From: an uncultured Bellilinea sp.
Lineage (GTDB): Bacteria > Chloroflexota > Anaerolineae > Anaerolineales > Anaerolineaceae
NCBI GenBank assembly: GCA_938040735.1
Contig: CALHYE010000002.1
Location: 62,001-126,000, forward strand
Direction: 5' to 3'
DNA: 64,000 nt
In this document: positions 1 through 64,000 of the stretch, in pieces
How the letters are laid out: each line of letters begins with the position of its first letter
Numbering within the stretch: the first letter of the stretch is position 1
The notes under the pieces: generated by a model
Seen by the model: only the letters and a program-made list of their open reading frames with translations
What the model was told of the DNA's origin: nothing
Databases searched by the model: none
Made by a program: the position numbers and the translations under genes

Positions 1-248
1 ATAACATCTCCGGTGGCATTTTGAATTCCCGTTCGTACGGCTGCCCCTTTGCCCATATTTTTTTCATGAAAGATGGTGCGGATTTCTCCTTTTTGCTCCA
101 GATCGCTCAAAATTTCTCGGGTGCCGTCTTGGGAGCCGTCATCTACCACCAGGATTTCGTCCACTAAATCGGTTGCGCGGACACGTTGAATGATCTCGGA
201 AATTGTTTTTCGTTCGTTATAAGCTGGTATGATGACAGAAATTTTCAT
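1..248 (-). CDS. Family 2 glycosyltransferase, N-terminal part (gene runs off the left edge)
   Basis: Reverse-complement translation from ATG at 248: MKISVIIPAYNERKTISEIIQRVRATDLVDEILVVDDGSQDGTREIL..., the typical GT2 N-terminus with a VDDGS motif. Confidence 0.85.
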   Translation of the reverse strand, partial: MKISVIIPAYNERKTISEIIQRVRATDLVDEILVVDDGSQDGTREILSDLEQKGEIRTIFHEKNMGKGAAVRTGIQNATGDV

Positions 249-380
249 GGCGGGAATTATAAGGGATGAAGCCCGAATCAACAAGTCATGGCGTGCTATA
301 ATTTGTTTGTCATTTTCAGTAACTTCGTTGATTTTCATTTGAAGGAAAACATACCTTAAGGTATTCCTTGGAGGGGTAGG

Positions 381-1721
381 ATGACTAAAACTACACGCCC
401 GCCAACCTCAGCCGCAACCGCTGTGCCGACCGGACCGTTTGTGCCGCCGCCGATCAATACTATCGAAGATACCGGTCTGAATCCGTTGTGGCTTCAAGAC
501 CTGGCGCTGAAAATATTTTATTTTCAAGGTTACATGAGCGGTTTCAAACTGGCAGAGGAAATTGCCCTGCCGTTTACCGGGGTTCTCAGTCCAATCTTAG
601 ATGCGCTCAAGCGCGAAAAATTGATTGAAGTGCGCTCTTCTCAATCCGGGGTTGGGGAAGGCGCTTATATTTATGCCATTACGGGAGCGGGGATAGCCAG
701 AGCGAGAGAGGCGCTGGAACGTTCGCAGTACGCCGGTCCTGCGCCTGTCCCGTTGGAAATGTACAACGACGCCATCCGCCGCCAGAGCCGCGGCCGATTA
801 CAGGTGACCAATCGCGTGATGCGACAGGTGCTTTCCCATGTTGTTCTCTCTGAAGATACTTACCAGCGATTAGGCCCGGCGGTTAATTCGGGAACTTCTA
901 TTTTCCTTTACGGCCCGCCGGGGGATGGTAAAACGACCATTGCCCGTGCCATTGGCAACCTGATTCAGGCTCAGAAAATGTATATCCCTTATGCAATTTA
1001 TGTGGACGGGCAGGTAATTACCCTGTACGATTCGGTCAATCATCAACTGGCGGGTGAGGAAGATTCCTCCATGCAATCTACCGGCGGATTGCGTTCCACA
1101 GTGCGGCGTGATCCGCGGTGGGTTCAAATTCGCCGGCCTTTTATTGTCACCGGCGGGGAATTAACCATGGCGGGGCTTGATCTGGTCTTTGACGATACCC
1201 TGAAATATTACGAAGCTCCCTTCCAGATCAAGGCAAACGGGGGAATTTTGCTGATTGACGACTTTGGCCGTCAGCAAGTTCGACCGCGCGATCTGCTCAA
1301 CCGCTGGATTGTCCCGCTTGAAAACCGGATTGACTACATGAGCCTGCACACCGGCAGGAAATTTGAAGTGCCATTTGATGTTTTGGTGATCTTTTCGACC
1401 AATCTGCCGCCGAAAGAGCTGGTAGATGAGGCATTTTTACGCCGATTACGCCATAAAATTGAAATAACCGATCCGACTTATGAGGAATATCGCGAAATTT
1501 TCAAGCGGGTGGCCGCTCAAAAAGGCGTGGCTTACAACGATCAGGGTTTGGCTTATCTATTGCAGGAATATTACATCAAAGCCAACCGCAAGTTGCGGGC
1601 ATCTCATCCTCGGGATTTGTGTGACCAGATTTTGGATATTTCCCGCTATCTCGGCATGGAACCAGAAATGTCCAAAGAATTGATTGACCGCGCAGTCAAG
1701 GCATATTTTGTTGAATTATGA
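381..1721 (+). CDS. AAA-family ATPase (MoxR/RuvB-like core with N-terminal extension)
   Basis: 446-aa ORF with Walker A GPPGDGKTT, Walker B ILLIDDF and sensor-1-like VLVIFSTN; SD GGAGGGG upstream. Confidence 0.8.
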   Translation: MTKTTRPPTSAATAVPTGPFVPPPINTIEDTGLNPLWLQDLALKIFYFQGYMSGFKLAEEIALPFTGVLSPILDALKREKLIEVRSSQSGVGEGAYIYAITGAGIARAREALERSQYAGPAPVPLEMYNDAIRRQSRGRLQVTNRVMRQVLSHVVLSEDTYQRLGPAVNSGTSIFLYGPPGDGKTTIARAIGNLIQAQKMYIPYAIYVDGQVITLYDSVNHQLAGEEDSSMQSTGGLRSTVRRDPRWVQIRRPFIVTGGELTMAGLDLVFDDTLKYYEAPFQIKANGGILLIDDFGRQQVRPRDLLNRWIVPLENRIDYMSLHTGRKFEVPFDVLVIFSTNLPPKELVDEAFLRRLRHKIEITDPTYEEYREIFKRVAAQKGVAYNDQGLAYLLQEYYIKANRKLRASHPRDLCDQILDISRYLGMEPEMSKELIDRAVKAYFVEL

Positions 1722-2473
1722 ATCGACTCTTTGAATTACCCAAACCGGTTATTTTTGCTCATCGAGGCGCATCGGCGTACGCTCCGGAGAATACGATGGC
1801 AGCCTTTCGTCTTGCTGCCCGGCAAGGGGTAGAGGCGATTGAATTGGACGCGAAACTTTCGGCGGATGGCGAGGTGATTGTCATTCACGATGCTACGGTT
1901 GATCGCACTACCGATGCAAAGGGCGAGGTGCGGCATTTTCGTCTGCGGGATTTTCAAAAAATGGATGCGGGCAGCTATTTCTCGGAGGAGTTTCGGGGCG
2001 AGCCGGTACCGGAGTTGCGGCAGGTATTCGAGGAATTGGGTCGCAAACTTTACATCAACGTTGAGTTGACGAATTACGCAACACCGCGGGATCGGTTGCC
2101 GGAAAAAGTGGCGGAATTGGTGCGCCAATATCACCTTGAGGATTGGGTTTTGTTTTCGTCTTTCAATCCTTTAAATTTGTTTCGGATTCGACGGCTTTTG
2201 CCCGAATGCCCGGTGGGAATTCTGGCATTGGAGGGATCGGCTGGGGCATTAGCCCGTTCGTTCGTCGGTAAGTGGTTTGCCCCGCAAATCGTCCATCCGA
2301 ATTTGCTGGACGCGACCCGATCTTTTATTCAAAAACAGCATGAGCGCAGTCGCCGGGTTCATGTTTGGACGGTGAACGATCCGCAGGAAATCCAACGACT
2401 GTTTGAAGACGGGGTAGACGGGATTTTTACCGACGATCCTGTCACAGCCCAGCAAATTCGGAATCGAATGTGA
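1718..2473 (+). CDS. Glycerophosphodiester phosphodiesterase
   Basis: Motifs FAHRGASAYAPENTMAAF, ELDAKLSADGEVIVIHDATVDRTT, VWTVNDPQEIQRLFEDGVDGIFTDDP; ATGA overlap with previous gene. Confidence 0.9.
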   Translation: MNRLFELPKPVIFAHRGASAYAPENTMAAFRLAARQGVEAIELDAKLSADGEVIVIHDATVDRTTDAKGEVRHFRLRDFQKMDAGSYFSEEFRGEPVPELRQVFEELGRKLYINVELTNYATPRDRLPEKVAELVRQYHLEDWVLFSSFNPLNLFRIRRLLPECPVGILALEGSAGALARSFVGKWFAPQIVHPNLLDATRSFIQKQHERSRRVHVWTVNDPQEIQRLFEDGVDGIFTDDPVTAQQIRNRM

Positions 2474-5292
2474 ACGGACGAAAGGTGTTTCCTTCAATCC
2501 AGAAATGGTTGAATATGGTCCTGCTCATTACGCTTGTGATCACACAGGCTGCTTTTGGGTTTAGGCCAAGTTTCAACGCTCGGGCTGCAAATCATTCTCA
2601 AAGCGAGTTGGATACTCGGGCCCGGCTGATCCTGGATCAGATGTCACCGGAGCAAAAAGTCGGTCAGTTGTTTCTGGTCACCTTCAAGGGTAGCGACGCT
2701 CGCCGTGATTCGCCCGTTTACAAGTTAATTGTGGATTACAAAGTAGGTGGAGTCGTCCTTCGCGCCGACAATGACAATTTTGAGGTGGCGGGCAACACGG
2801 TTCCGAAAGCAGCCGAATTGATTCGGGCTTTGCAAAATCACGTTTGGGATGCCTCTCAATCTCAGGATCGGACAACAGCCACGCAAGGTTTACCGTACAT
2901 CCCGTTGTTCATAGGTATTTCTCAGGAAGGAGACCTTTACCCCAACGATCAAATTTATAGCGGGATGACTTCTCTGCCAAGTTTGATGGCAATTGGGGCG
3001 ACCTGGAATCCTTCCCTGGCCGAATCGGTTGGTAGTGTTCTGGGAAAGGAATTGCGGGCGATCGGGTTTAATCTGTATTTTGGGCCATCTCTGGATGTGC
3101 TGGAAGTTACGGCCACTTCAGCCAATACGCTGGGCGTGCGTACCTTTGGGGGAGATCCATTTTGGGTGGGTGAGATGGGAAAAGCGTACGTGCGTGGACT
3201 GCACCTGGGCAGCCGGGATCAATTAGCAGTCATTGCCAAACATTTTCCCGGGCGGGGAGCGTCGGATCGGTTGCCGGAGGAGGAAGTGGCGACCGTGCGT
3301 AAATCGCTGGATGCGCTTCGTCAAATCGAGCTGGCGCCTTTTTTTGCCTCTATGCAGGCAAATATAGAAAGCAAAGCCCGGGTGGACGGCGTGATGGTGT
3401 CTCATATTCGCTATCAGGGTTTGCAGGAAAATATCCGCGAAATCACCCCGCCGGTCAGCCTGGATGCTGAGGCAATGCGGCAGGTGCTGACGCTTGAACC
3501 GGCAGCAACGTGGTATCAAGAAGGCGGCGTGATCGTCAGCGATAACTTGGGCAGTAATGCGGTGCGGCGATTTTATGACCCGACCGGCCAAACCTTTGAT
3601 GCGCGGGTGGTTGCCAGAAACGCATTCCTGGCAGGAAATGATTTGTTGTATGTGAATAATTTCATCGACCCATCCGACATTGACAGCGTTGCCACGATCA
3701 TGCGGGTTTTGGACTCGTTTACTCAAAAGTATCGTGAAGATGCGGCTTTTGCCGAGCGGGTTGACCAATCCGTCGAGCGAATTTTGAAGTTGAAATTGCG
3801 CCTGTTCGGCGAATTTCGGATTGACCGGGCGCTGCCGCCGGCAAGTCAGCTGGCTGAGGTGGGGCGATCGCAATCGGTTGCGCTTGAAGTGGCACGTAAG
3901 GCCGCAACTCTACTCAGCCCTTCGGCTGCGGAATTGAATATTCGTCTGCCGCGTCCGCCCGAAAGCCGCGATCAGATCATCTTTTTTACGGATGTGGTTC
4001 GCGCCCGTCAGTGCAGTACTTGTGGAGATCAGTTCATCCTTTCAGGGGATAGTCTAAAAAATGCGGTCATGCGTTTGTACGGGCCCGCAGCCGGCGGTTC
4101 GATTATTCAGGGTTACCTGTTTTCTTATACTTTCCTTGACCTGAACACCTATCTGAATAATCCGGAAGGTTTGGCTGCATTAGGAGTTAATCTGGCGGAT
4201 GCTGAGTGGGTAGTGTTTGCGCTGACGGGGGATGATCCTTCCCGCCCGGAATCGCAAGCCTTGCGCCGTTTGTTGAACGAACGTCCTGATTTGATCCTGA
4301 ATAAAAAGGTAATTGTGTTTGCTTTCGGAGCGCCTTATTTACTGGACGCTACCGATATTGCCAAACTAACGGCCTATTACGGGTTATACAGCAAAGCGCC
4401 GGCGTTTGTAGATACGGCTGCGCGTATTTTGTTTCAGGAACAAAGTGCAAACGGGGCCTCGCCGGTTTCAATTCCGGGGATTGGATACGATATTATCCGG
4501 GCAACCTCTCCCAACCCGCTTCAAGTTATCCCGCTTTACTTTGATTTTCCAGCGCCCGTTGAAAATACCGAAACGACACCTCAGCCAACCGAACCCCTTG
4601 AATTTAAGGTGGGGGATGTCATCCCCTTTAGAACCGGGGTTATTGTTGATCAAAACGGCAATCCGGTTCCGGACGGGACCGTTGTTCGTTTCATCATCAA
4701 TACCCTGGGTGAAAGCGGCACAACCCAACAGATCGAAACGGTAACAACCGGCGGGGTTGCCAGAGCAAATTACCGGATCAATCTTCCGTCAACCATAGAA
4801 ATTCGGGTAGTCAGCGAACCGGCGATGACCTCCCAGATTATTACCATCAATACTTTAAACGGAGAAGCCAATATTTCCACAGAGGTGCCCACTCCACAGC
4901 CAACTTTAACCCTAACACCAACCATTACTCCAACACCCCAACCCACAGAGGAAGCCGTGGAACTTTCCGAAAAACCGTTCGATTTTGGCTTGATTGATTG
5001 GATTACCATGCTGCTGATTGTTGGGGGTGGCGGTGTGGGGATTGGCTTTATTGGACAACGGCGGGTTTCTTTGCGCTGGGGTTTTCGTTGGGGGATGATC
5101 GCCGTCATCGGGGGAGTTTTGGCTTACCTGTACCTGGTCAGCGGCTGGTTTGTTCCGTTGGTTCCATTGGAAAGCACCGGCCGATGGGGCGTGGCCATCG
5201 CCAGTCTGGTGGGTTTGCTCAGCGGGTGGGGGATTGCCTGGCTTTGGCAAATTCGTTTACAAAAATCTCAAAAACCTTCACGGAAAATCTAG
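2470..5292 (+). CDS. Secreted/membrane glycoside hydrolase family 3-like protein with C-terminal Ig-like region, T/P-rich linker and TM helices
   Basis: GH3/NagZ-like blocks ([37 protein letters not shown]), N-terminal hydrophobic segment, [20 protein letters not shown] linker, C-terminal TM segments. Confidence 0.75.
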
Positions 5293-6272
5293 CGGATCAG
5301 GGTAATGAGCAAACTGATCACCATCAAGAAAGCCGTAATGGCAATCAGACTCTGTTCCAGCGGGTAATTAATAAAACTCCACGGTGAAGTGACTTCGGTC
5401 TTAAAGCGGGGAAGCGTCGGCCGGTCTCCCAGCAGGCTTCTGCGAAAGACTTCCACAGACTCGGGACGCTCGTCAGGATGCAGACCCATTGCCCATAGAA
5501 TGCACCGTTCGGTTCGTAAAGAGATATCCGGGTTAATTTGACGGGGCGGAATCAATCGGCTTGGGTCAAGGAATCGTTCGCGGGCATCGGCGGGCGGCTC
5601 ATTGGTCAACAGGTGGTAAAGAGTTGCGCCAAAGGCGTAGATATCGCTGCGGATATCGGTATGCCCGCTATCTCCGCCGTACTGTTCCAGAGGGGTGTAA
5701 AGCGCCGTACCCTGCCCTTGCAAGACGGTAATGGTCACTTCGCCGGGCGCCAGGACTTTAACCAGTCCAAAATCCACCAATTTCAACAAACCGCTTGGAG
5801 TCACTTTCAGATTTGAGGGTTTGATGTCACGGTGCAGAATGGGCGGATTTTGACCGTGAAGATACGACAGCGCGCTTGCGAGTTGGTCAGCCCAGTCTAG
5901 CACTTCCGATTCTGGAAGGAAACGATTTTCCTGTTTTGCTTCCAGCATCAAGGAACGCAAATCTCGACCGGGGATGAAATCCATAACCAGATAATCGCGA
6001 GAACCGGTGGAGAAGAAATCGGAAACTTTTGGTAAATTGGGGTGATCCAAACGCGCCAGTACCGTTGCCTCGCGGAAAAATTGTTCCCGAGCCTCTTGCA
6101 GCAGATCGGGGGGAAGGGAACGATCGTGTTCCACCTCTTTGAGGGCGCATTGACGTCCTTCAAGCCGGAGATCATCCGCGAGGTAAATACTCCCCATGCC
6201 GCCTTGCCCGATAATGCGGACAATGCGGTAGCGGCCCCGTAAGACTTCTCCGGATTTTAGAGGCAAGGGCAT
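5289..6272 (-). CDS. Serine/threonine protein kinase (Hanks type) with C-terminal TM helix
   Basis: [58 protein letters not shown]-terminal hydrophobic helix. Confidence 0.93.
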
Positions 6273-6434
6273 TGGTCAATTCCCTGTTGTGTAGGGGTCA
6301 GGCAATCTGGCGTGTTTTTCGGCGTTGAACCAGAAGGGCCTCAGAACACTTTTACACAAAGTATCGATTCTTTGATATATTATACCTTACTGGGTGAGGC
6401 AATCATTCCCAATCCTGAATTTTGGAGATGGGCA

Positions 6435-7115
6435 GTGAATTTGCAAGGTGAAGATCAACCGATTTTGATTGCACAGAGCGGACCGTTGAATGGCAAGCGC
6501 TGGGACATTTTTGATGGAATGACCATTGGGCGGGAAAAGGATTGTGATCTGGTCATTCCCGACCGTCAGGTGTCCCGCTATCATGCCCGTTTTGAAGTAC
6601 GCACCGACCGAACCATTCTTCACGATCTTTCGAGTAAAAACGGCACATACCGCAACGGCAAACGGGTTGAAGAACCGGTTGTTCTACAGGATGGGGATGT
6701 GGTTCAAATAGCGCTGGTTCAATATTTTGTCTATCTTAGTTCCGATTCAACTTTACCGTTGGGAACCGAATTTGAATTACCCATTGAAGAAGTCGATCAA
6801 AAATTCAACAAACGGCTGTTTTTGGATAAATTATCCCGGCGGGTGTGGGTAAATGGGGAAGAATTATTGCCGCCACTTTCGGTGCCCCAATTCCGGTTAT
6901 TGGAAGCGTTATACGACAATGAAGGGAAGGTTGTTTCAAGGCAGGATTTAGTGGTGGCCGTTTGGGGAGATGAAGAATCCGTAGGGGTTTCAGAACAGGC
7001 ATTGGATGCCCTGGTGAGGCGTTTGCGGGATCGCCTAGCGGTATTTGATCCCAATCACGCCTATTTGATCACTGTGCGCGGCTATGGATTGCGGCTGGAC
7101 AACCCTCCGGTTTGA
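6435..7115 (+). CDS. FHA-domain protein fused to OmpR/PhoB-type winged-helix DNA-binding domain
   Basis: FHA signature TIGREKDCDLVIPDRQVSRYHARF...HDLSSKNGTYRNG; C-terminal wHTH LSVPQFRLLEALYDNEGKVVSRQDLVVAVWGDEE...LRRLRDRL..VRGYGLRL. The ORF opens at 6312 (GTG) but GTG 6435 has a better SD (GGAG at -7) and a TATATT box lies just upstream. Confidence 0.8.
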   Translation: MNLQGEDQPILIAQSGPLNGKRWDIFDGMTIGREKDCDLVIPDRQVSRYHARFEVRTDRTILHDLSSKNGTYRNGKRVEEPVVLQDGDVVQIALVQYFVYLSSDSTLPLGTEFELPIEEVDQKFNKRLFLDKLSRRVWVNGEELLPPLSVPQFRLLEALYDNEGKVVSRQDLVVAVWGDEESVGVSEQALDALVRRLRDRLAVFDPNHAYLITVRGYGLRLDNPPV

Positions 7116-7263
7116 TTATGAGGGGTTAAACCCCGCGTTTCCACTACTTTCAAACTGAAAACTAATTGTAAGTTCTGATAATTGTATGCCGGGGTACTTT
7201 GGTTTAGTATTTAATCAATGATTTTCCGCAATTGAAAAGATCTAATCAGACGGGAAGAGCAGG

Positions 7264-8079
7264 ATGATGAAACGTCTGCAGTCGGTACAAAGTTCACCGC
7301 GTCCAAAAGACGGCGGAATATACTCCTTCGGACAAACTTATACCATCTCTGGAAACGAACGCAGCCTGAACGATAACCCTTCAATGGAAAGACCCCTTCA
7401 CGATATCAAAAGGTTCAACATTTCCTCATTATTTGAAGATACCTGGTTTGGGCCGAGGATTTGGAAAAGCAAACTTTATGATGGCATTCTGCCGTCTTTG
7501 GTGATGATCCTGTTGACCTTATTGTTCAATTTGCTCTTCATACCGGTCGAAGTGATGTTTGGGACACCGGGATTGTTGATTTACACCTTAATCCTTTTGG
7601 CGGGAGGCGTTTATTCCCTGGGGAAGTGCGTTCAGATGCGCTTGAATGAGATTAGCCGGGCGTGGTACGGCTTGATGTCGGGATTATTGTTGTGGTTTGT
7701 GGTCAACACGGCCGGCCGTTTGGGGGAGAGTTCATTTTCCATCGAAGTTGAGGCGGTCATGCTGCTGTTGGCTGTGCTGGTTGCCGCAACTCTGTGGAAG
7801 ACCGTCTTTCCGCTGGGCATAAGGTTTATTGCCTTTGTGTTTTTAGTGGAGTGGACACTTCGCTTCTGGCTAAACCTCCATGTCTTTTTAGCCGAAAGCT
7901 TTCAGTTTTTTCAGTGGAGTTACTACCTGAGCGGTTTTATTGCGCTTTCAGGTCTGATCTTTTTCCTGTTATGGATGTTCCTCAAGGCGGAGAGCCGTGT
8001 TCATCATCTCTGGGCTGCCGTAGGGGTGTGGTTTTGCACGCTGATGGTGATGATTGTATTTTTCCGCATGCCCCTATGA
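7264..8079 (+). CDS. Hypothetical multi-pass membrane protein
   Basis: 271-aa ORF, several hydrophobic helices, no recognised domain. Confidence 0.6.
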   Translation: MMKRLQSVQSSPRPKDGGIYSFGQTYTISGNERSLNDNPSMERPLHDIKRFNISSLFEDTWFGPRIWKSKLYDGILPSLVMILLTLLFNLLFIPVEVMFGTPGLLIYTLILLAGGVYSLGKCVQMRLNEISRAWYGLMSGLLLWFVVNTAGRLGESSFSIEVEAVMLLLAVLVAATLWKTVFPLGIRFIAFVFLVEWTLRFWLNLHVFLAESFQFFQWSYYLSGFIALSGLIFFLLWMFLKAESRVHHLWAAVGVWFCTLMVMIVFFRMPL

Positions 8080-8090
8080 GGATGATGCGC

Positions 8091-9377
8091 TTACAGAGCG
8101 GAAAAGAAGGGTTTTGAAGTCCTCTCTCCGCTTGACGGTAAATTGAGCACCTGCAGATAAACCGATTTTATTTCATCCGCGATTTGTTCCCACGAGTAGG
8201 ATTGGGCTACTTGATTCGCTTGTTGCCCCAGGCGATCGCGGAGGGATGAGTTTAGGATCAGTTCTTTGAGACGATTGCCTAGAATTTCCGGTTCACCATC
8301 CGGAACGACAAAGCCCGTCACCCCGTCCTGGACTAAAAATGCCAGTCCTCCTACCTGAGAAGCCACGACAGGAGTTCCGCACGCCATGGCTTCCAGTGCG
8401 ACCATTCCAAACGATTCATAATGCGAAGGGACGACGACAACTTCCGCGGCGGAATAGTAGTAAGGAAGCGAATCCTGGTCGCGTTTGCCGAGGAAAAGCA
8501 CAAAATCGCGCAATCCGAGATGTTTGACGAGGTTTTGCAAACGCGCCATTTCAGCATTGACACTCAATTCACTCTCTTCCGGGTCGCCGCCCACAATCAC
8601 CAGAGAGTGTGGACAGCACAACAAGTCTTCAGATTGCTGCATCCAGGCCACTGCACGAATGAGAGTCTCTAAACCTTTGAGGGGTTCGATTCGTCCCACA
8701 AACAAAATCATTCGGTTTTTTAGAGGTACGCCGATGACCTCGCGAGCCTCATCCTTGGGGATTGGATAAAACCGGCTTAGGTCCACGCCAGGGGGGATCA
8801 CACGAAGTTTTTTTGAGTTTGCTCCGTAGAGAAATTCCAGTTGGGATTGTTCTGCGGGGGTAGCGGCAATAATGCGGTCGGCTAATTGTATGATGCGTTT
8901 TTCACCCTCTAACCGATACTCCCCTTCGACTTCTTCCGGAGAACGGGCAACCCGGTTCTTCATGAGCACCAGGGTGTGAAACATGTGAACAATAGGGGTG
9001 TTCCATTCAATCTTCAATTTCTCTGCCGCAATGCCGGACATCCAATAATGGCTGTGAATAAGGTCGTAACGCAGTCCTTTGGCGCGGGTGAAGGCAAGTA
9101 TGCCTTCAACAAAGTCCGGCAGGTAGTTGGCCAGTTCTTTTTTCGGCAGGGGAATTTCCGGTCCGGCGGGGATATGAACTACCCGGTTGCCATAACCCAG
9201 GTTGTGCAATACATGAGGGACATGCTCATCTTGAGAGCGGGTGAACACATCCACGTGAACCCCGGCTTTACCCAAAAAGCGGGTTAATTCGGCGACATAT
9301 ACATTCATCCCTCCCGTATCTTTGCCACCCAGTGTCGCCAATGGGCAGGTATGGTACGAAATCATAGCGATGTTCAT
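8091..9377 (-). CDS. GT4-family glycosyltransferase (MshA / sucrose-phosphate synthase-like)
   Basis: MNIAMISYHTCPLATLGGKDTGGMNVYVAELTRFLG..., FVGRIEPLKGLETLIRA, VVPSHYESFGMVALEAMACGTPVVAS. Confidence 0.9.
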   Translation of the reverse strand: MNIAMISYHTCPLATLGGKDTGGMNVYVAELTRFLGKAGVHVDVFTRSQDEHVPHVLHNLGYGNRVVHIPAGPEIPLPKKELANYLPDFVEGILAFTRAKGLRYDLIHSHYWMSGIAAEKLKIEWNTPIVHMFHTLVLMKNRVARSPEEVEGEYRLEGEKRIIQLADRIIAATPAEQSQLEFLYGANSKKLRVIPPGVDLSRFYPIPKDEAREVIGVPLKNRMILFVGRIEPLKGLETLIRAVAWMQQSEDLLCCPHSLVIVGGDPEESELSVNAEMARLQNLVKHLGLRDFVLFLGKRDQDSLPYYYSAAEVVVVPSHYESFGMVALEAMACGTPVVASQVGGLAFLVQDGVTGFVVPDGEPEILGNRLKELILNSSLRDRLGQQANQVAQSYSWEQIADEIKSVYLQVLNLPSSGERTSKPFFSAL

Positions 9378-9388
9378 GGAAAAATTCC

Positions 9389-9418
9389 TTGCCCGAAAAA
9401 ACGGTGTACTGGTATAAT
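9389..9418 (+). promoter_or_regulatory. Promoter candidate for tRNA-Thr (TTGCCC - 18 bp - TATAAT)
   Basis: -10 TATAAT at 9413-9418, -35-like TTGCCC at 9389-9394, tRNA starts at 9428. Confidence 0.5.
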
Positions 9419-9427
9419 TTGCCCCAC

Positions 9428-9500
9428 GCCACCGTAGCTCAGACGGTAGAGCAGGCGTTTCGTAAACGTCTGGTCAAGGGTTCGAGTCCCTTCGGTGGCT
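9428..9500 (+). tRNA. tRNA-Thr (anticodon CGU)
   Basis: Cloverleaf by eye: acceptor GCCACCG/CGGTGGC, D stem GCTC/GAGC, anticodon stem GGCGT/ACGTC with loop TTCGTAA, T stem AAGGG/CCCTT with TTCGAGT loop. Confidence 0.95.
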
Positions 9501-9603
9501 CTTTGATTCTACTCCCTCATGCCATAAATTAGGGGTTTCGAGGCAAAATGACCGATTGTATTAGAAATTTAAGATCGTCATTAGGAGAATTGAAAAATTG
9601 TCC

Positions 9604-9804
9604 CTAAAAGCCGATGCGGAACCAATCCGTGCCGGTAATAATTGAAAGCGCCAGCAGAACGAACAGGATTAAGAGGATCGTTCCGCAGCCACAGCCAAAA
9701 CAAGAGCCGCTCCCACATCCAAATCGGGATTGCAGCCAGTTAAACAAGCGATCCAGTAAAAACAATTTCAACAATCCTGATAAGCAGCCGGGGCGATTGT
9801 CCAT
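9604..9804 (-). CDS. Small Cys/Gly-rich single-TM hypothetical protein
   Basis: 66 aa, FGCGSGSCFGCGCGTILLILFVLLALSII. Confidence 0.45.
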   Translation of the reverse strand: MDNRPGCLSGLLKLFLLDRLFNWLQSRFGCGSGSCFGCGCGTILLILFVLLALSIITGTDWFRIGF

Positions 9805-9920
9805 TTTCTTTAATCCTCTCTGATTTCTAACTCACTTACGCAAAACCGGCAAAAAAGTTGCTTGAAATTAGAAAGACCGGCTTTTGTAGAACCCTTCTTA
9901 AAAACTTGCGAACAAATTGC

Positions 9921-9950
9921 TTGACAATTGCTGTCCCCTGTCAGTAAAAT
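9921..9950 (+). promoter_or_regulatory. Promoter of the his operon (TTGACA - 18 bp - TAAAAT)
   Basis: TTGACA 9921-9926, TAAAAT 9945-9950; expected +1 near 9957. Confidence 0.7.
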
Positions 9951-9956
9951 AATTGC

Positions 9957-10034
9957 ATGAAACCTGATCCTCAAATCTCTAAATCTCGCCATCATCATCA
10001 TTGGATTATCAACCTCCGCTGTCCGATTGGGTGA
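9957..10034 (+). CDS. hisL: his operon leader peptide MKPDPQISKSRHHHHWIINLRCPIG
   Basis: 25-codon ORF with four consecutive CAT codons (9990-10001), directly upstream of an intrinsic terminator and hisG. Confidence 0.8.
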   Translation: MKPDPQISKSRHHHHWIINLRCPIG

Positions 10035-10065
10035 GTGGTCAGGTCAGGTATTGTAGTTTACAACG

Positions 10066-10094
10066 AACCTCCGCCAATCGGCGGGGGTTTTTTT
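10066..10094 (+). terminator. his attenuator terminator hairpin
   Basis: AACCTCCGCC-AATC-GGCGGGGGTT (about 10 bp stem incl. one G-T) followed by a T7 tract. Confidence 0.85.
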
Positions 10095-10121
10095 ATATTT
10101 TTATGAATACGAGGAAGAAAT

Positions 10122-11171
10122 ATGAAAACTTTTCGGATTTCATTACCATCCAAAGGTCGTTTAGCGGATGAAGCGCTGAACTTTTTGGAATCCTGCGGTT
10201 TGCGTGTTTATAAACCTAATCCACGCCAATATGAGGCAGTCCTGCCGGATTTACCGGATTTGAAAGTCCTCTTTCAAAGACCGGGCGATATTGTTGCCAG
10301 TGTGGCCGACGGGAGCGTTGACTTTGGCATTACCGGTCTGGACATGGTTATGGAAAAGTCCCCAGACCCGACTTCAATTCTGATCCTGCATGAGGCTTTG
10401 GGTTTTGGGGGGTGTACTTTGAGCCTGGCTATCCCGGAGGGCTGGGAGGGGATCGATACCCTGGAAGGATTGGAGACTTATGCCCGCCAATTGGAACGTC
10501 CGTTGCGGGTGGCGACCAAGTTTTCCCGCTTAACCGGTCAGTTTTTGAGCCAACATCAAATCCCTTATACCCTGATTTCTGCGGAAGGGACATTGGAAAC
10601 CGCACCCGCGATTGGATACGCCGACATGATCAGCGATCTGGTGGCATCCGGGCAAACTCTGCGAGACAACCGCTTGAAGGTTGTCGAAGGCGGACAGATT
10701 CTCTCTTCTCAGGCAGCGTTAATCGCAAACTTTTGCCGTCTGAAGGGCAGTCAACCAGCCCAAGCGCTTGCCCGCAACCTGCTGGAATTGATTGAGGCTC
10801 ACCTAAGGGGAAGTACGAATTACTCAGTGTTTGCCAACATGCGCGGGCCTTCGGCGCAGGCGGTTGCTCAACGGATTTTTGACCACAGTACTTTGCATGG
10901 TTTGCAGGGCCCGACAATTTCGCCGGTTTTCACCCCAAGGGGCAATGGGGATTGGTATGCCGTGCATGTGGTGGTCGAAAAACATGAAATTTACCGGGCG
11001 GTTAATGAACTTCGCGCGGTCGGGGGGAGCGGCGTGGTCGTCGTCCCGGTTACCTATATTTTTGATGAGGAGCCCCCGCGCTGCGCAAGAATGACTCAAG
11101 CGCTGCAGATGGATCAGCCGCCAGTACTGACTGCTGTTTTTGGAGAAATGCTTGGAGCAAAAAATGATTGA
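10122..11171 (+). CDS. hisG: ATP phosphoribosyltransferase (long-form HisG)
   Basis: FRISLPSKGRLADEALNFLESCGL, GDIVASVADGSVDFGITGLDMV, C-terminal regulatory-like domain; first gene of his cluster. Confidence 0.92.
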   Translation: MKTFRISLPSKGRLADEALNFLESCGLRVYKPNPRQYEAVLPDLPDLKVLFQRPGDIVASVADGSVDFGITGLDMVMEKSPDPTSILILHEALGFGGCTLSLAIPEGWEGIDTLEGLETYARQLERPLRVATKFSRLTGQFLSQHQIPYTLISAEGTLETAPAIGYADMISDLVASGQTLRDNRLKVVEGGQILSSQAALIANFCRLKGSQPAQALARNLLELIEAHLRGSTNYSVFANMRGPSAQAVAQRIFDHSTLHGLQGPTISPVFTPRGNGDWYAVHVVVEKHEIYRAVNELRAVGGSGVVVVPVTYIFDEEPPRCARMTQALQMDQPPVLTAVFGEMLGAKND

Positions 11172-12288
11172 CGAAGTTCAAAAAAATGTCATTGATCGTT
11201 TTGAGCAAGTTGCGCCCTATACTCCAATTGAGCCGTTTGAAGTCATTGCGCAAAAAGTTGGCCGAAAGCCTGAGGATATTATCAAGTTGGATGCGAATGA
11301 AAATCCCTACGGTCTCTCTCCGTTGGCGCGTGAAGCCATGGCCAATTTGCAATGGGGCAACATTTATCCAGATCCGGAAAGCCGGGCTTTGCGTCAAGCG
11401 ATTGCTACTTTTCTGGGGGTTCCGGTTGAGCAGATTCTGGCGGGAGCCGGCGCAGACGAATTGATTGATTTGGTTTTGCGAGTCATCTTGAAGCCCGGTG
11501 ATGCGGTGCTGGTTGCCCCCCCAACTTTTGGGATGTATGCCTTCGATGCAAAGATCAATGGTGGTCGAGCCCTGGAAGCGCCGCGCCACCCGGATTTCAG
11601 CCTGAATCTGGATGAAATGAGGCGGATTGTGCGCCAGCAAAAACCGCGGGCAGTTCTGTTGGCTTCCCCGAACAACCCGGATGGCAGAATGCTTACAAGG
11701 GAGGAACTGGAAGAAATTTTTTCGTGGGATGTGCTGGTAGTGCTGGATGAAGCCTATATCGAATTCAGCGATGGCGGAAAATTGGGCGAACAATTCACTC
11801 TAATTCGTCGGCCGCTTGAACGCGAGAATGTGATTGTGCTTCGTACTTTCAGCAAATGGGCCGGGCTGGCTGGGCTGCGGGTGGGGTATGGGGTTTTTCC
11901 TCAGTGGATTTTACCGGTCTTGTGGAAGGTGAAGCAGCCTTACAATGTCAATGTGGCCGCCAGCGCGGCGGCAATTGCGTCATTACAGGATTTATCCTGC
12001 CTGACGGAACGGGTGGAAAAAATCCGGTCAGAACGCTCTCGCCTGTTCAATTTGCTCAATCAGGTTGACTGGCTAGAGCCAATTCCTTCGCAGGCAAATT
12101 TTATTTTGTGCCGGGTAAAGGGGCGTTCTGCAAAGGCAGTCAAAGCCGAGTTGATGAAAAAAGGCATCTTTGTGAGGTATTTTGATACACCCTTGCTGCA
12201 AAATTACATCCGTATCAGCGTTGGATTACCCCAGCAGCATGATTTGTTGTTTCAAGTTTTGAGGGAATTGGAGGAATCTTCATTATGA
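11164..12288 (+). CDS. hisC: Histidinol-phosphate aminotransferase
   Basis: IIKLDANENPYGLSPLAREAM, GAGADELIDLVLR, VLDEAYIEF, RTFSKWAGLAGLRVGY; ATG 11164 has SD GGAG. Confidence 0.93.
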   Translation: MIDEVQKNVIDRFEQVAPYTPIEPFEVIAQKVGRKPEDIIKLDANENPYGLSPLAREAMANLQWGNIYPDPESRALRQAIATFLGVPVEQILAGAGADELIDLVLRVILKPGDAVLVAPPTFGMYAFDAKINGGRALEAPRHPDFSLNLDEMRRIVRQQKPRAVLLASPNNPDGRMLTREELEEIFSWDVLVVLDEAYIEFSDGGKLGEQFTLIRRPLERENVIVLRTFSKWAGLAGLRVGYGVFPQWILPVLWKVKQPYNVNVAASAAAIASLQDLSCLTERVEKIRSERSRLFNLLNQVDWLEPIPSQANFILCRVKGRSAKAVKAELMKKGIFVRYFDTPLLQNYIRISVGLPQQHDLLFQVLRELEESSL

Positions 12289-12899
12289 ATGAATTGCAAC
12301 CCAAGGGGCGCACGGCCTCGCTCAGCCGGCAGACTCGCGAAACTTCCATTCAGGTAGAGTTGAATCTGGACGGATCTGGACAGTTCCAGATTCAAACCGG
12401 CATAGGATTTTTCGATCACATGCTGGCTCAACTGGCTTTCCACGGATTGTTTGATTTGCGCATTCAAGCCAATGGAGATTTTGGGGTTGATTTTCACCAT
12501 ACCGTTGAGGATTGCGGGTTGATTTTGGGGGAGGCGTTTGATCGGGCGCTGGGTGAACGCAAGGGTCTGGCGCGCATGGCCGTACAGTACGCGCCCATGG
12601 ATGACAGTCTGGCGCGAGTGGTAGTGGACTTGTCCGGCAGACCCTACAGCGTGATAAAGGCCCGCTGGGCAGCTCATGAAGTTGGCCGCATTCCAATGAG
12701 TTTGTGGGAGCATTTTCTCGAATCGTTTGCGCTGCGTTCCCGTTCAAATTTGCATATCAAGGTTTTATACGGTCGGGATGGGCATCATCAGGTGGAGGCG
12801 GTCTTTAAAGCGCTGGCCAGGTCGCTTTGCGCTGCCAGCCGGTTTGAGCCGCGCCGTTTGGATGAGGTACCTTCCACTAAAGGAGCGCTGAATGTCTGA
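12285..12899 (+). CDS. hisB: Imidazoleglycerol-phosphate dehydratase
   Basis: GIGFFDHMLAQLAFHGLFDL, DFHHTVEDCGLILGEA, GRDGHHQVEAVFKALARSL. Confidence 0.95.
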   Translation: MNELQPKGRTASLSRQTRETSIQVELNLDGSGQFQIQTGIGFFDHMLAQLAFHGLFDLRIQANGDFGVDFHHTVEDCGLILGEAFDRALGERKGLARMAVQYAPMDDSLARVVVDLSGRPYSVIKARWAAHEVGRIPMSLWEHFLESFALRSRSNLHIKVLYGRDGHHQVEAVFKALARSLCAASRFEPRRLDEVPSTKGALNV

Positions 12900-13506
12900 A
12901 AGGATTGTGGTGGTAGATGCCGGGACGGGCAATTTGCGTTCAGTGGTCGGATCTTTGGCCAAAATTGGCGTGCCGGTCAGGCTGACCTCTCAGGCAGAGG
13001 ATGTTTTAAGGGCCGATCGGATTATTTTACCGGGGGTGGGCGCTTTCGGTGAATTTATGCAAGGCCTCAATCAAAATCACTTGGTGGAAGCGTTGAAGGA
13101 CTTTATCCAAAGCGGGCGGCCGCTGTTGGGGATTTGTGTGGGAATGCAAGCTTTAATGGAAATCAGCGAGGAATTGGGACAATACCCGGGCCTGGCTATC
13201 TTCAAGGGGCAGGTTGTGCGTTTTCCATCTCTCCGGGCTTACAAAGTGCCGCATACCGGCTGGAATCAAATTTGGATTCGGCAAGTTTCACCCCTAACAA
13301 AGGGACTTCCCAGCGGTTTTTATGTTTATTTTAACCACAGTTATTACTGCCAACCGCAGAATGGTGAATTTGTGCTTGCCACAACTGATTATGCAGTTGA
13401 TTTTTGCAGCATCATCGGTCAGGAGGCTCTATTTGGGGTTCAATTTCATCCTGAAAAGAGCCAGGCTGCCGGTGAAATTTTGTTGAAAAATTTTGTGAAC
13501 ATCTAG
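12892..13506 (+). CDS. hisH: Imidazole glycerol phosphate synthase glutaminase subunit
   Basis: VVDAGTGNLRSV, RIILPGVGAFGEFM, LLGICVGMQAL, FGVQFHPEKSQAAG. Confidence 0.95.
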   Translation: MSERIVVVDAGTGNLRSVVGSLAKIGVPVRLTSQAEDVLRADRIILPGVGAFGEFMQGLNQNHLVEALKDFIQSGRPLLGICVGMQALMEISEELGQYPGLAIFKGQVVRFPSLRAYKVPHTGWNQIWIRQVSPLTKGLPSGFYVYFNHSYYCQPQNGEFVLATTDYAVDFCSIIGQEALFGVQFHPEKSQAAGEILLKNFVNI

Positions 13507-14274
13507 ATGAGGCAGACGGAGATGAATGATTTTACGATTTACCCGGCGATTGACCTACGGGATGGAAAAGTAGTTCGATTGGAGTTGGGAGACCCCTCTC
13601 GTCAGATAATATTCAGTCATGATCCCGCCGAAGCAGCCTATCGCTTCTTCAGCGCTGGCGCAAAATGGCTGCACGTTGTTAATTTAGACGGGGCTTTTGG
13701 CGATGAACGCCGGGCGAGGAGAAATGAAACCGCCCTTGCTCAGATCTTGGAAATCACCCCGGAATTTGATGGAAAAATTCAGGTAGGGGGAGGCCTGCGC
13801 TCGCTGAAGTCCATTGAGCGCCTGTTAGCAATGGGAGTCAAGCGGGTTATTCTTGGCACACTGGCTGTGGAACAACCGCAGGCGGTGATTGAGAGTATTC
13901 GACGATGGGGGGCAGATCGCATTGCGGTGAGTGCCGATCTACGCGCCGGGAAAATCCAAACTCACGGATGGCGGCAAAGTGCAGAAATGCAGCCAGAAAA
14001 GTGGCTTCAACAAATGGCTGATGAAGGTTTGCGTTGGGTGGTTGTGACCGATGTTGAGCGAGATGGCATGTTGAACGGTGCTAATCCTGAGATAGCCGTT
14101 TGGCTTCAACGGGACTCAAGACTGCGAGCGATACTGGCGGGTGGAGTCAGCCGTATGGCGGATATTCAGGCTGCCAGACGTAGCGGACTGGCAGGGGTGA
14201 TTATCGGCCGCGCTCTGTACAGCGGTGAATTGAACTTAACCGAAGTGTTCAAGGAGATTGCGAATGCTGGCTAA
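13507..14274 (+). CDS. hisA: HisA isomerase (5'-ProFAR isomerase); start may be 13522
   Basis: [54 protein letters not shown]. Confidence 0.94.
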
Positions 14275-15052
14275 ACGAATCATTCCTTGTTTAGATATCA
14301 AAGATGGACGAGTGGTGAAGGGGATTCACTTTATTTCCCTGCGGGATGCCGGCGATCCACTCCAGCAGGCAGCCCTGTATGATGCGATGGGCGCGGATGA
14401 ACTGGTCTTTTTAGATATCCAGGCAACGCCGGAGGGGCGTAAGACGGTGGTGGAATTGGTTTCTCGCGTGGCAGAGGAAATTCGGATGCCTCTTACGGTG
14501 GGGGGTGGGGTGCGCAATGTGGAGGATATGCGTCGTTTGTTACTGGCGGGTGCGGATAAGATTAGCATCAATTCGGCTGCGGTGCGCAATCCGCAAATCC
14601 TGAGTGAAGGCGCAGACCGGTTTGGCAGTCAGTGTGTTGTGCTGGCTGTTGATGTAAGGAGAATCAAAGATGGAACCAATTCGCCTCGCTGGGAGGTTGT
14701 CGTTGACGGCGGCCGGACTCCGACGGGATTAGATGCGCTCGAGTGGGCGCAGCAAGCCGTCCGTTTGGGCGCTGGCGAAATCCTCCTGACCAGCATGGAT
14801 CGGGATGGCACAAGGGCCGGTTATGACATCGAATTGACGCGCGCTTTTAGCCAAAACTTGCCGGTTCCGATCATTGCATCAGGCGGGGCAGGCCAAATGG
14901 ATCATTTTGCTGAAGTGTTTGATGCGGGTGGTGCGGATGCAGCGTTGGCAGCCACCCTGTTTCATGATGGGATCATCCGTATCCCTGAACTTAAGGACTA
15001 TTTGTCTCAACAAGGGATACCTGTCCGCCAGGTGGAGAAAGGAACAAGATGA
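14264..15052 (+). CDS. hisF: Imidazole glycerol phosphate synthase cyclase subunit
   Basis: [67 protein letters not shown]. Confidence 0.96.
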
Positions 15053-15387
15053 TGAACGGAGAAAATGGTCTAGAGTTTAATGAACAAGGCTTAATTCCTG
15101 CGATTATTCAGGATGCTTTTAGTCAACAGGTGTTAATGCTGGGATGGATGAACCGCGAGGCATTTGAATTGACCTGCAGCACAGGACTGGTGCATTTCTG
15201 GTCGCGCAGCCGGCAGCGTTTGTGGAAGAAAGGCGAAACCTCGGGGAATCTGATGCAAGTGGTGGAGTTGATGTTGGATTGCGACCGGGACGCGCTTTTG
15301 GTGAGAGTGTTGCGCAAGGGTCCGGCATGCCATACGGGATTGGTAACTTGTTTTCATAACCCAATCGAAAAGGAGAGCGGGGAATAA
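15049..15387 (+). CDS. hisI: Phosphoribosyl-AMP cyclohydrolase
   Basis: [50 protein letters not shown]. Confidence 0.95.
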
Positions 15388-15668
15388 TGCAATTTCTTAT
15401 TGAACTGAGCCATGTCATTGAAGAACGGCAAAAAAGCCCTCGAGAGGGGTCCTATACCTGCCAGCTATTTGCCAGCGGGGAAGATGAAATCCTCAAAAAA
15501 GTGGGGGAAGAAGCCATTGAAGTTATTCTGGCGGCAAAGGGCCAGGGCCATCAGCGGATTGTGGAAGAGGTCAGCGATCTTTTGTACCATTTACTAGTGC
15601 TGCTTTCATTCAAGCAAGTTGGATTGGATGAAATTGAAACAGAATTGCGCCGGCGTCATGGAGGTTGA
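15387..15668 (+). CDS. hisE: Phosphoribosyl-ATP pyrophosphatase
   Basis: SYTCQLFASGEDEILKKVGEEAIEVILAAKGQGHQRIVEEVSDLLYHLLVLL. Confidence 0.95.
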   Translation: MQFLIELSHVIEERQKSPREGSYTCQLFASGEDEILKKVGEEAIEVILAAKGQGHQRIVEEVSDLLYHLLVLLSFKQVGLDEIETELRRRHGG

Positions 15669-15745
15669 AACTCGCACAGGATTTATGCTCAAATAAAATT
15701 AAATGCCGGTAAAATCTTCCATTCAGGAAAAATAGGATTATAATG

Positions 15746-15938
15746 TTTCTAATCCATTTGCCCGGTTACAGGCAAACTGCTTGAGTTTGCACTGACCCGA
15801 AAGTTGCCCTGGCAAGGCATGCGTCTGTCCGTTACGCACCTTAAGAATGCTGTAACGAAAAATCTGGCAGCCACATGGCGGCTGGATGATTTTTGGCGCC
15901 GCTTTTCCTTTAAGCGGATTTGCGGAGCCAATTTTTTT
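15746..15938 (+). ncRNA. Candidate structured RNA (unidentified), or long structured leader of the downstream SET gene
   Basis: TATAAT-like box just upstream, serial hairpins (TTTGCC/GGCAAA; GCAAACT/AGTTTGC; CGTTACGCA/TGCtGTAACG; AAAAATC..CAGCC/GGCTG..GATTTTT; CCGCTT/AAGCGG inside TTGGC/GCCAA) and a terminal T7; no supported coding frame. Confidence 0.35.
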
Positions 15939-16139
15939 GCCTCGACATTGCGCCGCAGAATAAGATCATCACAGGAATTGCGGTAAGGCGGTCGTTATGG
16001 CGTGTTTTTTGTGGACAAACCCCTTGTTGGGCTTGTCCGGGACAGGCTCATGGTGAATAACCATGGCAATTTAACCAAAGACCGGGCGTCTCCGGCGAGG
16101 TTAATAATAAAATATCTATTTTCACTTCGAAGGAGAAAA

Positions 16140-16709
16140 ATGGAGATTCAAACATTTTCATATTGCTCTCCAAAATTGGAGTTGCGTCCGTGTCCGGAAA
16201 AAGGGGGATTTGGTTTATTTGCAATCGAACCGATCAGTGCGGGTGAGTTGTTGGCGATGTGGGGCGGGCAGGTAGTAACCAGCGAACAATTACAGTATCT
16301 GCCGGTTGATCGTCAGACGCATGGCATTCAAATTCACGAAGATTTGTATCTGGTGCCGGTTACCCATGGCGAACCTGCCGATTATTTCAACCATTCTTGC
16401 AATCCCAATTGCGGTTTGGATTCCCCAATCTCTCTGGTAGCCATGCGGGATATTGAAGTTGGAGAGGAAGCCTGCTTTGATTATGCCATGAGCGACTCCT
16501 CGGATTACGACGAATTTGAGTGCCGCTGCGGGGCTGCCAACTGCCGCAAAACGATTACGGGCCGGGATTGGATGATATCCGAATTGCAGGAAAGATATTT
16601 TGGATTTTTCTCTCCGTATCTTCAGCGGCGAATCGAAAAAATGCGCGAAGAAATTCGGCTCAAAGGGAACGGCAGGAAAGCCCCCAAAAATGTGGACGAA
16701 CGAAAATAG
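16140..16709 (+). CDS. SET-domain protein-lysine methyltransferase-like protein
   Basis: GFGLFAIEPISAGELLAMWGG, DYFNHSCNPNCGLD, DIEVGEEACFDYAMSD, CRCGAANCRKTITGRDW; ATG 16140 preceded by GAAGGAG. Confidence 0.9.
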   Translation: MEIQTFSYCSPKLELRPCPEKGGFGLFAIEPISAGELLAMWGGQVVTSEQLQYLPVDRQTHGIQIHEDLYLVPVTHGEPADYFNHSCNPNCGLDSPISLVAMRDIEVGEEACFDYAMSDSSDYDEFECRCGAANCRKTITGRDWMISELQERYFGFFSPYLQRRIEKMREEIRLKGNGRKAPKNVDERK

Positions 16710-16726
16710 AAGATTGAGGTCTTAAC

Positions 16727-17521
16727 TTGGGTGTTATTTCCCTGTTGACTGATTTTGGTGACCAGGATGCGTTTGTCGGCATCATGAAAGGGGTGATCTG
16801 GAAGATTGCCCCTCAGGTTCAAATTGCCGATCTCACTCACTGGATCGAACCACAAAATGTTTTACGAGGCGCTCTAATTCTGGGGCAGGCTTACCGGTAT
16901 TTTCCTGAGGGAAGCGTGCATGTTGTGGTCGTGGATCCGGGGGTTGGCACTCAACGAAGAGCAGTGGCGGCTAAAATCGGTCATTTTTATTTTGTCGCAC
17001 CGGATAACGGATTGCTGACCTTGCCGATTGAATGGGCAGAGAAAGCCGGGGATGTGATACATGCGGTTGAGTTGAACAATCCGCGTTTCTGGCTTCCAGA
17101 GGTGAGTCGCACCTTTCATGGCAGGGATATCTTTGCGCCGTGTGCGGCTCATTTAGCAAATGGCACACCGCTGGATGAGCTGGGGAGCAGACTGGAAAGC
17201 CGCGAGCTTTTGCGCATAGACATTCCAAAACCTCGCCGCACGCCAACCGGCTGGCAGGCGCAGGTATTGATGGCTGATGTGTTTGGGAACTTAATCAGCA
17301 ACCTTACCACGGAAGATGTGGGCGAGGAGAGAATTCGCAAAGTGGTGATCTCCGGCGCCTCCATTGAGCGGTTTGCGCGCACCTTCGGGGAAGCGCCAGC
17401 CGGGTCTCTTATCACGATGTTCGACAGTTCCGGTTATTTGAGCGTTTGTGTGGTCAATGGCAATGCGCAGAAACAATTAAACGTTCGGGCTGGTGACCCG
17501 ATGGAAGTGATCACTGAGTAA
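16727..17521 (+). CDS. SAM hydroxide adenosyltransferase / DUF62 family (SAM hydrolase)
   Basis: ISLLTDFGDQDAFVGIMKG, VHVVVVDPGVGTQRRAVA, VAPDNGLLT, RTFHGRDIFAPCAAHLANG; TTG start. Confidence 0.9.
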   Translation: MGVISLLTDFGDQDAFVGIMKGVIWKIAPQVQIADLTHWIEPQNVLRGALILGQAYRYFPEGSVHVVVVDPGVGTQRRAVAAKIGHFYFVAPDNGLLTLPIEWAEKAGDVIHAVELNNPRFWLPEVSRTFHGRDIFAPCAAHLANGTPLDELGSRLESRELLRIDIPKPRRTPTGWQAQVLMADVFGNLISNLTTEDVGEERIRKVVISGASIERFARTFGEAPAGSLITMFDSSGYLSVCVVNGNAQKQLNVRAGDPMEVITE

Positions 17522-17536
17522 GTAAATGCTTCGGCC

Positions 17537-18916
17537 CTATGCGTTTTCCCGCCCGTACAAATCCAAAATGCGGGCAATATGTTGAGCGCCCTTCAAATAT
17601 AAATCCAGCCGGATATTTTCATTTGGAGCATGTGCCTGCGAGCCGGGGTAGCCGATCCCGGCAGTGACAATTGGCAAGTGCAGGGTTTCCAAGAAAAGGT
17701 GGTTTGGGCCTGAACCGCCGCTCATCGGGATCATCTGCATCGGTTGTCCGTAAACTTCGGCAGCCGATTCGACCACTAATTTGACAAAGGGATGATCCGG
17801 ATCGGTACGCGCGGGTGCCTCACCGCCAAGGTAGGTGATTTGAACATCTTGAAAGCCCTGATTATCCAGGTGCTGGCGTAATTGCCCCAGCACCTCCTCG
17901 GGAGTCTGATCCGGCACCAGTCGAAAATCTACCTTTGCGCTGGCGCGGGCGGGCAAAACGGTTTTTGAGCCGCTTCCCTGATAGCCGGAAGTCAATCCGC
18001 AAATCGTGCAGGTTGGCATCATACTCTCGGCAACTCGCAATTCTACCCCGCCGGTCATGCCTTTGAGAAATTCTTTGATCCCATAGCGGCTGCGGTATTC
18101 CTCTGCGGTTTCCGGCATTAATTCAAATAATTCAAGATCGCGTTGGGATGGTGGACGGACCTTATCGTAAAAGCCGGGCAGGTTAATAGTTTCATCCGGA
18201 GATTTGAGGGTACTTAATGCCCAAACCAGCCGCCAGGCGGCATTGGGAAAAATAGAACCGCCCAAACCAGAGTGAACATCCTGATTGGCGGTTTCCACGC
18301 TGAGTTCTACATAACACAATCCGCGCAGCCCCAAATACTGAAGCGGGACGTCGCGGTGATCTACTCCGCCAAATTCCCAAATACAGGCATCAGCGCTTAA
18401 TTCGGCAGCGTGCTTTTGCATAAACGGTTTGAGATGGGGACTGCCAACTTCCTCTTCACCCTCGACGACAAAACGGACATTGCAGGGCAGCTCTCCCTGT
18501 TCGGCAAGCAAAGCATCTATGGCAAACAACCGGCTGACAAAGTGACCTTTATCATCGCTTACACCCCGCACAAACAACTTTCCATCACGCAGAGTGGGTT
18601 GGAAAGGCGGGGAGTCCCACAATTCGAGCGGTTCCGGCGGCTGGACATCGTAATGATTGTAAAACAGGATCGTGCGGGGCGATTTTCCCGCTCGAAAGGC
18701 GGTAACAACGGGCGCGCCATCGGTAGGGATGATCTGAGTTTCAAACCCCCGCTTTTTTAGCATCCTTTCCACCATTTGGGCGGTTTCTTCAATACCCCAA
18801 TTTTGGGCGGAAACGCTGGGTTGTTCGCAAAGACGACTTAATTCCGAGATGTTTTGGTCAAGATGTTCTTCCAGATAACGATCTATACGGCTCATTTGGG
18901 TCACGGCTGCCTCCAA
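17537..18916 (-). CDS. M20 family dipeptidase/metallopeptidase
   Basis: TILFYNHYDVQPPEPLELWDSPPFQPTLRDGKLFVRGVSDDKG, VVEGEEEVGSPHL; the true start may be GTG 18904 or ATG 18895. Confidence 0.92.
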   Translation of the reverse strand: MEAAVTQMSRIDRYLEEHLDQNISELSRLCEQPSVSAQNWGIEETAQMVERMLKKRGFETQIIPTDGAPVVTAFRAGKSPRTILFYNHYDVQPPEPLELWDSPPFQPTLRDGKLFVRGVSDDKGHFVSRLFAIDALLAEQGELPCNVRFVVEGEEEVGSPHLKPFMQKHAAELSADACIWEFGGVDHRDVPLQYLGLRGLCYVELSVETANQDVHSGLGGSIFPNAAWRLVWALSTLKSPDETINLPGFYDKVRPPSQRDLELFELMPETAEEYRSRYGIKEFLKGMTGGVELRVAESMMPTCTICGLTSGYQGSGSKTVLPARASAKVDFRLVPDQTPEEVLGQLRQHLDNQGFQDVQITYLGGEAPARTDPDHPFVKLVVESAAEVYGQPMQMIPMSGGSGPNHLFLETLHLPIVTAGIGYPGSQAHAPNENIRLDLYLKGAQHIARILDLYGRENA

Positions 18917-18931
18917 AAGTATGAGGGAATG

Positions 18932-19507
18932 CTAAAAAGGGAACAAATTGAGTACAAACGATCCGCCGTAAGAGAACAAAAGCATCTTCAATACTTTACC
19001 AATCCATGAGAAGAGCAAAAACTGCCAGAGCGGCATTTTGAGGATACCGGCAGTAATACCAGCAACATCAAAGAGCGGATTAGGCACAAAAGAAAGCACT
19101 AAAATCGTTATCGGTCCGTATTTACGCATCCATAATTCAAAGCGATCACTCCATTGGGTTTTTTCGACAATTCCTTGTCCACTAAAACCGGCCAGATAAC
19201 CCGAAAGCTCCCCCAATGCAGCGCCCGTACCCGCCGCAACAGCCACCCAGAAGGGGTTAAACACTGCCCCCATTGCCGATGTGAACAAAACCCCCGGCAC
19301 GGGCAAAATTAATGTTGCGTTTGCCAGCAAGGAAACCAGAAAAATACCGGGGTAGCCCAGGGCTTCTAATTCGCGGACTTTTTCGCGGTTGAGATAGAGG
19401 AGAACCGTCAAACCCACCACGAAGATCAGGGCAAGGATGCGAGCAATTTTGAGGCGGGTTTGTTTATTCATCCGGGCTTTGGTTTTTGTTTTCCAAAAGA
19501 GTTTCAA
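18932..19507 (-). CDS. VTT/DedA-like (SNARE-associated) membrane protein
   Basis: GAALGELSGYLAGFSGQG, FVPNPLFDVAGITAGILKMPLWQFLLFSWIGK; multiple TM helices. Confidence 0.8.
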   Translation of the reverse strand: MKLFWKTKTKARMNKQTRLKIARILALIFVVGLTVLLYLNREKVRELEALGYPGIFLVSLLANATLILPVPGVLFTSAMGAVFNPFWVAVAAGTGAALGELSGYLAGFSGQGIVEKTQWSDRFELWMRKYGPITILVLSFVPNPLFDVAGITAGILKMPLWQFLLFSWIGKVLKMLLFSYGGSFVLNLFPF

Positions 19508-20114
19508 TGCGGGAAATTACCATGTCCAATGCTACCGTGTTAAAGCCACCCTCCGGGATGATTACATCGGCGTAGCGTTTGGACGGTTCGACAAATTCCA
19601 TGTGCATGGGGCGCACCGTGTTGAGATACTGGCGGATGACCGATTCGGTCGTGCGCCCGCGCTCTCGGATATCCCGCTCCAGTCGGCGGATAAGGCGTAG
19701 ATCGGGGTCGGTATCCACGAAAATTTTTACATCAAACAATTCACGGAGGGCCGGTTCGGCAAAAATGAGGATGCCTTCTACCAGAATTACCCGCTGCGGT
19801 TCAATCCGAATGGTTCGGTTAGTGCGGGTGTGGGTCGTGAAATCATAAACCGGCAGTTCAATGGCCTCCCATTCCTTTAACTTCCGGATGTGTTCGATCA
19901 TCAAGGAGGTTTCCAGTGAATTGGGGTGGTCAAAATTGACCAAATCACGCTGCGCTCGCGGGAGGTCTTTCAAATCGCGGTAATAGGCATCATGGGGGAG
20001 GTAAGCAATACGGTGCGAACCAACTCGTTTGAGGATTTCAGTTGCAACAGTCGTCTTTCCGGAACCGGAGCCGCCGGCAATTGCGATCACGAGAGGAGTA
20101 ATCATAGTCTTCAT
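19464..20114 (-). CDS. udk: Uridine kinase
   Basis: IAIAGGSGSGKTTVATEI, DLVNFDHPNSLET, VYDFTTHTR, VILVEGILIF, RRLERDIRERGR. Confidence 0.93.
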   Translation of the reverse strand: MKTMITPLVIAIAGGSGSGKTTVATEILKRVGSHRIAYLPHDAYYRDLKDLPRAQRDLVNFDHPNSLETSLMIEHIRKLKEWEAIELPVYDFTTHTRTNRTIRIEPQRVILVEGILIFAEPALRELFDVKIFVDTDPDLRLIRRLERDIRERGRTTESVIRQYLNTVRPMHMEFVEPSKRYADVIIPEGGFNTVALDMVISRIETLLENKNQSPDE

Positions 20115-20150
20115 CAGTCAAAATTATAGTCGAAATCTCTTGAGGTCGAG

Positions 20151-20645
20151 TCATTCTAAAAGAATAAAACGAATTTGCCGGGTTTGGGTATCCAATATGC
20201 AGAACGATCGTTCTTCTTTTCGCAAACCGCCGATTGCCCCGGGGTTGATCAGGCGGGTACGGCCATGCAGGCTTTCTTCACGGCGGTGGCTGTGGCCAAA
20301 AAATATAAAATCGAACTGCTGGCTCTCCAGTAATTTCTGCAACCTGGAGACATGGTGACCATGGGTGACCGCTACCCGCAAATCGTCTATTTCTCCTTCA
20401 AAAACTGCAGCGGCAAAGGAGTTGGGGTTCATCCTCAGCAAAGTATCGCGGATTTCGCCGCTGGCAAAATCGCCGTTACCGTATGCCAAAATGACTTTAT
20501 AGGGAGACAGGAAGGAGACTGTTTCAGCAGTTGTTACATCTCCGCAATGAATAATGGCCTGGATGTCCTCATTCTCGATGATTCGCATTGCCTTTTGCAG
20601 GTTAGCCAGATGGTTATGGGTATCCGACAGGATGGCAATGTTCAT
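20151..20645 (-). CDS. YfcE/MJ0936-like metallophosphoesterase
   Basis: MNIAILSDTHNHLANL, IIHCGDVTT, AYGNGD, VTHGHH, FFGHSHRR, LINPGAIG; start moved from ORF-track 20891. Confidence 0.9.
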   Translation of the reverse strand: MNIAILSDTHNHLANLQKAMRIIENEDIQAIIHCGDVTTAETVSFLSPYKVILAYGNGDFASGEIRDTLLRMNPNSFAAAVFEGEIDDLRVAVTHGHHVSRLQKLLESQQFDFIFFGHSHRREESLHGRTRLINPGAIGGLRKEERSFCILDTQTRQIRFILLE

Positions 20646-20650
20646 AACCC

Positions 20651-22507
20651 TCAGGCAACCTCCAGCGAGGCAATTTCGATGTCGGCATTCAGAAAAGCCA
20701 GGCGCAAGGCTTCCCGTTTCGTTGAGGTCAAATTTTTGATGACCAGGCGGATATAAAAACTGCCGTCCGGCTGGGTATCGTTGATGGAACGGAGGATATT
20801 CCCGCCAGCCTGAGATACCAAATGGGCAATGCGGGCCAGCACCCCCGGCCGATTGGCATTTTTGGTACCGGTAATGGAAATGGTCGTCCAATTCAAGTTG
20901 TGTTGAGTAATGCCGGCATTGATGAGCGCATCGGCAAAATCCAATTCACGAATGGCGCCCGATCCAACCGAAGCGTACAAATCTTCCAGACTGGATGCCG
21001 CCAGATTTTCCAATAGAATGACAAATCGAACCGGATCAAGAACCTGTACATCTTCCAAAGAAAGGATGCCCTGATTGACCAAAATCGGTTTGATCAATTG
21101 GCGTCCTTTTTCGGCGCTCTTTTTCAGCGCTTCGGTGACCAACACGGAGCGCAGCAAGCGGGTGGTGGAATTGTTGGCGTAGGCAAGCCATTCTTCGCTG
21201 GGGGGTTGGCGGGTACCATCTGTGATGACTTCCACTACATCTCCCGAATGAACACGGTCAGAGAGACGGACAAGGGCTCCGTTGACCTTGACGGCGCTGA
21301 TTTTATCGAGCAGAAATTCCTGTTGAATGGAGGCCACCGCATCCAGCACAGTAGAACCTTCGGGCAGAAAGCGCGCCCCGCCAGTGGGGGTCAAAATTTC
21401 GACAGGCCGGTAGTGGCTGATATCTTTCCCCTTCTGGATAGCATAAACAACACCCCAGTGATTTTCACCTTCCATGTCGCGAGTTGCAATAGCGACTTCC
21501 ACAGCCCCTAAATCTGGCAGCCAGGCTGTAATTTGTAAAGCGCGGTAACCGTTTTGAGGACAGGCGATATAATCATCGAATCGGTTTTGATCCAGATAGG
21601 GACCTAAAAAGCGGTTGACCCGCGGTAGCAGCTGGTAACAGGCGGCTTCATCATCTTCTTCAATTACCATCCGGAAACTGATGATGTCGTTGACATCCCT
21701 GAAGGAATTCATGGAAGTTTTGCGTGCGCGAGCCATGCGGCGCAGTTTTTGCCAGGATTGCCAGTAACCATTGACAATGATTTCAATCGAGCCGGATATA
21801 CCGGATTTTTCCATAATAGCGCCGAGTTGTTCCATCATCGGATTGATGAAGTTCAGGTCGAGACGCGGATCCGCGTCAATCATGGACTTAACCGTCGCGT
21901 AAGTCTCTGGCTCGGCAAACGGGAAGGCAAGATCTTCAATCCAGCGTCTCCAACGGTAACAGTTCAGGATGCCTGCCAGTTTACCGTAAGCGCGAATCGC
22001 CTCGGTGGCTTTTTGCTGCCGTTTGTGGACAGGCATGTGATGAAGGGTGAGTAGATTGTGGCTTTTGTCAGCCAGTTTAACCAGAAACACGCCGGGGTCG
22101 CCATACTGTGCAATCTTTCGGAGGGTCTCTATTTCCCGGGAACGTCCATCGCGCGGTGCGCTGATTTTGGTAACCCCGTCTACAATATAGGCTATTTCTT
22201 CTCCCAATCGCCCGGGAAAGTGTTGCCTGATCCGTTCCAGGCTTTCTCCCTGATCCTCAACGCTATCATGTAAAAGGGCGGCGATTGTCCAGGCTTCGTT
22301 GGCAACCAGTTTGTCCACAAAGGCGGCTACCCAGGCGCAGTGGGTTTCAAAGTAAGGCTCACCACTCAGGCGTAATTGTCCGGCGTGAAGTTCTTTTCCC
22401 CAGCGGTAGGCTTCGGCGATAGCCGGCGTGCGGGGTATGAATGCGCCTGGGTTAAACTCGTCATCCAACCGAGGGCGGATTTCATGGATGTGCTTAATAT
22501 TGACCAT
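20651..22507 (-). CDS. RelA/SpoT homologue (HD + synthetase-like + TGS + ACT)
   Basis: HAGQLRLSGEPYF, IAALLHDSVED, VKLADKSHNLLTL, GYRALQITAW, TGS (FLPEGSTVLDAVASIQ), C-terminal ACT (RPGVLARIAHLVSQAGGNI). Confidence 0.88.
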   Translation of the reverse strand: MVNIKHIHEIRPRLDDEFNPGAFIPRTPAIAEAYRWGKELHAGQLRLSGEPYFETHCAWVAAFVDKLVANEAWTIAALLHDSVEDQGESLERIRQHFPGRLGEEIAYIVDGVTKISAPRDGRSREIETLRKIAQYGDPGVFLVKLADKSHNLLTLHHMPVHKRQQKATEAIRAYGKLAGILNCYRWRRWIEDLAFPFAEPETYATVKSMIDADPRLDLNFINPMMEQLGAIMEKSGISGSIEIIVNGYWQSWQKLRRMARARKTSMNSFRDVNDIISFRMVIEEDDEAACYQLLPRVNRFLGPYLDQNRFDDYIACPQNGYRALQITAWLPDLGAVEVAIATRDMEGENHWGVVYAIQKGKDISHYRPVEILTPTGGARFLPEGSTVLDAVASIQQEFLLDKISAVKVNGALVRLSDRVHSGDVVEVITDGTRQPPSEEWLAYANNSTTRLLRSVLVTEALKKSAEKGRQLIKPILVNQGILSLEDVQVLDPVRFVILLENLAASSLEDLYASVGSGAIRELDFADALINAGITQHNLNWTTISITGTKNANRPGVLARIAHLVSQAGGNILRSINDTQPDGSFYIRLVIKNLTSTKREALRLAFLNADIEIASLEVA

Positions 22508-22639
22508 TCGATTTCCATTCCATCCGGTAATCATCCATCGTAATTGAAAAGTTATTTTAAACGCAATCCGCAAAAAGTGACTAAAATTGGGGTATTGCTA
22601 AACGATGATTATAAACCTGTATCAAGGAGAAGATGTTTG

Positions 22640-23215
22640 ATGAGAAAGTTGATTATTGCTCTACTGGCGTTTGACCTTGTGCTTACCGCCTGTAACGGGC
22701 AAAATTCCACCCCTGAACGGATCAGGATGGAATTACCGGTAGGGGTGGTGGATTCACTCAGCCGGAATATGAAAGTGGAGTCCGATCAGATTGAATTTAA
22801 TACGATAACCGAGTTGGATTATTCAGACACTTGTCTTGGCTTCCCAGCAGTTGATGAACAATGCGCTCAGGTGTTGATTAAGGGCTATCAGGGAATCATC
22901 TCAGTGGACGGCGCTCAGTATGAGTTTCGCAGCGATCAAAGCGGGGAACGCCTGCGAATTGTGCCAATTGCCCTGAAAGCCGCCCAATCGGTTTTAGCGA
23001 ACCGATTAAATGTCAACCCGGAATTTGTGCGCTGGGTTTCCATCGAAAAAGTGGATTGGCCGGACAGCTGCCTGGGTCTGGAGCAGCCGGGTATGAACTG
23101 CAACCTGGTCATTACGCCCGGTTTTCGGATTCTGCTTGAATCGGGGGGAATAATATTTGTGTTTCGCACCGATCTCTCCGGTAAGCAAACGGTTTTGGAA
23201 ATGTTCAGCGATTGA
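22640..23215 (+). CDS. Hypothetical lipoprotein with two tandem copies of a D-[ST]-CLG domain
   Basis: Lipobox-like LVLTACNG; repeats LDYSDTCLGFPAVDEQC and VDWPDSCLGLEQPGMNC; SD AAGGAGA. Confidence 0.7.
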   Translation: MRKLIIALLAFDLVLTACNGQNSTPERIRMELPVGVVDSLSRNMKVESDQIEFNTITELDYSDTCLGFPAVDEQCAQVLIKGYQGIISVDGAQYEFRSDQSGERLRIVPIALKAAQSVLANRLNVNPEFVRWVSIEKVDWPDSCLGLEQPGMNCNLVITPGFRILLESGGIIFVFRTDLSGKQTVLEMFSD

Positions 23216-23228
23216 TGGTCAGTTTAGT

Positions 23229-23266
23229 CCGCCCATTTATCACGAAAGCCTCGGGTAAATGGGCGG
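23229..23266. terminator. Bidirectional terminator-like hairpin between convergent genes
   Basis: Perfect 11-bp stem CCGCCCATTTA/TAAATGGGCGG; no strong T tract. Confidence 0.5.
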
Positions 23267-23273
23267 CGTAATT

Positions 23274-24266
23274 CTAACGAGAGCCATATTGAAAGGGAGT
23301 TCTCTCCTCGTTCCGGTCTGTGGCGGGAGGCGGTTCGGGAGATAACCCGGAAATTTCGTTTCGTAATTCGGGAGTCATTTGAATTTCGAGACATTGAAGA
23401 ATTTGTCTTAACTGGTCGGGGTTGCGCGCACCAATGATGGGCGCGGTCACGGCCGGGTGACTTGCTACCCAGGCAACCGCCAAAGGAGCGGGCTGGTAGC
23501 CATGCAACCTTGCCAGCTCGCTGAAACGCTCTGCCAGAACATACAGCGCCGGATCGCCGTAGCGGGTTTGATACATTTTGTTTTCAACCAACCGGCCGCT
23601 TTCGGGTTTTTTGCTTGCCCCATATTTCCCGGTTAATAACCCGCCGCCCAAAGGGCTGTACGGAATTACAGCCAGGCGTTCAGATTGAGCCATCGGTAGA
23701 ATTTCGACTTCAGCCTGCCTTTTAGCAAGGTTGTACATGGGCTGAATGACTTCAATGGCAGCCCAGCCGTTGTGGCGGGAAACGCCCAGCGCTTTCATAA
23801 TCTGCCAGGCAGCAAAATTACTGGCGGCCGGGTATAAAATTTTTCCCTGCCGAACCAAATCATCGAGTGCGCGCAGGGTTTGTTCTAGATCGGTGAAGTC
23901 GTCAAAGTGGTGGATGAAGTAAATGTCAATCCAATCGGTTTTGAGGCGTCTCAAGGATGCTTCCACCGAGCGCAGGATGTGCCTTCGGGACGCCCCACGA
24001 GCGTTGACATCTTCACCGGTGGGAAAGTAAACTTTGCTGGTGATAACCACCTCATCGCGGTGATTGTGAATTAAATCGCCCAAAATTTCTTCGGACTTGC
24101 CGCCAGCGTAGACATTAGCGCAATCAAAGAAGTTGATTCCTGCATCCCGGCACATTTGATACAGTTGGATAGAGGTGTCGCGGTCGGCGTCACCTCCAAA
24201 GGACATTGTGCCAAAACATAACGAAGAAACCTTCACACCGGTTTTGCCTAAAAATTTGTATTCCAT
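23274..24266 (-). CDS. Aldo/keto reductase
   Basis: MEYKFLGKTGVKVSSLCFGTMSFGG, DIYFIHHFDD, YSPLGGGLLTGKY. Confidence 0.93.
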   Translation of the reverse strand: MEYKFLGKTGVKVSSLCFGTMSFGGDADRDTSIQLYQMCRDAGINFFDCANVYAGGKSEEILGDLIHNHRDEVVITSKVYFPTGEDVNARGASRRHILRSVEASLRRLKTDWIDIYFIHHFDDFTDLEQTLRALDDLVRQGKILYPAASNFAAWQIMKALGVSRHNGWAAIEVIQPMYNLAKRQAEVEILPMAQSERLAVIPYSPLGGGLLTGKYGASKKPESGRLVENKMYQTRYGDPALYVLAERFSELARLHGYQPAPLAVAWVASHPAVTAPIIGARNPDQLRQILQCLEIQMTPELRNEISGLSPEPPPATDRNEERTPFQYGSR

Positions 24267-24529
24267 AAGTTGCGTCCTGAGAATGAAATTGGATTCAGTT
24301 GAGATTTTCGAAAAGATGGATCTTCACGCATAATCATACCATCACCGGAATTAATCAATGGTGACGAATGGTGGTATTCATTGAATGAAATTTTTGTTAT
24401 GATAATACCGATTCCGGTAAAAAATTTATAAAAGAGGATAGACTTATCTTAAAAAGGTGCGATCAGGGACGAAGAATCGGGTTTCTTTGACCTTGACTTA
24501 GGGCTTGATTTTTCTTTTTTGGAACCGAC

Positions 24530-27500
24530 ATGGCAGAACTTTCCATACCCATTACACGAACCAAGGTCATTCTCCCGCGCCGCCGGGCGGATCTTCTTAC
24601 CCGGCAACGGCTAATTTCCTATTTGGATGACCTGAGCGAAAACCGATTGGTGATTGTTGCCGCCCCTGCCGGGTATGGAAAGACATCGCTTCTAGTTGAT
24701 TTTGCTCATCAAAATCCCATGCCGGTTTGCTGGTTATCCCTGGATGCCATGGATGCTGAACCGCAGCGGTTTGTCGCCGCTTTTATTGCGGCTCTTCAAT
24801 CGGTTTTTCCCCAATTTGGCAGAAACAGTATTCCGGCGCTGAATGGTATGCCACAGGAACGACTGAATCTGGAAACGCTGGTTTCATTAATTGTCAATGA
24901 TATTTATGAGACCATAGACGAACACTTCATTCTGGTCATTGACGATTATCATCTGGTTGAAAATGTGCAAGAAATTAATTATTTTATAAATCGTTTCTTG
25001 CTTTTAGCCGATGAAAACTGTCATGTGTTCATTTCCTCACGACGGTTGCTTCCGCTGGCGGATATGCCGCTGCTGGTCGCCCGGTCAATGGTCGGCGGCA
25101 TTGGTTTTGAGGAACTGGCATTTCAACCCGAAGAAATCCGAAATTTATACTTGCAAAATTTCGGTATTACGTTATCTGAACAACAAGTGGAAGACCTTTC
25201 CCGCTTGACCGAAGGATGGATTACCGGCTTAATTCTTTCTACTCAAGTAGAAAATGGTCAATTAAGCACCCGCTTTCAGGCAAAAAAAGTATCGGGTGTC
25301 AGCATCTACGATTACCTTGCCCAGCAAGTGTTAGAACAACAAAGAGATGAATTGAAGAAATTTTTATATCGAACCTCACTCTTCGAAGAATTCGATACGC
25401 GGATTTGCGAGGAGGTTTTGGGAAAGGGTTTGAACCTTCATGCAGACTGGCAGTCATTAATGGATGAAGTGCAGCGGAACAATTTGTTTGTCTTGCCGGT
25501 TATCGAAGAAGACCGAATCTGGCTGCGCTATCATCACTTATTTCGCGACTTTCTTCAAAATCGGTTGCTTAAAGAAAACCCGGAAGAAGCTCAAAGGATC
25601 CTTGACCGGCTGTCAGGATATTATCAGGAAGTAGGCGAGTGGGAGCGGGCTTACCATATCTACGAGCGGCTGGGAGATAAAGAAGCCAAAGCACGATTGA
25701 TTGAACGCGCCGGGGCTATTATGGTTTCCAGGGGCAGGATTCTCACGCTGCAATCCTGGCTGGAGGATTTACCTTCCCTGTACATTGAGCGTTCCCCCTT
25801 ACTGCTCTCGCTTCAAGGCGTGGTTCGGGTGATGCTTGGGGATGTTCGCAGCGGAATTGAGTCGTTCAATCTTTCGTTAGGTTTGTGCAAAGAAGATGAA
25901 CCTGCTCTATATGGTCACACATTGATTCGCCGTTCAGGGGCTTATCGGATGCAGGGTGATTACATTCATGCGTTGGAGGATGCCGAAAAAGCTCTGGATG
26001 TATTAACTCAAATACCGGGTGAAAGGCAGTTATTTGCCACTGCTTTACATGCCAAGGGGACGGTCTTGCATTATCTCGGCAAAATCAACGAATCGTTGAC
26101 CTGGCTCATTCGCGCAAGGGATATTTTCTTTGATTTGGGTGATGAGGAATCGGCTGCCAAGGTTGCCATGGAAATTGCGATGGTGTACCGCTATCTTGGA
26201 AACCTGGAGCATGCCGAAAAAATCTATAAAGACGCATTATTCTATTACCAGAGCAGTGGTAATATCATCTGGCAGGCCAATTTACTGAACAATCTCGGTG
26301 TCCTTCATTCGCTGGCGGGATTGTATGAATCTGCCCTCGAAGAACTTGAAAAAGCGATCCAGTATGCCAGACTGGGGGGCTATAGCCGGTTGGAAGCCTA
26401 TGCGCTAACCAGCCTTGGAGATTTGTTCAAGGATGTGGGCGCTTTAAGAGAAGCGGAACAAGCCTACCAAAAAGCCACACCATTAACTCAGCAGATTGAA
26501 GACCAATTTCTCCGCTTTTATTTGACCCTTGCCAAAAGTGATTTACTCTTGATCCGAGAACAAATTCAAGAAGCGGAAAATGGCCTGATTGCTGCGTGGC
26601 AGTCAGCGGCGGATGCAGGCTCTTTATACGAGGAAGCGTTGTGTAAGTGGATTTCGGGGAAAATTGCAATCCTCAAAGAAGATTGGGATACGGCGCGCCG
26701 CAACCTTGAAGAAGCAGAAAATTATTTCTCTCTGGAAAGACATCATGTGGAGGCCATTCGTTGTCGGATGTTGTTGCTGGCGGTGTATGCCCGGTTGAGA
26801 AATGAATCGGAATTAAGAAAATACCTGGAATTATTGTTACCGGTGGCGCAGGATGTCAAGTTTCATCACTTGATTGGCAGCAGCGGAGAACCGCTCGGCA
26901 GAATCTTTCAAGATGAGGTGGGCTTATCAGAAGACATACGCGTCCTATCAGCGCCTTTTCTTAAAGTAATTCGGCAGCATAACCGCCATTTACCCAATGC
27001 CCGAAAACAACTCCGCCAGAAATCACAGGAAGTGCCGGTATCTCCGCCGGAACTGACTATTTTGACGCTGGGCAGAATCCAGATTTCGCTCGGAGATCAC
27101 ATCATTACGGGAATGGAGTGGCGTTCTCAGACGGCTCGCGACTTGATGCTGTTATTGATGCTTCACCCCGAAGGGTTAACTAAAGAACAGGTTGGATTGA
27201 TCTTTTGGCCGGATATCAGTGCGGGGGAGTTGAAGATTCGTTTTAAGAATACCATTTACCGTTTGCGGCACGCCGCCGGGAAGGATGTGGTTGTCTTCGA
27301 GGATGATATTTATTACTTTAACCGCGCGATGGATTATGAGGCGGATTTTGAGACCTTTAACCGCGAAATTCAACTTGCCGGGCTAGCCCGTAAACCAGAG
27401 CAGGAAATCCAGCATTACCGCCGGGCGGTTGAACTCTACAAAGGCGAATTCTTGCCAGAAATCACCGAGGAATGGGTTCTGGTGGAGAGGGAGCGCCTCC

Positions 27501-27799
27501 ACCAAAAGTACATCACCGCTCTGAAACGATTGGCTGAGTTGTATTTAGAAACTTTACAACCGGTGGAATCGCTGGTATTTGCAAATCAATACCTTCAATT
27601 TGATCCCATCAATGAAAGTGTCCACCAGTTAATCATGCGTTGTTATGCCAGCATGGGGAATATGAACATGGTAATCAAGCAATATCAGATGTTGAGTTAC
27701 CGGTTGGAAAAAGAATTGGGAAGTCAGCCGAGTCCCCAAACGATCTCGCTGTTTGATTTATTGACCCGCAGCCGCCGCAAGACAGAACCTGACAGTTGA
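24530..27799 (+). CDS. MalT/LAL-like ATP-dependent transcriptional activator with TPRs and C-terminal wHTH + BTAD region
   Basis: N-terminal P-loop VIVAAPAGYGKTSLLVDF, VCWLSLDAMDAEPQRF, VIDDYHLV; central TPR-like helices; C-terminal GMEWRSQTARDLMLLLMLHPEGLTKEQVGLIFWPD...RYRRAVELYKGEFLPE BTAD-like. Confidence 0.88.
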   Translation: MAELSIPITRTKVILPRRRADLLTRQRLISYLDDLSENRLVIVAAPAGYGKTSLLVDFAHQNPMPVCWLSLDAMDAEPQRFVAAFIAALQSVFPQFGRNSIPALNGMPQERLNLETLVSLIVNDIYETIDEHFILVIDDYHLVENVQEINYFINRFLLLADENCHVFISSRRLLPLADMPLLVARSMVGGIGFEELAFQPEEIRNLYLQNFGITLSEQQVEDLSRLTEGWITGLILSTQVENGQLSTRFQAKKVSGVSIYDYLAQQVLEQQRDELKKFLYRTSLFEEFDTRICEEVLGKGLNLHADWQSLMDEVQRNNLFVLPVIEEDRIWLRYHHLFRDFLQNRLLKENPEEAQRILDRLSGYYQEVGEWERAYHIYERLGDKEAKARLIERAGAIMVSRGRILTLQSWLEDLPSLYIERSPLLLSLQGVVRVMLGDVRSGIESFNLSLGLCKEDEPALYGHTLIRRSGAYRMQGDYIHALEDAEKALDVLTQIPGERQLFATALHAKGTVLHYLGKINESLTWLIRARDIFFDLGDEESAAKVAMEIAMVYRYLGNLEHAEKIYKDALFYYQSSGNIIWQANLLNNLGVLHSLAGLYESALEELEKAIQYARLGGYSRLEAYALTSLGDLFKDVGALREAEQAYQKATPLTQQIEDQFLRFYLTLAKSDLLLIREQIQEAENGLIAAWQSAADAGSLYEEALCKWISGKIAILKEDWDTARRNLEEAENYFSLERHHVEAIRCRMLLLAVYARLRNESELRKYLELLLPVAQDVKFHHLIGSSGEPLGRIFQDEVGLSEDIRVLSAPFLKVIRQHNRHLPNARKQLRQKSQEVPVSPPELTILTLGRIQISLGDHIITGMEWRSQTARDLMLLLMLHPEGLTKEQVGLIFWPDISAGELKIRFKNTIYRLRHAAGKDVVVFEDDIYYFNRAMDYEADFETFNREIQLAGLARKPEQEIQHYRRAVELYKGEFLPEITEEWVLVERERLHQKYITALKRLAELYLETLQPVESLVFANQYLQFDPINESVHQLIMRCYASMGNMNMVIKQYQMLSYRLEKELGSQPSPQTISLFDLLTRSRRKTEPDS

Positions 27800-27813
27800 G
27801 GGCTCCTTAATCA

Positions 27814-27836
27814 AACGTTAACAAATTGTTAACGTT
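27814..27836. promoter_or_regulatory. 23-bp perfect palindrome (operator-like)
   Basis: AACGTTAACAA-A-TTGTTAACGTT, 11-bp arms with 1-nt centre, no following T tract. Confidence 0.5.
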
Positions 27837-27941
27837 AAAACCTCCAAAAACAGCCTCAAAACCGGTTTACGGAAGCCTCTTTGGAAGCCTACCCCTGATT
27901 AAACTGGATTTATCCAAACACAAATAAAAAGGAGAGGCTGA

Positions 27942-28067
27942 AATGAAAAAGATCAATTCTCGTGTTGTGTGGTTCGTTCTGACGGTTGCCCTGTTCGTGC
28001 TGGGTTCCGGAGCGCCGGAAGCGGGTGGCGGAATTATCAACAACATCATCAACTTCCCCGGCTGGTA
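27942..28067 (+). CDS. Secreted micropeptide MKKINSRVVWFVLTVALFVLGSGAPEAGGGIINNIINFPGW
   Basis: ATG...TAA, 41 aa, SD AAGGAGAGG, Sec-type signal-like N-terminus; absent from ORF track because of size cutoff. Confidence 0.65.
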
Positions 28068-28093
28068 ATTTGCCCCGAAACCTTTTTGCTTGA

Positions 28094-28681
28094 ATGATCC
28101 TTCTCACAGCCGTCATCGCAGGCCTGACTCTCGGGCTAATTCGAGCAAAAATAGGCAACCGCTCGTACCGTCCATTTCCCTTTCAATGGGGGTGGATGGT
28201 GGTGGTGGCGCTCATCCTGCAATGGCTCGCCTTTGGATTTCCCCTTACCAGCGCAATTTGCCCGGATGAGGTAGCAAGCATCAGTTTAGTACTTTCACAA
28301 TTCATATTACTCATTTTTGCATGGTTCAATCGGAAGGTTCCCGGTTTCTGGCTGCTGACCAGCGGTCTGGCGCTCAACTTGTTGGTCATCAGCATCAATG
28401 GCGGCTTTATGCCGATCAGCCCGGAGACTGTTCAATGGCTGCGCGGGGACTCCGCCACAGCCGGTTGGGTGGTCGGTGAGCGGTTAGGAACAGGGAAGGA
28501 TATTGTGCTCCCGGTTGAACAAACCAAACTCGAATTTCTTTCCGACCGATTTCGAACGCCGGACAGCCCGTATTATCGGGTTGCCTTCAGTGCGGGTGAT
28601 GTGTTCATTGCGCTGGGCGCTTTCTGGTTATTATGGTCAGTCGGCGGGCCGTTTGAGCGAAATTCGAGAAAGGAGACTTAA
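28094..28681 (+). CDS. DUF5317-like membrane protein
   Basis: Multiple TM helices, INGGFMPISPETVQWLRGD motif typical of this family as I recall it. Confidence 0.7.
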   Translation: MILLTAVIAGLTLGLIRAKIGNRSYRPFPFQWGWMVVVALILQWLAFGFPLTSAICPDEVASISLVLSQFILLIFAWFNRKVPGFWLLTSGLALNLLVISINGGFMPISPETVQWLRGDSATAGWVVGERLGTGKDIVLPVEQTKLEFLSDRFRTPDSPYYRVAFSAGDVFIALGAFWLLWSVGGPFERNSRKET

Positions 28682-28683
28682 CG

Positions 28684-28971
28684 ATGACACCTACACTCAT
28701 GGATACAAGAAAACCCGCTTATCGAGATGTTTCAGAAGAATATGGCCGCATCCTGACCGCAGCGGTGATCAGCGCTCAGTTTCGGCAATTGCTTCTCAGC
28801 AATCCAGCAAAAGCGCTCGCAGCCGGTTTTGGCGGTGAGGCGTTTCATCTCAGCAGCGAGGATCGCTCTCGTTTGGTAGCAATTCGGGCAACTTCTCTGG
28901 CTGATTTCGCTTCTCAGTTGAGTGGATACAACGCTAACCGCTCCGTTCAGGCGGCAGTGTGTGGGGATTAG
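28684..28971 (+). CDS. Small NHLP/Os1348-like leader-peptide-type protein
   Basis: 95 aa; AAVISAQFRQLLLSNPAKALAAGFGGEAFHLSSEDRSRLVAIRATSLADFASQL pattern followed by short tail SGYNANRSVQAAVCGD; SD AAGGAG. Confidence 0.55.
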   Translation: MTPTLMDTRKPAYRDVSEEYGRILTAAVISAQFRQLLLSNPAKALAAGFGGEAFHLSSEDRSRLVAIRATSLADFASQLSGYNANRSVQAAVCGD

Positions 28972-28991
28972 AGGTTTATTATTCTTAACCA

Positions 28992-30224
28992 TTGATGGGG
29001 ATACTGGAAACTGTTTCCCTGACCGTGCATCGAAGCGTGCGTTTCTGCTTACAAGGAATGGACTCCATGATTACAGGGAATCTCTTTTTTGGCGGGGATA
29101 TCCTTAACCGCCTGGGAAAATTCAAAACCCCTCTTGTCACAGAGGCGTGGGGGGAGTCGGGCGATCTGGCTGCACAATGGTTGCAGGTTGAAGGATCGTC
29201 CAGTTTGCTTCATGAAATTGCGGTTAAGGCAGTTGAGTTACTGGATGTCAAACATTCTCAAGTTTTGGTGTTGTGCGCAGACGGCACTTTTCACCGACAG
29301 GCATTTTATCAGGCTCAAACCTTGTTGAGCCGTTCTAACGGGGTCTTACGCAATTATCCACGTTTGAATCATTTTCTTCAAAAAGTTATTCTCAGCGATG
29401 GACCGGTCCTGATTGGTTATCGAGATGCTTTTTTAGGTGCGGAAGAACGGCGCATGTTGAAATTGCAAGCCAATGAAAATCTGGTACTTTTCCCAATGAG
29501 GTTAGAGACCGAACCGGTTGGGATTTTTGGTTTGTGCTTTGACCGCTTTCATTCCATTGAGCAGCGACTGCCGCTGGCGATGATGTTTGCCGAACAGGCC
29601 GCTCAAGCCATTCAGCGGGAGGGGCTGGCTCTGACGGAGGAAGAATCGGCCGTAGAAATTGTGCTGGCATTGGCTAAAGCGCAAGAATCCAGAGATTTTT
29701 CCACCGGCTCGCATTGTCGAAGAGTAACCCGCATGGCTGAGCAAGTCGCTTTACGAATGGGTTGTACTTTTCGTGAAGTTCAGGATGTTCGGAGAGCAGC
29801 CCTCTTACACGATATCGGAAAAATTGGGATTCCGGATCAAATCCTACATAAGCCCGGACCGCTAACCGAGCGCGAATGGGCGATCATGCGTCAACATCCG
29901 GAAATAGGGGCAAGAATTCTGCGTCTGGTGCATGGGCTGAGTGAGGTGGCGAGACTGGTGCTGGCTCATCATGAACGATATGACGGCTCCGGCTATCCTT
30001 ATGGATTGAGCGGAGACAGTATTCCCTTAGGCGCTCGGATTCTGGCGGTCGTAGATGCGTTTGGGGCGATGACGACCGATCGCGTTTATCGGCCGGCTTT
30101 GTCATTTCGGGATGCACTGGCAGAGTTAAAACGCTGCGCCGGCACCGATTTTGACCCGAAAGTGGTGGATGTTTTTTTGGGATTGATGAATGCAGACTCG
30201 GATGGGATGGAAGATGTAGGGTGA
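28992..30224 (+). CDS. HD-GYP domain phosphodiesterase with N-terminal GAF-like sensor region
   Basis: LLHDIGKIGIPDQIL, HPEIGARIL, HHERYDGSGYPYGLSGDSIPLGARILAVVDAFGAMTTDR. Confidence 0.9.
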   Translation: MMGILETVSLTVHRSVRFCLQGMDSMITGNLFFGGDILNRLGKFKTPLVTEAWGESGDLAAQWLQVEGSSSLLHEIAVKAVELLDVKHSQVLVLCADGTFHRQAFYQAQTLLSRSNGVLRNYPRLNHFLQKVILSDGPVLIGYRDAFLGAEERRMLKLQANENLVLFPMRLETEPVGIFGLCFDRFHSIEQRLPLAMMFAEQAAQAIQREGLALTEEESAVEIVLALAKAQESRDFSTGSHCRRVTRMAEQVALRMGCTFREVQDVRRAALLHDIGKIGIPDQILHKPGPLTEREWAIMRQHPEIGARILRLVHGLSEVARLVLAHHERYDGSGYPYGLSGDSIPLGARILAVVDAFGAMTTDRVYRPALSFRDALAELKRCAGTDFDPKVVDVFLGLMNADSDGMEDVG

Positions 30225-30244
30225 AGTCATCCCAATCTTAAGTC

Positions 30245-30283
30245 GGGTGCCCCGTGCGAAGTGTACAGCGCAACGGGGCACCC
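30245..30283. terminator. Bidirectional terminator-like hairpin between convergent genes
   Basis: Perfect 11-bp stem GGGTGCCCCGT/ACGGGGCACCC extended by GCG/CGC. Confidence 0.5.
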
Positions 30284-30306
30284 ATTTATTTATCCGTTTC
30301 GTTGAT

Positions 30307-30723
30307 TTATCCGTTGGAGGCGGGACGGCGATTGATGAGACTGATACGGACTTCCGGTAGATCCGTATAGAGCAAATACAGGGCTGAGAGGAAAATACTG
30401 ATTAAAGTCAACGAAACGTACGAGACATTCAAACGAACTGTCCCGTCCACAAGGATGGAAGCGCGCGGCATGAGCAGCATAAGGCGGCTAATGATGTTGA
30501 ACCCATGAGCAAAGGAAAGCAGGTACCACGGCCAGGATTGAACTGCCCCGCGAAATACTAACTGAATCGCGGCGATTAATGCCAAAATTGCCAGCAAGAA
30601 TGGAAGCCACCATTCCTGAGTGGAAGGCGAATAGGAATCTGGGGGGAGAAGTAAAATAGGAAAAAACTGAATGATAAATAAAATAATGACCACATTGGGT
30701 TGGGCAATTTTTTTCCGCAACAT
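30307..30723 (-). CDS. Hypothetical membrane protein
   Basis: 138 aa with about four hydrophobic helices. Confidence 0.5.
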   Translation of the reverse strand: MLRKKIAQPNVVIILFIIQFFPILLLPPDSYSPSTQEWWLPFLLAILALIAAIQLVFRGAVQSWPWYLLSFAHGFNIISRLMLLMPRASILVDGTVRLNVSYVSLTLISIFLSALYLLYTDLPEVRISLINRRPASNG

Positions 30724-30842
30724 AACTTGCAGTCTCCCTCTATTTAGGTTGGAATAAAAAGGGGAATAGGTTACAGGACAATCTTACAATTTGTGAGTGT
30801 AAATGTCAAGCAATGCCCCAAAAATTAGAGGAAGTTAAACAC

Positions 30843-30871
30843 TTGACAATTTGAGCATGATTCTCTATTAT
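30843..30871 (+). promoter_or_regulatory. Promoter of the liv operon (TTGACA - 17 bp - TATTAT)
   Basis: TTGACA 30843-30848, TATTAT 30866-30871; about 210 nt 5'UTR to livK. Confidence 0.65.
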
Positions 30872-31089
30872 ATGCACTATGCAATTTCATGCAATATCGA
30901 AATTGCTGATTTCGATTAATTCCCTCTTTTTTCATCATTTATATGTAAGAAATTGCCTTTTGGGAAGGAGGTGATATTGTTCCACATAAGAAAAAGGGAG
31001 AATCACAGGCTCAGACTGGTTCTGGTGCCCGACGGGGGATAAAAATCTAATAATTTTCATCGTTCATTTGCCAAATTATGGAGGAGAAA

Positions 31090-32256
31090 ATGCGTTTCGT
31101 AAAATTTTTCAGTTTATTGATTGTGGCTGCTCTGATCCTTTCGGCATGCGCTCAGGGCGGCAGCACCGGCGGCCAGCAGAAAGAATTGAAGGTGGCAATT
31201 TTGGCGCCGTTGTCCGGTCCGGTTCCGACCTTTGGGGTTTCCACTCGCGATGGCGCCTTGATGGCAATTGACGAATGGAACGCCAAGGGCGGCGTGTTGG
31301 GCATGAAGATTGTCCCAATTGTAGAGGACAGCCAATGCACCCCCGATCCGGCGGTCAATGCTGCCAATAAGGTCATTGATCAGGATGGCGTCAAGTTCAT
31401 CATTGGTGAAGTGTGCTCCAAAGCATCCATTCCGGTTTCCGAAATTGCCAATTCCAAGGGTGTTCTTCAAATCAGCCCCACTTCCACCAATGAACAGGTC
31501 ACCGTGGATACCAATGGGAATGTGAAGCCCTATATCTTCCGCGCCTGCTTCATTGATCCCTTCCAGGGGTATGTTGGCGCTAAATTTGCTATCGATAAGT
31601 TGGGTGCAAAGACTGCCTTTGTGATGCTGGATCAGGCCAATGACTATGTGAAGGGTCTGGCTACGGAATTTGCCAAGAACTTTGAAATGATGGGTGGTAA
31701 AGTGGTTGGTACCGAATCGTACACGGCCACTGACACCGATTTCTCGGTTATCCTGGGCAAGATTGCTGAAGCCAAACCGGATGTGGTCTATCTGCCGGAT
31801 TATTACAACATTGTCAATCTGGTAGCCAAACAGGCCAAAGAGAAAGGGATCAATACACCCTTCATCGGTGGAGATGGCTGGGATTCCCCGGATCTGGATT
31901 TGGCCGCTGCGGCTGGCGGTTACTTCACCAATCACTATTCGCCGGATGATCCGCGCCCCGAAGTGGTCAACTTCCTGAAAGCCTATGGCGAAAAATACAA
32001 AGATGAAAGCGGCAATCCCAAAGTTCCGGATGCGCTGGCTGCTCTGGCTTACGATGCCGCCAACGTGTTGCTGCAGGCCATTAATGATGCCGGTACGACC
32101 GATACCGCCAAAGTCAAGGATACATTGGAGAAAATTACCTACAAGGGTGTTTCCGGTACGATCACCTTTGATGCCAATCACAATCCAATCAAGTCGGCGG
32201 CTTTGCTTGCAGTCAAACCCGACGGGGTAAAATTCGAGACCATTGTCAACCCCTAA
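31090..32256 (+). CDS. livK: Branched-chain amino acid ABC transporter substrate-binding lipoprotein
   Basis: MRFVKFFSLLIVAALILSACAQGG lipobox; LKVAILAPLSGPVPTFGVSTRDGALMAIDEWNAKGGVLG; next to livHMGF. Confidence 0.93.
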   Translation: MRFVKFFSLLIVAALILSACAQGGSTGGQQKELKVAILAPLSGPVPTFGVSTRDGALMAIDEWNAKGGVLGMKIVPIVEDSQCTPDPAVNAANKVIDQDGVKFIIGEVCSKASIPVSEIANSKGVLQISPTSTNEQVTVDTNGNVKPYIFRACFIDPFQGYVGAKFAIDKLGAKTAFVMLDQANDYVKGLATEFAKNFEMMGGKVVGTESYTATDTDFSVILGKIAEAKPDVVYLPDYYNIVNLVAKQAKEKGINTPFIGGDGWDSPDLDLAAAAGGYFTNHYSPDDPRPEVVNFLKAYGEKYKDESGNPKVPDALAALAYDAANVLLQAINDAGTTDTAKVKDTLEKITYKGVSGTITFDANHNPIKSAALLAVKPDGVKFETIVNP

Positions 32257-32378
32257 TTCAACCTTCTGACCAAGCCATGGAGGGCAGCTGAGCGTTGCCC
32301 TCCAATTTTGGTTTGGCGGAGCTCTTTATCCTTGTATTCGTTATAAACCGAAATTCCTAATTTGGAGGTGCTCGGCCG

Positions 32379-33512
32379 ATGCAGCAGTTGAGCGGTTCAT
32401 CTCAAGTGATGATTACAGCCCCAAAAAAGAAAAAGCGACCCCCGCTGGCGTGGGTTGGTCAGGGATTTTTTATTGTGCTGGCTATTCTCGTGGCAGGAAT
32501 TTTAATCAGCAACCTCATTCGACAGCCTACTTTGTTTGCTCAATTTTTTATTAGCGGGCTGCAATTGGGTTTTGTGTATGCCATGATTGCTTTGGGCTAC
32601 ACGATGGTTTATGGAATTGTCAAATTGATTAATTTTGCCCATGGCGATGTTTTCATGGTCGGAGCTTTTGTGTCTTATTTTGCAGTAGCCCGTTTTCGGC
32701 TTCATCAATGGCCACTGGCGGCTTTTCCGCAAATATCGCCGGGTGTGGGTGTGGTGATTGGTTCCATCACTGTTATTCTGCTTTCGATGGTGATTTGTTC
32801 CGCTCTGGCAGTTACGATCGAGCGGGTTGCTTATAAACCTCTGCGGGATGCTCCGCGGATTGCGGCTTTGATTACAGCAATCGGTGTTTCATTCTTTTTG
32901 GAATATTTTGGGGCTTTGAATTTTGTTTTTTCGCCTCGTTTTATCCCTTATGAACGGCCTTTTGAAGTGGTAGCCTGGTATATCAAGGATGGCATTCATC
33001 TGATTAAACCGGGGGAAGCGCCGCCGGATGGGGCGATCACTTTCTCGAATATTTTGGTGATTATCATTATTGCGTCTATTCTGGTACAGATCTTTTTGCA
33101 ATTTTTAGTGAAGCGCACCAAAATCGGCATTGCCATGCGCGCCTCTTCTTACGATAAGCCGGCAGCCCGATTGATGGGTATCAATGTTGATTCGGTGATC
33201 TCTTTTACCTTTGCAATTGGGGCTGCTTTTGCCGGCCTGGGTGGGGTTTTATATGCGATTGCGTATAGCTCAATCTGGACACAGTTGGGTATTTTGCCGG
33301 GCTTGAAAGCCTTTGTGGCAGCCGTTTTAGGAGGTATTGGCAGCATTCCTGGCGCTTTTGTTGGCGCTTTGATTATGGGGCAGGCTGAGGCAATGACGAT
33401 GGGGTACATTTCAACCCCGATGCGCGACGCGGTTGCTTTTAGCATCTTAATCATTGTGCTTCTCATCCGACCGACCGGTATCTTCGGCGAACCGGAAAAA
33501 GAGAAAGTCTAA
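32379..33512 (+). CDS. livH: Branched-chain amino acid ABC transporter permease
   Basis: ISGLQLGFVYAMIALGYTMVYGIVKLINFAHGDVFMVGAF, GLGGVLYAIAYSSIWTQLGILPGLKAFVAAVLGGIGSIPGA. Confidence 0.94.
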   Translation: MQQLSGSSQVMITAPKKKKRPPLAWVGQGFFIVLAILVAGILISNLIRQPTLFAQFFISGLQLGFVYAMIALGYTMVYGIVKLINFAHGDVFMVGAFVSYFAVARFRLHQWPLAAFPQISPGVGVVIGSITVILLSMVICSALAVTIERVAYKPLRDAPRIAALITAIGVSFFLEYFGALNFVFSPRFIPYERPFEVVAWYIKDGIHLIKPGEAPPDGAITFSNILVIIIIASILVQIFLQFLVKRTKIGIAMRASSYDKPAARLMGINVDSVISFTFAIGAAFAGLGGVLYAIAYSSIWTQLGILPGLKAFVAAVLGGIGSIPGAFVGALIMGQAEAMTMGYISTPMRDAVAFSILIIVLLIRPTGIFGEPEKEKV

Positions 33513-33524
33513 AGGAGAGCCCTG

Positions 33525-34889
33525 ATGGAACTTGGATTTCTTTTGGGTTCAATCGTAAAAATTGTTGGAATTCTGGCTTATTTGTACGGTTTATTGTGGG
33601 TGCTGGCACGTCCAAACCGCTGGGTTAAGATTATTGGGGTTTTAGCGGCCTTTGGGGTAGTGCAACTGGCCTTGACGGATTGGGGCGGCTTTCAGCTCTT
33701 AACCAATTTCGATAGCGGTTTGCTGTTTCAGGCTTGTGCGATGACGATGGTTGCCCTTGGTTTGAATTTGATTTACGGTTTCAACGGGCAATTCAGCCTT
33801 GGGCAATGGGGTTTTTATGGAATTGGAGCTTATACCGCGGCGGATATTACGTACCGGTGGGTGAACGGAGATGCGAGAGGTCTGTTAGTCGTAGGATTTG
33901 GGACAATTCTGGGCGGACTAGCGCTCATTTATATTGGACGCTGGTTGAAACGCTTTCGGGGTGTGCCGGTGCTTTCGTCTTTCACGCTTTATCTGATTGG
34001 CGCTATTCTGGCGGCAACAGTGGCGGTTTACATTGGTAACGCCCTCAATCCTATGCTTGAGCCGTTACTTGGCACCAACCTGAATCCGGGCGTTCTCAAT
34101 TCTCCGTTTGCCTTGCAAATAGTTTTCTTCCTCGCGGTTGTGTTTGCCGGTATCTTTGCGGCGGAAGTCAGTTTCCTGTTCGGTCTGCCCGTCTTGACGT
34201 TGGGATCGGATTACTTTGGGATTGCGACCCTGGGTTTTACGATTGTGGTCAATGTGTTGATGATCAACTCGGATACCATTCTGCCTTTCCCCGAAATGAA
34301 AGGCGGGCGCGGCATGGTGGGTATTCCGAAATTGACCACATGGTTCTGGGCGTTTTTCTTTATGATGGCTGTGATCATTATTATGCGGAATTTAATCCAA
34401 TCCAGTACGGGACGGGCGATCATCTCCGTTCGGGAAGATGAGGTTGCAGCCAAGGCGATGGGAATTGATGTGGCCGGTTCCAAATTATTAGCATTTGTGG
34501 TGGGCAGTTTCTTCGCCGGGATCGGCGGGGCGGTGTATGCCCACTTCATCGGTTTTCTCAGCCCAGGGACTTTTGGCTTTTTACAAAGTTTCAATCCATT
34601 AATCATCGTGGTGTTTGGCGGGTTGGGCAGCATGACCGGTACAATTGCAGCATCCTTTGGCTGGATCTTTTTCCTGGAAGGGTTGCTACGGGTATTGCTC
34701 AGCCAAATGGGTACCGAAGCGCCTACCTGGCGGTTTGTCTTGTATCCCATCACATTGTTGCTATTAATGCTGATTCGCCCGCAGGGTTTGCTGGGGAATA
34801 TTGAGTGGGGATTTTTGAAACATAAGGATGTACTACCGCGAGAAATCTCTGTGGTTGAGAAACCCGAAGTAGCGGCCAGTGAAGCCTGA
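33525..34889 (+). CDS. livM: Branched-chain amino acid ABC transporter permease
   Basis: ALGLNLIYGFNGQFSLGQWGFYGIGAYTAA, ISVREDEVAAKAMGIDVAGSKLLAFVVGSFFAGIGGAVYAH, GGLGSMTGTI. Confidence 0.94.
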   Translation: MELGFLLGSIVKIVGILAYLYGLLWVLARPNRWVKIIGVLAAFGVVQLALTDWGGFQLLTNFDSGLLFQACAMTMVALGLNLIYGFNGQFSLGQWGFYGIGAYTAADITYRWVNGDARGLLVVGFGTILGGLALIYIGRWLKRFRGVPVLSSFTLYLIGAILAATVAVYIGNALNPMLEPLLGTNLNPGVLNSPFALQIVFFLAVVFAGIFAAEVSFLFGLPVLTLGSDYFGIATLGFTIVVNVLMINSDTILPFPEMKGGRGMVGIPKLTTWFWAFFFMMAVIIIMRNLIQSSTGRAIISVREDEVAAKAMGIDVAGSKLLAFVVGSFFAGIGGAVYAHFIGFLSPGTFGFLQSFNPLIIVVFGGLGSMTGTIAASFGWIFFLEGLLRVLLSQMGTEAPTWRFVLYPITLLLLMLIRPQGLLGNIEWGFLKHKDVLPREISVVEKPEVAASEA

Positions 34890-34899
34890 GGAGACTTTG

Positions 34900-35691
34900 A
34901 TGATGACCAGCATTTCAACAATCCTCGAAATCAGCGATCTAACCAAATTCTTTGGCGGTTTGGGGGCGGTGCGGAATTTTGACCTGACCCTAAGAAAAGG
35001 CGATTTGAACGGATTAATCGGCCCGAACGGCGCTGGAAAAACCACGGTTTTTAATCTGATCACCGGTATTTACGAACCGACCGCCGGTGATATTATCTTC
35101 AACAATTCTTCAATTGTCGGATTAGAGCCGTTTGAAATTACCCGCTTGGGAATTGCGCGAACTTTTCAAAACATCCGCTTGTTTTCTAACCTGACCGTTC
35201 TAGATAATGTGCGAATCGCCTATCACCCGCATTCCAAATACGGCATGGCGGATGGCATCCTTCATAACCGCAAGTTTGAAGTTAATGAAAAAGAATTGAC
35301 CGAAAAGGCACAGGAATTTCTGGCAATTTTTGGTTTGGAAAACCTGCAAAACGAAATTGCCAAAAATTTGCCTTACGGCCAACAACGACGGGTTGAAATT
35401 GCCCGAGCATTGGCGTGTGAACCGCAGTTATTACTGCTGGATGAACCGGCAGCCGGGATGAACCCGCGCGAAATTCTGGAATTGATGGATTTGATTCACT
35501 TTATTCATGACCGGTTTGACCTGACCATTCTGCTGATCGAACATCAAATGCGGGTGGTGATGGGAATCTGCAAATTTATCACGGTGATGGACTTTGGTCA
35601 GGTGATTGCGCGCGGTACGCCCAAGGAGATTCAGGAAAACGAACGGGTGATTGAGGCTTATCTGGGAAAAGGAGCCGTTCATGCTGCTTGA
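34900..35691 (+). CDS. livG: Branched-chain amino acid ABC transporter ATP-binding protein
   Basis: GLIGPNGAGKTTVFNLITG, LPYGQQRRVEIARALACEPQLLLLDEPAAGMNP. Confidence 0.95.
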   Translation: MMTSISTILEISDLTKFFGGLGAVRNFDLTLRKGDLNGLIGPNGAGKTTVFNLITGIYEPTAGDIIFNNSSIVGLEPFEITRLGIARTFQNIRLFSNLTVLDNVRIAYHPHSKYGMADGILHNRKFEVNEKELTEKAQEFLAIFGLENLQNEIAKNLPYGQQRRVEIARALACEPQLLLLDEPAAGMNPREILELMDLIHFIHDRFDLTILLIEHQMRVVMGICKFITVMDFGQVIARGTPKEIQENERVIEAYLGKGAVHAA

Positions 35692-36388
35692 AGTTGAAGA
35701 TCTCAATGTCTATTACGGTGCGATTCATGCCCTGCAAGGGGTGTCTTTTCACGTGGAAGAAGGCGAAATTGTGACCCTGATCGGTGCCAACGGCGCAGGT
35801 AAGTCCACCACCTTGCGTACCATCTCCGGTTTACTGCGTTCGCGTACGGGTCATATTAAATTCAAGGGTCAGGATATTTCAATGATGCCGGCGGATCAAA
35901 TTGTACGGCTGGGCATCAGTCATGTGCCGGAAGGACGCAAGATATTTGCACCCTTGACCGTGAAAGAAAATTTATTGATGGGCGCTTACACCCGGAAAGA
36001 TCCCAATGAGATTGAACGTTCCATGCAACGCGTGTTTGCCAGTTTCCCGCGCTTGAAAGAACGCTTAAATCAGTTGGGAGGTACCCTTTCAGGCGGTGAA
36101 CAACAAATGCTGGCAACCGGGCGTGGATTGATGAGCCGTCCAACTTTGTTGATGATGGACGAACCTTCGATGGGGCTCAGTCCCATTTTGGTTGAAGAAA
36201 TCTTTAACATTATCAAGGACATTAACTCGCAAGGAACCAGCATTCTTTTGGTTGAGCAAAACGCCCAAATGGCGCTTTCGATATCCCATCGAGCGTATGT
36301 GCTGGAAACCGGGCGGATTGTTCTTTCGGGAACCGCAAAAGAAATTGCTGAGAATCCGCGGGTGAAAGAAGCCTATTTAGGCGTGTAG
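35681..36388 (+). CDS. livF: Branched-chain amino acid ABC transporter ATP-binding protein
   Basis: MLLEVEDLNVYYGAIHALQGVSF, LIGANGAGKSTTLRTISGL, VPEGRKIFAPLTVKENLLMG, LSGGEQQMLATGRGLMSRP. Confidence 0.95.
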   Translation: MLLEVEDLNVYYGAIHALQGVSFHVEEGEIVTLIGANGAGKSTTLRTISGLLRSRTGHIKFKGQDISMMPADQIVRLGISHVPEGRKIFAPLTVKENLLMGAYTRKDPNEIERSMQRVFASFPRLKERLNQLGGTLSGGEQQMLATGRGLMSRPTLLMMDEPSMGLSPILVEEIFNIIKDINSQGTSILLVEQNAQMALSISHRAYVLETGRIVLSGTAKEIAENPRVKEAYLGV

Positions 36389-36394
36389 GCCAGT

Positions 36395-36781
36395 TACCGG
36401 GCTGGCCTGTAAGCCGCATTCTGTCCATCCGCAGGGTATCCCGAATGGGACGGCTGCGGGTGGGGTGATCATCTCTCTGGACCGGCTGTTACCAGACGGT
36501 TCTATGCAGCCTACCCGGAACTCAAACGGGACGAGCAGCCCCTCGTTCCTGCTTGGCTTTGCTCCCGGCGGGGGTTGCCTGGCAGCCGCATTACTGCGGA
36601 CTCCGGTGGTCTCTTACACCACCTTTTCACCCTTGCTGCCTGAAACAGGCAGCGGTCTGTTTCTGTGGCCCGATCCAGCAGGTTACCCCGCTCCGGGTGT
36701 TACCCGGCGCCGTGCTCTGTGGAGTGCGGACTTTCCTCAGCAGCCGGAACCTGCTGCTGCGATCACCCGGCCAGCCCGGTT
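36395..36781 (-). ncRNA. rnpB: RNase P RNA (bacterial type A-like)
   Basis: Reverse strand contains GAGGAAAGTCCGCAC (5' CR-I region) and ACAGAATGCGGCTTACAGGCC (3' conserved region); ends pair as P1 (CCGGGCTGGCC/GGCCAGCCCGG). Confidence 0.93.
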
Positions 36782-36787
36782 AAGTAA

Positions 36788-36823
36788 AATATACCCTAAG
36801 AAAACCTAAACGTAAAGTATAAT
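36788..36823. promoter_or_regulatory. Divergent promoter region between rnpB (-) and tpiA (+)
   Basis: TATATT on minus (36793-36788) placing +1 at about 36781 = rnpB 5' end; TATAAT on plus at 36818-36823. Confidence 0.5.
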
Positions 36824-36855
36824 CTACTCAAGCCATAATTTTTTTGGAGGGAACT

Positions 36856-37614
36856 ATGCGTACACCTTTGATTGCTGGTAACTGGAAAATGAACAAGACC
36901 GTAGAACAGGCACGGGCACTGGTAGCCGAAATGCTGCCCGGTCTACAAGCCGTTTCATCGGTAGAGCGGGTGCTTTGCCCGCCTTTTACTGCTCTGATGC
37001 CCGTTTCAGCCATGCTGGTGGGGACGGAAATTGGATTGGGCGCGCAAAATATGCATTGGGAGGCACAGGGAGCCTTCACCGGTGAGATTTCACCGGGGAT
37101 GGTCAAGGAATTTTGCCAGTACGTTATTATTGGGCATTCCGAACGACGCACCTATTTTGGAGAAACGGATCAGACGGTCAATAAAAAAGTCCATGCTGCG
37201 TTGGCAAACCATTTAATTCCCATTGTTTGTGTAGGAGAAACGCTGGAAGAAAACGAAGCCGGTAGAACTGCAGAAGTGGTTGCCCGTCAGGTTTGTGATG
37301 GGTTGAAGGACGTGCCCAAAGATCAGGCAGCAAGGCTGGTGATTGCATATGAACCGGTTTGGGCGATTGGCACCGGCAGGGCAGCCAGCGGCGAGGTGGC
37401 TAATCGTGTGCTGTCCGAAATCATCCGCCCGGCGCTGGCGGGACTGTTCGATACTCCCACAGCCCAGCACATTCGGATTTTGTACGGCGGGTCAGTAACG
37501 GCGGCAAACGCGCAAGAATTTTTCGGTCAACCCGAAATTGACGGCGCGCTGGTGGGGGGTGCCAGTCTCAAAGCGTCAGAATTTGTCAATATTGTGGTTG
37601 CCGCAGCAAAGTGA
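36856..37614 (+). CDS. tpiA: Triosephosphate isomerase
   Basis: MRTPLIAGNWKMNKT, VIIGHSERRTYFGETD, VIAYEPVWAIGTGRAA, ILYGGSVTAANAQEF. Confidence 0.97.
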   Translation: MRTPLIAGNWKMNKTVEQARALVAEMLPGLQAVSSVERVLCPPFTALMPVSAMLVGTEIGLGAQNMHWEAQGAFTGEISPGMVKEFCQYVIIGHSERRTYFGETDQTVNKKVHAALANHLIPIVCVGETLEENEAGRTAEVVARQVCDGLKDVPKDQAARLVIAYEPVWAIGTGRAASGEVANRVLSEIIRPALAGLFDTPTAQHIRILYGGSVTAANAQEFFGQPEIDGALVGGASLKASEFVNIVVAAAK

Positions 37615-38363
37615 GTTGGCTTCAACCGTATAGCGGGCCTATATTTTTTGTCTTGAGCCTGCTGGTTTATCTCGCGGTGCAGCGCAGGCTGCACCGCGAG
37701 ATTCAGGGAGTCTTTCTCCTTTTGACGCGCAGTCCGGCATTGGCTTTGGGATTGTTTGCGTTGGTCTTCTTCCCCGGTGTGTTGATGCATGAAACCAGTC
37801 ATTGGATTACGGCAAAACTGGTGGGTGTCCGCACCGGCAAATTTTCGCTCCTGCCTCAATTGCAGCCAGATGGAACTTTGCGATTGGGATATGTCGAAGC
37901 AGCCCCAGCAGATATCTTTCGGGAGACTTTAATTGGAGCAGCCCCTTTTGTGAGCGGTACACTGGTTGTTGGCTGGATTGCAATCTCCCCATTGAGGGTA
38001 TTATCCTTGGGGCAAATTGAATCCGCGCCTGGTTTGTGGGGGGCTCTGGCAGAAATGGTTAACTTGCCAGATTTCTGGCTTTGGTTTTATCTGGCATTTA
38101 CGATTAGCTCCACAATGCTGCCTTCAGCCTCGGATCGCCGCGCATGGCTGCCCGTCCTGTTGATCGTTGGTTTGATTGGGTTGATTTTTATCCTATCCGG
38201 CGCAGGCGATTGGCTGCTGTTTTTGGTTGAGCCCATTAATCGCATCTTTAGCTCGATTGGGTTAGTTTTTGTGTTTTCGCTGCTCCTGCATGTAGGTTTA
38301 ATTCTGCCTTTCTGGCTCTTGCGCAAATTGCTCAGTAAGATAACGGGCTTGGAGGTAATTTGA
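37611..38363 (+). CDS. Membrane protein with HExxH motif (possible M50-like metalloprotease)
   Basis: FFPGVLMHETSHWITAKLVGVRTGKFSL within TM segments; several further helices. Confidence 0.6.
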   Translation: MSWLQPYSGPIFFVLSLLVYLAVQRRLHREIQGVFLLLTRSPALALGLFALVFFPGVLMHETSHWITAKLVGVRTGKFSLLPQLQPDGTLRLGYVEAAPADIFRETLIGAAPFVSGTLVVGWIAISPLRVLSLGQIESAPGLWGALAEMVNLPDFWLWFYLAFTISSTMLPSASDRRAWLPVLLIVGLIGLIFILSGAGDWLLFLVEPINRIFSSIGLVFVFSLLLHVGLILPFWLLRKLLSKITGLEVI

Positions 38364-38451
38364 CAAACATCATCCACTTAAAGGACTAAGGTTAGGTGAA
38401 AAACCGTTTTATTTGGGTTAGAATGTTGGATAAATTAAGGAGAATGCCCAC

Positions 38452-39441
38452 GTGCTGACCGACCTATTTGGCAGGCAAATTACCTACTTGCGCATCTCGG
38501 TTACCGACCGCTGCAATTTCCGCTGTGTGTATTGTATGCCGCCGCAAGGTGTGCCGCACGTTCCCCACGAACGGATCATGCGTTATGAGGAAATAGCGGC
38601 ATTTGTTCAAGTGGCCGCCCGGCAGGGCATTCGCAAAGTGCGGATTACCGGCGGTGAACCGTTGGTTCGGGCTGATTTACCCCGATTGGTAGAGATGATT
38701 TCCGACATTGAGGAAATTGAGGACATCAGTTTGACCACCAACGGCATTTTGCTCGAAAAATATGCCGGCGCGCTTGCTCAAGCAGGCTTAAGCCGGGTCA
38801 ATGTCAGCCTGGATACGCTGAATCCGAAAAAATTTGCCCGAATTTCCCGCGGAGGAGATCTGAATAAAGTCTTAAGAGGCATTGAGGCGGCGGAAATCCA
38901 TGGTTTAACGCCAATCAAAATCAATTCCGTGATCATGCGAGGGATCAACGATGACGAATTGGCTGATCTGGCAAAATTGACGTTGAATCACCCATGGAAT
39001 TTACGTTTTATTGAATTGATGCCAATCGAAAATCAGCAGCCGTGGGGAGAGGGTTTTCCGCCGCCGGAAGATATATTTATGCCTGTCAGTGAGGTAATGG
39101 CCTTATTGCGGCCTTTGGGATTACACCCGGTTGAATTGCCCGGCGACTCAGGGCCGGCGCTTCCTTATCGGCTGGATGGCGGGATTGGGACGGTGGGGTT
39201 TATTTCGCCTTTGACAGAACAGCATTTTTGTCAGCGCTGCAACCGTATCCGCCTGACGGCGGATGGCAACTTACGCCCGTGCCTGATGAGCGACCTGGAG
39301 ATTCCGGTACTGCCGGCTTTACGAGATGGCGAACCGGTCCTGCCTTTATTGATCGAAGCCGTCCATAAAAAACCAATTTCTCATCAATTGGACGGCCACA
39401 TCGTCCCAAGTGGTCGTTGTATGATTCAAATTGGAGGTTAA
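38452..39441 (+). CDS. moaA: GTP 3',8-cyclase (molybdenum cofactor biosynthesis)
   Basis: LRISVTDRCNFRCVYCMPPQG, ITGGEPLVRADL, FCQRCNRIRLTADGNLRPCL, C-terminal IGG. Confidence 0.96.
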   Translation: MLTDLFGRQITYLRISVTDRCNFRCVYCMPPQGVPHVPHERIMRYEEIAAFVQVAARQGIRKVRITGGEPLVRADLPRLVEMISDIEEIEDISLTTNGILLEKYAGALAQAGLSRVNVSLDTLNPKKFARISRGGDLNKVLRGIEAAEIHGLTPIKINSVIMRGINDDELADLAKLTLNHPWNLRFIELMPIENQQPWGEGFPPPEDIFMPVSEVMALLRPLGLHPVELPGDSGPALPYRLDGGIGTVGFISPLTEQHFCQRCNRIRLTADGNLRPCLMSDLEIPVLPALRDGEPVLPLLIEAVHKKPISHQLDGHIVPSGRCMIQIGG

Positions 39442-39444
39442 GAA

Positions 39445-40071
39445 TCATCCCGTTCCAAATTGGCGGTCGCCGGCGTCTCCCAGACCGGGGACGATGTAGC
39501 CAATCTCGTTCAGGTGATCATCCACAGCCGCCAGATGGATGGGAACATCGGGGTGGTGTTGCTGCATGTTTTGAATCCCCTCCGGCGCGCCAATTAAGCC
39601 GACGAATTTGATGCGCTTAACCCCCCATTGTTTGAGAATATCCACGGTTGCAACCGCTGAACCACCGGTCGCAAGCATTGGATCGAGGATCAGGCATACC
39701 GAAACCCGCGGCTCGGTTGGCAGTTTGTTGTAATACTGAACCGGTTTGAGGGTCTTTTCATCGCGATAGATGCCAATATGCCAGACCTCGGCGGAAGGCA
39801 TCATTTCCCAGATTCCTTCAACCATTCCCAAACCAGCACGGAGGATGGGTACCAATCCAATCTTCTCTAACAACTCAGCCCCTGGGGCAGTGCCTAAGGG
39901 GGTTTGTACCCGCACAGGCTGAATTTGCAAATCGGCGGTGGCTTCGTAAGCAAGCAGGATGGTGATTTCCCGCACCAACTCACGGAACTTTTTGGGTTCC
40001 GTTTGAGTTGAGCGGAGTTTTGCCAGTTTATGGGCAACCAGCGGGTGTTGGGAAACGAGAACCTGAGTCAT
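39445..40071 (-). CDS. upp: Uracil phosphoribosyltransferase
   Basis: [68 protein letters not shown]. Confidence 0.95.
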
Positions 40072-40143
40072 ATCTGCTCCTTGGAGAAGATTTTTCCCAT
40101 TATAAACCCATTCCACGAAACGAAAGAGGGTATAATCGTTGCC

Positions 40144-41190
40144 ATGAGCGATTCATCAAGCCGTTTGGTGCAACCCGATGCGCGGCCGGACGACCGGCTG
40201 GATCAGGCTTTGCGTCCCCGTCATTTAAATGAAGTGATCGGTCAGGATCAGGTTAAAGAAAACCTTTCTATCCTGATCAGCGCTGCCCGAAAGCGGAACG
40301 AACCCCTTGATCACGTTCTTTTTTACGGCCCGCCCGGATTGGGTAAAACCACATTCGCCCACGTGCTGGCCAACGAGATGGGGGTCAATATCAAGATTAC
40401 AGCCGGGCCGGCGGTCGAGCGCGCCGGAGATCTGGCTGCCATCCTTACCAACCTGCACGCCGGAGATATTTTGTTTATTGATGAAATTCACCGGTTGGGC
40501 AAAACGGTTGAAGAAGTGCTTTACCCTGCAATGGAGGATTTTGCATTAGATATTGTGATCGGCAAGGGACCATCGGCGCGCTCGATCCGCTTGAAATTAC
40601 CCCGTTTCTCGGTGATTGGTGCAACGACGCGGCTGGCGCTGGTCAGCGCACCGCTGCGCGCCCGCTTTGGGGCTGTTTATCGGCTGGATTATTACGATTT
40701 GCAGCCGATGAGCATCATTGTCCAACGGGCAGCCCAAATTTTGAAGGTGCCGGCCGACCCTGAAGGTATCGAAGAAATTGCCCGACGGGCGAGAGGAACG
40801 CCGCGGGTGGCTTTACGGCTGTTACGGCGCGTGCGTGATTTTGCGCAGGTTCGGGCAGATGGCGCAATTAGCCGTGAGGTGGCCCGAGAAGCCTTAAATT
40901 TGCTCAATGTGGATCCGCTGGGTCTGGATGATGTAGACCGCCGCGTCTTAAGCACGGTGATTGAAAAATACGGGGGCGGGCCGGTTGGCTTGAACACGAT
41001 TGCCGCTTCAATCGGAGAAGAACCGGACACCATTATGGATGTGGTAGAACCGTACTTACTCCAGTTGGGCTTTTTAGACCGCACGCCGCAGGGAAGAGTG
41101 GCGACTCGTTTGGCTTACGAGCATTTAGGGATTGCCTTTCCGAGCGAGCAGCGCCAACCCACCTTATTCGACGCTTCAACCTCGGAGTAA
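40144..41190 (+). CDS. ruvB: Holliday junction branch migration ATPase RuvB
   Basis: [68 protein letters not shown]. Confidence 0.97.
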
Positions 41191-41215
41191 CTTGACTGAA
41201 AAACAACAATGCCCC

Positions 41216-42235
41216 ATGCGCACTAGCGATTTTGATTATTACCTTCCGCCGGAACGAATTGCACAACATCCCATTGAGCCGCGCCATAATGCCCGTCTGC
41301 TTGTGTTTAACCGAAAATCGGGAGAGATGGCGCACCGTCTCTTTTACGACCTGCCGGAGTATTTGCATGCCGGAGATGTGCTGGTCATCAACCAGACACG
41401 GGTGATTCCGGCACGGATTTTTGGGTTCAAGCCAAGCGGTGGAAAGGTTGAAATTCTTTTATTGAAGCGCGAAAGCGATAAGGTTTGGGAAGCGCTGGTT
41501 GGCGGCAAAAAAGTTCGTGAAGGTACAACAATTCAATTGGTAGACGGGCCTTACGCTTATGTTGAAGAAGCATTAAACGGGGCGCGCCGTCTGATTCGTT
41601 TTGAAACGGAAATTGAACCTTATCTAGAAAAACAAGGCCAAATGCCGCTACCGCCGTATATCCATGAAGTGTTAGAAAATCCGGAACGCTATCAAACGGT
41701 ATTTGCGCGGCATTCCGGTTCAGCAGCAGCCCCCACTGCCGGCCTGCACTTCACGCCTGAGTTAATCCAAATTCTGGAACAAAAAGGCATTCTTTTCGCG
41801 CGGCTTACCCTGCATGTTGGTCTGGATACTTTTGCTCCTGTCAACGAGGAAGACCCACACCAGCACACCATACACAGCGAATGGTGTGAATTGGACGAAG
41901 AAACCGCTCGTCTCATCAATTCGGCTCGAGCGAAAGGCGGGCGAATTATTGCGGTGGGGACAACATCCGTGCGGACACTGGAAACTGCAGCGATGAACGC
42001 ACAAAGCGGGCAGGTGGTTGCGCCTTTCACCGGCAATACGCGATTATACATCTTACCGGGTTTTACTTTCAGGGCGGTGGATGCGATGATAACCAATTTT
42101 CACCTGCCGCGTTCTACATTGCTTATGCTGGTTTCGGCATTTGCGGGCAGAGAACAGATCTTAAGAATTTATGAAGAAGCCATCCGACGGGAGTATCGGT
42201 TTTACTCCTTCGGGGATGCGATGTTGATTTTATAA
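41216..42235 (+). CDS. queA: S-adenosylmethionine:tRNA ribosyltransferase-isomerase
   Basis: [75 protein letters not shown]. Confidence 0.97.
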
Positions 42236-42251
42236 CCCAAAAGGAGCGATC

Positions 42252-42773
42252 ATGACCAAAAAGAATTTGCAATGGGCTCAACCTCCGGCGATGCAGATTG
42301 ATCCCCAAAAACGCTACACGGCAACGTTCGTTACGGAGAAGGGGGAGATTGTCGTCCGCCTTCATGCGGATAAAGCGCCAAAAACGGTGAACAACTTTGT
42401 TTTCCTTGCCCGTCAGGGTTTTTATGACGATACGATCTTTCATCGTGTCATTGATGAATTCATGGCGCAGGGCGGCGATCCTACAGGTAGCGGCAGGGGT
42501 GGGCCGGGTTATCGCTTTGAGGATGAGTTTCATCCCGACTTGAAGCATGATAAACCCGGCGTTCTCTCCATGGCTAATGCCGGCCCCAATACCAACGGTT
42601 CTCAATTTTTCATTACTCATGTGCCGACCCCGTGGCTGGACAACCGCCATGCGGTATTTGGAGAGGTAATTGCTGGCATGGATGTGCTGCTGGCTATTCC
42701 TGCCCGTGATCCGATGAAAGTCAACAGCCCGGCGGTGCGTTTGAAAACCGTAACGATTAGCGAAGAGGATTGA
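42252..42773 (+). CDS. Cyclophilin-type peptidyl-prolyl cis-trans isomerase
   Basis: [65 protein letters not shown]. Confidence 0.96.
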
Positions 42774-42780
42774 GTCTTTC

Positions 42781-43461
42781 TTGACTGCGCAACGAGTTTT
42801 ATGGGAGCGGTTGAATCGTGAAATCATTGGCTGCCAGCGCTGCCCGCGGTTGGTGGAGTGGCGCGAGCAAGTGGCGCGGGAGCGCCGGCGTGCCTTTGCG
42901 GATTGGGAATACTGGGGTAAGCCGGTTCCGGGTTTTGGAGATATCGAAGCCCGGGTCTTGATTGTTGGTTTGGCGCCGGGCGCTCACGGTTCAAATCGTA
43001 CCGGCAGGATGTTTACGGGCGACTCATCCGGTGATTTCCTTTACAGAGCCTTACATGAAGCCGGTTTCGCCAGCCAGCCCACTGCAACCCATTCGGAGGA
43101 TGGCCTGGATTTGCAAGATATTTTCATCACAGCGGTTTGCCGCTGCGCCCCACCAGATAATCGCCCTCTCAGGGAGGAAATTCTCAATTGCCAGCCATAC
43201 ATGGTAGAGGAATTACGTTTGCTCAATCGCCTGGAGGGAATCGTTGCGTTGGGCCGGATTGCTTTTGAGCGGGTTCAAAGAATCCTGCGGCCGGATCATC
43301 CACTGCTGCCGTTTCGGCATGGCGCATTTTACAAGCCAGCGGATCATTTTCCGTGGTTGCTGGCTTCTTACCACCCCAGCCGGCAGAATACTCAAACCGG
43401 CCGGCTCACCGCAGAAATGTTTGCGGGCATCTGGCAGCGGGTGAGGGATGAACTCGGTTAA
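42781..43461 (+). CDS. Uracil-DNA glycosylase (family 5/UDGb-like)
   Basis: CQRCPRLVEWRE, VLIVGLAPGAHGSNRTGRMFTGDSSGDFLYRAL, LLASYHPSRQNTQTGRLT. Confidence 0.9.
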   Translation: MTAQRVLWERLNREIIGCQRCPRLVEWREQVARERRRAFADWEYWGKPVPGFGDIEARVLIVGLAPGAHGSNRTGRMFTGDSSGDFLYRALHEAGFASQPTATHSEDGLDLQDIFITAVCRCAPPDNRPLREEILNCQPYMVEELRLLNRLEGIVALGRIAFERVQRILRPDHPLLPFRHGAFYKPADHFPWLLASYHPSRQNTQTGRLTAEMFAGIWQRVRDELG

Positions 43462-44225
43462 ACGGGTTTTTGGGCAATGAACCATACCCGCCCTGAATGG
43501 GGTTGCGCCGGACTTTGCTCGGTCAGGTTTCCCAGCCGATCCAATACCCGAAAGCCAACTTTTTCCAAAGAGGCTTGAATGAGGTCCATAGGATATGCCT
43601 TTTGGGTGTGGATTTCCTCCCAGCGTTCCCACTGATTGGTTTGAGAATTGCGCACAAACAGGATGATTCGCAAAGACGCTTCGCTCCTTTCGTAGTTGCA
43701 GGAGGGGATGTGAATTTCTAACATATCTTCATTCTCTTGAGGAAGGTAAACGGGTTGTTGCTGCCAGCGAACAAAAAGCCCGTAGAGGGTATTCATGTCA
43801 AATAAAAACCCCCCATTAGTTTTTAAAGCCTTGAAGACGCGATAGAAAACATTTTCCAGGTCAGTTAATTCCAACAGATAGTTCAAACTATCGAACCAGC
43901 AAGTAACCAGATCAAATTTGTTTTGAATGGCTAAATTGCGCATATCCTCATGGATTAGACGGAATGTTTGCCCGGTTTGGGCTAAGCGCTTTTCAGCCAA
44001 ACGAAGCATATCCCCGGATTGATCCAGGCCGGTTACCTGCCAGCCATGTAGAAGCATTCCTTCCAGAAAAGCGCCTTCACCACAAGCCAGGTCAAGCAAC
44101 TTTCCGGTTTGTGGTAAGGAGTATTTTTCCAGGAGCGAAGGCAAGAGGTTGAATACCCATTTGGAGAATTCTGGGTAAGAACCACGGCTATAAACTTCGG
44201 CAAACCGCTGGTAGATTCCGCTCAT
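43458..44225 (-). CDS. Class I SAM-dependent methyltransferase
   Basis: LLDLACGEGAFLEGMLLHGWQVTGLDQSGDMLRLAE, FDLVTCWFDSLNYL. Confidence 0.9.
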   Translation of the reverse strand: MSGIYQRFAEVYSRGSYPEFSKWVFNLLPSLLEKYSLPQTGKLLDLACGEGAFLEGMLLHGWQVTGLDQSGDMLRLAEKRLAQTGQTFRLIHEDMRNLAIQNKFDLVTCWFDSLNYLLELTDLENVFYRVFKALKTNGGFLFDMNTLYGLFVRWQQQPVYLPQENEDMLEIHIPSCNYERSEASLRIILFVRNSQTNQWERWEEIHTQKAYPMDLIQASLEKVGFRVLDRLGNLTEQSPAQPHSGRVWFIAQKPV

Positions 44226-44308
44226 TGGGCAATTCCTTATTTACCGTTTGTAAAACCTTTGTACAATTATATCTTGTTCCTGCTAACAGGGTGGTTTAGA
44301 ATTATTAC

Positions 44309-45067
44309 ATGAAAAAACGAACAGTATTGTTGATAATTCCGGTTATTCTTATTCTTGCGGCTTTGGGCGGATTTACGGTCTGGGCAAATACCCCCTTAGG
44401 GCCAATGCCAGAAGCCCTCTCGGCTTTGGTCAGCGATGATCAGGTTCAAGTAGAGCAGCAAAACGATTGGTGGGTGTTTACCCCCCTGACGGATGAGGTT
44501 TCTACCGGTTTTATCATCTACCCGGGCGGGCGGGTGGATTGGCGATCCTATGCTCCGCTGGCGAAAGCCATTGCTCAACGCGGTACTCTGGTTGTATTGG
44601 TGCCCATGCCTTTCAATCTAGCGGTGTTTTCGCCCCAAAAGGGGATCGAAGTTATTCGGGCAAATCCCCAAATTCGCTTTTGGGCGATTGGGGGTCATTC
44701 GCTGGGCGGGGCGATGGCAGCCAATTTTGTTTATCAAAAACCCGGACTGGTCCAGGGGTTAGTCCTTTGGGCTTCTTATCCGGCTGAAAATAATTCTCTT
44801 AAAGATTTGCCCGTTGAAGCGGTCTCGATTTACGGCAGTGAAGATGGACTTGCAACCGTGGATGTGATTAAAGCCTCTCGCGTCCTTTTGCCGGCGGCAA
44901 CACGCTGGGTGGAGATCGCCGGGGGTAACCATGCTCAATTTGGCTGGTATGGAAATCAGCCCGGCGATGGCGAAGCGCTGATCAGCCGTGAGGATCAACA
45001 GTTGATCGTCGTTGAGGAAACGGCGCGCTTTTTGGGACAAATTTCTGTCAGTGGGGTGGAAAAATGA
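44309..45067 (+). CDS. Alpha/beta hydrolase (dienelactone hydrolase-like), N-terminal TM/signal
   Basis: GFIIYPGGRVDWRSYAPLA, IGGHSLGGAMAANFV nucleophile elbow. Confidence 0.85.
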   Translation: MKKRTVLLIIPVILILAALGGFTVWANTPLGPMPEALSALVSDDQVQVEQQNDWWVFTPLTDEVSTGFIIYPGGRVDWRSYAPLAKAIAQRGTLVVLVPMPFNLAVFSPQKGIEVIRANPQIRFWAIGGHSLGGAMAANFVYQKPGLVQGLVLWASYPAENNSLKDLPVEAVSIYGSEDGLATVDVIKASRVLLPAATRWVEIAGGNHAQFGWYGNQPGDGEALISREDQQLIVVEETARFLGQISVSGVEK

Positions 45068-46032
45068 AACCGTTACGGCTCATTGGATTATTTTTATTCG
45101 TTGTCCTGCTGGTCATCATTTTTGGTCCGCTGATCATTCCAATTCCTCCACTACCGGATCCGGTTCCGGTGACCGCGCTGATGGACGATGACAGTCGTTT
45201 TGTGGAGGTCAATGGAATTGACGTGCATTACAAACAATATGGCAGCGGCGAACCGGTGATGATTTTATTACACGGTTTTGGAGCAAGTACTTTTTCATGG
45301 CGCGAGGTGATGCAGCCGCTATCCGAGCAAGGGACGGTGATCGCTTTTGACCGGCCGGCTTTTGGTCTGACGGAGCGCCCCATGCCCGGCGAATGGGAAG
45401 GAGAATCGCCCTATACGCTAAACTCTCAAATCCAATTACTGATGGGGTTGATGGATCAGTTGGGGATTGAACGGGCAGTCTTAATCGGCAATTCAGCCGG
45501 CGGCACGGTGGCTGCTGCCGCTGCGCTGGAACGGCCGGAGCGGGTAAGTGGTTTAGTCCTGGTGGACGCGGCAATTTATGCGGGCGGCGGTGCGCCTGCC
45601 TGGATTCGTCCGTTGTTACGCACACCCCAGTTGGACCGACTGGGACCATGGTTTGCGCGCTCAATCGCTGGGGAACAGGGGGATGCGTTCTTAAGGGCGG
45701 CCTGGCATGATCCTTCAAAAATCACGGAGGATATTGTTCAGGGATACCGCAAACCTTTGCAGGTGGCAAATTGGGACCGAGCCTTGTGGGAATTGACCAA
45801 AGTCAGCGGCGAATCGCGGTTGGCAGAACGCTTGAAAGATTTATCCATGCCCGTTCTGGTTGTTACCGGAGATGATGATCGGATTGTGCCTACCGCCGAA
45901 AGCCTGAGGCTGGCTAATGACATCCCCGGCGCGAAACTGGCTGTCTTTCCCAATTGCGGCCATGTCCCCCAAGAAGAATGCCCGCAGCCATTTTTGGAAG
46001 CAGTAAATGAATTTCTGACTGAACTTAGATAA
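45064..46032 (+). CDS. Alpha/beta hydrolase
   Basis: MILLHGFGASTFSWREVMQPLSEQGTVIAFDRPAFGLT, LIGNSAGGTVAAAAAL, VTGDDDRIVP. Confidence 0.92.
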   Translation: MKPLRLIGLFLFVVLLVIIFGPLIIPIPPLPDPVPVTALMDDDSRFVEVNGIDVHYKQYGSGEPVMILLHGFGASTFSWREVMQPLSEQGTVIAFDRPAFGLTERPMPGEWEGESPYTLNSQIQLLMGLMDQLGIERAVLIGNSAGGTVAAAAALERPERVSGLVLVDAAIYAGGGAPAWIRPLLRTPQLDRLGPWFARSIAGEQGDAFLRAAWHDPSKITEDIVQGYRKPLQVANWDRALWELTKVSGESRLAERLKDLSMPVLVVTGDDDRIVPTAESLRLANDIPGAKLAVFPNCGHVPQEECPQPFLEAVNEFLTELR

Positions 46033-46047
46033 ATAAGGAGAGCCGAA

Positions 46048-46530
46048 GTGACCAAGCAATTAAAAACTAACATTCCCGCGCCCGATTTTGAAGGAGTTGA
46101 TACCTACGGGAATACCGTGAAATTGTCTGACTTTCGCGGTAAAAAAATCATCGTTTTGGTGTTCAATCGCGGGTTTATGTGACCCTATTGCGTAAAGCAT
46201 ATGGCGCAGTTGCGTCAAGACTATGAAGAGTTCACCCGTCGGGGCGCTGAAATTATCGCGCTAGGTCCGGATGGACCAAGGGCGTACCAGCGTTTTTGGG
46301 AATCGGAGCAGATGCCGTTTATCGGAATGCCCGACATCAAGTCAAGAATTGCGGATGCATATTATCAGGAAGTTAACCTGTTCAAACTCGGCCGGATGCC
46401 AGCAGTATTTGTGATTGACAGGGATGGAATCATTCGCCATAAACATTATGCTTCCTCCATGTCGGATATTCCAGATAACCAAGAAATTTTAAGGATAATT
46501 GATCAAATTAATAAGGAGCAGCATGAGTAA
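46048..46530 (+). CDS. Peroxiredoxin-like (AhpC/TSA redoxin) selenoprotein; Sec codon TGA at 46180-46182
   Basis: GTG 46048 (SD AAGGAG): VTKQLKTNIPAPDFEGVDTYGNTVKLSDFRGKKIIVLVFNRGFM-U-PYCVKHMAQLRQDYEEFTRRGAEIIALGPDGPRAYQRFWESEQMPFIGMPD...; frame is open on both sides of one TGA at the peroxidatic Cys position (CxxC -> UxxC). Confidence 0.85.
46198..46225 (+). promoter_or_regulatory. Candidate bacterial SECIS element
   Basis: TGGCGC-AGTT-GCGTCA hairpin (46202-46217), GU in apical loop, 25 nt between UGA and loop, lower CATA/TATG helix across an AGAC bulge. Confidence 0.6.
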
Positions 46531-47155
46531 AACAGCGCTAATTTGGGGAGTAACGGGCGGAATTGGTTCTGCACTGGCAAAATTACTGATCAGTGAAGGC
46601 TGGCAGGTGGCAGGTACGGCAAGAAACGAAATTCAGGCTCGCCGGATTGTGCCATTAGCCTTTGAAGTGGACGTTTCCAATTCAACTTCAGTGCGGGAGG
46701 GTGTGGCGGCGATGGCGCAGGAAATTGGGGGCGTGGATTGGTGGGTTTTCGCAATCGGTGATATACTTTCTAAACCGGTAAGCGAAATGGACGAGTCGGA
46801 ATGGCAGAGAATTTTGAACGCCAATTTGAACGGCGTTTTTTACGCAATCCATGAAAGTCAAGCGCTCTTAAGCGACCATGCACCAATTTATATTGTGGGG
46901 GCGGTCAGTGAACGGATGCGGTTGCCTGGGCTGGCGGCTTATGCAGCTGCCAAAGCCGGAGTGGAAGCTTTGGCGGATGTGCTGCGCAAAGAGTTGAGAA
47001 GAACGGTGGTGGTTGTCCGACCGGGAGCGGTGAACACAGAATTTTGGAAGAAAGTTCCCTTCCGTCTGCCTGCCAATGCACTCAAACCCGACGAACTAGC
47101 GCAAAAAATGTATTCAGCCTATCAAAATAATTATAAAGAACTATTTTTGGATTGA
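46523..47155 (+). CDS. Short-chain dehydrogenase/reductase
   Basis: ALIWGVTGGIGSALAKLLISEGWQVAGTAR, YIVGAVSERMRLPGLAAYAAAKAGVEALADVLRKEL. Confidence 0.9.
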   Translation: MSKTALIWGVTGGIGSALAKLLISEGWQVAGTARNEIQARRIVPLAFEVDVSNSTSVREGVAAMAQEIGGVDWWVFAIGDILSKPVSEMDESEWQRILNANLNGVFYAIHESQALLSDHAPIYIVGAVSERMRLPGLAAYAAAKAGVEALADVLRKELRRTVVVVRPGAVNTEFWKKVPFRLPANALKPDELAQKMYSAYQNNYKELFLD

Positions 47156-47156
47156 C

Positions 47157-48407
47157 ATGATTTGGGATTATCAGCATCTAATTTCTAGACGACTGTTGTT
47201 ATGGAGTTTCATCAGCGTCGTTGCAGGGCTATTGGTTTTCGGGCGGGGCGATTTCTGGCGGGGTTTTGCCATTCAAGCGTTGGTATGGGCTGCCGTGGAC
47301 GCAGTCATCGCGCTTTTTGGGTTGCGCTCTTCTCTGCCAAAATTGTTTCGGCCGGTGGATTTAGCGGCTGCGGAAAAAGAAACCAAAAAACTCCGTAAGA
47401 TTTTATGGGTCAATTTTGGACTGGATGTACTCTACATTGCTGGCGGCAGTTGGCTCTATCTCTTTCGCGGCGTAGAAAGTCCATTTTTGGCGGGAACGGC
47501 TGTCGGCATCATTGTTCAGGGCGGTTTTCTGCTCTTTTTCGATTTGTGGCATGCGCTAAATACCCCATTAGAAACCCCTCTGCCTGATTTGGGGATTTTC
47601 AAGGAAGCGGAGCATGACACAACCGACCTGATTGGGGAGCATGGCGCGGTATTGCTGGTGCATGGTTTTCCGGGCAGCCCGGCTGAAATGACGACGTTGG
47701 GAGAGGCATTGAACCGCGCCGGCTGGCATGTGCGCTTGCTGCGTTTGCCCGGTCATGGCACGGCATTCTCTCGCCTGTTTCAGACGCGTGTTTCGGAATG
47801 GCTGGACGAAGTTGAAAAGAACTTAAGAGAATTGCGTCAGAATTTCTCGCCTGTATTGCTGATGGGGTATTCTTTGGGCGGCGGTGTTTCTCTGGCGGTG
47901 GCCAGCCGCTCAAAACCGGATGGTTTAATTTTACTTTCTCCATTCTGGAAAGCCGAGCCCTGGTGGGTTAAGTGGCTGGCGTTGCTTGTCAGAACACTCT
48001 TGCCGGTTTCTATATATCCTTTCCGCACGCGCTGGCTGAAACCGGAGCATTTCCGGGCCGCTTCGACCGAGTTGCTGCCGGGTTTTGATTTGGATGATCC
48101 AAAGGTGCGGCGATCGTTGATGGATATCCGATTACCAATGGTGTTTTTGGAGCAATTCAGGCGGCTTAGCCAGCTGATCATTGAAGGTCTCAAGCGCATT
48201 GAAGTTCCAACCCTGGTTGTACAAGGGAAATATGATCCAGTAGTTTTACCGCAAGGCACCCAAGCCTTGATTCGCCAGATTAAGGCTCCTCTCCAGTATG
48301 TTGAAACGGAAGGGGATCACAACATCAATCAGCGGTCGAACCGCGGTTACCCCGAAACGGAAACCGCTGTTTTGAGATTTGCGGAACAATTCCGAAAGGT
48401 TGTGTAA
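47157..48407 (+). CDS. Membrane-anchored alpha/beta hydrolase (carboxylesterase/monoacylglycerol lipase-like)
   Basis: AVLLVHGFPGSPAEMTTLGEALNRAGWHVRLLRLPGHGT, LLMGYSLGGGVSLAVAS; N-terminal TM helices. Confidence 0.88.
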   Translation: MIWDYQHLISRRLLLWSFISVVAGLLVFGRGDFWRGFAIQALVWAAVDAVIALFGLRSSLPKLFRPVDLAAAEKETKKLRKILWVNFGLDVLYIAGGSWLYLFRGVESPFLAGTAVGIIVQGGFLLFFDLWHALNTPLETPLPDLGIFKEAEHDTTDLIGEHGAVLLVHGFPGSPAEMTTLGEALNRAGWHVRLLRLPGHGTAFSRLFQTRVSEWLDEVEKNLRELRQNFSPVLLMGYSLGGGVSLAVASRSKPDGLILLSPFWKAEPWWVKWLALLVRTLLPVSIYPFRTRWLKPEHFRAASTELLPGFDLDDPKVRRSLMDIRLPMVFLEQFRRLSQLIIEGLKRIEVPTLVVQGKYDPVVLPQGTQALIRQIKAPLQYVETEGDHNINQRSNRGYPETETAVLRFAEQFRKVV

Positions 48408-48444
48408 AAAAACGGCGGGCAGGTAATCCGATTCCTGCCCGCCG
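48406..48444 (-). terminator. Intrinsic terminator of eno
   Basis: 11-bp stem CGGCGGGCAGG/CCTGCCCGCCG; A7 on plus strand = T7 downstream on minus. Confidence 0.85.
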
Positions 48445-48466
48445 AAATAAGGTAAAAATGGGAATG

Positions 48467-49792
<1,326 letters not shown>

Positions 49793-49832
49793 TTACGGCC
49801 GGTTGACCGCCAAACAGGTTACCCCAAACGCT

Positions 49833-51566
<1,734 letters not shown>

Positions 51567-51696
51567 TCAAAGGTGTGGTTTAAGATGTTTACTCGTTATC
51601 ACCATGAAATTACAAGATAATTGATTGTTCTGTTTAACAAATGCCAGGGTAATTAGATTTCTTTGCAAAGTTTATCATAGTTTTTTAGGAATGGAT

Positions 51697-51730
51697 AAAA
51701 AAACAACTCTGCTTTGGTAGAGCAGAGTTG
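51697..51730 (-). terminator. Intrinsic terminator downstream of the S1-domain gene
   Basis: CAACTCTGCT-ttggtag-AGCAGAGTTG stem with A7 on the plus strand (T7 on minus). Confidence 0.8.
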
Positions 51731-51810
51731 AAAGACTAACCATAAGAAGACCCGGGAGATTTTCGAATCCAATGAGATGCGATTTTACTCAAACCATCCA
51801 AGGACGAAAA

Positions 51811-52668
51811 TTATTGGGTGTTGCTTTTATGTTCTAAGGTGCGCGCCAAAATTTCTTCTTGTTCGTTGGAAAGGTTTTTGGCCTTTTCTTTTTTGGCTTT
51901 TTCGGCCTTCTTTCGATCTTTGGCGCGTTCCATGGCTTCGCGAAGAGCGATTTCCATGGCGGTTGGTTCATTTTCGGAGGAGGACTCTTCACCAGCCTGG
52001 TGGATTTCAACATTCAACTCGCCGAATTCATTTTGTCGGTCTTGGCGGGAAGCGTTTTTCTTGCCGCGCCGCGGTCTTTCTCTTTCTTTAACGGACTCTT
52101 TTCTGGGTTCTCTGACGGGTTCGGGCGCTTCCTCCTGGACCGGTTCAGGCAGTAAAGCTTTTACGCTCAATTTGATTTGCTTTTTCTTTTTATTGACATC
52201 AATAACTTTGGCTTCCAGTTCGTCGCCTTCTTTGACGACATCGGAGGGGGTTCGCACATAACCATGCGCTAATTCACTGATATGAATCAACCCCGGGCGT
52301 TCTGCGCCAATATCCAGAAATACGCCGAAATTTTCAATGCGGACCACCTTGCCCTTTACTACCATGTCGGGTTTGATCTCACGCCATTCCAGATCGAGCG
52401 GTTTGATCATGGTTAACTCGATGCGGTTGTCCTTGATGCGGCGCACCCATACATCAATGATTTGACCGACCTGTAAAACATCCTTGACGCTTTTAATCGG
52501 TTGATCGGTAAAGGTGGAAATTTGCGAAATATGAAGGACGGCCTTTTGTCCTTCCCCAATTTCAACCACTGCGCCAGCGAGGGTCGTTTTGATGACTTTT
52601 CCGGCAAATTTCATCTTAGGTTTGATTTCAATATTTGAGCTGCTTTCCGCAACTGCGGTATTTTCCAT
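51811..52668 (-). CDS. S1 RNA-binding domain protein (two S1 repeats, charged C-terminus)
   Basis: KFAGKVIKTTLAGAVVEIGEGQKAVLHISQIS and VVKGKVVRIENFGVFLDIGAERPGLIHISELAHGYVRTPSDVVKEGDELEAKVIDVN. Confidence 0.88.
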   Translation of the reverse strand: MENTAVAESSSNIEIKPKMKFAGKVIKTTLAGAVVEIGEGQKAVLHISQISTFTDQPIKSVKDVLQVGQIIDVWVRRIKDNRIELTMIKPLDLEWREIKPDMVVKGKVVRIENFGVFLDIGAERPGLIHISELAHGYVRTPSDVVKEGDELEAKVIDVNKKKKQIKLSVKALLPEPVQEEAPEPVREPRKESVKERERPRRGKKNASRQDRQNEFGELNVEIHQAGEESSSENEPTAMEIALREAMERAKDRKKAEKAKKEKAKNLSNEQEEILARTLEHKSNTQ

Positions 52669-52786
52669 AATACTTTTCTCCCAAAGGTCTTAATTGCTGC
52701 GAGGGTTGATTATACCCCTAGCCGGTGGAACTGTCAATTAAAGGAATCGAGGTTTGGCAAATCCGGTTTTCGGGAAACCTTGAATA

Positions 52787-53776
52787 TCAGGAATGAAGAG
52801 TCCGAAAAGAAATCATTCCAAATAAAAAAGGTAACCAGAAAGTATATCCTCTAAACGCGAGGGTTATGACCGCAGCAGCTTCAATCGGAATCGACAGTGA
52901 ACTTAGCGCGAAGGTCAACAGCCCCTCTACAATACCAATTCCTGCCGGTGTGGGCGAAATGATTACAAACAGATAAGCAATCGAAAAACCGGCAATCAAC
53001 TGGCCGGGTGTTACCGGCGTGGCAAAAGCGAGAAACATCATCCCGAGAATGCCAACCAGAAGCAGCTTATTCAGAAGGGTTAAGCCGGCAGGTCGCAGCC
53101 AGGCATGGCGGAGATTTTGAATGGCTTTAACCCCTTCGCTAATTTCTGCGGCGAAACGAGCCGCTCTTTCTTCATTGATCAGCGTCTTTTTTCGGAAAAA
53201 CCCGGTTTGGTGATTCAGAAAGCGGGCCAGTTTCAATAGCAATCGGGTAAGTCGTTCTTCTGAACGGGATGCCAGATAAACCACCGAAATCATGGTGGAT
53301 ACGAAGAGCAAGAACAGAATAAAAGCAAAAATTTCAAACGCCCATAAAACCTGATAAAAAGCCAGAATGATCAGACCAAAGAAAATAATGGTCAGCAGAC
53401 CGCAGTAATCAAATATCAGAAACAAGGCGCTTCCAACCATAATCCTCGCGGTGGAATGTCCATTTTTTTGGGCATCAGAGTAAAAAACAACCATGCCGCT
53501 CATCCCTGCGCTTGGCGCCACCAAATTGATGAAATTGACTGCCAGGAACAAGCGAAGTACCTGTAAGAGGGGCTTGTTAATTCCAACAAAAGAAAAGAGC
53601 GATTGAAAAGTGGTGGCTGCAACTAAAATCCATCCAATTAAGAGAACAAAAGCCGCTCCGAGCCAGAGCCAGTTGCCTTTTTGTAAAACCAAAAGGACTT
53701 CTTGCACCTCGGTGAAACGGCTGATGATGAAAAGGATGCCCAATAAGACCACGAGGGCAATGACCAATTTTTTCAC
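52787..53776 (-). CDS. Lysylphosphatidylglycerol synthase TM region / UPF0104-like membrane protein
   Basis: FLAVNFINLVAPSAGMSGMVVFYSDAQKNG, SPTPAGIGIVEGLLTF; about eight TM helices. Confidence 0.8.
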   Translation of the reverse strand: MKKLVIALVVLLGILFIISRFTEVQEVLLVLQKGNWLWLGAAFVLLIGWILVAATTFQSLFSFVGINKPLLQVLRLFLAVNFINLVAPSAGMSGMVVFYSDAQKNGHSTARIMVGSALFLIFDYCGLLTIIFFGLIILAFYQVLWAFEIFAFILFLLFVSTMISVVYLASRSEERLTRLLLKLARFLNHQTGFFRKKTLINEERAARFAAEISEGVKAIQNLRHAWLRPAGLTLLNKLLLVGILGMMFLAFATPVTPGQLIAGFSIAYLFVIISPTPAGIGIVEGLLTFALSSLSIPIEAAAVITLAFRGYTFWLPFLFGMISFRTLHS

Positions 53777-53829
53777 GGGTTGATTATAATTGAGAAATGT
53801 TGGGGGGAGAAAATTTACCGAAACAAAAC

Positions 53830-53868
53830 CAAAAAAAGCGCTTCCTCGTGCTTGCCGGAGAAGCGCTA
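53830..53868 (-). terminator. Intrinsic terminator of the ctpA-like gene
   Basis: AGCGCTTC/GAAGCGCT stem, A7 on plus strand (T tract on minus). Confidence 0.75.
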
Positions 53869-53894
53869 TAAGCAGATCGTTGTGGAAATATCGG

Positions 53895-55193
53895 TTATTT
53901 GCTGGTTTGATTAGGCGACCGTTTGGTGAGCAACAATTCGATTGCTTTATCCAACTGTGGATCGCGATTGGCTTTTTGATCTTCTTCGGTCAATTCTACA
54001 ACAACATCGGGGATTAAGCCCTGACCGTTAATTTGGCGCTCATTGGGGGTTAGCCAACGGGCAATGGTGATCTTCACCGCACCCGCTTCGTCTTTCAGTT
54101 GCCGCCAGGTTTGAACCGTGCCTTTGCCGAATGTTTTTACGCCAACCAGTAATCCGCGGCCTCGATCTTGAATAGCGCCGGCGGTAATTTCCGATGCGGA
54201 AGCAGAGCCTTCGTTGACCAGAACGACCAGCGGAACGTCGGTTGCCAGACCGCCGGGACGGGCCTGATAAGAGACCTTTTCCCCGTTGCCATATTGCTCA
54301 ATCATGATGATGCCATTGCCGATGAATTGTGAAGTGATATTAATGGCTGTATTCAAAAAACCGCCGGGGTTGTTGCGTAAATCGAGAATGACGCCGCTGG
54401 GATTGTTTCTCAGCAGTTCCCGCAGTTTTGTGCGCAGGTCGCGGTCGGTTTTTTCTCCAAATTGGGTAATCTTAATGTAGGCGATGTTATTATCCAGCAT
54501 CTTCGCGCTGACGGTTTCAAGCGTGATCTTCTGACGGATGATGCTGACTTCAAAAGGACTTTCTTCCCCTTCTCTTAGAATGGTTAACCGAACGGTGCTG
54601 CCGGCTGGGCCGAGAACGCGGCGTAAAACCAGTTGAGGATCAAGCGAGGTGACATCTTCACCATCCACAGCAATGATTTGATCGCCGGCTTTCAAACCAG
54701 CCTTTTCAGCCGGTGAGCCTTCCATTGGGCTGATGATCGTGAGGTATTTACCGCTAGTATCCACCCAAGCCCCAATGCCTTCGTATTCACCCCGCAACGG
54801 GGCATTGGCTTGTTGATATTCATCAAGGGTCAGGTACCCGCTGTAAGGATCGCCTAGGGCTTCTAGCATGCCCCGGATTGCGCCTTGCATTAATAATTGG
54901 TCATCTACGGGCTGATCTACATAATTCTCATGAACCAGATCCCAGGCTTGCCAGAATGGGCTAAACAACCTTTCGCGGTCTACAACTTGTTGGGTGGCAG
55001 AGGGTGTTCCGGTTGTGGAAGTATTTGAGAGAAATGGAAGGTTAGGCAGGCTGACGGTGGAAGGCAGGCTGATTCCGGCAGCCAAACCAATGCTGAAACT
55101 GGCTCCCATTAGGAGACCCAGAACCAGTAAAACCAGAATGGTTCGGATTATTTTTGAATTCATGGTTTTTACTCCATTAAGTGGTATGGACAT
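53895..55193 (-). CDS. S41 family C-terminal processing peptidase with PDZ domain
   Basis: PDZ SPAEKAGLKAGDQIIAVDGEDV; GVILDLRNNPGGFLNTAINI, VLVNEGSASASEITAGAIQDRGRGLLVGVKTFGKGTVQ. Confidence 0.94.
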   Translation of the reverse strand: MSIPLNGVKTMNSKIIRTILVLLVLGLLMGASFSIGLAAGISLPSTVSLPNLPFLSNTSTTGTPSATQQVVDRERLFSPFWQAWDLVHENYVDQPVDDQLLMQGAIRGMLEALGDPYSGYLTLDEYQQANAPLRGEYEGIGAWVDTSGKYLTIISPMEGSPAEKAGLKAGDQIIAVDGEDVTSLDPQLVLRRVLGPAGSTVRLTILREGEESPFEVSIIRQKITLETVSAKMLDNNIAYIKITQFGEKTDRDLRTKLRELLRNNPSGVILDLRNNPGGFLNTAINITSQFIGNGIIMIEQYGNGEKVSYQARPGGLATDVPLVVLVNEGSASASEITAGAIQDRGRGLLVGVKTFGKGTVQTWRQLKDEAGAVKITIARWLTPNERQINGQGLIPDVVVELTEEDQKANRDPQLDKAIELLLTKRSPNQTSK

Positions 55194-55235
55194 AATTCAA
55201 TAAATACAACAGGTTTGTTAAGAGAAAACGATAAA

Positions 55236-55487
55236 TCACTCGTTTTGAACATCTTTTTTTTGATTTAATTCCTTGAGTCTTGCAACCCGTTCAGATAGTT
55301 CCTGCAACGGCTGGTCTTCCCGTTCCCATGGATTTTTGAGAGTCTTCATTGTTTCCGAAAGAATGGATGCGCTGGATTGGTCAGAGTTTTTTTTTCGGAG
55401 AAGTGAAAGCAGGCTTAGGTTCGTAACCAGCAGCAAGATGGCAATAATACCTATCGCAACCCAACCGGTAAAAGGGATATCGTTCAT
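55236..55487 (-). CDS. Small single-TM hypothetical protein
   Basis: MNDIPFTGWVAIGIIAILLLVTNLSLLSLL... followed by charged tail. Confidence 0.5.
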   Translation of the reverse strand: MNDIPFTGWVAIGIIAILLLVTNLSLLSLLRKKNSDQSSASILSETMKTLKNPWEREDQPLQELSERVARLKELNQKKDVQNE

Positions 55488-56152
55488 TTCTTGCTCCTGT
55501 TGGAAAGGCAAAAGGCTGGCGTAAAAAGCGAAATAACCTCATGGATGGTTGGAATTTGAAGATGCGCTTCGGAAGGACCGCCGTTTTTTCCAACCAGAAC
55601 GGTAAACAATCCGAGAGTTCGAGCGCTAGAAATGTTGCGGTTAGAGTCTTCAAAGAGGACACAGCGGGAAAAATCCTGAACCCCTGCTTTTTCCAGCGCT
55701 AACTGAAAGGATTGAGGCATAGGCTTGCAGTAGGGGGCAATGTCGAGGATGTCAATAATGTCTTCAAAACAGCCATCCAGTTGCAAGGCATTCAGCACCC
55801 GATTTGCATGAGCGCGGTCGCCATTGGTGAAGATGACCTTCCGCAAAGGAAGTGAAGTCAGAATCTTTCGTAATGGAGGGTCGGGTTTGAGATAGCGGTT
55901 TAGAGGAACATCGTGAACAAAGGCAAGGTAATCCTCAGGGGAAATGCGGTAGTGCAATTGCAGCCCCCGCAAGGTGGTTCCGTATTGATGATACATTTGA
56001 TCGCGAAGAGCAACTGCCTCAGCTAAGGTCAGACCGAGTCTCCGTTGAATATAAAGGTTAATGCGATCGCCGATGGCGTGCCACAAACCGGATTCGGGTG
56101 GATAGAGAGTGTCATCCAGATCGAAGATCAGTAATTCAGGTTTCATCTTCAT
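55484..56152 (-). CDS. HAD hydrolase, pyrimidine 5'-nucleotidase type
   Basis: LLIFDLDDTLYPPESGLWHAIGDRINLYI, KVIFTNGDRAHANRVL, CVLFEDSNRNISSARTLGL. Confidence 0.9.
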   Translation of the reverse strand: MKMKPELLIFDLDDTLYPPESGLWHAIGDRINLYIQRRLGLTLAEAVALRDQMYHQYGTTLRGLQLHYRISPEDYLAFVHDVPLNRYLKPDPPLRKILTSLPLRKVIFTNGDRAHANRVLNALQLDGCFEDIIDILDIAPYCKPMPQSFQLALEKAGVQDFSRCVLFEDSNRNISSARTLGLFTVLVGKNGGPSEAHLQIPTIHEVISLFTPAFCLSNRSKK

Positions 56153-56209
56153 TTTTGAGTATAATCCATAAGATGGGTATCTGAAAAGAGAATGTAAAGG
56201 GAGTGAAGT

Positions 56210-57946
56210 TTGCCGATTCGGATTTTAGCGGAAGAAATTGCATCCCAGATTGCTGCCGGCGAGGTGGTTGAAAGGCCGGCTTCGGTCGTGAAAGAGCTGA
56301 TGGAAAATTCGCTAGATGCTGGAGCGCAGCGAATAGAAATTCGCATAGCCAATGCCGGCAAAGATTTTGTTGAAGTAACCGACGATGGCTGTGGAATCCC
56401 AGCTGGAGAATTGACCCTGGCGGTTGCCCGTCATGCCACCAGCAAATTAAGCGCCGCTGAAGACCTTTTCCGCATCTCAACATTGGGTTTTCGAGGGGAA
56501 GCGCTGGCTTCGATTGGATCGGTTTCGCGCCTGACGCTGGTATCCCGTGAAAAAAACGCTGAACTGGGGAGGAAAATTGTGGTTGAGGGGGGAAAACTGA
56601 TCGCCAATGAAGCGGTTGGTGTGGCGGTTGGGACGCTGGTGCGGGTTGAAAACTTGTTTTTCAATGTGCCGGCCCGCCTGAAATTTCTCAAAAGTGATCT
56701 GACTGAAAAAAATCAAATCACCCAACTGGTTACTCGTTATGCCCTGGCCTATCCACAGGTGCGCTTTCGATTGATTCAGGATGAGCGGGAAGTTTTACTG
56801 AGTCACGGAAAGAACAATCGGCGTGAGGTGCTGGCACAGATTTACGGCAGTGACCTTGCGAAACAATTGCTTGAGGTGGAATTCGAGGATGAGGACATCC
56901 GAATTGCGGGGTTTATCAGCCCGGTGGGGGTAAGCCGTTCCAATCGTCGTGAAATTACGTTTTTTATAAACGGTCGTTGGGTGCAAGATACCGCCCTCTC
57001 TACGGCTTTGATTCAGGCCTATCACACCTTACTGATGGTCGGCCGTTATCCTATTGCTGCCTTGTTTATTGACATTAACCCTGAGCTTGTAGATGTCAAT
57101 GTTCATCCTGCAAAAGCAGAGGTTCGTTTTCGTGACGCGGACCGCGTCTTCAGGGCTGTCCAAAGGGCAGTTAAGCGGGCTTTGCTGGCCTATTCACCCG
57201 CACCCCAACTGAGTTCCCCTGGATGGCAAAGCCGCTCGGCTCAGTCGGTTGTTGATCCCGCCTGGGAGATGGCACATCAAGCCAACTTAGCGCAGACCGA
57301 TTTTGGAGCGGAATCAGCAGGAGAGGAAACAGGTCATCAGCCCGACCAATCTCAGATTGACTTTCTGCCGCTCCTGCGGGTGATTGGTCAGGTCGGAGCG
57401 GCTTATCTGGTTGCAGAAGGGCCAGATGGGCTATATCTGATTGACCAGCACGCCGCGCATGAGCGAGTTCTCTTCGAAAAGTTTATGCGCGACACTGGCA
57501 AGGAAATCCCCTCGCAAGCCTTATTACAGGCGCAAACCTTTGAACTGCCTCCGCAGGCTGCCGAACTGCTGCATTCACAATTAGAAGCACTCAACCGCTG
57601 GGGATTTGAGGTGGAACCCTTTGGCGGGAATGTTTTCCGGGTGAGACGCATTCCTTCTATCTTGAGCGGCACGGATCCTGTGGTGGTGGTGCGCTCGTTG
57701 GTAGAGGATTTTGAAGAGGATGAGACGCCCTTGCAAGCGGAAATTGAAGCGCGGGTAATTGCGCGAGTGTGTAAACGGGCAGCAGTCAAAGCCGGCCAAA
57801 TCCTCTCTACGGAAGAGCAAAATGCGTTGGTGCGCGAGCTGGAGCGCTGCCAGTCGCCGCGAACTTGCCCGCATGGGCGTCCAACCATGATTCATCTTTC
57901 AGTGGATTTGTTGGAGCGTCAATTTGGGCGGCGCGGCAGCCGTTGA
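56210..57946 (+). CDS. mutL: DNA mismatch repair protein MutL
   Basis: IASQIAAGEVVERPASVVKELMENSLDAGA, TDDGCGIP, RHATSKL, LGFRGEALASIGSV, C-terminal HAAHERVLFEKF; TTG start. Confidence 0.96.
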   Translation: MPIRILAEEIASQIAAGEVVERPASVVKELMENSLDAGAQRIEIRIANAGKDFVEVTDDGCGIPAGELTLAVARHATSKLSAAEDLFRISTLGFRGEALASIGSVSRLTLVSREKNAELGRKIVVEGGKLIANEAVGVAVGTLVRVENLFFNVPARLKFLKSDLTEKNQITQLVTRYALAYPQVRFRLIQDEREVLLSHGKNNRREVLAQIYGSDLAKQLLEVEFEDEDIRIAGFISPVGVSRSNRREITFFINGRWVQDTALSTALIQAYHTLLMVGRYPIAALFIDINPELVDVNVHPAKAEVRFRDADRVFRAVQRAVKRALLAYSPAPQLSSPGWQSRSAQSVVDPAWEMAHQANLAQTDFGAESAGEETGHQPDQSQIDFLPLLRVIGQVGAAYLVAEGPDGLYLIDQHAAHERVLFEKFMRDTGKEIPSQALLQAQTFELPPQAAELLHSQLEALNRWGFEVEPFGGNVFRVRRIPSILSGTDPVVVVRSLVEDFEEDETPLQAEIEARVIARVCKRAAVKAGQILSTEEQNALVRELERCQSPRTCPHGRPTMIHLSVDLLERQFGRRGSR

Positions 57947-57952
57947 GAGGAA

Positions 57953-58717
57953 TTAGTTCAACCGGGTAATAATTTCCGGCCAGATTTTGGCAACATCAAA
58001 CGGCAATAATAAATCTGCCTGGGAGTCAAGGTAGGTTGTTGAATAGGTGTTGATGATCAGGTTTGCTCCTTGATCCAACGCGTACAAGGGCAGATGTGCC
58101 GCGGGGGTTACTTCCAGCGCGCTGCCAACCACCACAAACAGGTCAGCCTTAGCGGACTGGTGTTCGGCCTGCTGCCAAACTTCAAGGGGTAGAAGTTCTT
58201 CAAAAAGGACAATGCCGGGTTTGAGGATGGCACGGCAATTGGGACAGCGCGGTAATTCCTCCTGCAAGAGAAACGGTTCGATAAAATCATCAAGAGGGTA
58301 ATTTTGTTGGCAAGAGAGACAATCCAGTTTTTGCATCGAGCCGTGCACTTCATAGACCTTTTTGGAGCCGGCTTTTTGATGGAGACCGTCAATGTTTTGG
58401 GTGATGATGGCTTTGAGAATACCTTTTTCTTCTAATTGCGCCAACGCCAGATGAGCCGGATTGGGTTGGGCTTTGGTCATTTCACGTGCCAGAGGGCGCA
58501 GCCAGTTGAAGAATGCTTCGGGGCGGTAGCGAAAAGCGGAAAGGGAAGCAACCTCCATGGGGTTGTTGCGTGACCATAAACCGGTGGTGGGCGAACGAAA
58601 ATCGGGAATGCCGGAAGGAGTTGAAATTCCCGCTCCGGTCAACACGACCATCCAATTTGATTTTGAAATGAGTGCAGCCGCTTGTTGAGCGGCTTCCTGA
58701 ATTGAGTGTGTTGTCAT
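57953..58717 (-). CDS. Sir2-family NAD-dependent protein deacylase
   Basis: VLTGAGISTPSGIPDFRSPTTGLW, ITQNIDGLHQKAGS, VYEVHGSMQKLDCLSC...CPNC, VVVGSALEVTPAAHLP. Confidence 0.95.
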   Translation of the reverse strand: MTTHSIQEAAQQAAALISKSNWMVVLTGAGISTPSGIPDFRSPTTGLWSRNNPMEVASLSAFRYRPEAFFNWLRPLAREMTKAQPNPAHLALAQLEEKGILKAIITQNIDGLHQKAGSKKVYEVHGSMQKLDCLSCQQNYPLDDFIEPFLLQEELPRCPNCRAILKPGIVLFEELLPLEVWQQAEHQSAKADLFVVVGSALEVTPAAHLPLYALDQGANLIINTYSTTYLDSQADLLLPFDVAKIWPEIITRLN

Positions 58718-59865
58718 TTGTTCAGGCGGTCAGCATAGAGGGCTGCCAGACGGTTGATCTGTTGACTTAGAATGCCGTCAGGCTGTAACTGAATCAAGGG
58801 GACGTTACGCAGGGCAGCGTGGTAAGACTGTTCGGGTGCAGGCGGAATTACCAGAGTGATCGGCTTGCCCAGCATTTCCTGTATCTGAAGTGCGGAGAGT
58901 TGTAAATCGGCCCGAACGCGGTTCACAATCACCACATTTAGAATTTTTGATTTTCCAAAACCGTATTCGGTGAGTTCATCCATCAGTTGATTGGTGCGTT
59001 TCAGTGAAAAAGGCTGAGGTTCCGCAATTAGAATCATCTCATCACAGTAGGCGATGACTTTTTCAAAACCGGGTAAAAAGGGGTTGCCAATATCCACGAA
59101 GACCACATCCCCCAGGGTGGAAAGATGATGGAGGATTGCCTCCAGTTGCGGGATCGCATTTTGCAGCAGAATAAAATCCTTAATGCGATGGTTTGCCAGC
59201 AGGAGACGGATGCCAAAGGTTGTTCTGACCAGTTCCTTTTCGACTGCTGCGCGAGTAACCTCGCCGCTACGCATGCTCAGCAGGTTGTTCAGCCCTTCGG
59301 CATTAGGAAAGTTCAATTCTCCTGCCCAGGTGCCCTGACCAGCCCGTATCTCTGCCGCAATGATCTCTTTGCGGGTACGCTGATAATAAGCCAGCGCCAG
59401 ATTGAGAGCCAGTGTTGAGGTCCCCATACCGCCTTTGGCTGCCAGCACCCCAATCATGGTTGCGCTTTTTTGAACCTGTTGACCGGCTCTGGCGCGTGTG
59501 CGGCTTAACAAGGCTTTTATGTGAGCGATTAATTCGGCCGGGTGAACGGGTTTGGTTAAATAGTCATCCGCGCCGGCTTCATAGCCCGTAACTTTGTCGT
59601 CCACTTGAGATTTGGCAGTGAACATCAAGATGGGAATATCGGCTGTTTCGGGGTTGGCGCGAAGATCTCGTGCCACCTGATAGCCATCTACATCCGGCAT
59701 CATAATGTCCAGCACAATCAGGTCAGGATGCTCTTTGACCGCCAGGGTCATCCCTTCTTTTCCATTCCTTGCAGAAAGGACTTGATATCCCTGCCGTTGA
59801 AGCATCAATCCAACCAAGCGCAATGTTTCAAGGTCGTCATCAACAATCAAAATTTTTTCTGCCAT
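58714..59865 (-). CDS. Response-regulator receiver fused to MinD/TadZ(CpaE)-like ATPase
   Basis: ILIVDDDLETLRLVGLML, DLIVLDIMMPDVDGYQVAR, DYLTKPVHPAELIAHI; then IGVLAAKGGMGTSTLALNLALAY. Confidence 0.88.
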   Translation of the reverse strand: MAEKILIVDDDLETLRLVGLMLQRQGYQVLSARNGKEGMTLAVKEHPDLIVLDIMMPDVDGYQVARDLRANPETADIPILMFTAKSQVDDKVTGYEAGADDYLTKPVHPAELIAHIKALLSRTRARAGQQVQKSATMIGVLAAKGGMGTSTLALNLALAYYQRTRKEIIAAEIRAGQGTWAGELNFPNAEGLNNLLSMRSGEVTRAAVEKELVRTTFGIRLLLANHRIKDFILLQNAIPQLEAILHHLSTLGDVVFVDIGNPFLPGFEKVIAYCDEMILIAEPQPFSLKRTNQLMDELTEYGFGKSKILNVVIVNRVRADLQLSALQIQEMLGKPITLVIPPAPEQSYHAALRNVPLIQLQPDGILSQQINRLAALYADRLNK

Positions 59866-60002
59866 CCCTGCCTCACTGAAAAAACGCTTAAAACAGTCTA
59901 GCACAATCTCAAATCTCATACAAGACGATTTATTGTTTTAATTCGGTTGCGTTTTTGGTTTTGGAGGGTTTGAGGCGAATCTTGCCATGCTATAATGGGA
60001 GC

Positions 60003-61427
60003 GTGCTTGAAAAACTAAAAATTATTTTACAAGTTCATTGTGGAATTATCGGGGATCAGCCCATCGTAGCAGGGGTTTCAGGGGGCGCAGATAGCCTGAC
60101 GTTGCTGCACCTCTTGATTCGTTTGAAAATACCGGTATGGGTAGTTTACTTTGACCATCAACTGCGTCCCGAATCAAAAGATGAAATGCTCATTGTCCAA
60201 CAACTGGCTGAAGCGTGGGAGGCAAAAGGGTTTATCGCTGGTCAGGAAGATGTGCGCCGTCTGGCGGAACAGGCTGGTTGCTCCTTGGAGGCAGCCGCCC
60301 GTCAGGCGCGTTACCGATTTTTATTCAAAACGGCTGAGGAGATCAATGCTCAGGCGGTTGCGGTTGGTCATACGGCCGATGATCAGGTTGAAACTGTTCT
60401 GATGCACCTGATTCGCGGGAGCGGGCTGGATGGGCTGAAAGGGATGGATTACCGCACTACTCTTCGCGATTTTTCTCCCTCCATTCCTCTAATTCGTCCC
60501 TTATTGGGCTTTTGGCGGACGGAAATTGAAGAATATTGCCGGCAGAACGGCATTCAACCTCTCCAGGATGTCACCAATCAAAGTTTGGAATTTACCCGAA
60601 ATCGAATTCGGCTTGAGTTAATTCCGAGATTGCAGAACTACAATCCCCAAATCAAAAACAGAATTTGGACGATGAGCCGGGTGGTAAAGGATCATTTGGG
60701 GGTGGTCCAGCCGATTGTTGAAAAGACCCTTCAGGAGGTTTGTGCAGACTACCGACCGGCCGAAGGGTTGGTTTTTTCTGCAGACCGATTGCGGGATTTA
60801 CCGGAAGAAATGCTCAGCCTGGTGCTGAAAGAGGCCATCAAAAAACTCAAACCCGCCAGTGAGAACATTGACTGGTTCAGTTTGAATCTGGCTGTTAACG
60901 AGATTCGATCCGGCCGCCGCACAGGAATTGTTCAAGTGGGGGAGGGGGTTGAATTGTTATTTGCCCAGGAATGGGTCTACTTGAAGGACGAGAAGAGCGC
61001 AATTACTGATCCTCGTTTTCCCTCAATTCCATTTGGAGAGGAATTTAACCTCACCAGCCCCGGAGAAATTAAGTTGGGAAATGACTGGCTTCTACAAGCG
61101 GAATTGATCAATGCAGAGGAAGTTCCCTCAACCTGGAAAGACAATCCCTTTGAAGCCTGGCTGGATGCGCAAAAAATCCAATTCCCGTTGAGAGTGCGGG
61201 CATGGAGGCGGGGAGAGCGCTTCCGTCCTTTGGGCATGACCGGTGGGAGTGTGAAAATTGCGGATTTTTTAGCCGAAAAGAAAGTCCCCCGCCCGCTGCG
61301 TTCTCTGTATCCGCTTGTTTTTAGCGGCGAACAGGTGATCTGGTTGCCGGGGTTACAAATTGCCGATCAAGTGCGAATTACCGAGGATGTTCAACAGGTG
61401 TTGCATCTCAAACTTCTGCGGACTTAA
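60003..61427 (+). CDS. tilS: tRNA(Ile)-lysidine synthase
   Basis: IVAGVSGGADSLTLLHLL, VVYFDHQLRPES, AVGHTADDQVETVLMHLIRGSGLDGLKGM; GTG start likely. Confidence 0.95.
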   Translation: MLEKLKIILQVHCGIIGDQPIVAGVSGGADSLTLLHLLIRLKIPVWVVYFDHQLRPESKDEMLIVQQLAEAWEAKGFIAGQEDVRRLAEQAGCSLEAAARQARYRFLFKTAEEINAQAVAVGHTADDQVETVLMHLIRGSGLDGLKGMDYRTTLRDFSPSIPLIRPLLGFWRTEIEEYCRQNGIQPLQDVTNQSLEFTRNRIRLELIPRLQNYNPQIKNRIWTMSRVVKDHLGVVQPIVEKTLQEVCADYRPAEGLVFSADRLRDLPEEMLSLVLKEAIKKLKPASENIDWFSLNLAVNEIRSGRRTGIVQVGEGVELLFAQEWVYLKDEKSAITDPRFPSIPFGEEFNLTSPGEIKLGNDWLLQAELINAEEVPSTWKDNPFEAWLDAQKIQFPLRVRAWRRGERFRPLGMTGGSVKIADFLAEKKVPRPLRSLYPLVFSGEQVIWLPGLQIADQVRITEDVQQVLHLKLLRT

Positions 61428-62335
61428 TCGTCTTGTGTATCCTTGTGGCTGAGTTGTTTCAATTTAAAACTGATTTCTCGCCATTGGATTTTAGAAATGC
61501 CCAATTTCTGACGCAGGTGTTCGCGGTTCATATCTGCATTCCAATCTCGCAAGGCACAAGTCCAACGACACATGTCAAAGGAAAGATGCTTTTTCAGTCC
61601 GGCTTCTTCTCCAATATCTTCCAGCAGATATTCTAATCGTCTGGGAGACCATGGGAAGATCACATCTTTCGGCTGATATTGTGCCAAATATTCCTGATAG
61701 CTGGTAACCCATTCTTCGGGCAGGGAAATTTTGCGTTCTTTATATCGGTTACGCGGGCTGGCGTAGCGGACAAACAAAATCGGGCCGGCTGGCGACTCCA
61801 AATCAATATGATTGGTTTGAATGGCTAAACATTCACCTTTTTTAATGCCGGTTGAAAGCAGGAGCAGCAACAGGGTATATGGACGGGCATCCGGCTTTTT
61901 TGCCGAGCGGTAAGCGTTTGCGGTTTCCAACACTTTTTCGACTTCTTCGTCAGTTAAAATGGTAGGAAGGGGACTGATCACGGATTGTTGCACTACTTTT
62001 TCTGCCGGATCAACCAGAATGCGTCCGGATTGGTGCAGCCAGCGAAAGAAGGATTTGATAGAGGTGATCCGTCTGGAGAGACTTTTTGGGCTGCAAGGCA
62101 CACCTCGCCCCTGTTGCAGCCAGTTGAGAAAGTTATTGATGTCGCGGGTGCTAATAGCGCCGATTGCACGATCCGGCGGCAGATAACCTGCCAGAAGTTG
62201 TAAATCGTTCTGGAAGGCTTTGACCGTATAGGGTGATTTTCCTTGATCGAGTAGATAAATTTCCCAAGAGCGAATGGCAGGTAGTAAAGGAGTCTGCGAG
62301 GTAATGTGAATTGAAGGCGAAGATTCGGGAGACAT
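61424..62335 (-). CDS. Tyrosine recombinase/integrase-like protein with degenerate catalytic motif
   Basis: N-terminal core-binding fold (SWEIYLLDQGKSPYTVKAFQNDLQLLAGYL...SPKSLSRRITSIKSFFRWLHQSGRI), C-terminal LLLLLSTGIKKGECLAIQ, FDMCRWTCAL, LGISKIQWREIS. Confidence 0.8.
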   Translation of the reverse strand: MSPESSPSIHITSQTPLLPAIRSWEIYLLDQGKSPYTVKAFQNDLQLLAGYLPPDRAIGAISTRDINNFLNWLQQGRGVPCSPKSLSRRITSIKSFFRWLHQSGRILVDPAEKVVQQSVISPLPTILTDEEVEKVLETANAYRSAKKPDARPYTLLLLLLSTGIKKGECLAIQTNHIDLESPAGPILFVRYASPRNRYKERKISLPEEWVTSYQEYLAQYQPKDVIFPWSPRRLEYLLEDIGEEAGLKKHLSFDMCRWTCALRDWNADMNREHLRQKLGISKIQWREISFKLKQLSHKDTQDD

Positions 62336-62432
62336 ACTCAGCGATCCCCTTTGATTTTCGTATAGCCTATTATGAAAAGAATATACAACAGAACTCCCGG
62401 AAAGTCAAATCATTTTCCCACAGCGGCAGGGA

Positions 62433-63458
62433 TTATTTAACCTGATAGGCTTCCTGCAGTATTGCCTGTACTCGTTCCTGGATGGGGATCAAAACCTGAG
62501 CGCCGGTATCCGTTGTGTAATGCCAAACATCCGATGGGCCGATAGCAAAACGGTTAATCCGATCAGGGTTAGAAACCAATCCGGGCGCAAAACTGGCCAG
62601 TTTAAGCGCCAGATCCAGGGGAACGTCGGTTTCGACATTGCTGCGGAATTCCTGATATAACTGAGGAGCTTTGGAGATGGCATCCAGACTCATCAGTTTC
62701 TTGAAAACGGCCAGAACAACCTCTTGAGCGCGACGGGTTCGGTCAAAATCGCTGCTGCTGTATCGCGAGCGCACATACCACAAAGCGGTTTCGCCGTTCA
62801 TGTAAACCCGCCCGGGGCCTACCGAACAGTAACCATTGACGGCCTGAGGTAATTTGCAGGTATCGGTGAGGTTCCTGGCTGTTTCGACTTCGATCCCACC
62901 CAGCCGGTCAATAATGTTGATAAAACCTTGAAAATTGGTCATTACGTAATATTCAGGCTTAATCCCAAAATTATTTTGAAAGGTTGCCTGAGTCAGGGAA
63001 AATCCACCAAATTGTTGGGAGGTGTTGATCCTTTGCTGACCAACACCCGGAATCTCTACATACAAATCACGCGGAAAGGAAACCAGACTGACCGAGCCGG
63101 TACGCGTATTTACAATTGTCAGGATGATTACATCGGTGCGAAAACCGGAATTGGGGCGCCAGTCTGAACCGAGAACGAGGATGCTGATGGTGTCTTCCGG
63201 TTGAGTGAGCGGGGGAGGCGTACCTTGCTGATTGGGAACAGGTGTCAGAGCGGGCTGAGTTGGCTGTTCACCCTCAGCGGTTGGGGTGGGGGCTGCCGGC
63301 ATAAAAGGGGTAGGGGTTGGAGGAGCGTTAGGGTCAAGCGTGACAATCCGCTGAGCCACGGCACGCGGACTTGGCTCGCCGGTAAAATTGGATATCGGCA
63401 AGTTGCATGCCGCAGAAATCACGAAGATCAAAACCAATATCCAAAGAAATTTACGCAT
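62433..63458 (-). CDS. LytR-CpsA-Psr (LCP) family protein, lipoprotein-like N-terminus
   Basis: ISAACNLPIS; DTISILVLGSDWRPNSGFRTDVIILTIVNTRTGSVSLVSFPRDLYVEIPG, ALWYVRSRYSSSDFDRTRRAQEVV. Confidence 0.9.
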   Translation of the reverse strand: MRKFLWILVLIFVISAACNLPISNFTGEPSPRAVAQRIVTLDPNAPPTPTPFMPAAPTPTAEGEQPTQPALTPVPNQQGTPPPLTQPEDTISILVLGSDWRPNSGFRTDVIILTIVNTRTGSVSLVSFPRDLYVEIPGVGQQRINTSQQFGGFSLTQATFQNNFGIKPEYYVMTNFQGFINIIDRLGGIEVETARNLTDTCKLPQAVNGYCSVGPGRVYMNGETALWYVRSRYSSSDFDRTRRAQEVVLAVFKKLMSLDAISKAPQLYQEFRSNVETDVPLDLALKLASFAPGLVSNPDRINRFAIGPSDVWHYTTDTGAQVLIPIQERVQAILQEAYQVK

Positions 63459-63468
63459 ACAAAGTTCC

Positions 63469-64000
63469 TTAAGGCGTTACGGTGGTTTCCGTCAACGTTG
63501 GTTCGGGTGTCATCGTTAACGTAGGCTCGGGAGTATCCGTTGCCGAAGGTAAAGACGTTGAAGTGGCGGTAAAAGTTCCGCTGGGGATGGGGGTATTGGA
63601 AGGGGTAGGAATGGGGGTTGTGGTTGTGGGTATTTGAGTGTTGGTAGCCGAGGGCAAAACCGGTTGAGTTGGTTCAGGTTTGTCCGGCACATCGGTAAAG
63701 GTGCTGGTGGCAACATTTGGAACATACAGGCGTTGGCCGGCTCGAATGAAGTCATTCCAAAGACAATTAGCCTGTCTCAGTTCCCAAACAGAAACCCTGT
63801 AAAGACCGCTTAAACGGGTCAGCGTATCTCCCGGCTTGACCGTGTAGCGAACCCAGCCGCGCGGTGGAACGCACCTGGTTGCAGTGGGAGAAACGGTTGA
63901 AGAATGGGTGGGAAGGAAGGTGGGGGTGGCGGTAAGGATGGGGGGTAAAAAGATTTGAGTTCCCGGAATGCTGATTGCGGATGATAAGCAATTGGCGGCG
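63469..64000 (-). CDS. LysM-domain protein with T/P-rich tail (5' end off right edge)
   Basis: Minus-strand frame: ATRCVPPRGWVRYTVKPGDTLTRLSGLYRVSVWELRQANCLWNDFIRAGQRLYVPNVATSTFTDVPDKPEPTQP...TLTMTPEPTLTETTVTP stop. Confidence 0.8.
   Translation of the reverse strand, partial: AANCLSSAISIPGTQIFLPPILTATPTFLPTHSSTVSPTATRCVPPRGWVRYTVKPGDTLTRLSGLYRVSVWELRQANCLWNDFIRAGQRLYVPNVATSTFTDVPDKPEPTQPVLPSATNTQIPTTTTPIPTPSNTPIPSGTFTATSTSLPSATDTPEPTLTMTPEPTLTETTVTP

Follow-up and report, generated by a model that had tools for sequence, protein, structure and literature searches.

A putative his operon attenuator with a predicted leaderless leader peptide in Bellilinea and related Anaerolineae (Chloroflexota)

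Introduction

Most descriptions of leader-peptide attenuation in amino acid biosynthesis come from Proteobacteria and Actinobacteria, with a few lineages of Firmicutes in addition. The leader peptide of the enterobacterial his operon contains seven consecutive His codons. His leaders have also been described in Firmicutes, where PMC9413887 lists 17 species in three small groups, belonging to the Bacillus cereus group, the Peptostreptococcaceae and the Erysipelotrichales. As described there, these leaders contain 3–5 His codons in a row, followed by a terminator and an antiterminator before the his genes, and do not match the Rfam family RF00514 (His_leader). Leader peptides that are translated from a leaderless start are known from trpL of Sinorhizobium meliloti (PMC7298713), and from trpL1, leuL1, leuL2 and ilvL of Streptomyces lividans (PMC8079986).

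For Chloroflexota, no description of attenuation or leader peptides was found in the open-access literature, in agreement with the initial annotation of this DNA, which was aware of none for the lineage; an earlier mention may exist. Here we describe a candidate attenuator upstream of hisG in a stretch of 64,000 nucleotides from an uncultured Bellilinea sp. (hereafter the window), and its occurrence in related genomes.

Results

The window contains eight his genes in one direction on the forward strand, in the order hisG-C-B-H-A-F-I-E (NCBIfam). The first gene of the operon, hisG (10122-11171, +), encodes an ATP phosphoribosyltransferase of the long form with a C-terminal domain (TIGR00070 and TIGR03455, both above cut-off), and is preceded by a Shine-Dalgarno-like GAGGAAG (10111-10117, +). 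The remaining genes, hisC, hisB, hisH, hisA, hisF, hisI and hisE, occupy positions 11140-15668 (+). hisD was not found in this cluster (10122-15668), nor in the 77%-complete genome to which the window belongs (G000). Among named relatives, Bellilinea caldifistulae has the nearest hisG (90% identity), those of other Bellilinea or Anaerolineaceae assemblies come next, and the window genome is Bellilinea-like (Anaerolineaceae, Chloroflexota), of the same genus as these nearest relatives. Two ORFs located 3' of hisE resemble, by eye, a SET-domain protein (16002-16709) and the SAM hydroxide adenosyltransferase family (16727-17521). On the other side of the operon, a tRNA-Thr (CGT) gene (9428-9501) lies between a divergent upstream gene and the leader described below, and is preceded by a promoter-like site, TTGCCC-18-TATAAT (9389-9418).

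Upstream of hisG, a promoter, a leader ORF, a His codon run and a terminator follow one another in that order, all on the forward strand. The sigma70-type promoter (9921-9950) consists of a -35 box TTGACA (9921-9926), an 18-nt spacer and a -10 box TAAAAT (9945-9950), with 11 of 12 consensus matches. The leader ORF (9957-10034) starts with an ATG 6 nt past the -10 box, encodes the peptide MKPDPQISKSRHHHHWIINLRCPIG, and contains four consecutive CAT (His) codons at 9990-10001. About 30 nt past the leader stop codon begins an intrinsic terminator (10065-10098), with an 11-bp stem (10065-10090), a 4-nt loop and a T-rich tail (ΔG = -19.7 kcal/mol). The leader thus carries consecutive codons for histidine, the end product of the operon, and a terminator separates the leader from the first structural gene. 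The initial annotation had recognized the ORF with its CAT codons, the strong terminator and hisG, and had assigned the DNA to a likely Chloroflexota genome, all of which were borne out.

To examine conservation, hisG loci from Anaerolineae were scanned for short His-rich ORFs (three or more His in 8 residues) within 400 nt upstream of hisG. One of the 79 loci was left out for having just 14 nt of upstream sequence, and 73 of the 78 testable regions contained such an ORF. The same test was positive for 74 of 2000 random 400-bp segments of the window (3.7%), and for 8 of 77 reverse-complemented hisG upstream regions. Among the five negatives, two have a His-rich ORF further upstream (L057, L071) and one (L061) has a leader with just two His, together with a promoter and a terminator; in the remaining two (L036, L053) no such leader was found upstream of hisG. 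The His run comprises at least 3 codons in 67 of 74 leaders, and the peptide outside the run varies freely among relatives. A strong terminator (median -18.6 kcal/mol) stands 23–54 nt past the leader stop in 74 of the 75 leaders that were scanned. When four genomes of the Bellilinea group are compared, promoter, His codons, terminator and the antiterminator arm described below as region 2 are nearly invariant, and the surrounding DNA is not. The element was found in the cultured genera Bellilinea, Levilinea, Ornatilinea, Longilinea and Thermanaerothrix. Most relatives thus keep both the run and the terminator, the absence of which the initial annotation had named as evidence against its reading.

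Because the promoter ends 6 nt before the leader ATG, the leader is predicted to be leaderless, with its RNA probably starting at, or a few nt from, the ATG, judging from the promoter position. The initial annotation had called for transcription to start upstream of 9957, and the strong promoter match found directly upstream is shared by all four genomes of the Bellilinea group; the promoter itself, the leaderless start and the antiterminator go beyond what that annotation contained. Alternatively, the attenuator could have an ordinary 5' UTR, with the true promoter further upstream and the TTGACA/TAAAAT match being fortuitous. The start sites proposed here do depend on promoter position, and the site before tRNA-Thr provides a second promoter-like sequence. 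However, near-consensus boxes are found at this position in 66 of 74 Anaerolineae leaders, and an in-frame ATG is found 3–12 nt 3' of the -10 box in 61 of these 66, as compared with 1 of 132 for the other two frames. The distance from the -10 box to the ATG peaks at 7 and 10 nt in this set. The short gap in the window is kept across relatives, and no Shine-Dalgarno-like sequence was found 5' of the leader ATG in any of these leaders. An ordinary 5' UTR is therefore improbable, and a leaderless leader is the preferred reading.

Three segments of the window leader can enter alternative pairings. Region 1 (10011-10019, +; AACCTCCGC) is an exact direct repeat of 10066-10074, and can pair with 10033-10050 into a protector hairpin (1:2; duplex energy -11.1 kcal/mol). 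Region 2, the 5' arm of the antiterminator (10023-10035, +), overlaps the leader stop codon (10032-10034), and region 3, its 3' arm (10069-10081, +), is shared with the 5' arm and loop of the terminator. Regions 2 and 3 form a 13-nt inverted repeat with 85% complementarity (2:3 duplex energy -19.0 kcal/mol). The full window leader folds with z = -3.4 relative to dinucleotide shuffles, but the energy of its 2:3 pairing taken alone was not better than that of shuffles (p = 0.215), so the case for the antiterminator rests on the clade.

Across the clade, 2:3 complementarity exceeded that of dinucleotide shuffles (median z -2.3, p < 0.05 in 46 of 74 leaders), and in 62 of 74 leaders the antiterminator arm is found at the leader stop codon, either overlapping it or no more than 15 nt away. 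The two arms differ by lineage in a correlated manner: GATTGG/CCAATC in Bellilinea, TGACCGG/CCGGTC(A) in many Anaerolineaceae, GACTG/CAGTC in L023, GATTCGGG/CCCGAATC in L047, and GATCGAAGG/CCTTCGATC in L060. A pair-by-pair covariation count was dropped because the terminator loop is offset by one base from lineage to lineage in the MAFFT alignment, and cognate arm pairs were instead compared with permuted ones. Cognate pairs were more stable (mean -14.9 versus -12.0 kcal/mol; 20,000 permutations), with a z of -11 that is inflated by clade structure, there being fewer independent events than sequences, and is not to be read as a literal probability. An antiterminator that competes with the terminator, and that is so placed that a ribosome at the stop codon would block it, is therefore present in these leaders.

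The switch was modelled by folding the RNA that lies 3' of a ribosome, either stalled or terminating, at equilibrium on partial transcripts rather than kinetically. The mean probability that region 3 pairs with upstream RNA was 0.68 for a stalled ribosome, 0.42 after shuffling of the spacer, and 0.21 for a ribosome that had reached the stop codon (stalled versus shuffled, Wilcoxon p = 6e-14). For the window, the antiterminator probability was 0.76–0.94 with the leading edge of the ribosome at 10014-10023, and at most 0.16 from 10026 onwards. With the edge at 10005-10011, corresponding to a stall on early His codons, it was about 0.29, because the 1:2 hairpin competes and wins in the model. Counted from the first base of the codon in the A site, a ribosome covers about 12–13 nt of RNA ahead of it. 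Assuming this cover, a stall on the last His codon would place the edge at the border of the range in which the antiterminator is favoured, and a ribosome that has reached the stop codon would lie outside it.

Taken together, the element in the window very likely controls the his operon by ribosome-mediated transcription attenuation, which would switch on hisG-hisE when charged His-tRNA is short. The initial annotation had proposed this architecture, which the conservation in the clade and the conserved antiterminator support. In the proposed mechanism, transcription would start at the leader ATG (9957) or a few nt from it, and a ribosome would load on the 5' end of the RNA without a Shine-Dalgarno sequence. 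When His-tRNA is scarce, the ribosome would stall on the late His codons, its leading edge covering region 1 (from about 10011), and leave region 2 free to pair with region 3 before region 4 is made. The terminator could then not form, and hisG-hisE would be transcribed. When His-tRNA is plentiful, the ribosome would reach the stop codon and sit on region 2, so that region 3 would pair with region 4 (10065-10090) and transcription would end before hisG. If the leader is not translated, the 1:2 hairpin would also leave the terminator free to form.

The window and 20 relatives were searched with Rfam models. RF00514 scored 18.6 bits in the window, against a gathering threshold of 49, and gave no gathering match in the 20 relatives. 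Neither a T-box (RF00230) nor a riboswitch or other Rfam leader scored above gathering at this position, whether in the window or in the relatives, and none of the Rfam leader families, tried at gathering and permissive thresholds, fits the element. It is possible in principle that another RNA mechanism, such as a T-box, a riboswitch or a protein-bound leader, controls the terminator and that the His run is incidental. The window leader folds well, and PMC9413887 describes T-boxes on his operons of some Firmicutes and Actinobacteria. Set against this, the Rfam searches returned no such leader, and an incidental His run would not be expected to persist as it does across the Anaerolineae, making this explanation very improbable next to ribosome-mediated attenuation.

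In most relatives, hisD follows hisG. We inspected five loci with a displaced hisD, of which three (G017, G016 and G015; loci L308, L309 and L311) have a His-run leader of their own directly upstream, with a TTGACA promoter and a terminator; one such leader is MTANARNHHHHTNFNPLTSEDWSFV. In G016 the displaced hisD leads into hisG, and in G017 there are separate attenuators, one on hisG and another on hisD. The presence of the element on displaced hisD indicates that it is tied to histidine genes, and not merely to the hisG locus. No His run was found upstream of displaced hisD in L313 and L315. In L313, which belongs to the B. caldifistulae genome (G002), a terminator hairpin and CTGACCGGAGG are located within about 60 nt before hisD, and this region is possibly a decayed attenuator.

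That the short ORF instead encodes an independent His-rich small protein, unrelated to hisG control, is likewise very improbable: it has its own promoter and terminator, and His runs bind metals, but its conservation is limited to the His run, the antiterminator arm overlaps or adjoins its stop codon in most genomes, which an independent gene would not need, and the element recurs before displaced hisD.

Leader ORFs were also found upstream of another amino acid operon. An Ile/Leu/Val-rich leader ORF is present in 14 of 16 ilvD upstream regions (L284-L299; ilvD identified by position and frame length), in most cases followed by a strong terminator, and also in two Anaerolineales regions upstream of ilvB where ilvD is absent (L233, L242). 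An example is MISFFSLFILIAILVLVIVLENPLPVWAVRVSAGESRSR, from the genome matching B. caldifistulae. These leaders are likely branched-chain amino acid attenuators of the ilv-leu operon. They do not look leaderless, because most are without a promoter close to the ATG. No convincing Trp-rich leader was found before trpE in 11 relatives.

To investigate the occurrence of the element outside this group, 750 nt upstream of hisG were examined in 60 other Chloroflexota genomes. A convincing His run was found in just two, both from families elsewhere in the phylum: NHHHHEQG with a perfect long terminator hairpin (L161/L300, G173), and HRHHHHHIRG without a clear terminator (L165/L301, G165). Nine negative genomes belong to the same class but to other families. 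The element thus appears to be concentrated in Anaerolineales and near relatives, a distribution that does not prove its absence in other Chloroflexota, because hisG need not be the first operon gene there. A protein search found hisG in 52 of 101 relatives, and in 31 of the 62 of good quality. Likewise, trpE and ilvB are absent from many of these genomes, and amino acid auxotrophy is likely to be widespread in Anaerolineaceae.

Discussion

The mechanism proposed here would be classic his attenuation, which seems to be undescribed for Chloroflexota in the open literature. As in the enterobacterial his attenuator, a His-codon run in a leader peptide and alternative antiterminator and terminator structures are located directly before the his operon. 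The present element differs in having 3–4 consecutive His codons, a predicted leaderless start and a simpler set of three alternative pairings (1:2, 2:3 and 3:4). The likeness to enterobacteria noted in the initial annotation therefore holds for the mode of working, but does not extend to membership in the Rfam His_leader family: at 18.6 bits, the element is not a sequence-level member.

The element also resembles the Firmicutes His leaders (PMC9413887), with which it shares the short His run, the terminator and antiterminator before the his genes, and the lack of an RF00514 match. It differs in belonging to another phylum, and in being nearly universal among the hisG-bearing Anaerolineae sampled; a leaderless start is not described for the Firmicutes leaders in the accessible text of PMC9413887. 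The leaders of S. meliloti trpL and S. lividans likewise place the leader ORF at the 5' end of the transcript, where it feeds an attenuator, but they concern other amino acids and other phyla, and their starts were mapped experimentally, whereas here the starts follow from promoter position.

A nearly clade-wide his attenuator in Chloroflexota would widen the known range of amino acid attenuation. Its occurrence in this phylum, in a sequence unrelated to the Rfam model, suggests that such attenuators have arisen repeatedly. The predicted leaderless start would make these leaders, more than 60 in number, a natural collection for studying how a ribosome loading at the 5' end keeps pace with RNA polymerase. 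On balance, we consider it more likely than not that Anaerolineae use leader-peptide attenuation generally, for his, displaced hisD and ilv-leu, with the his leader being leaderless throughout the clade and ribosome loading thereby bound to the 5' end of the emerging transcript. If so, this would be the first amino acid attenuation system described for the phylum.
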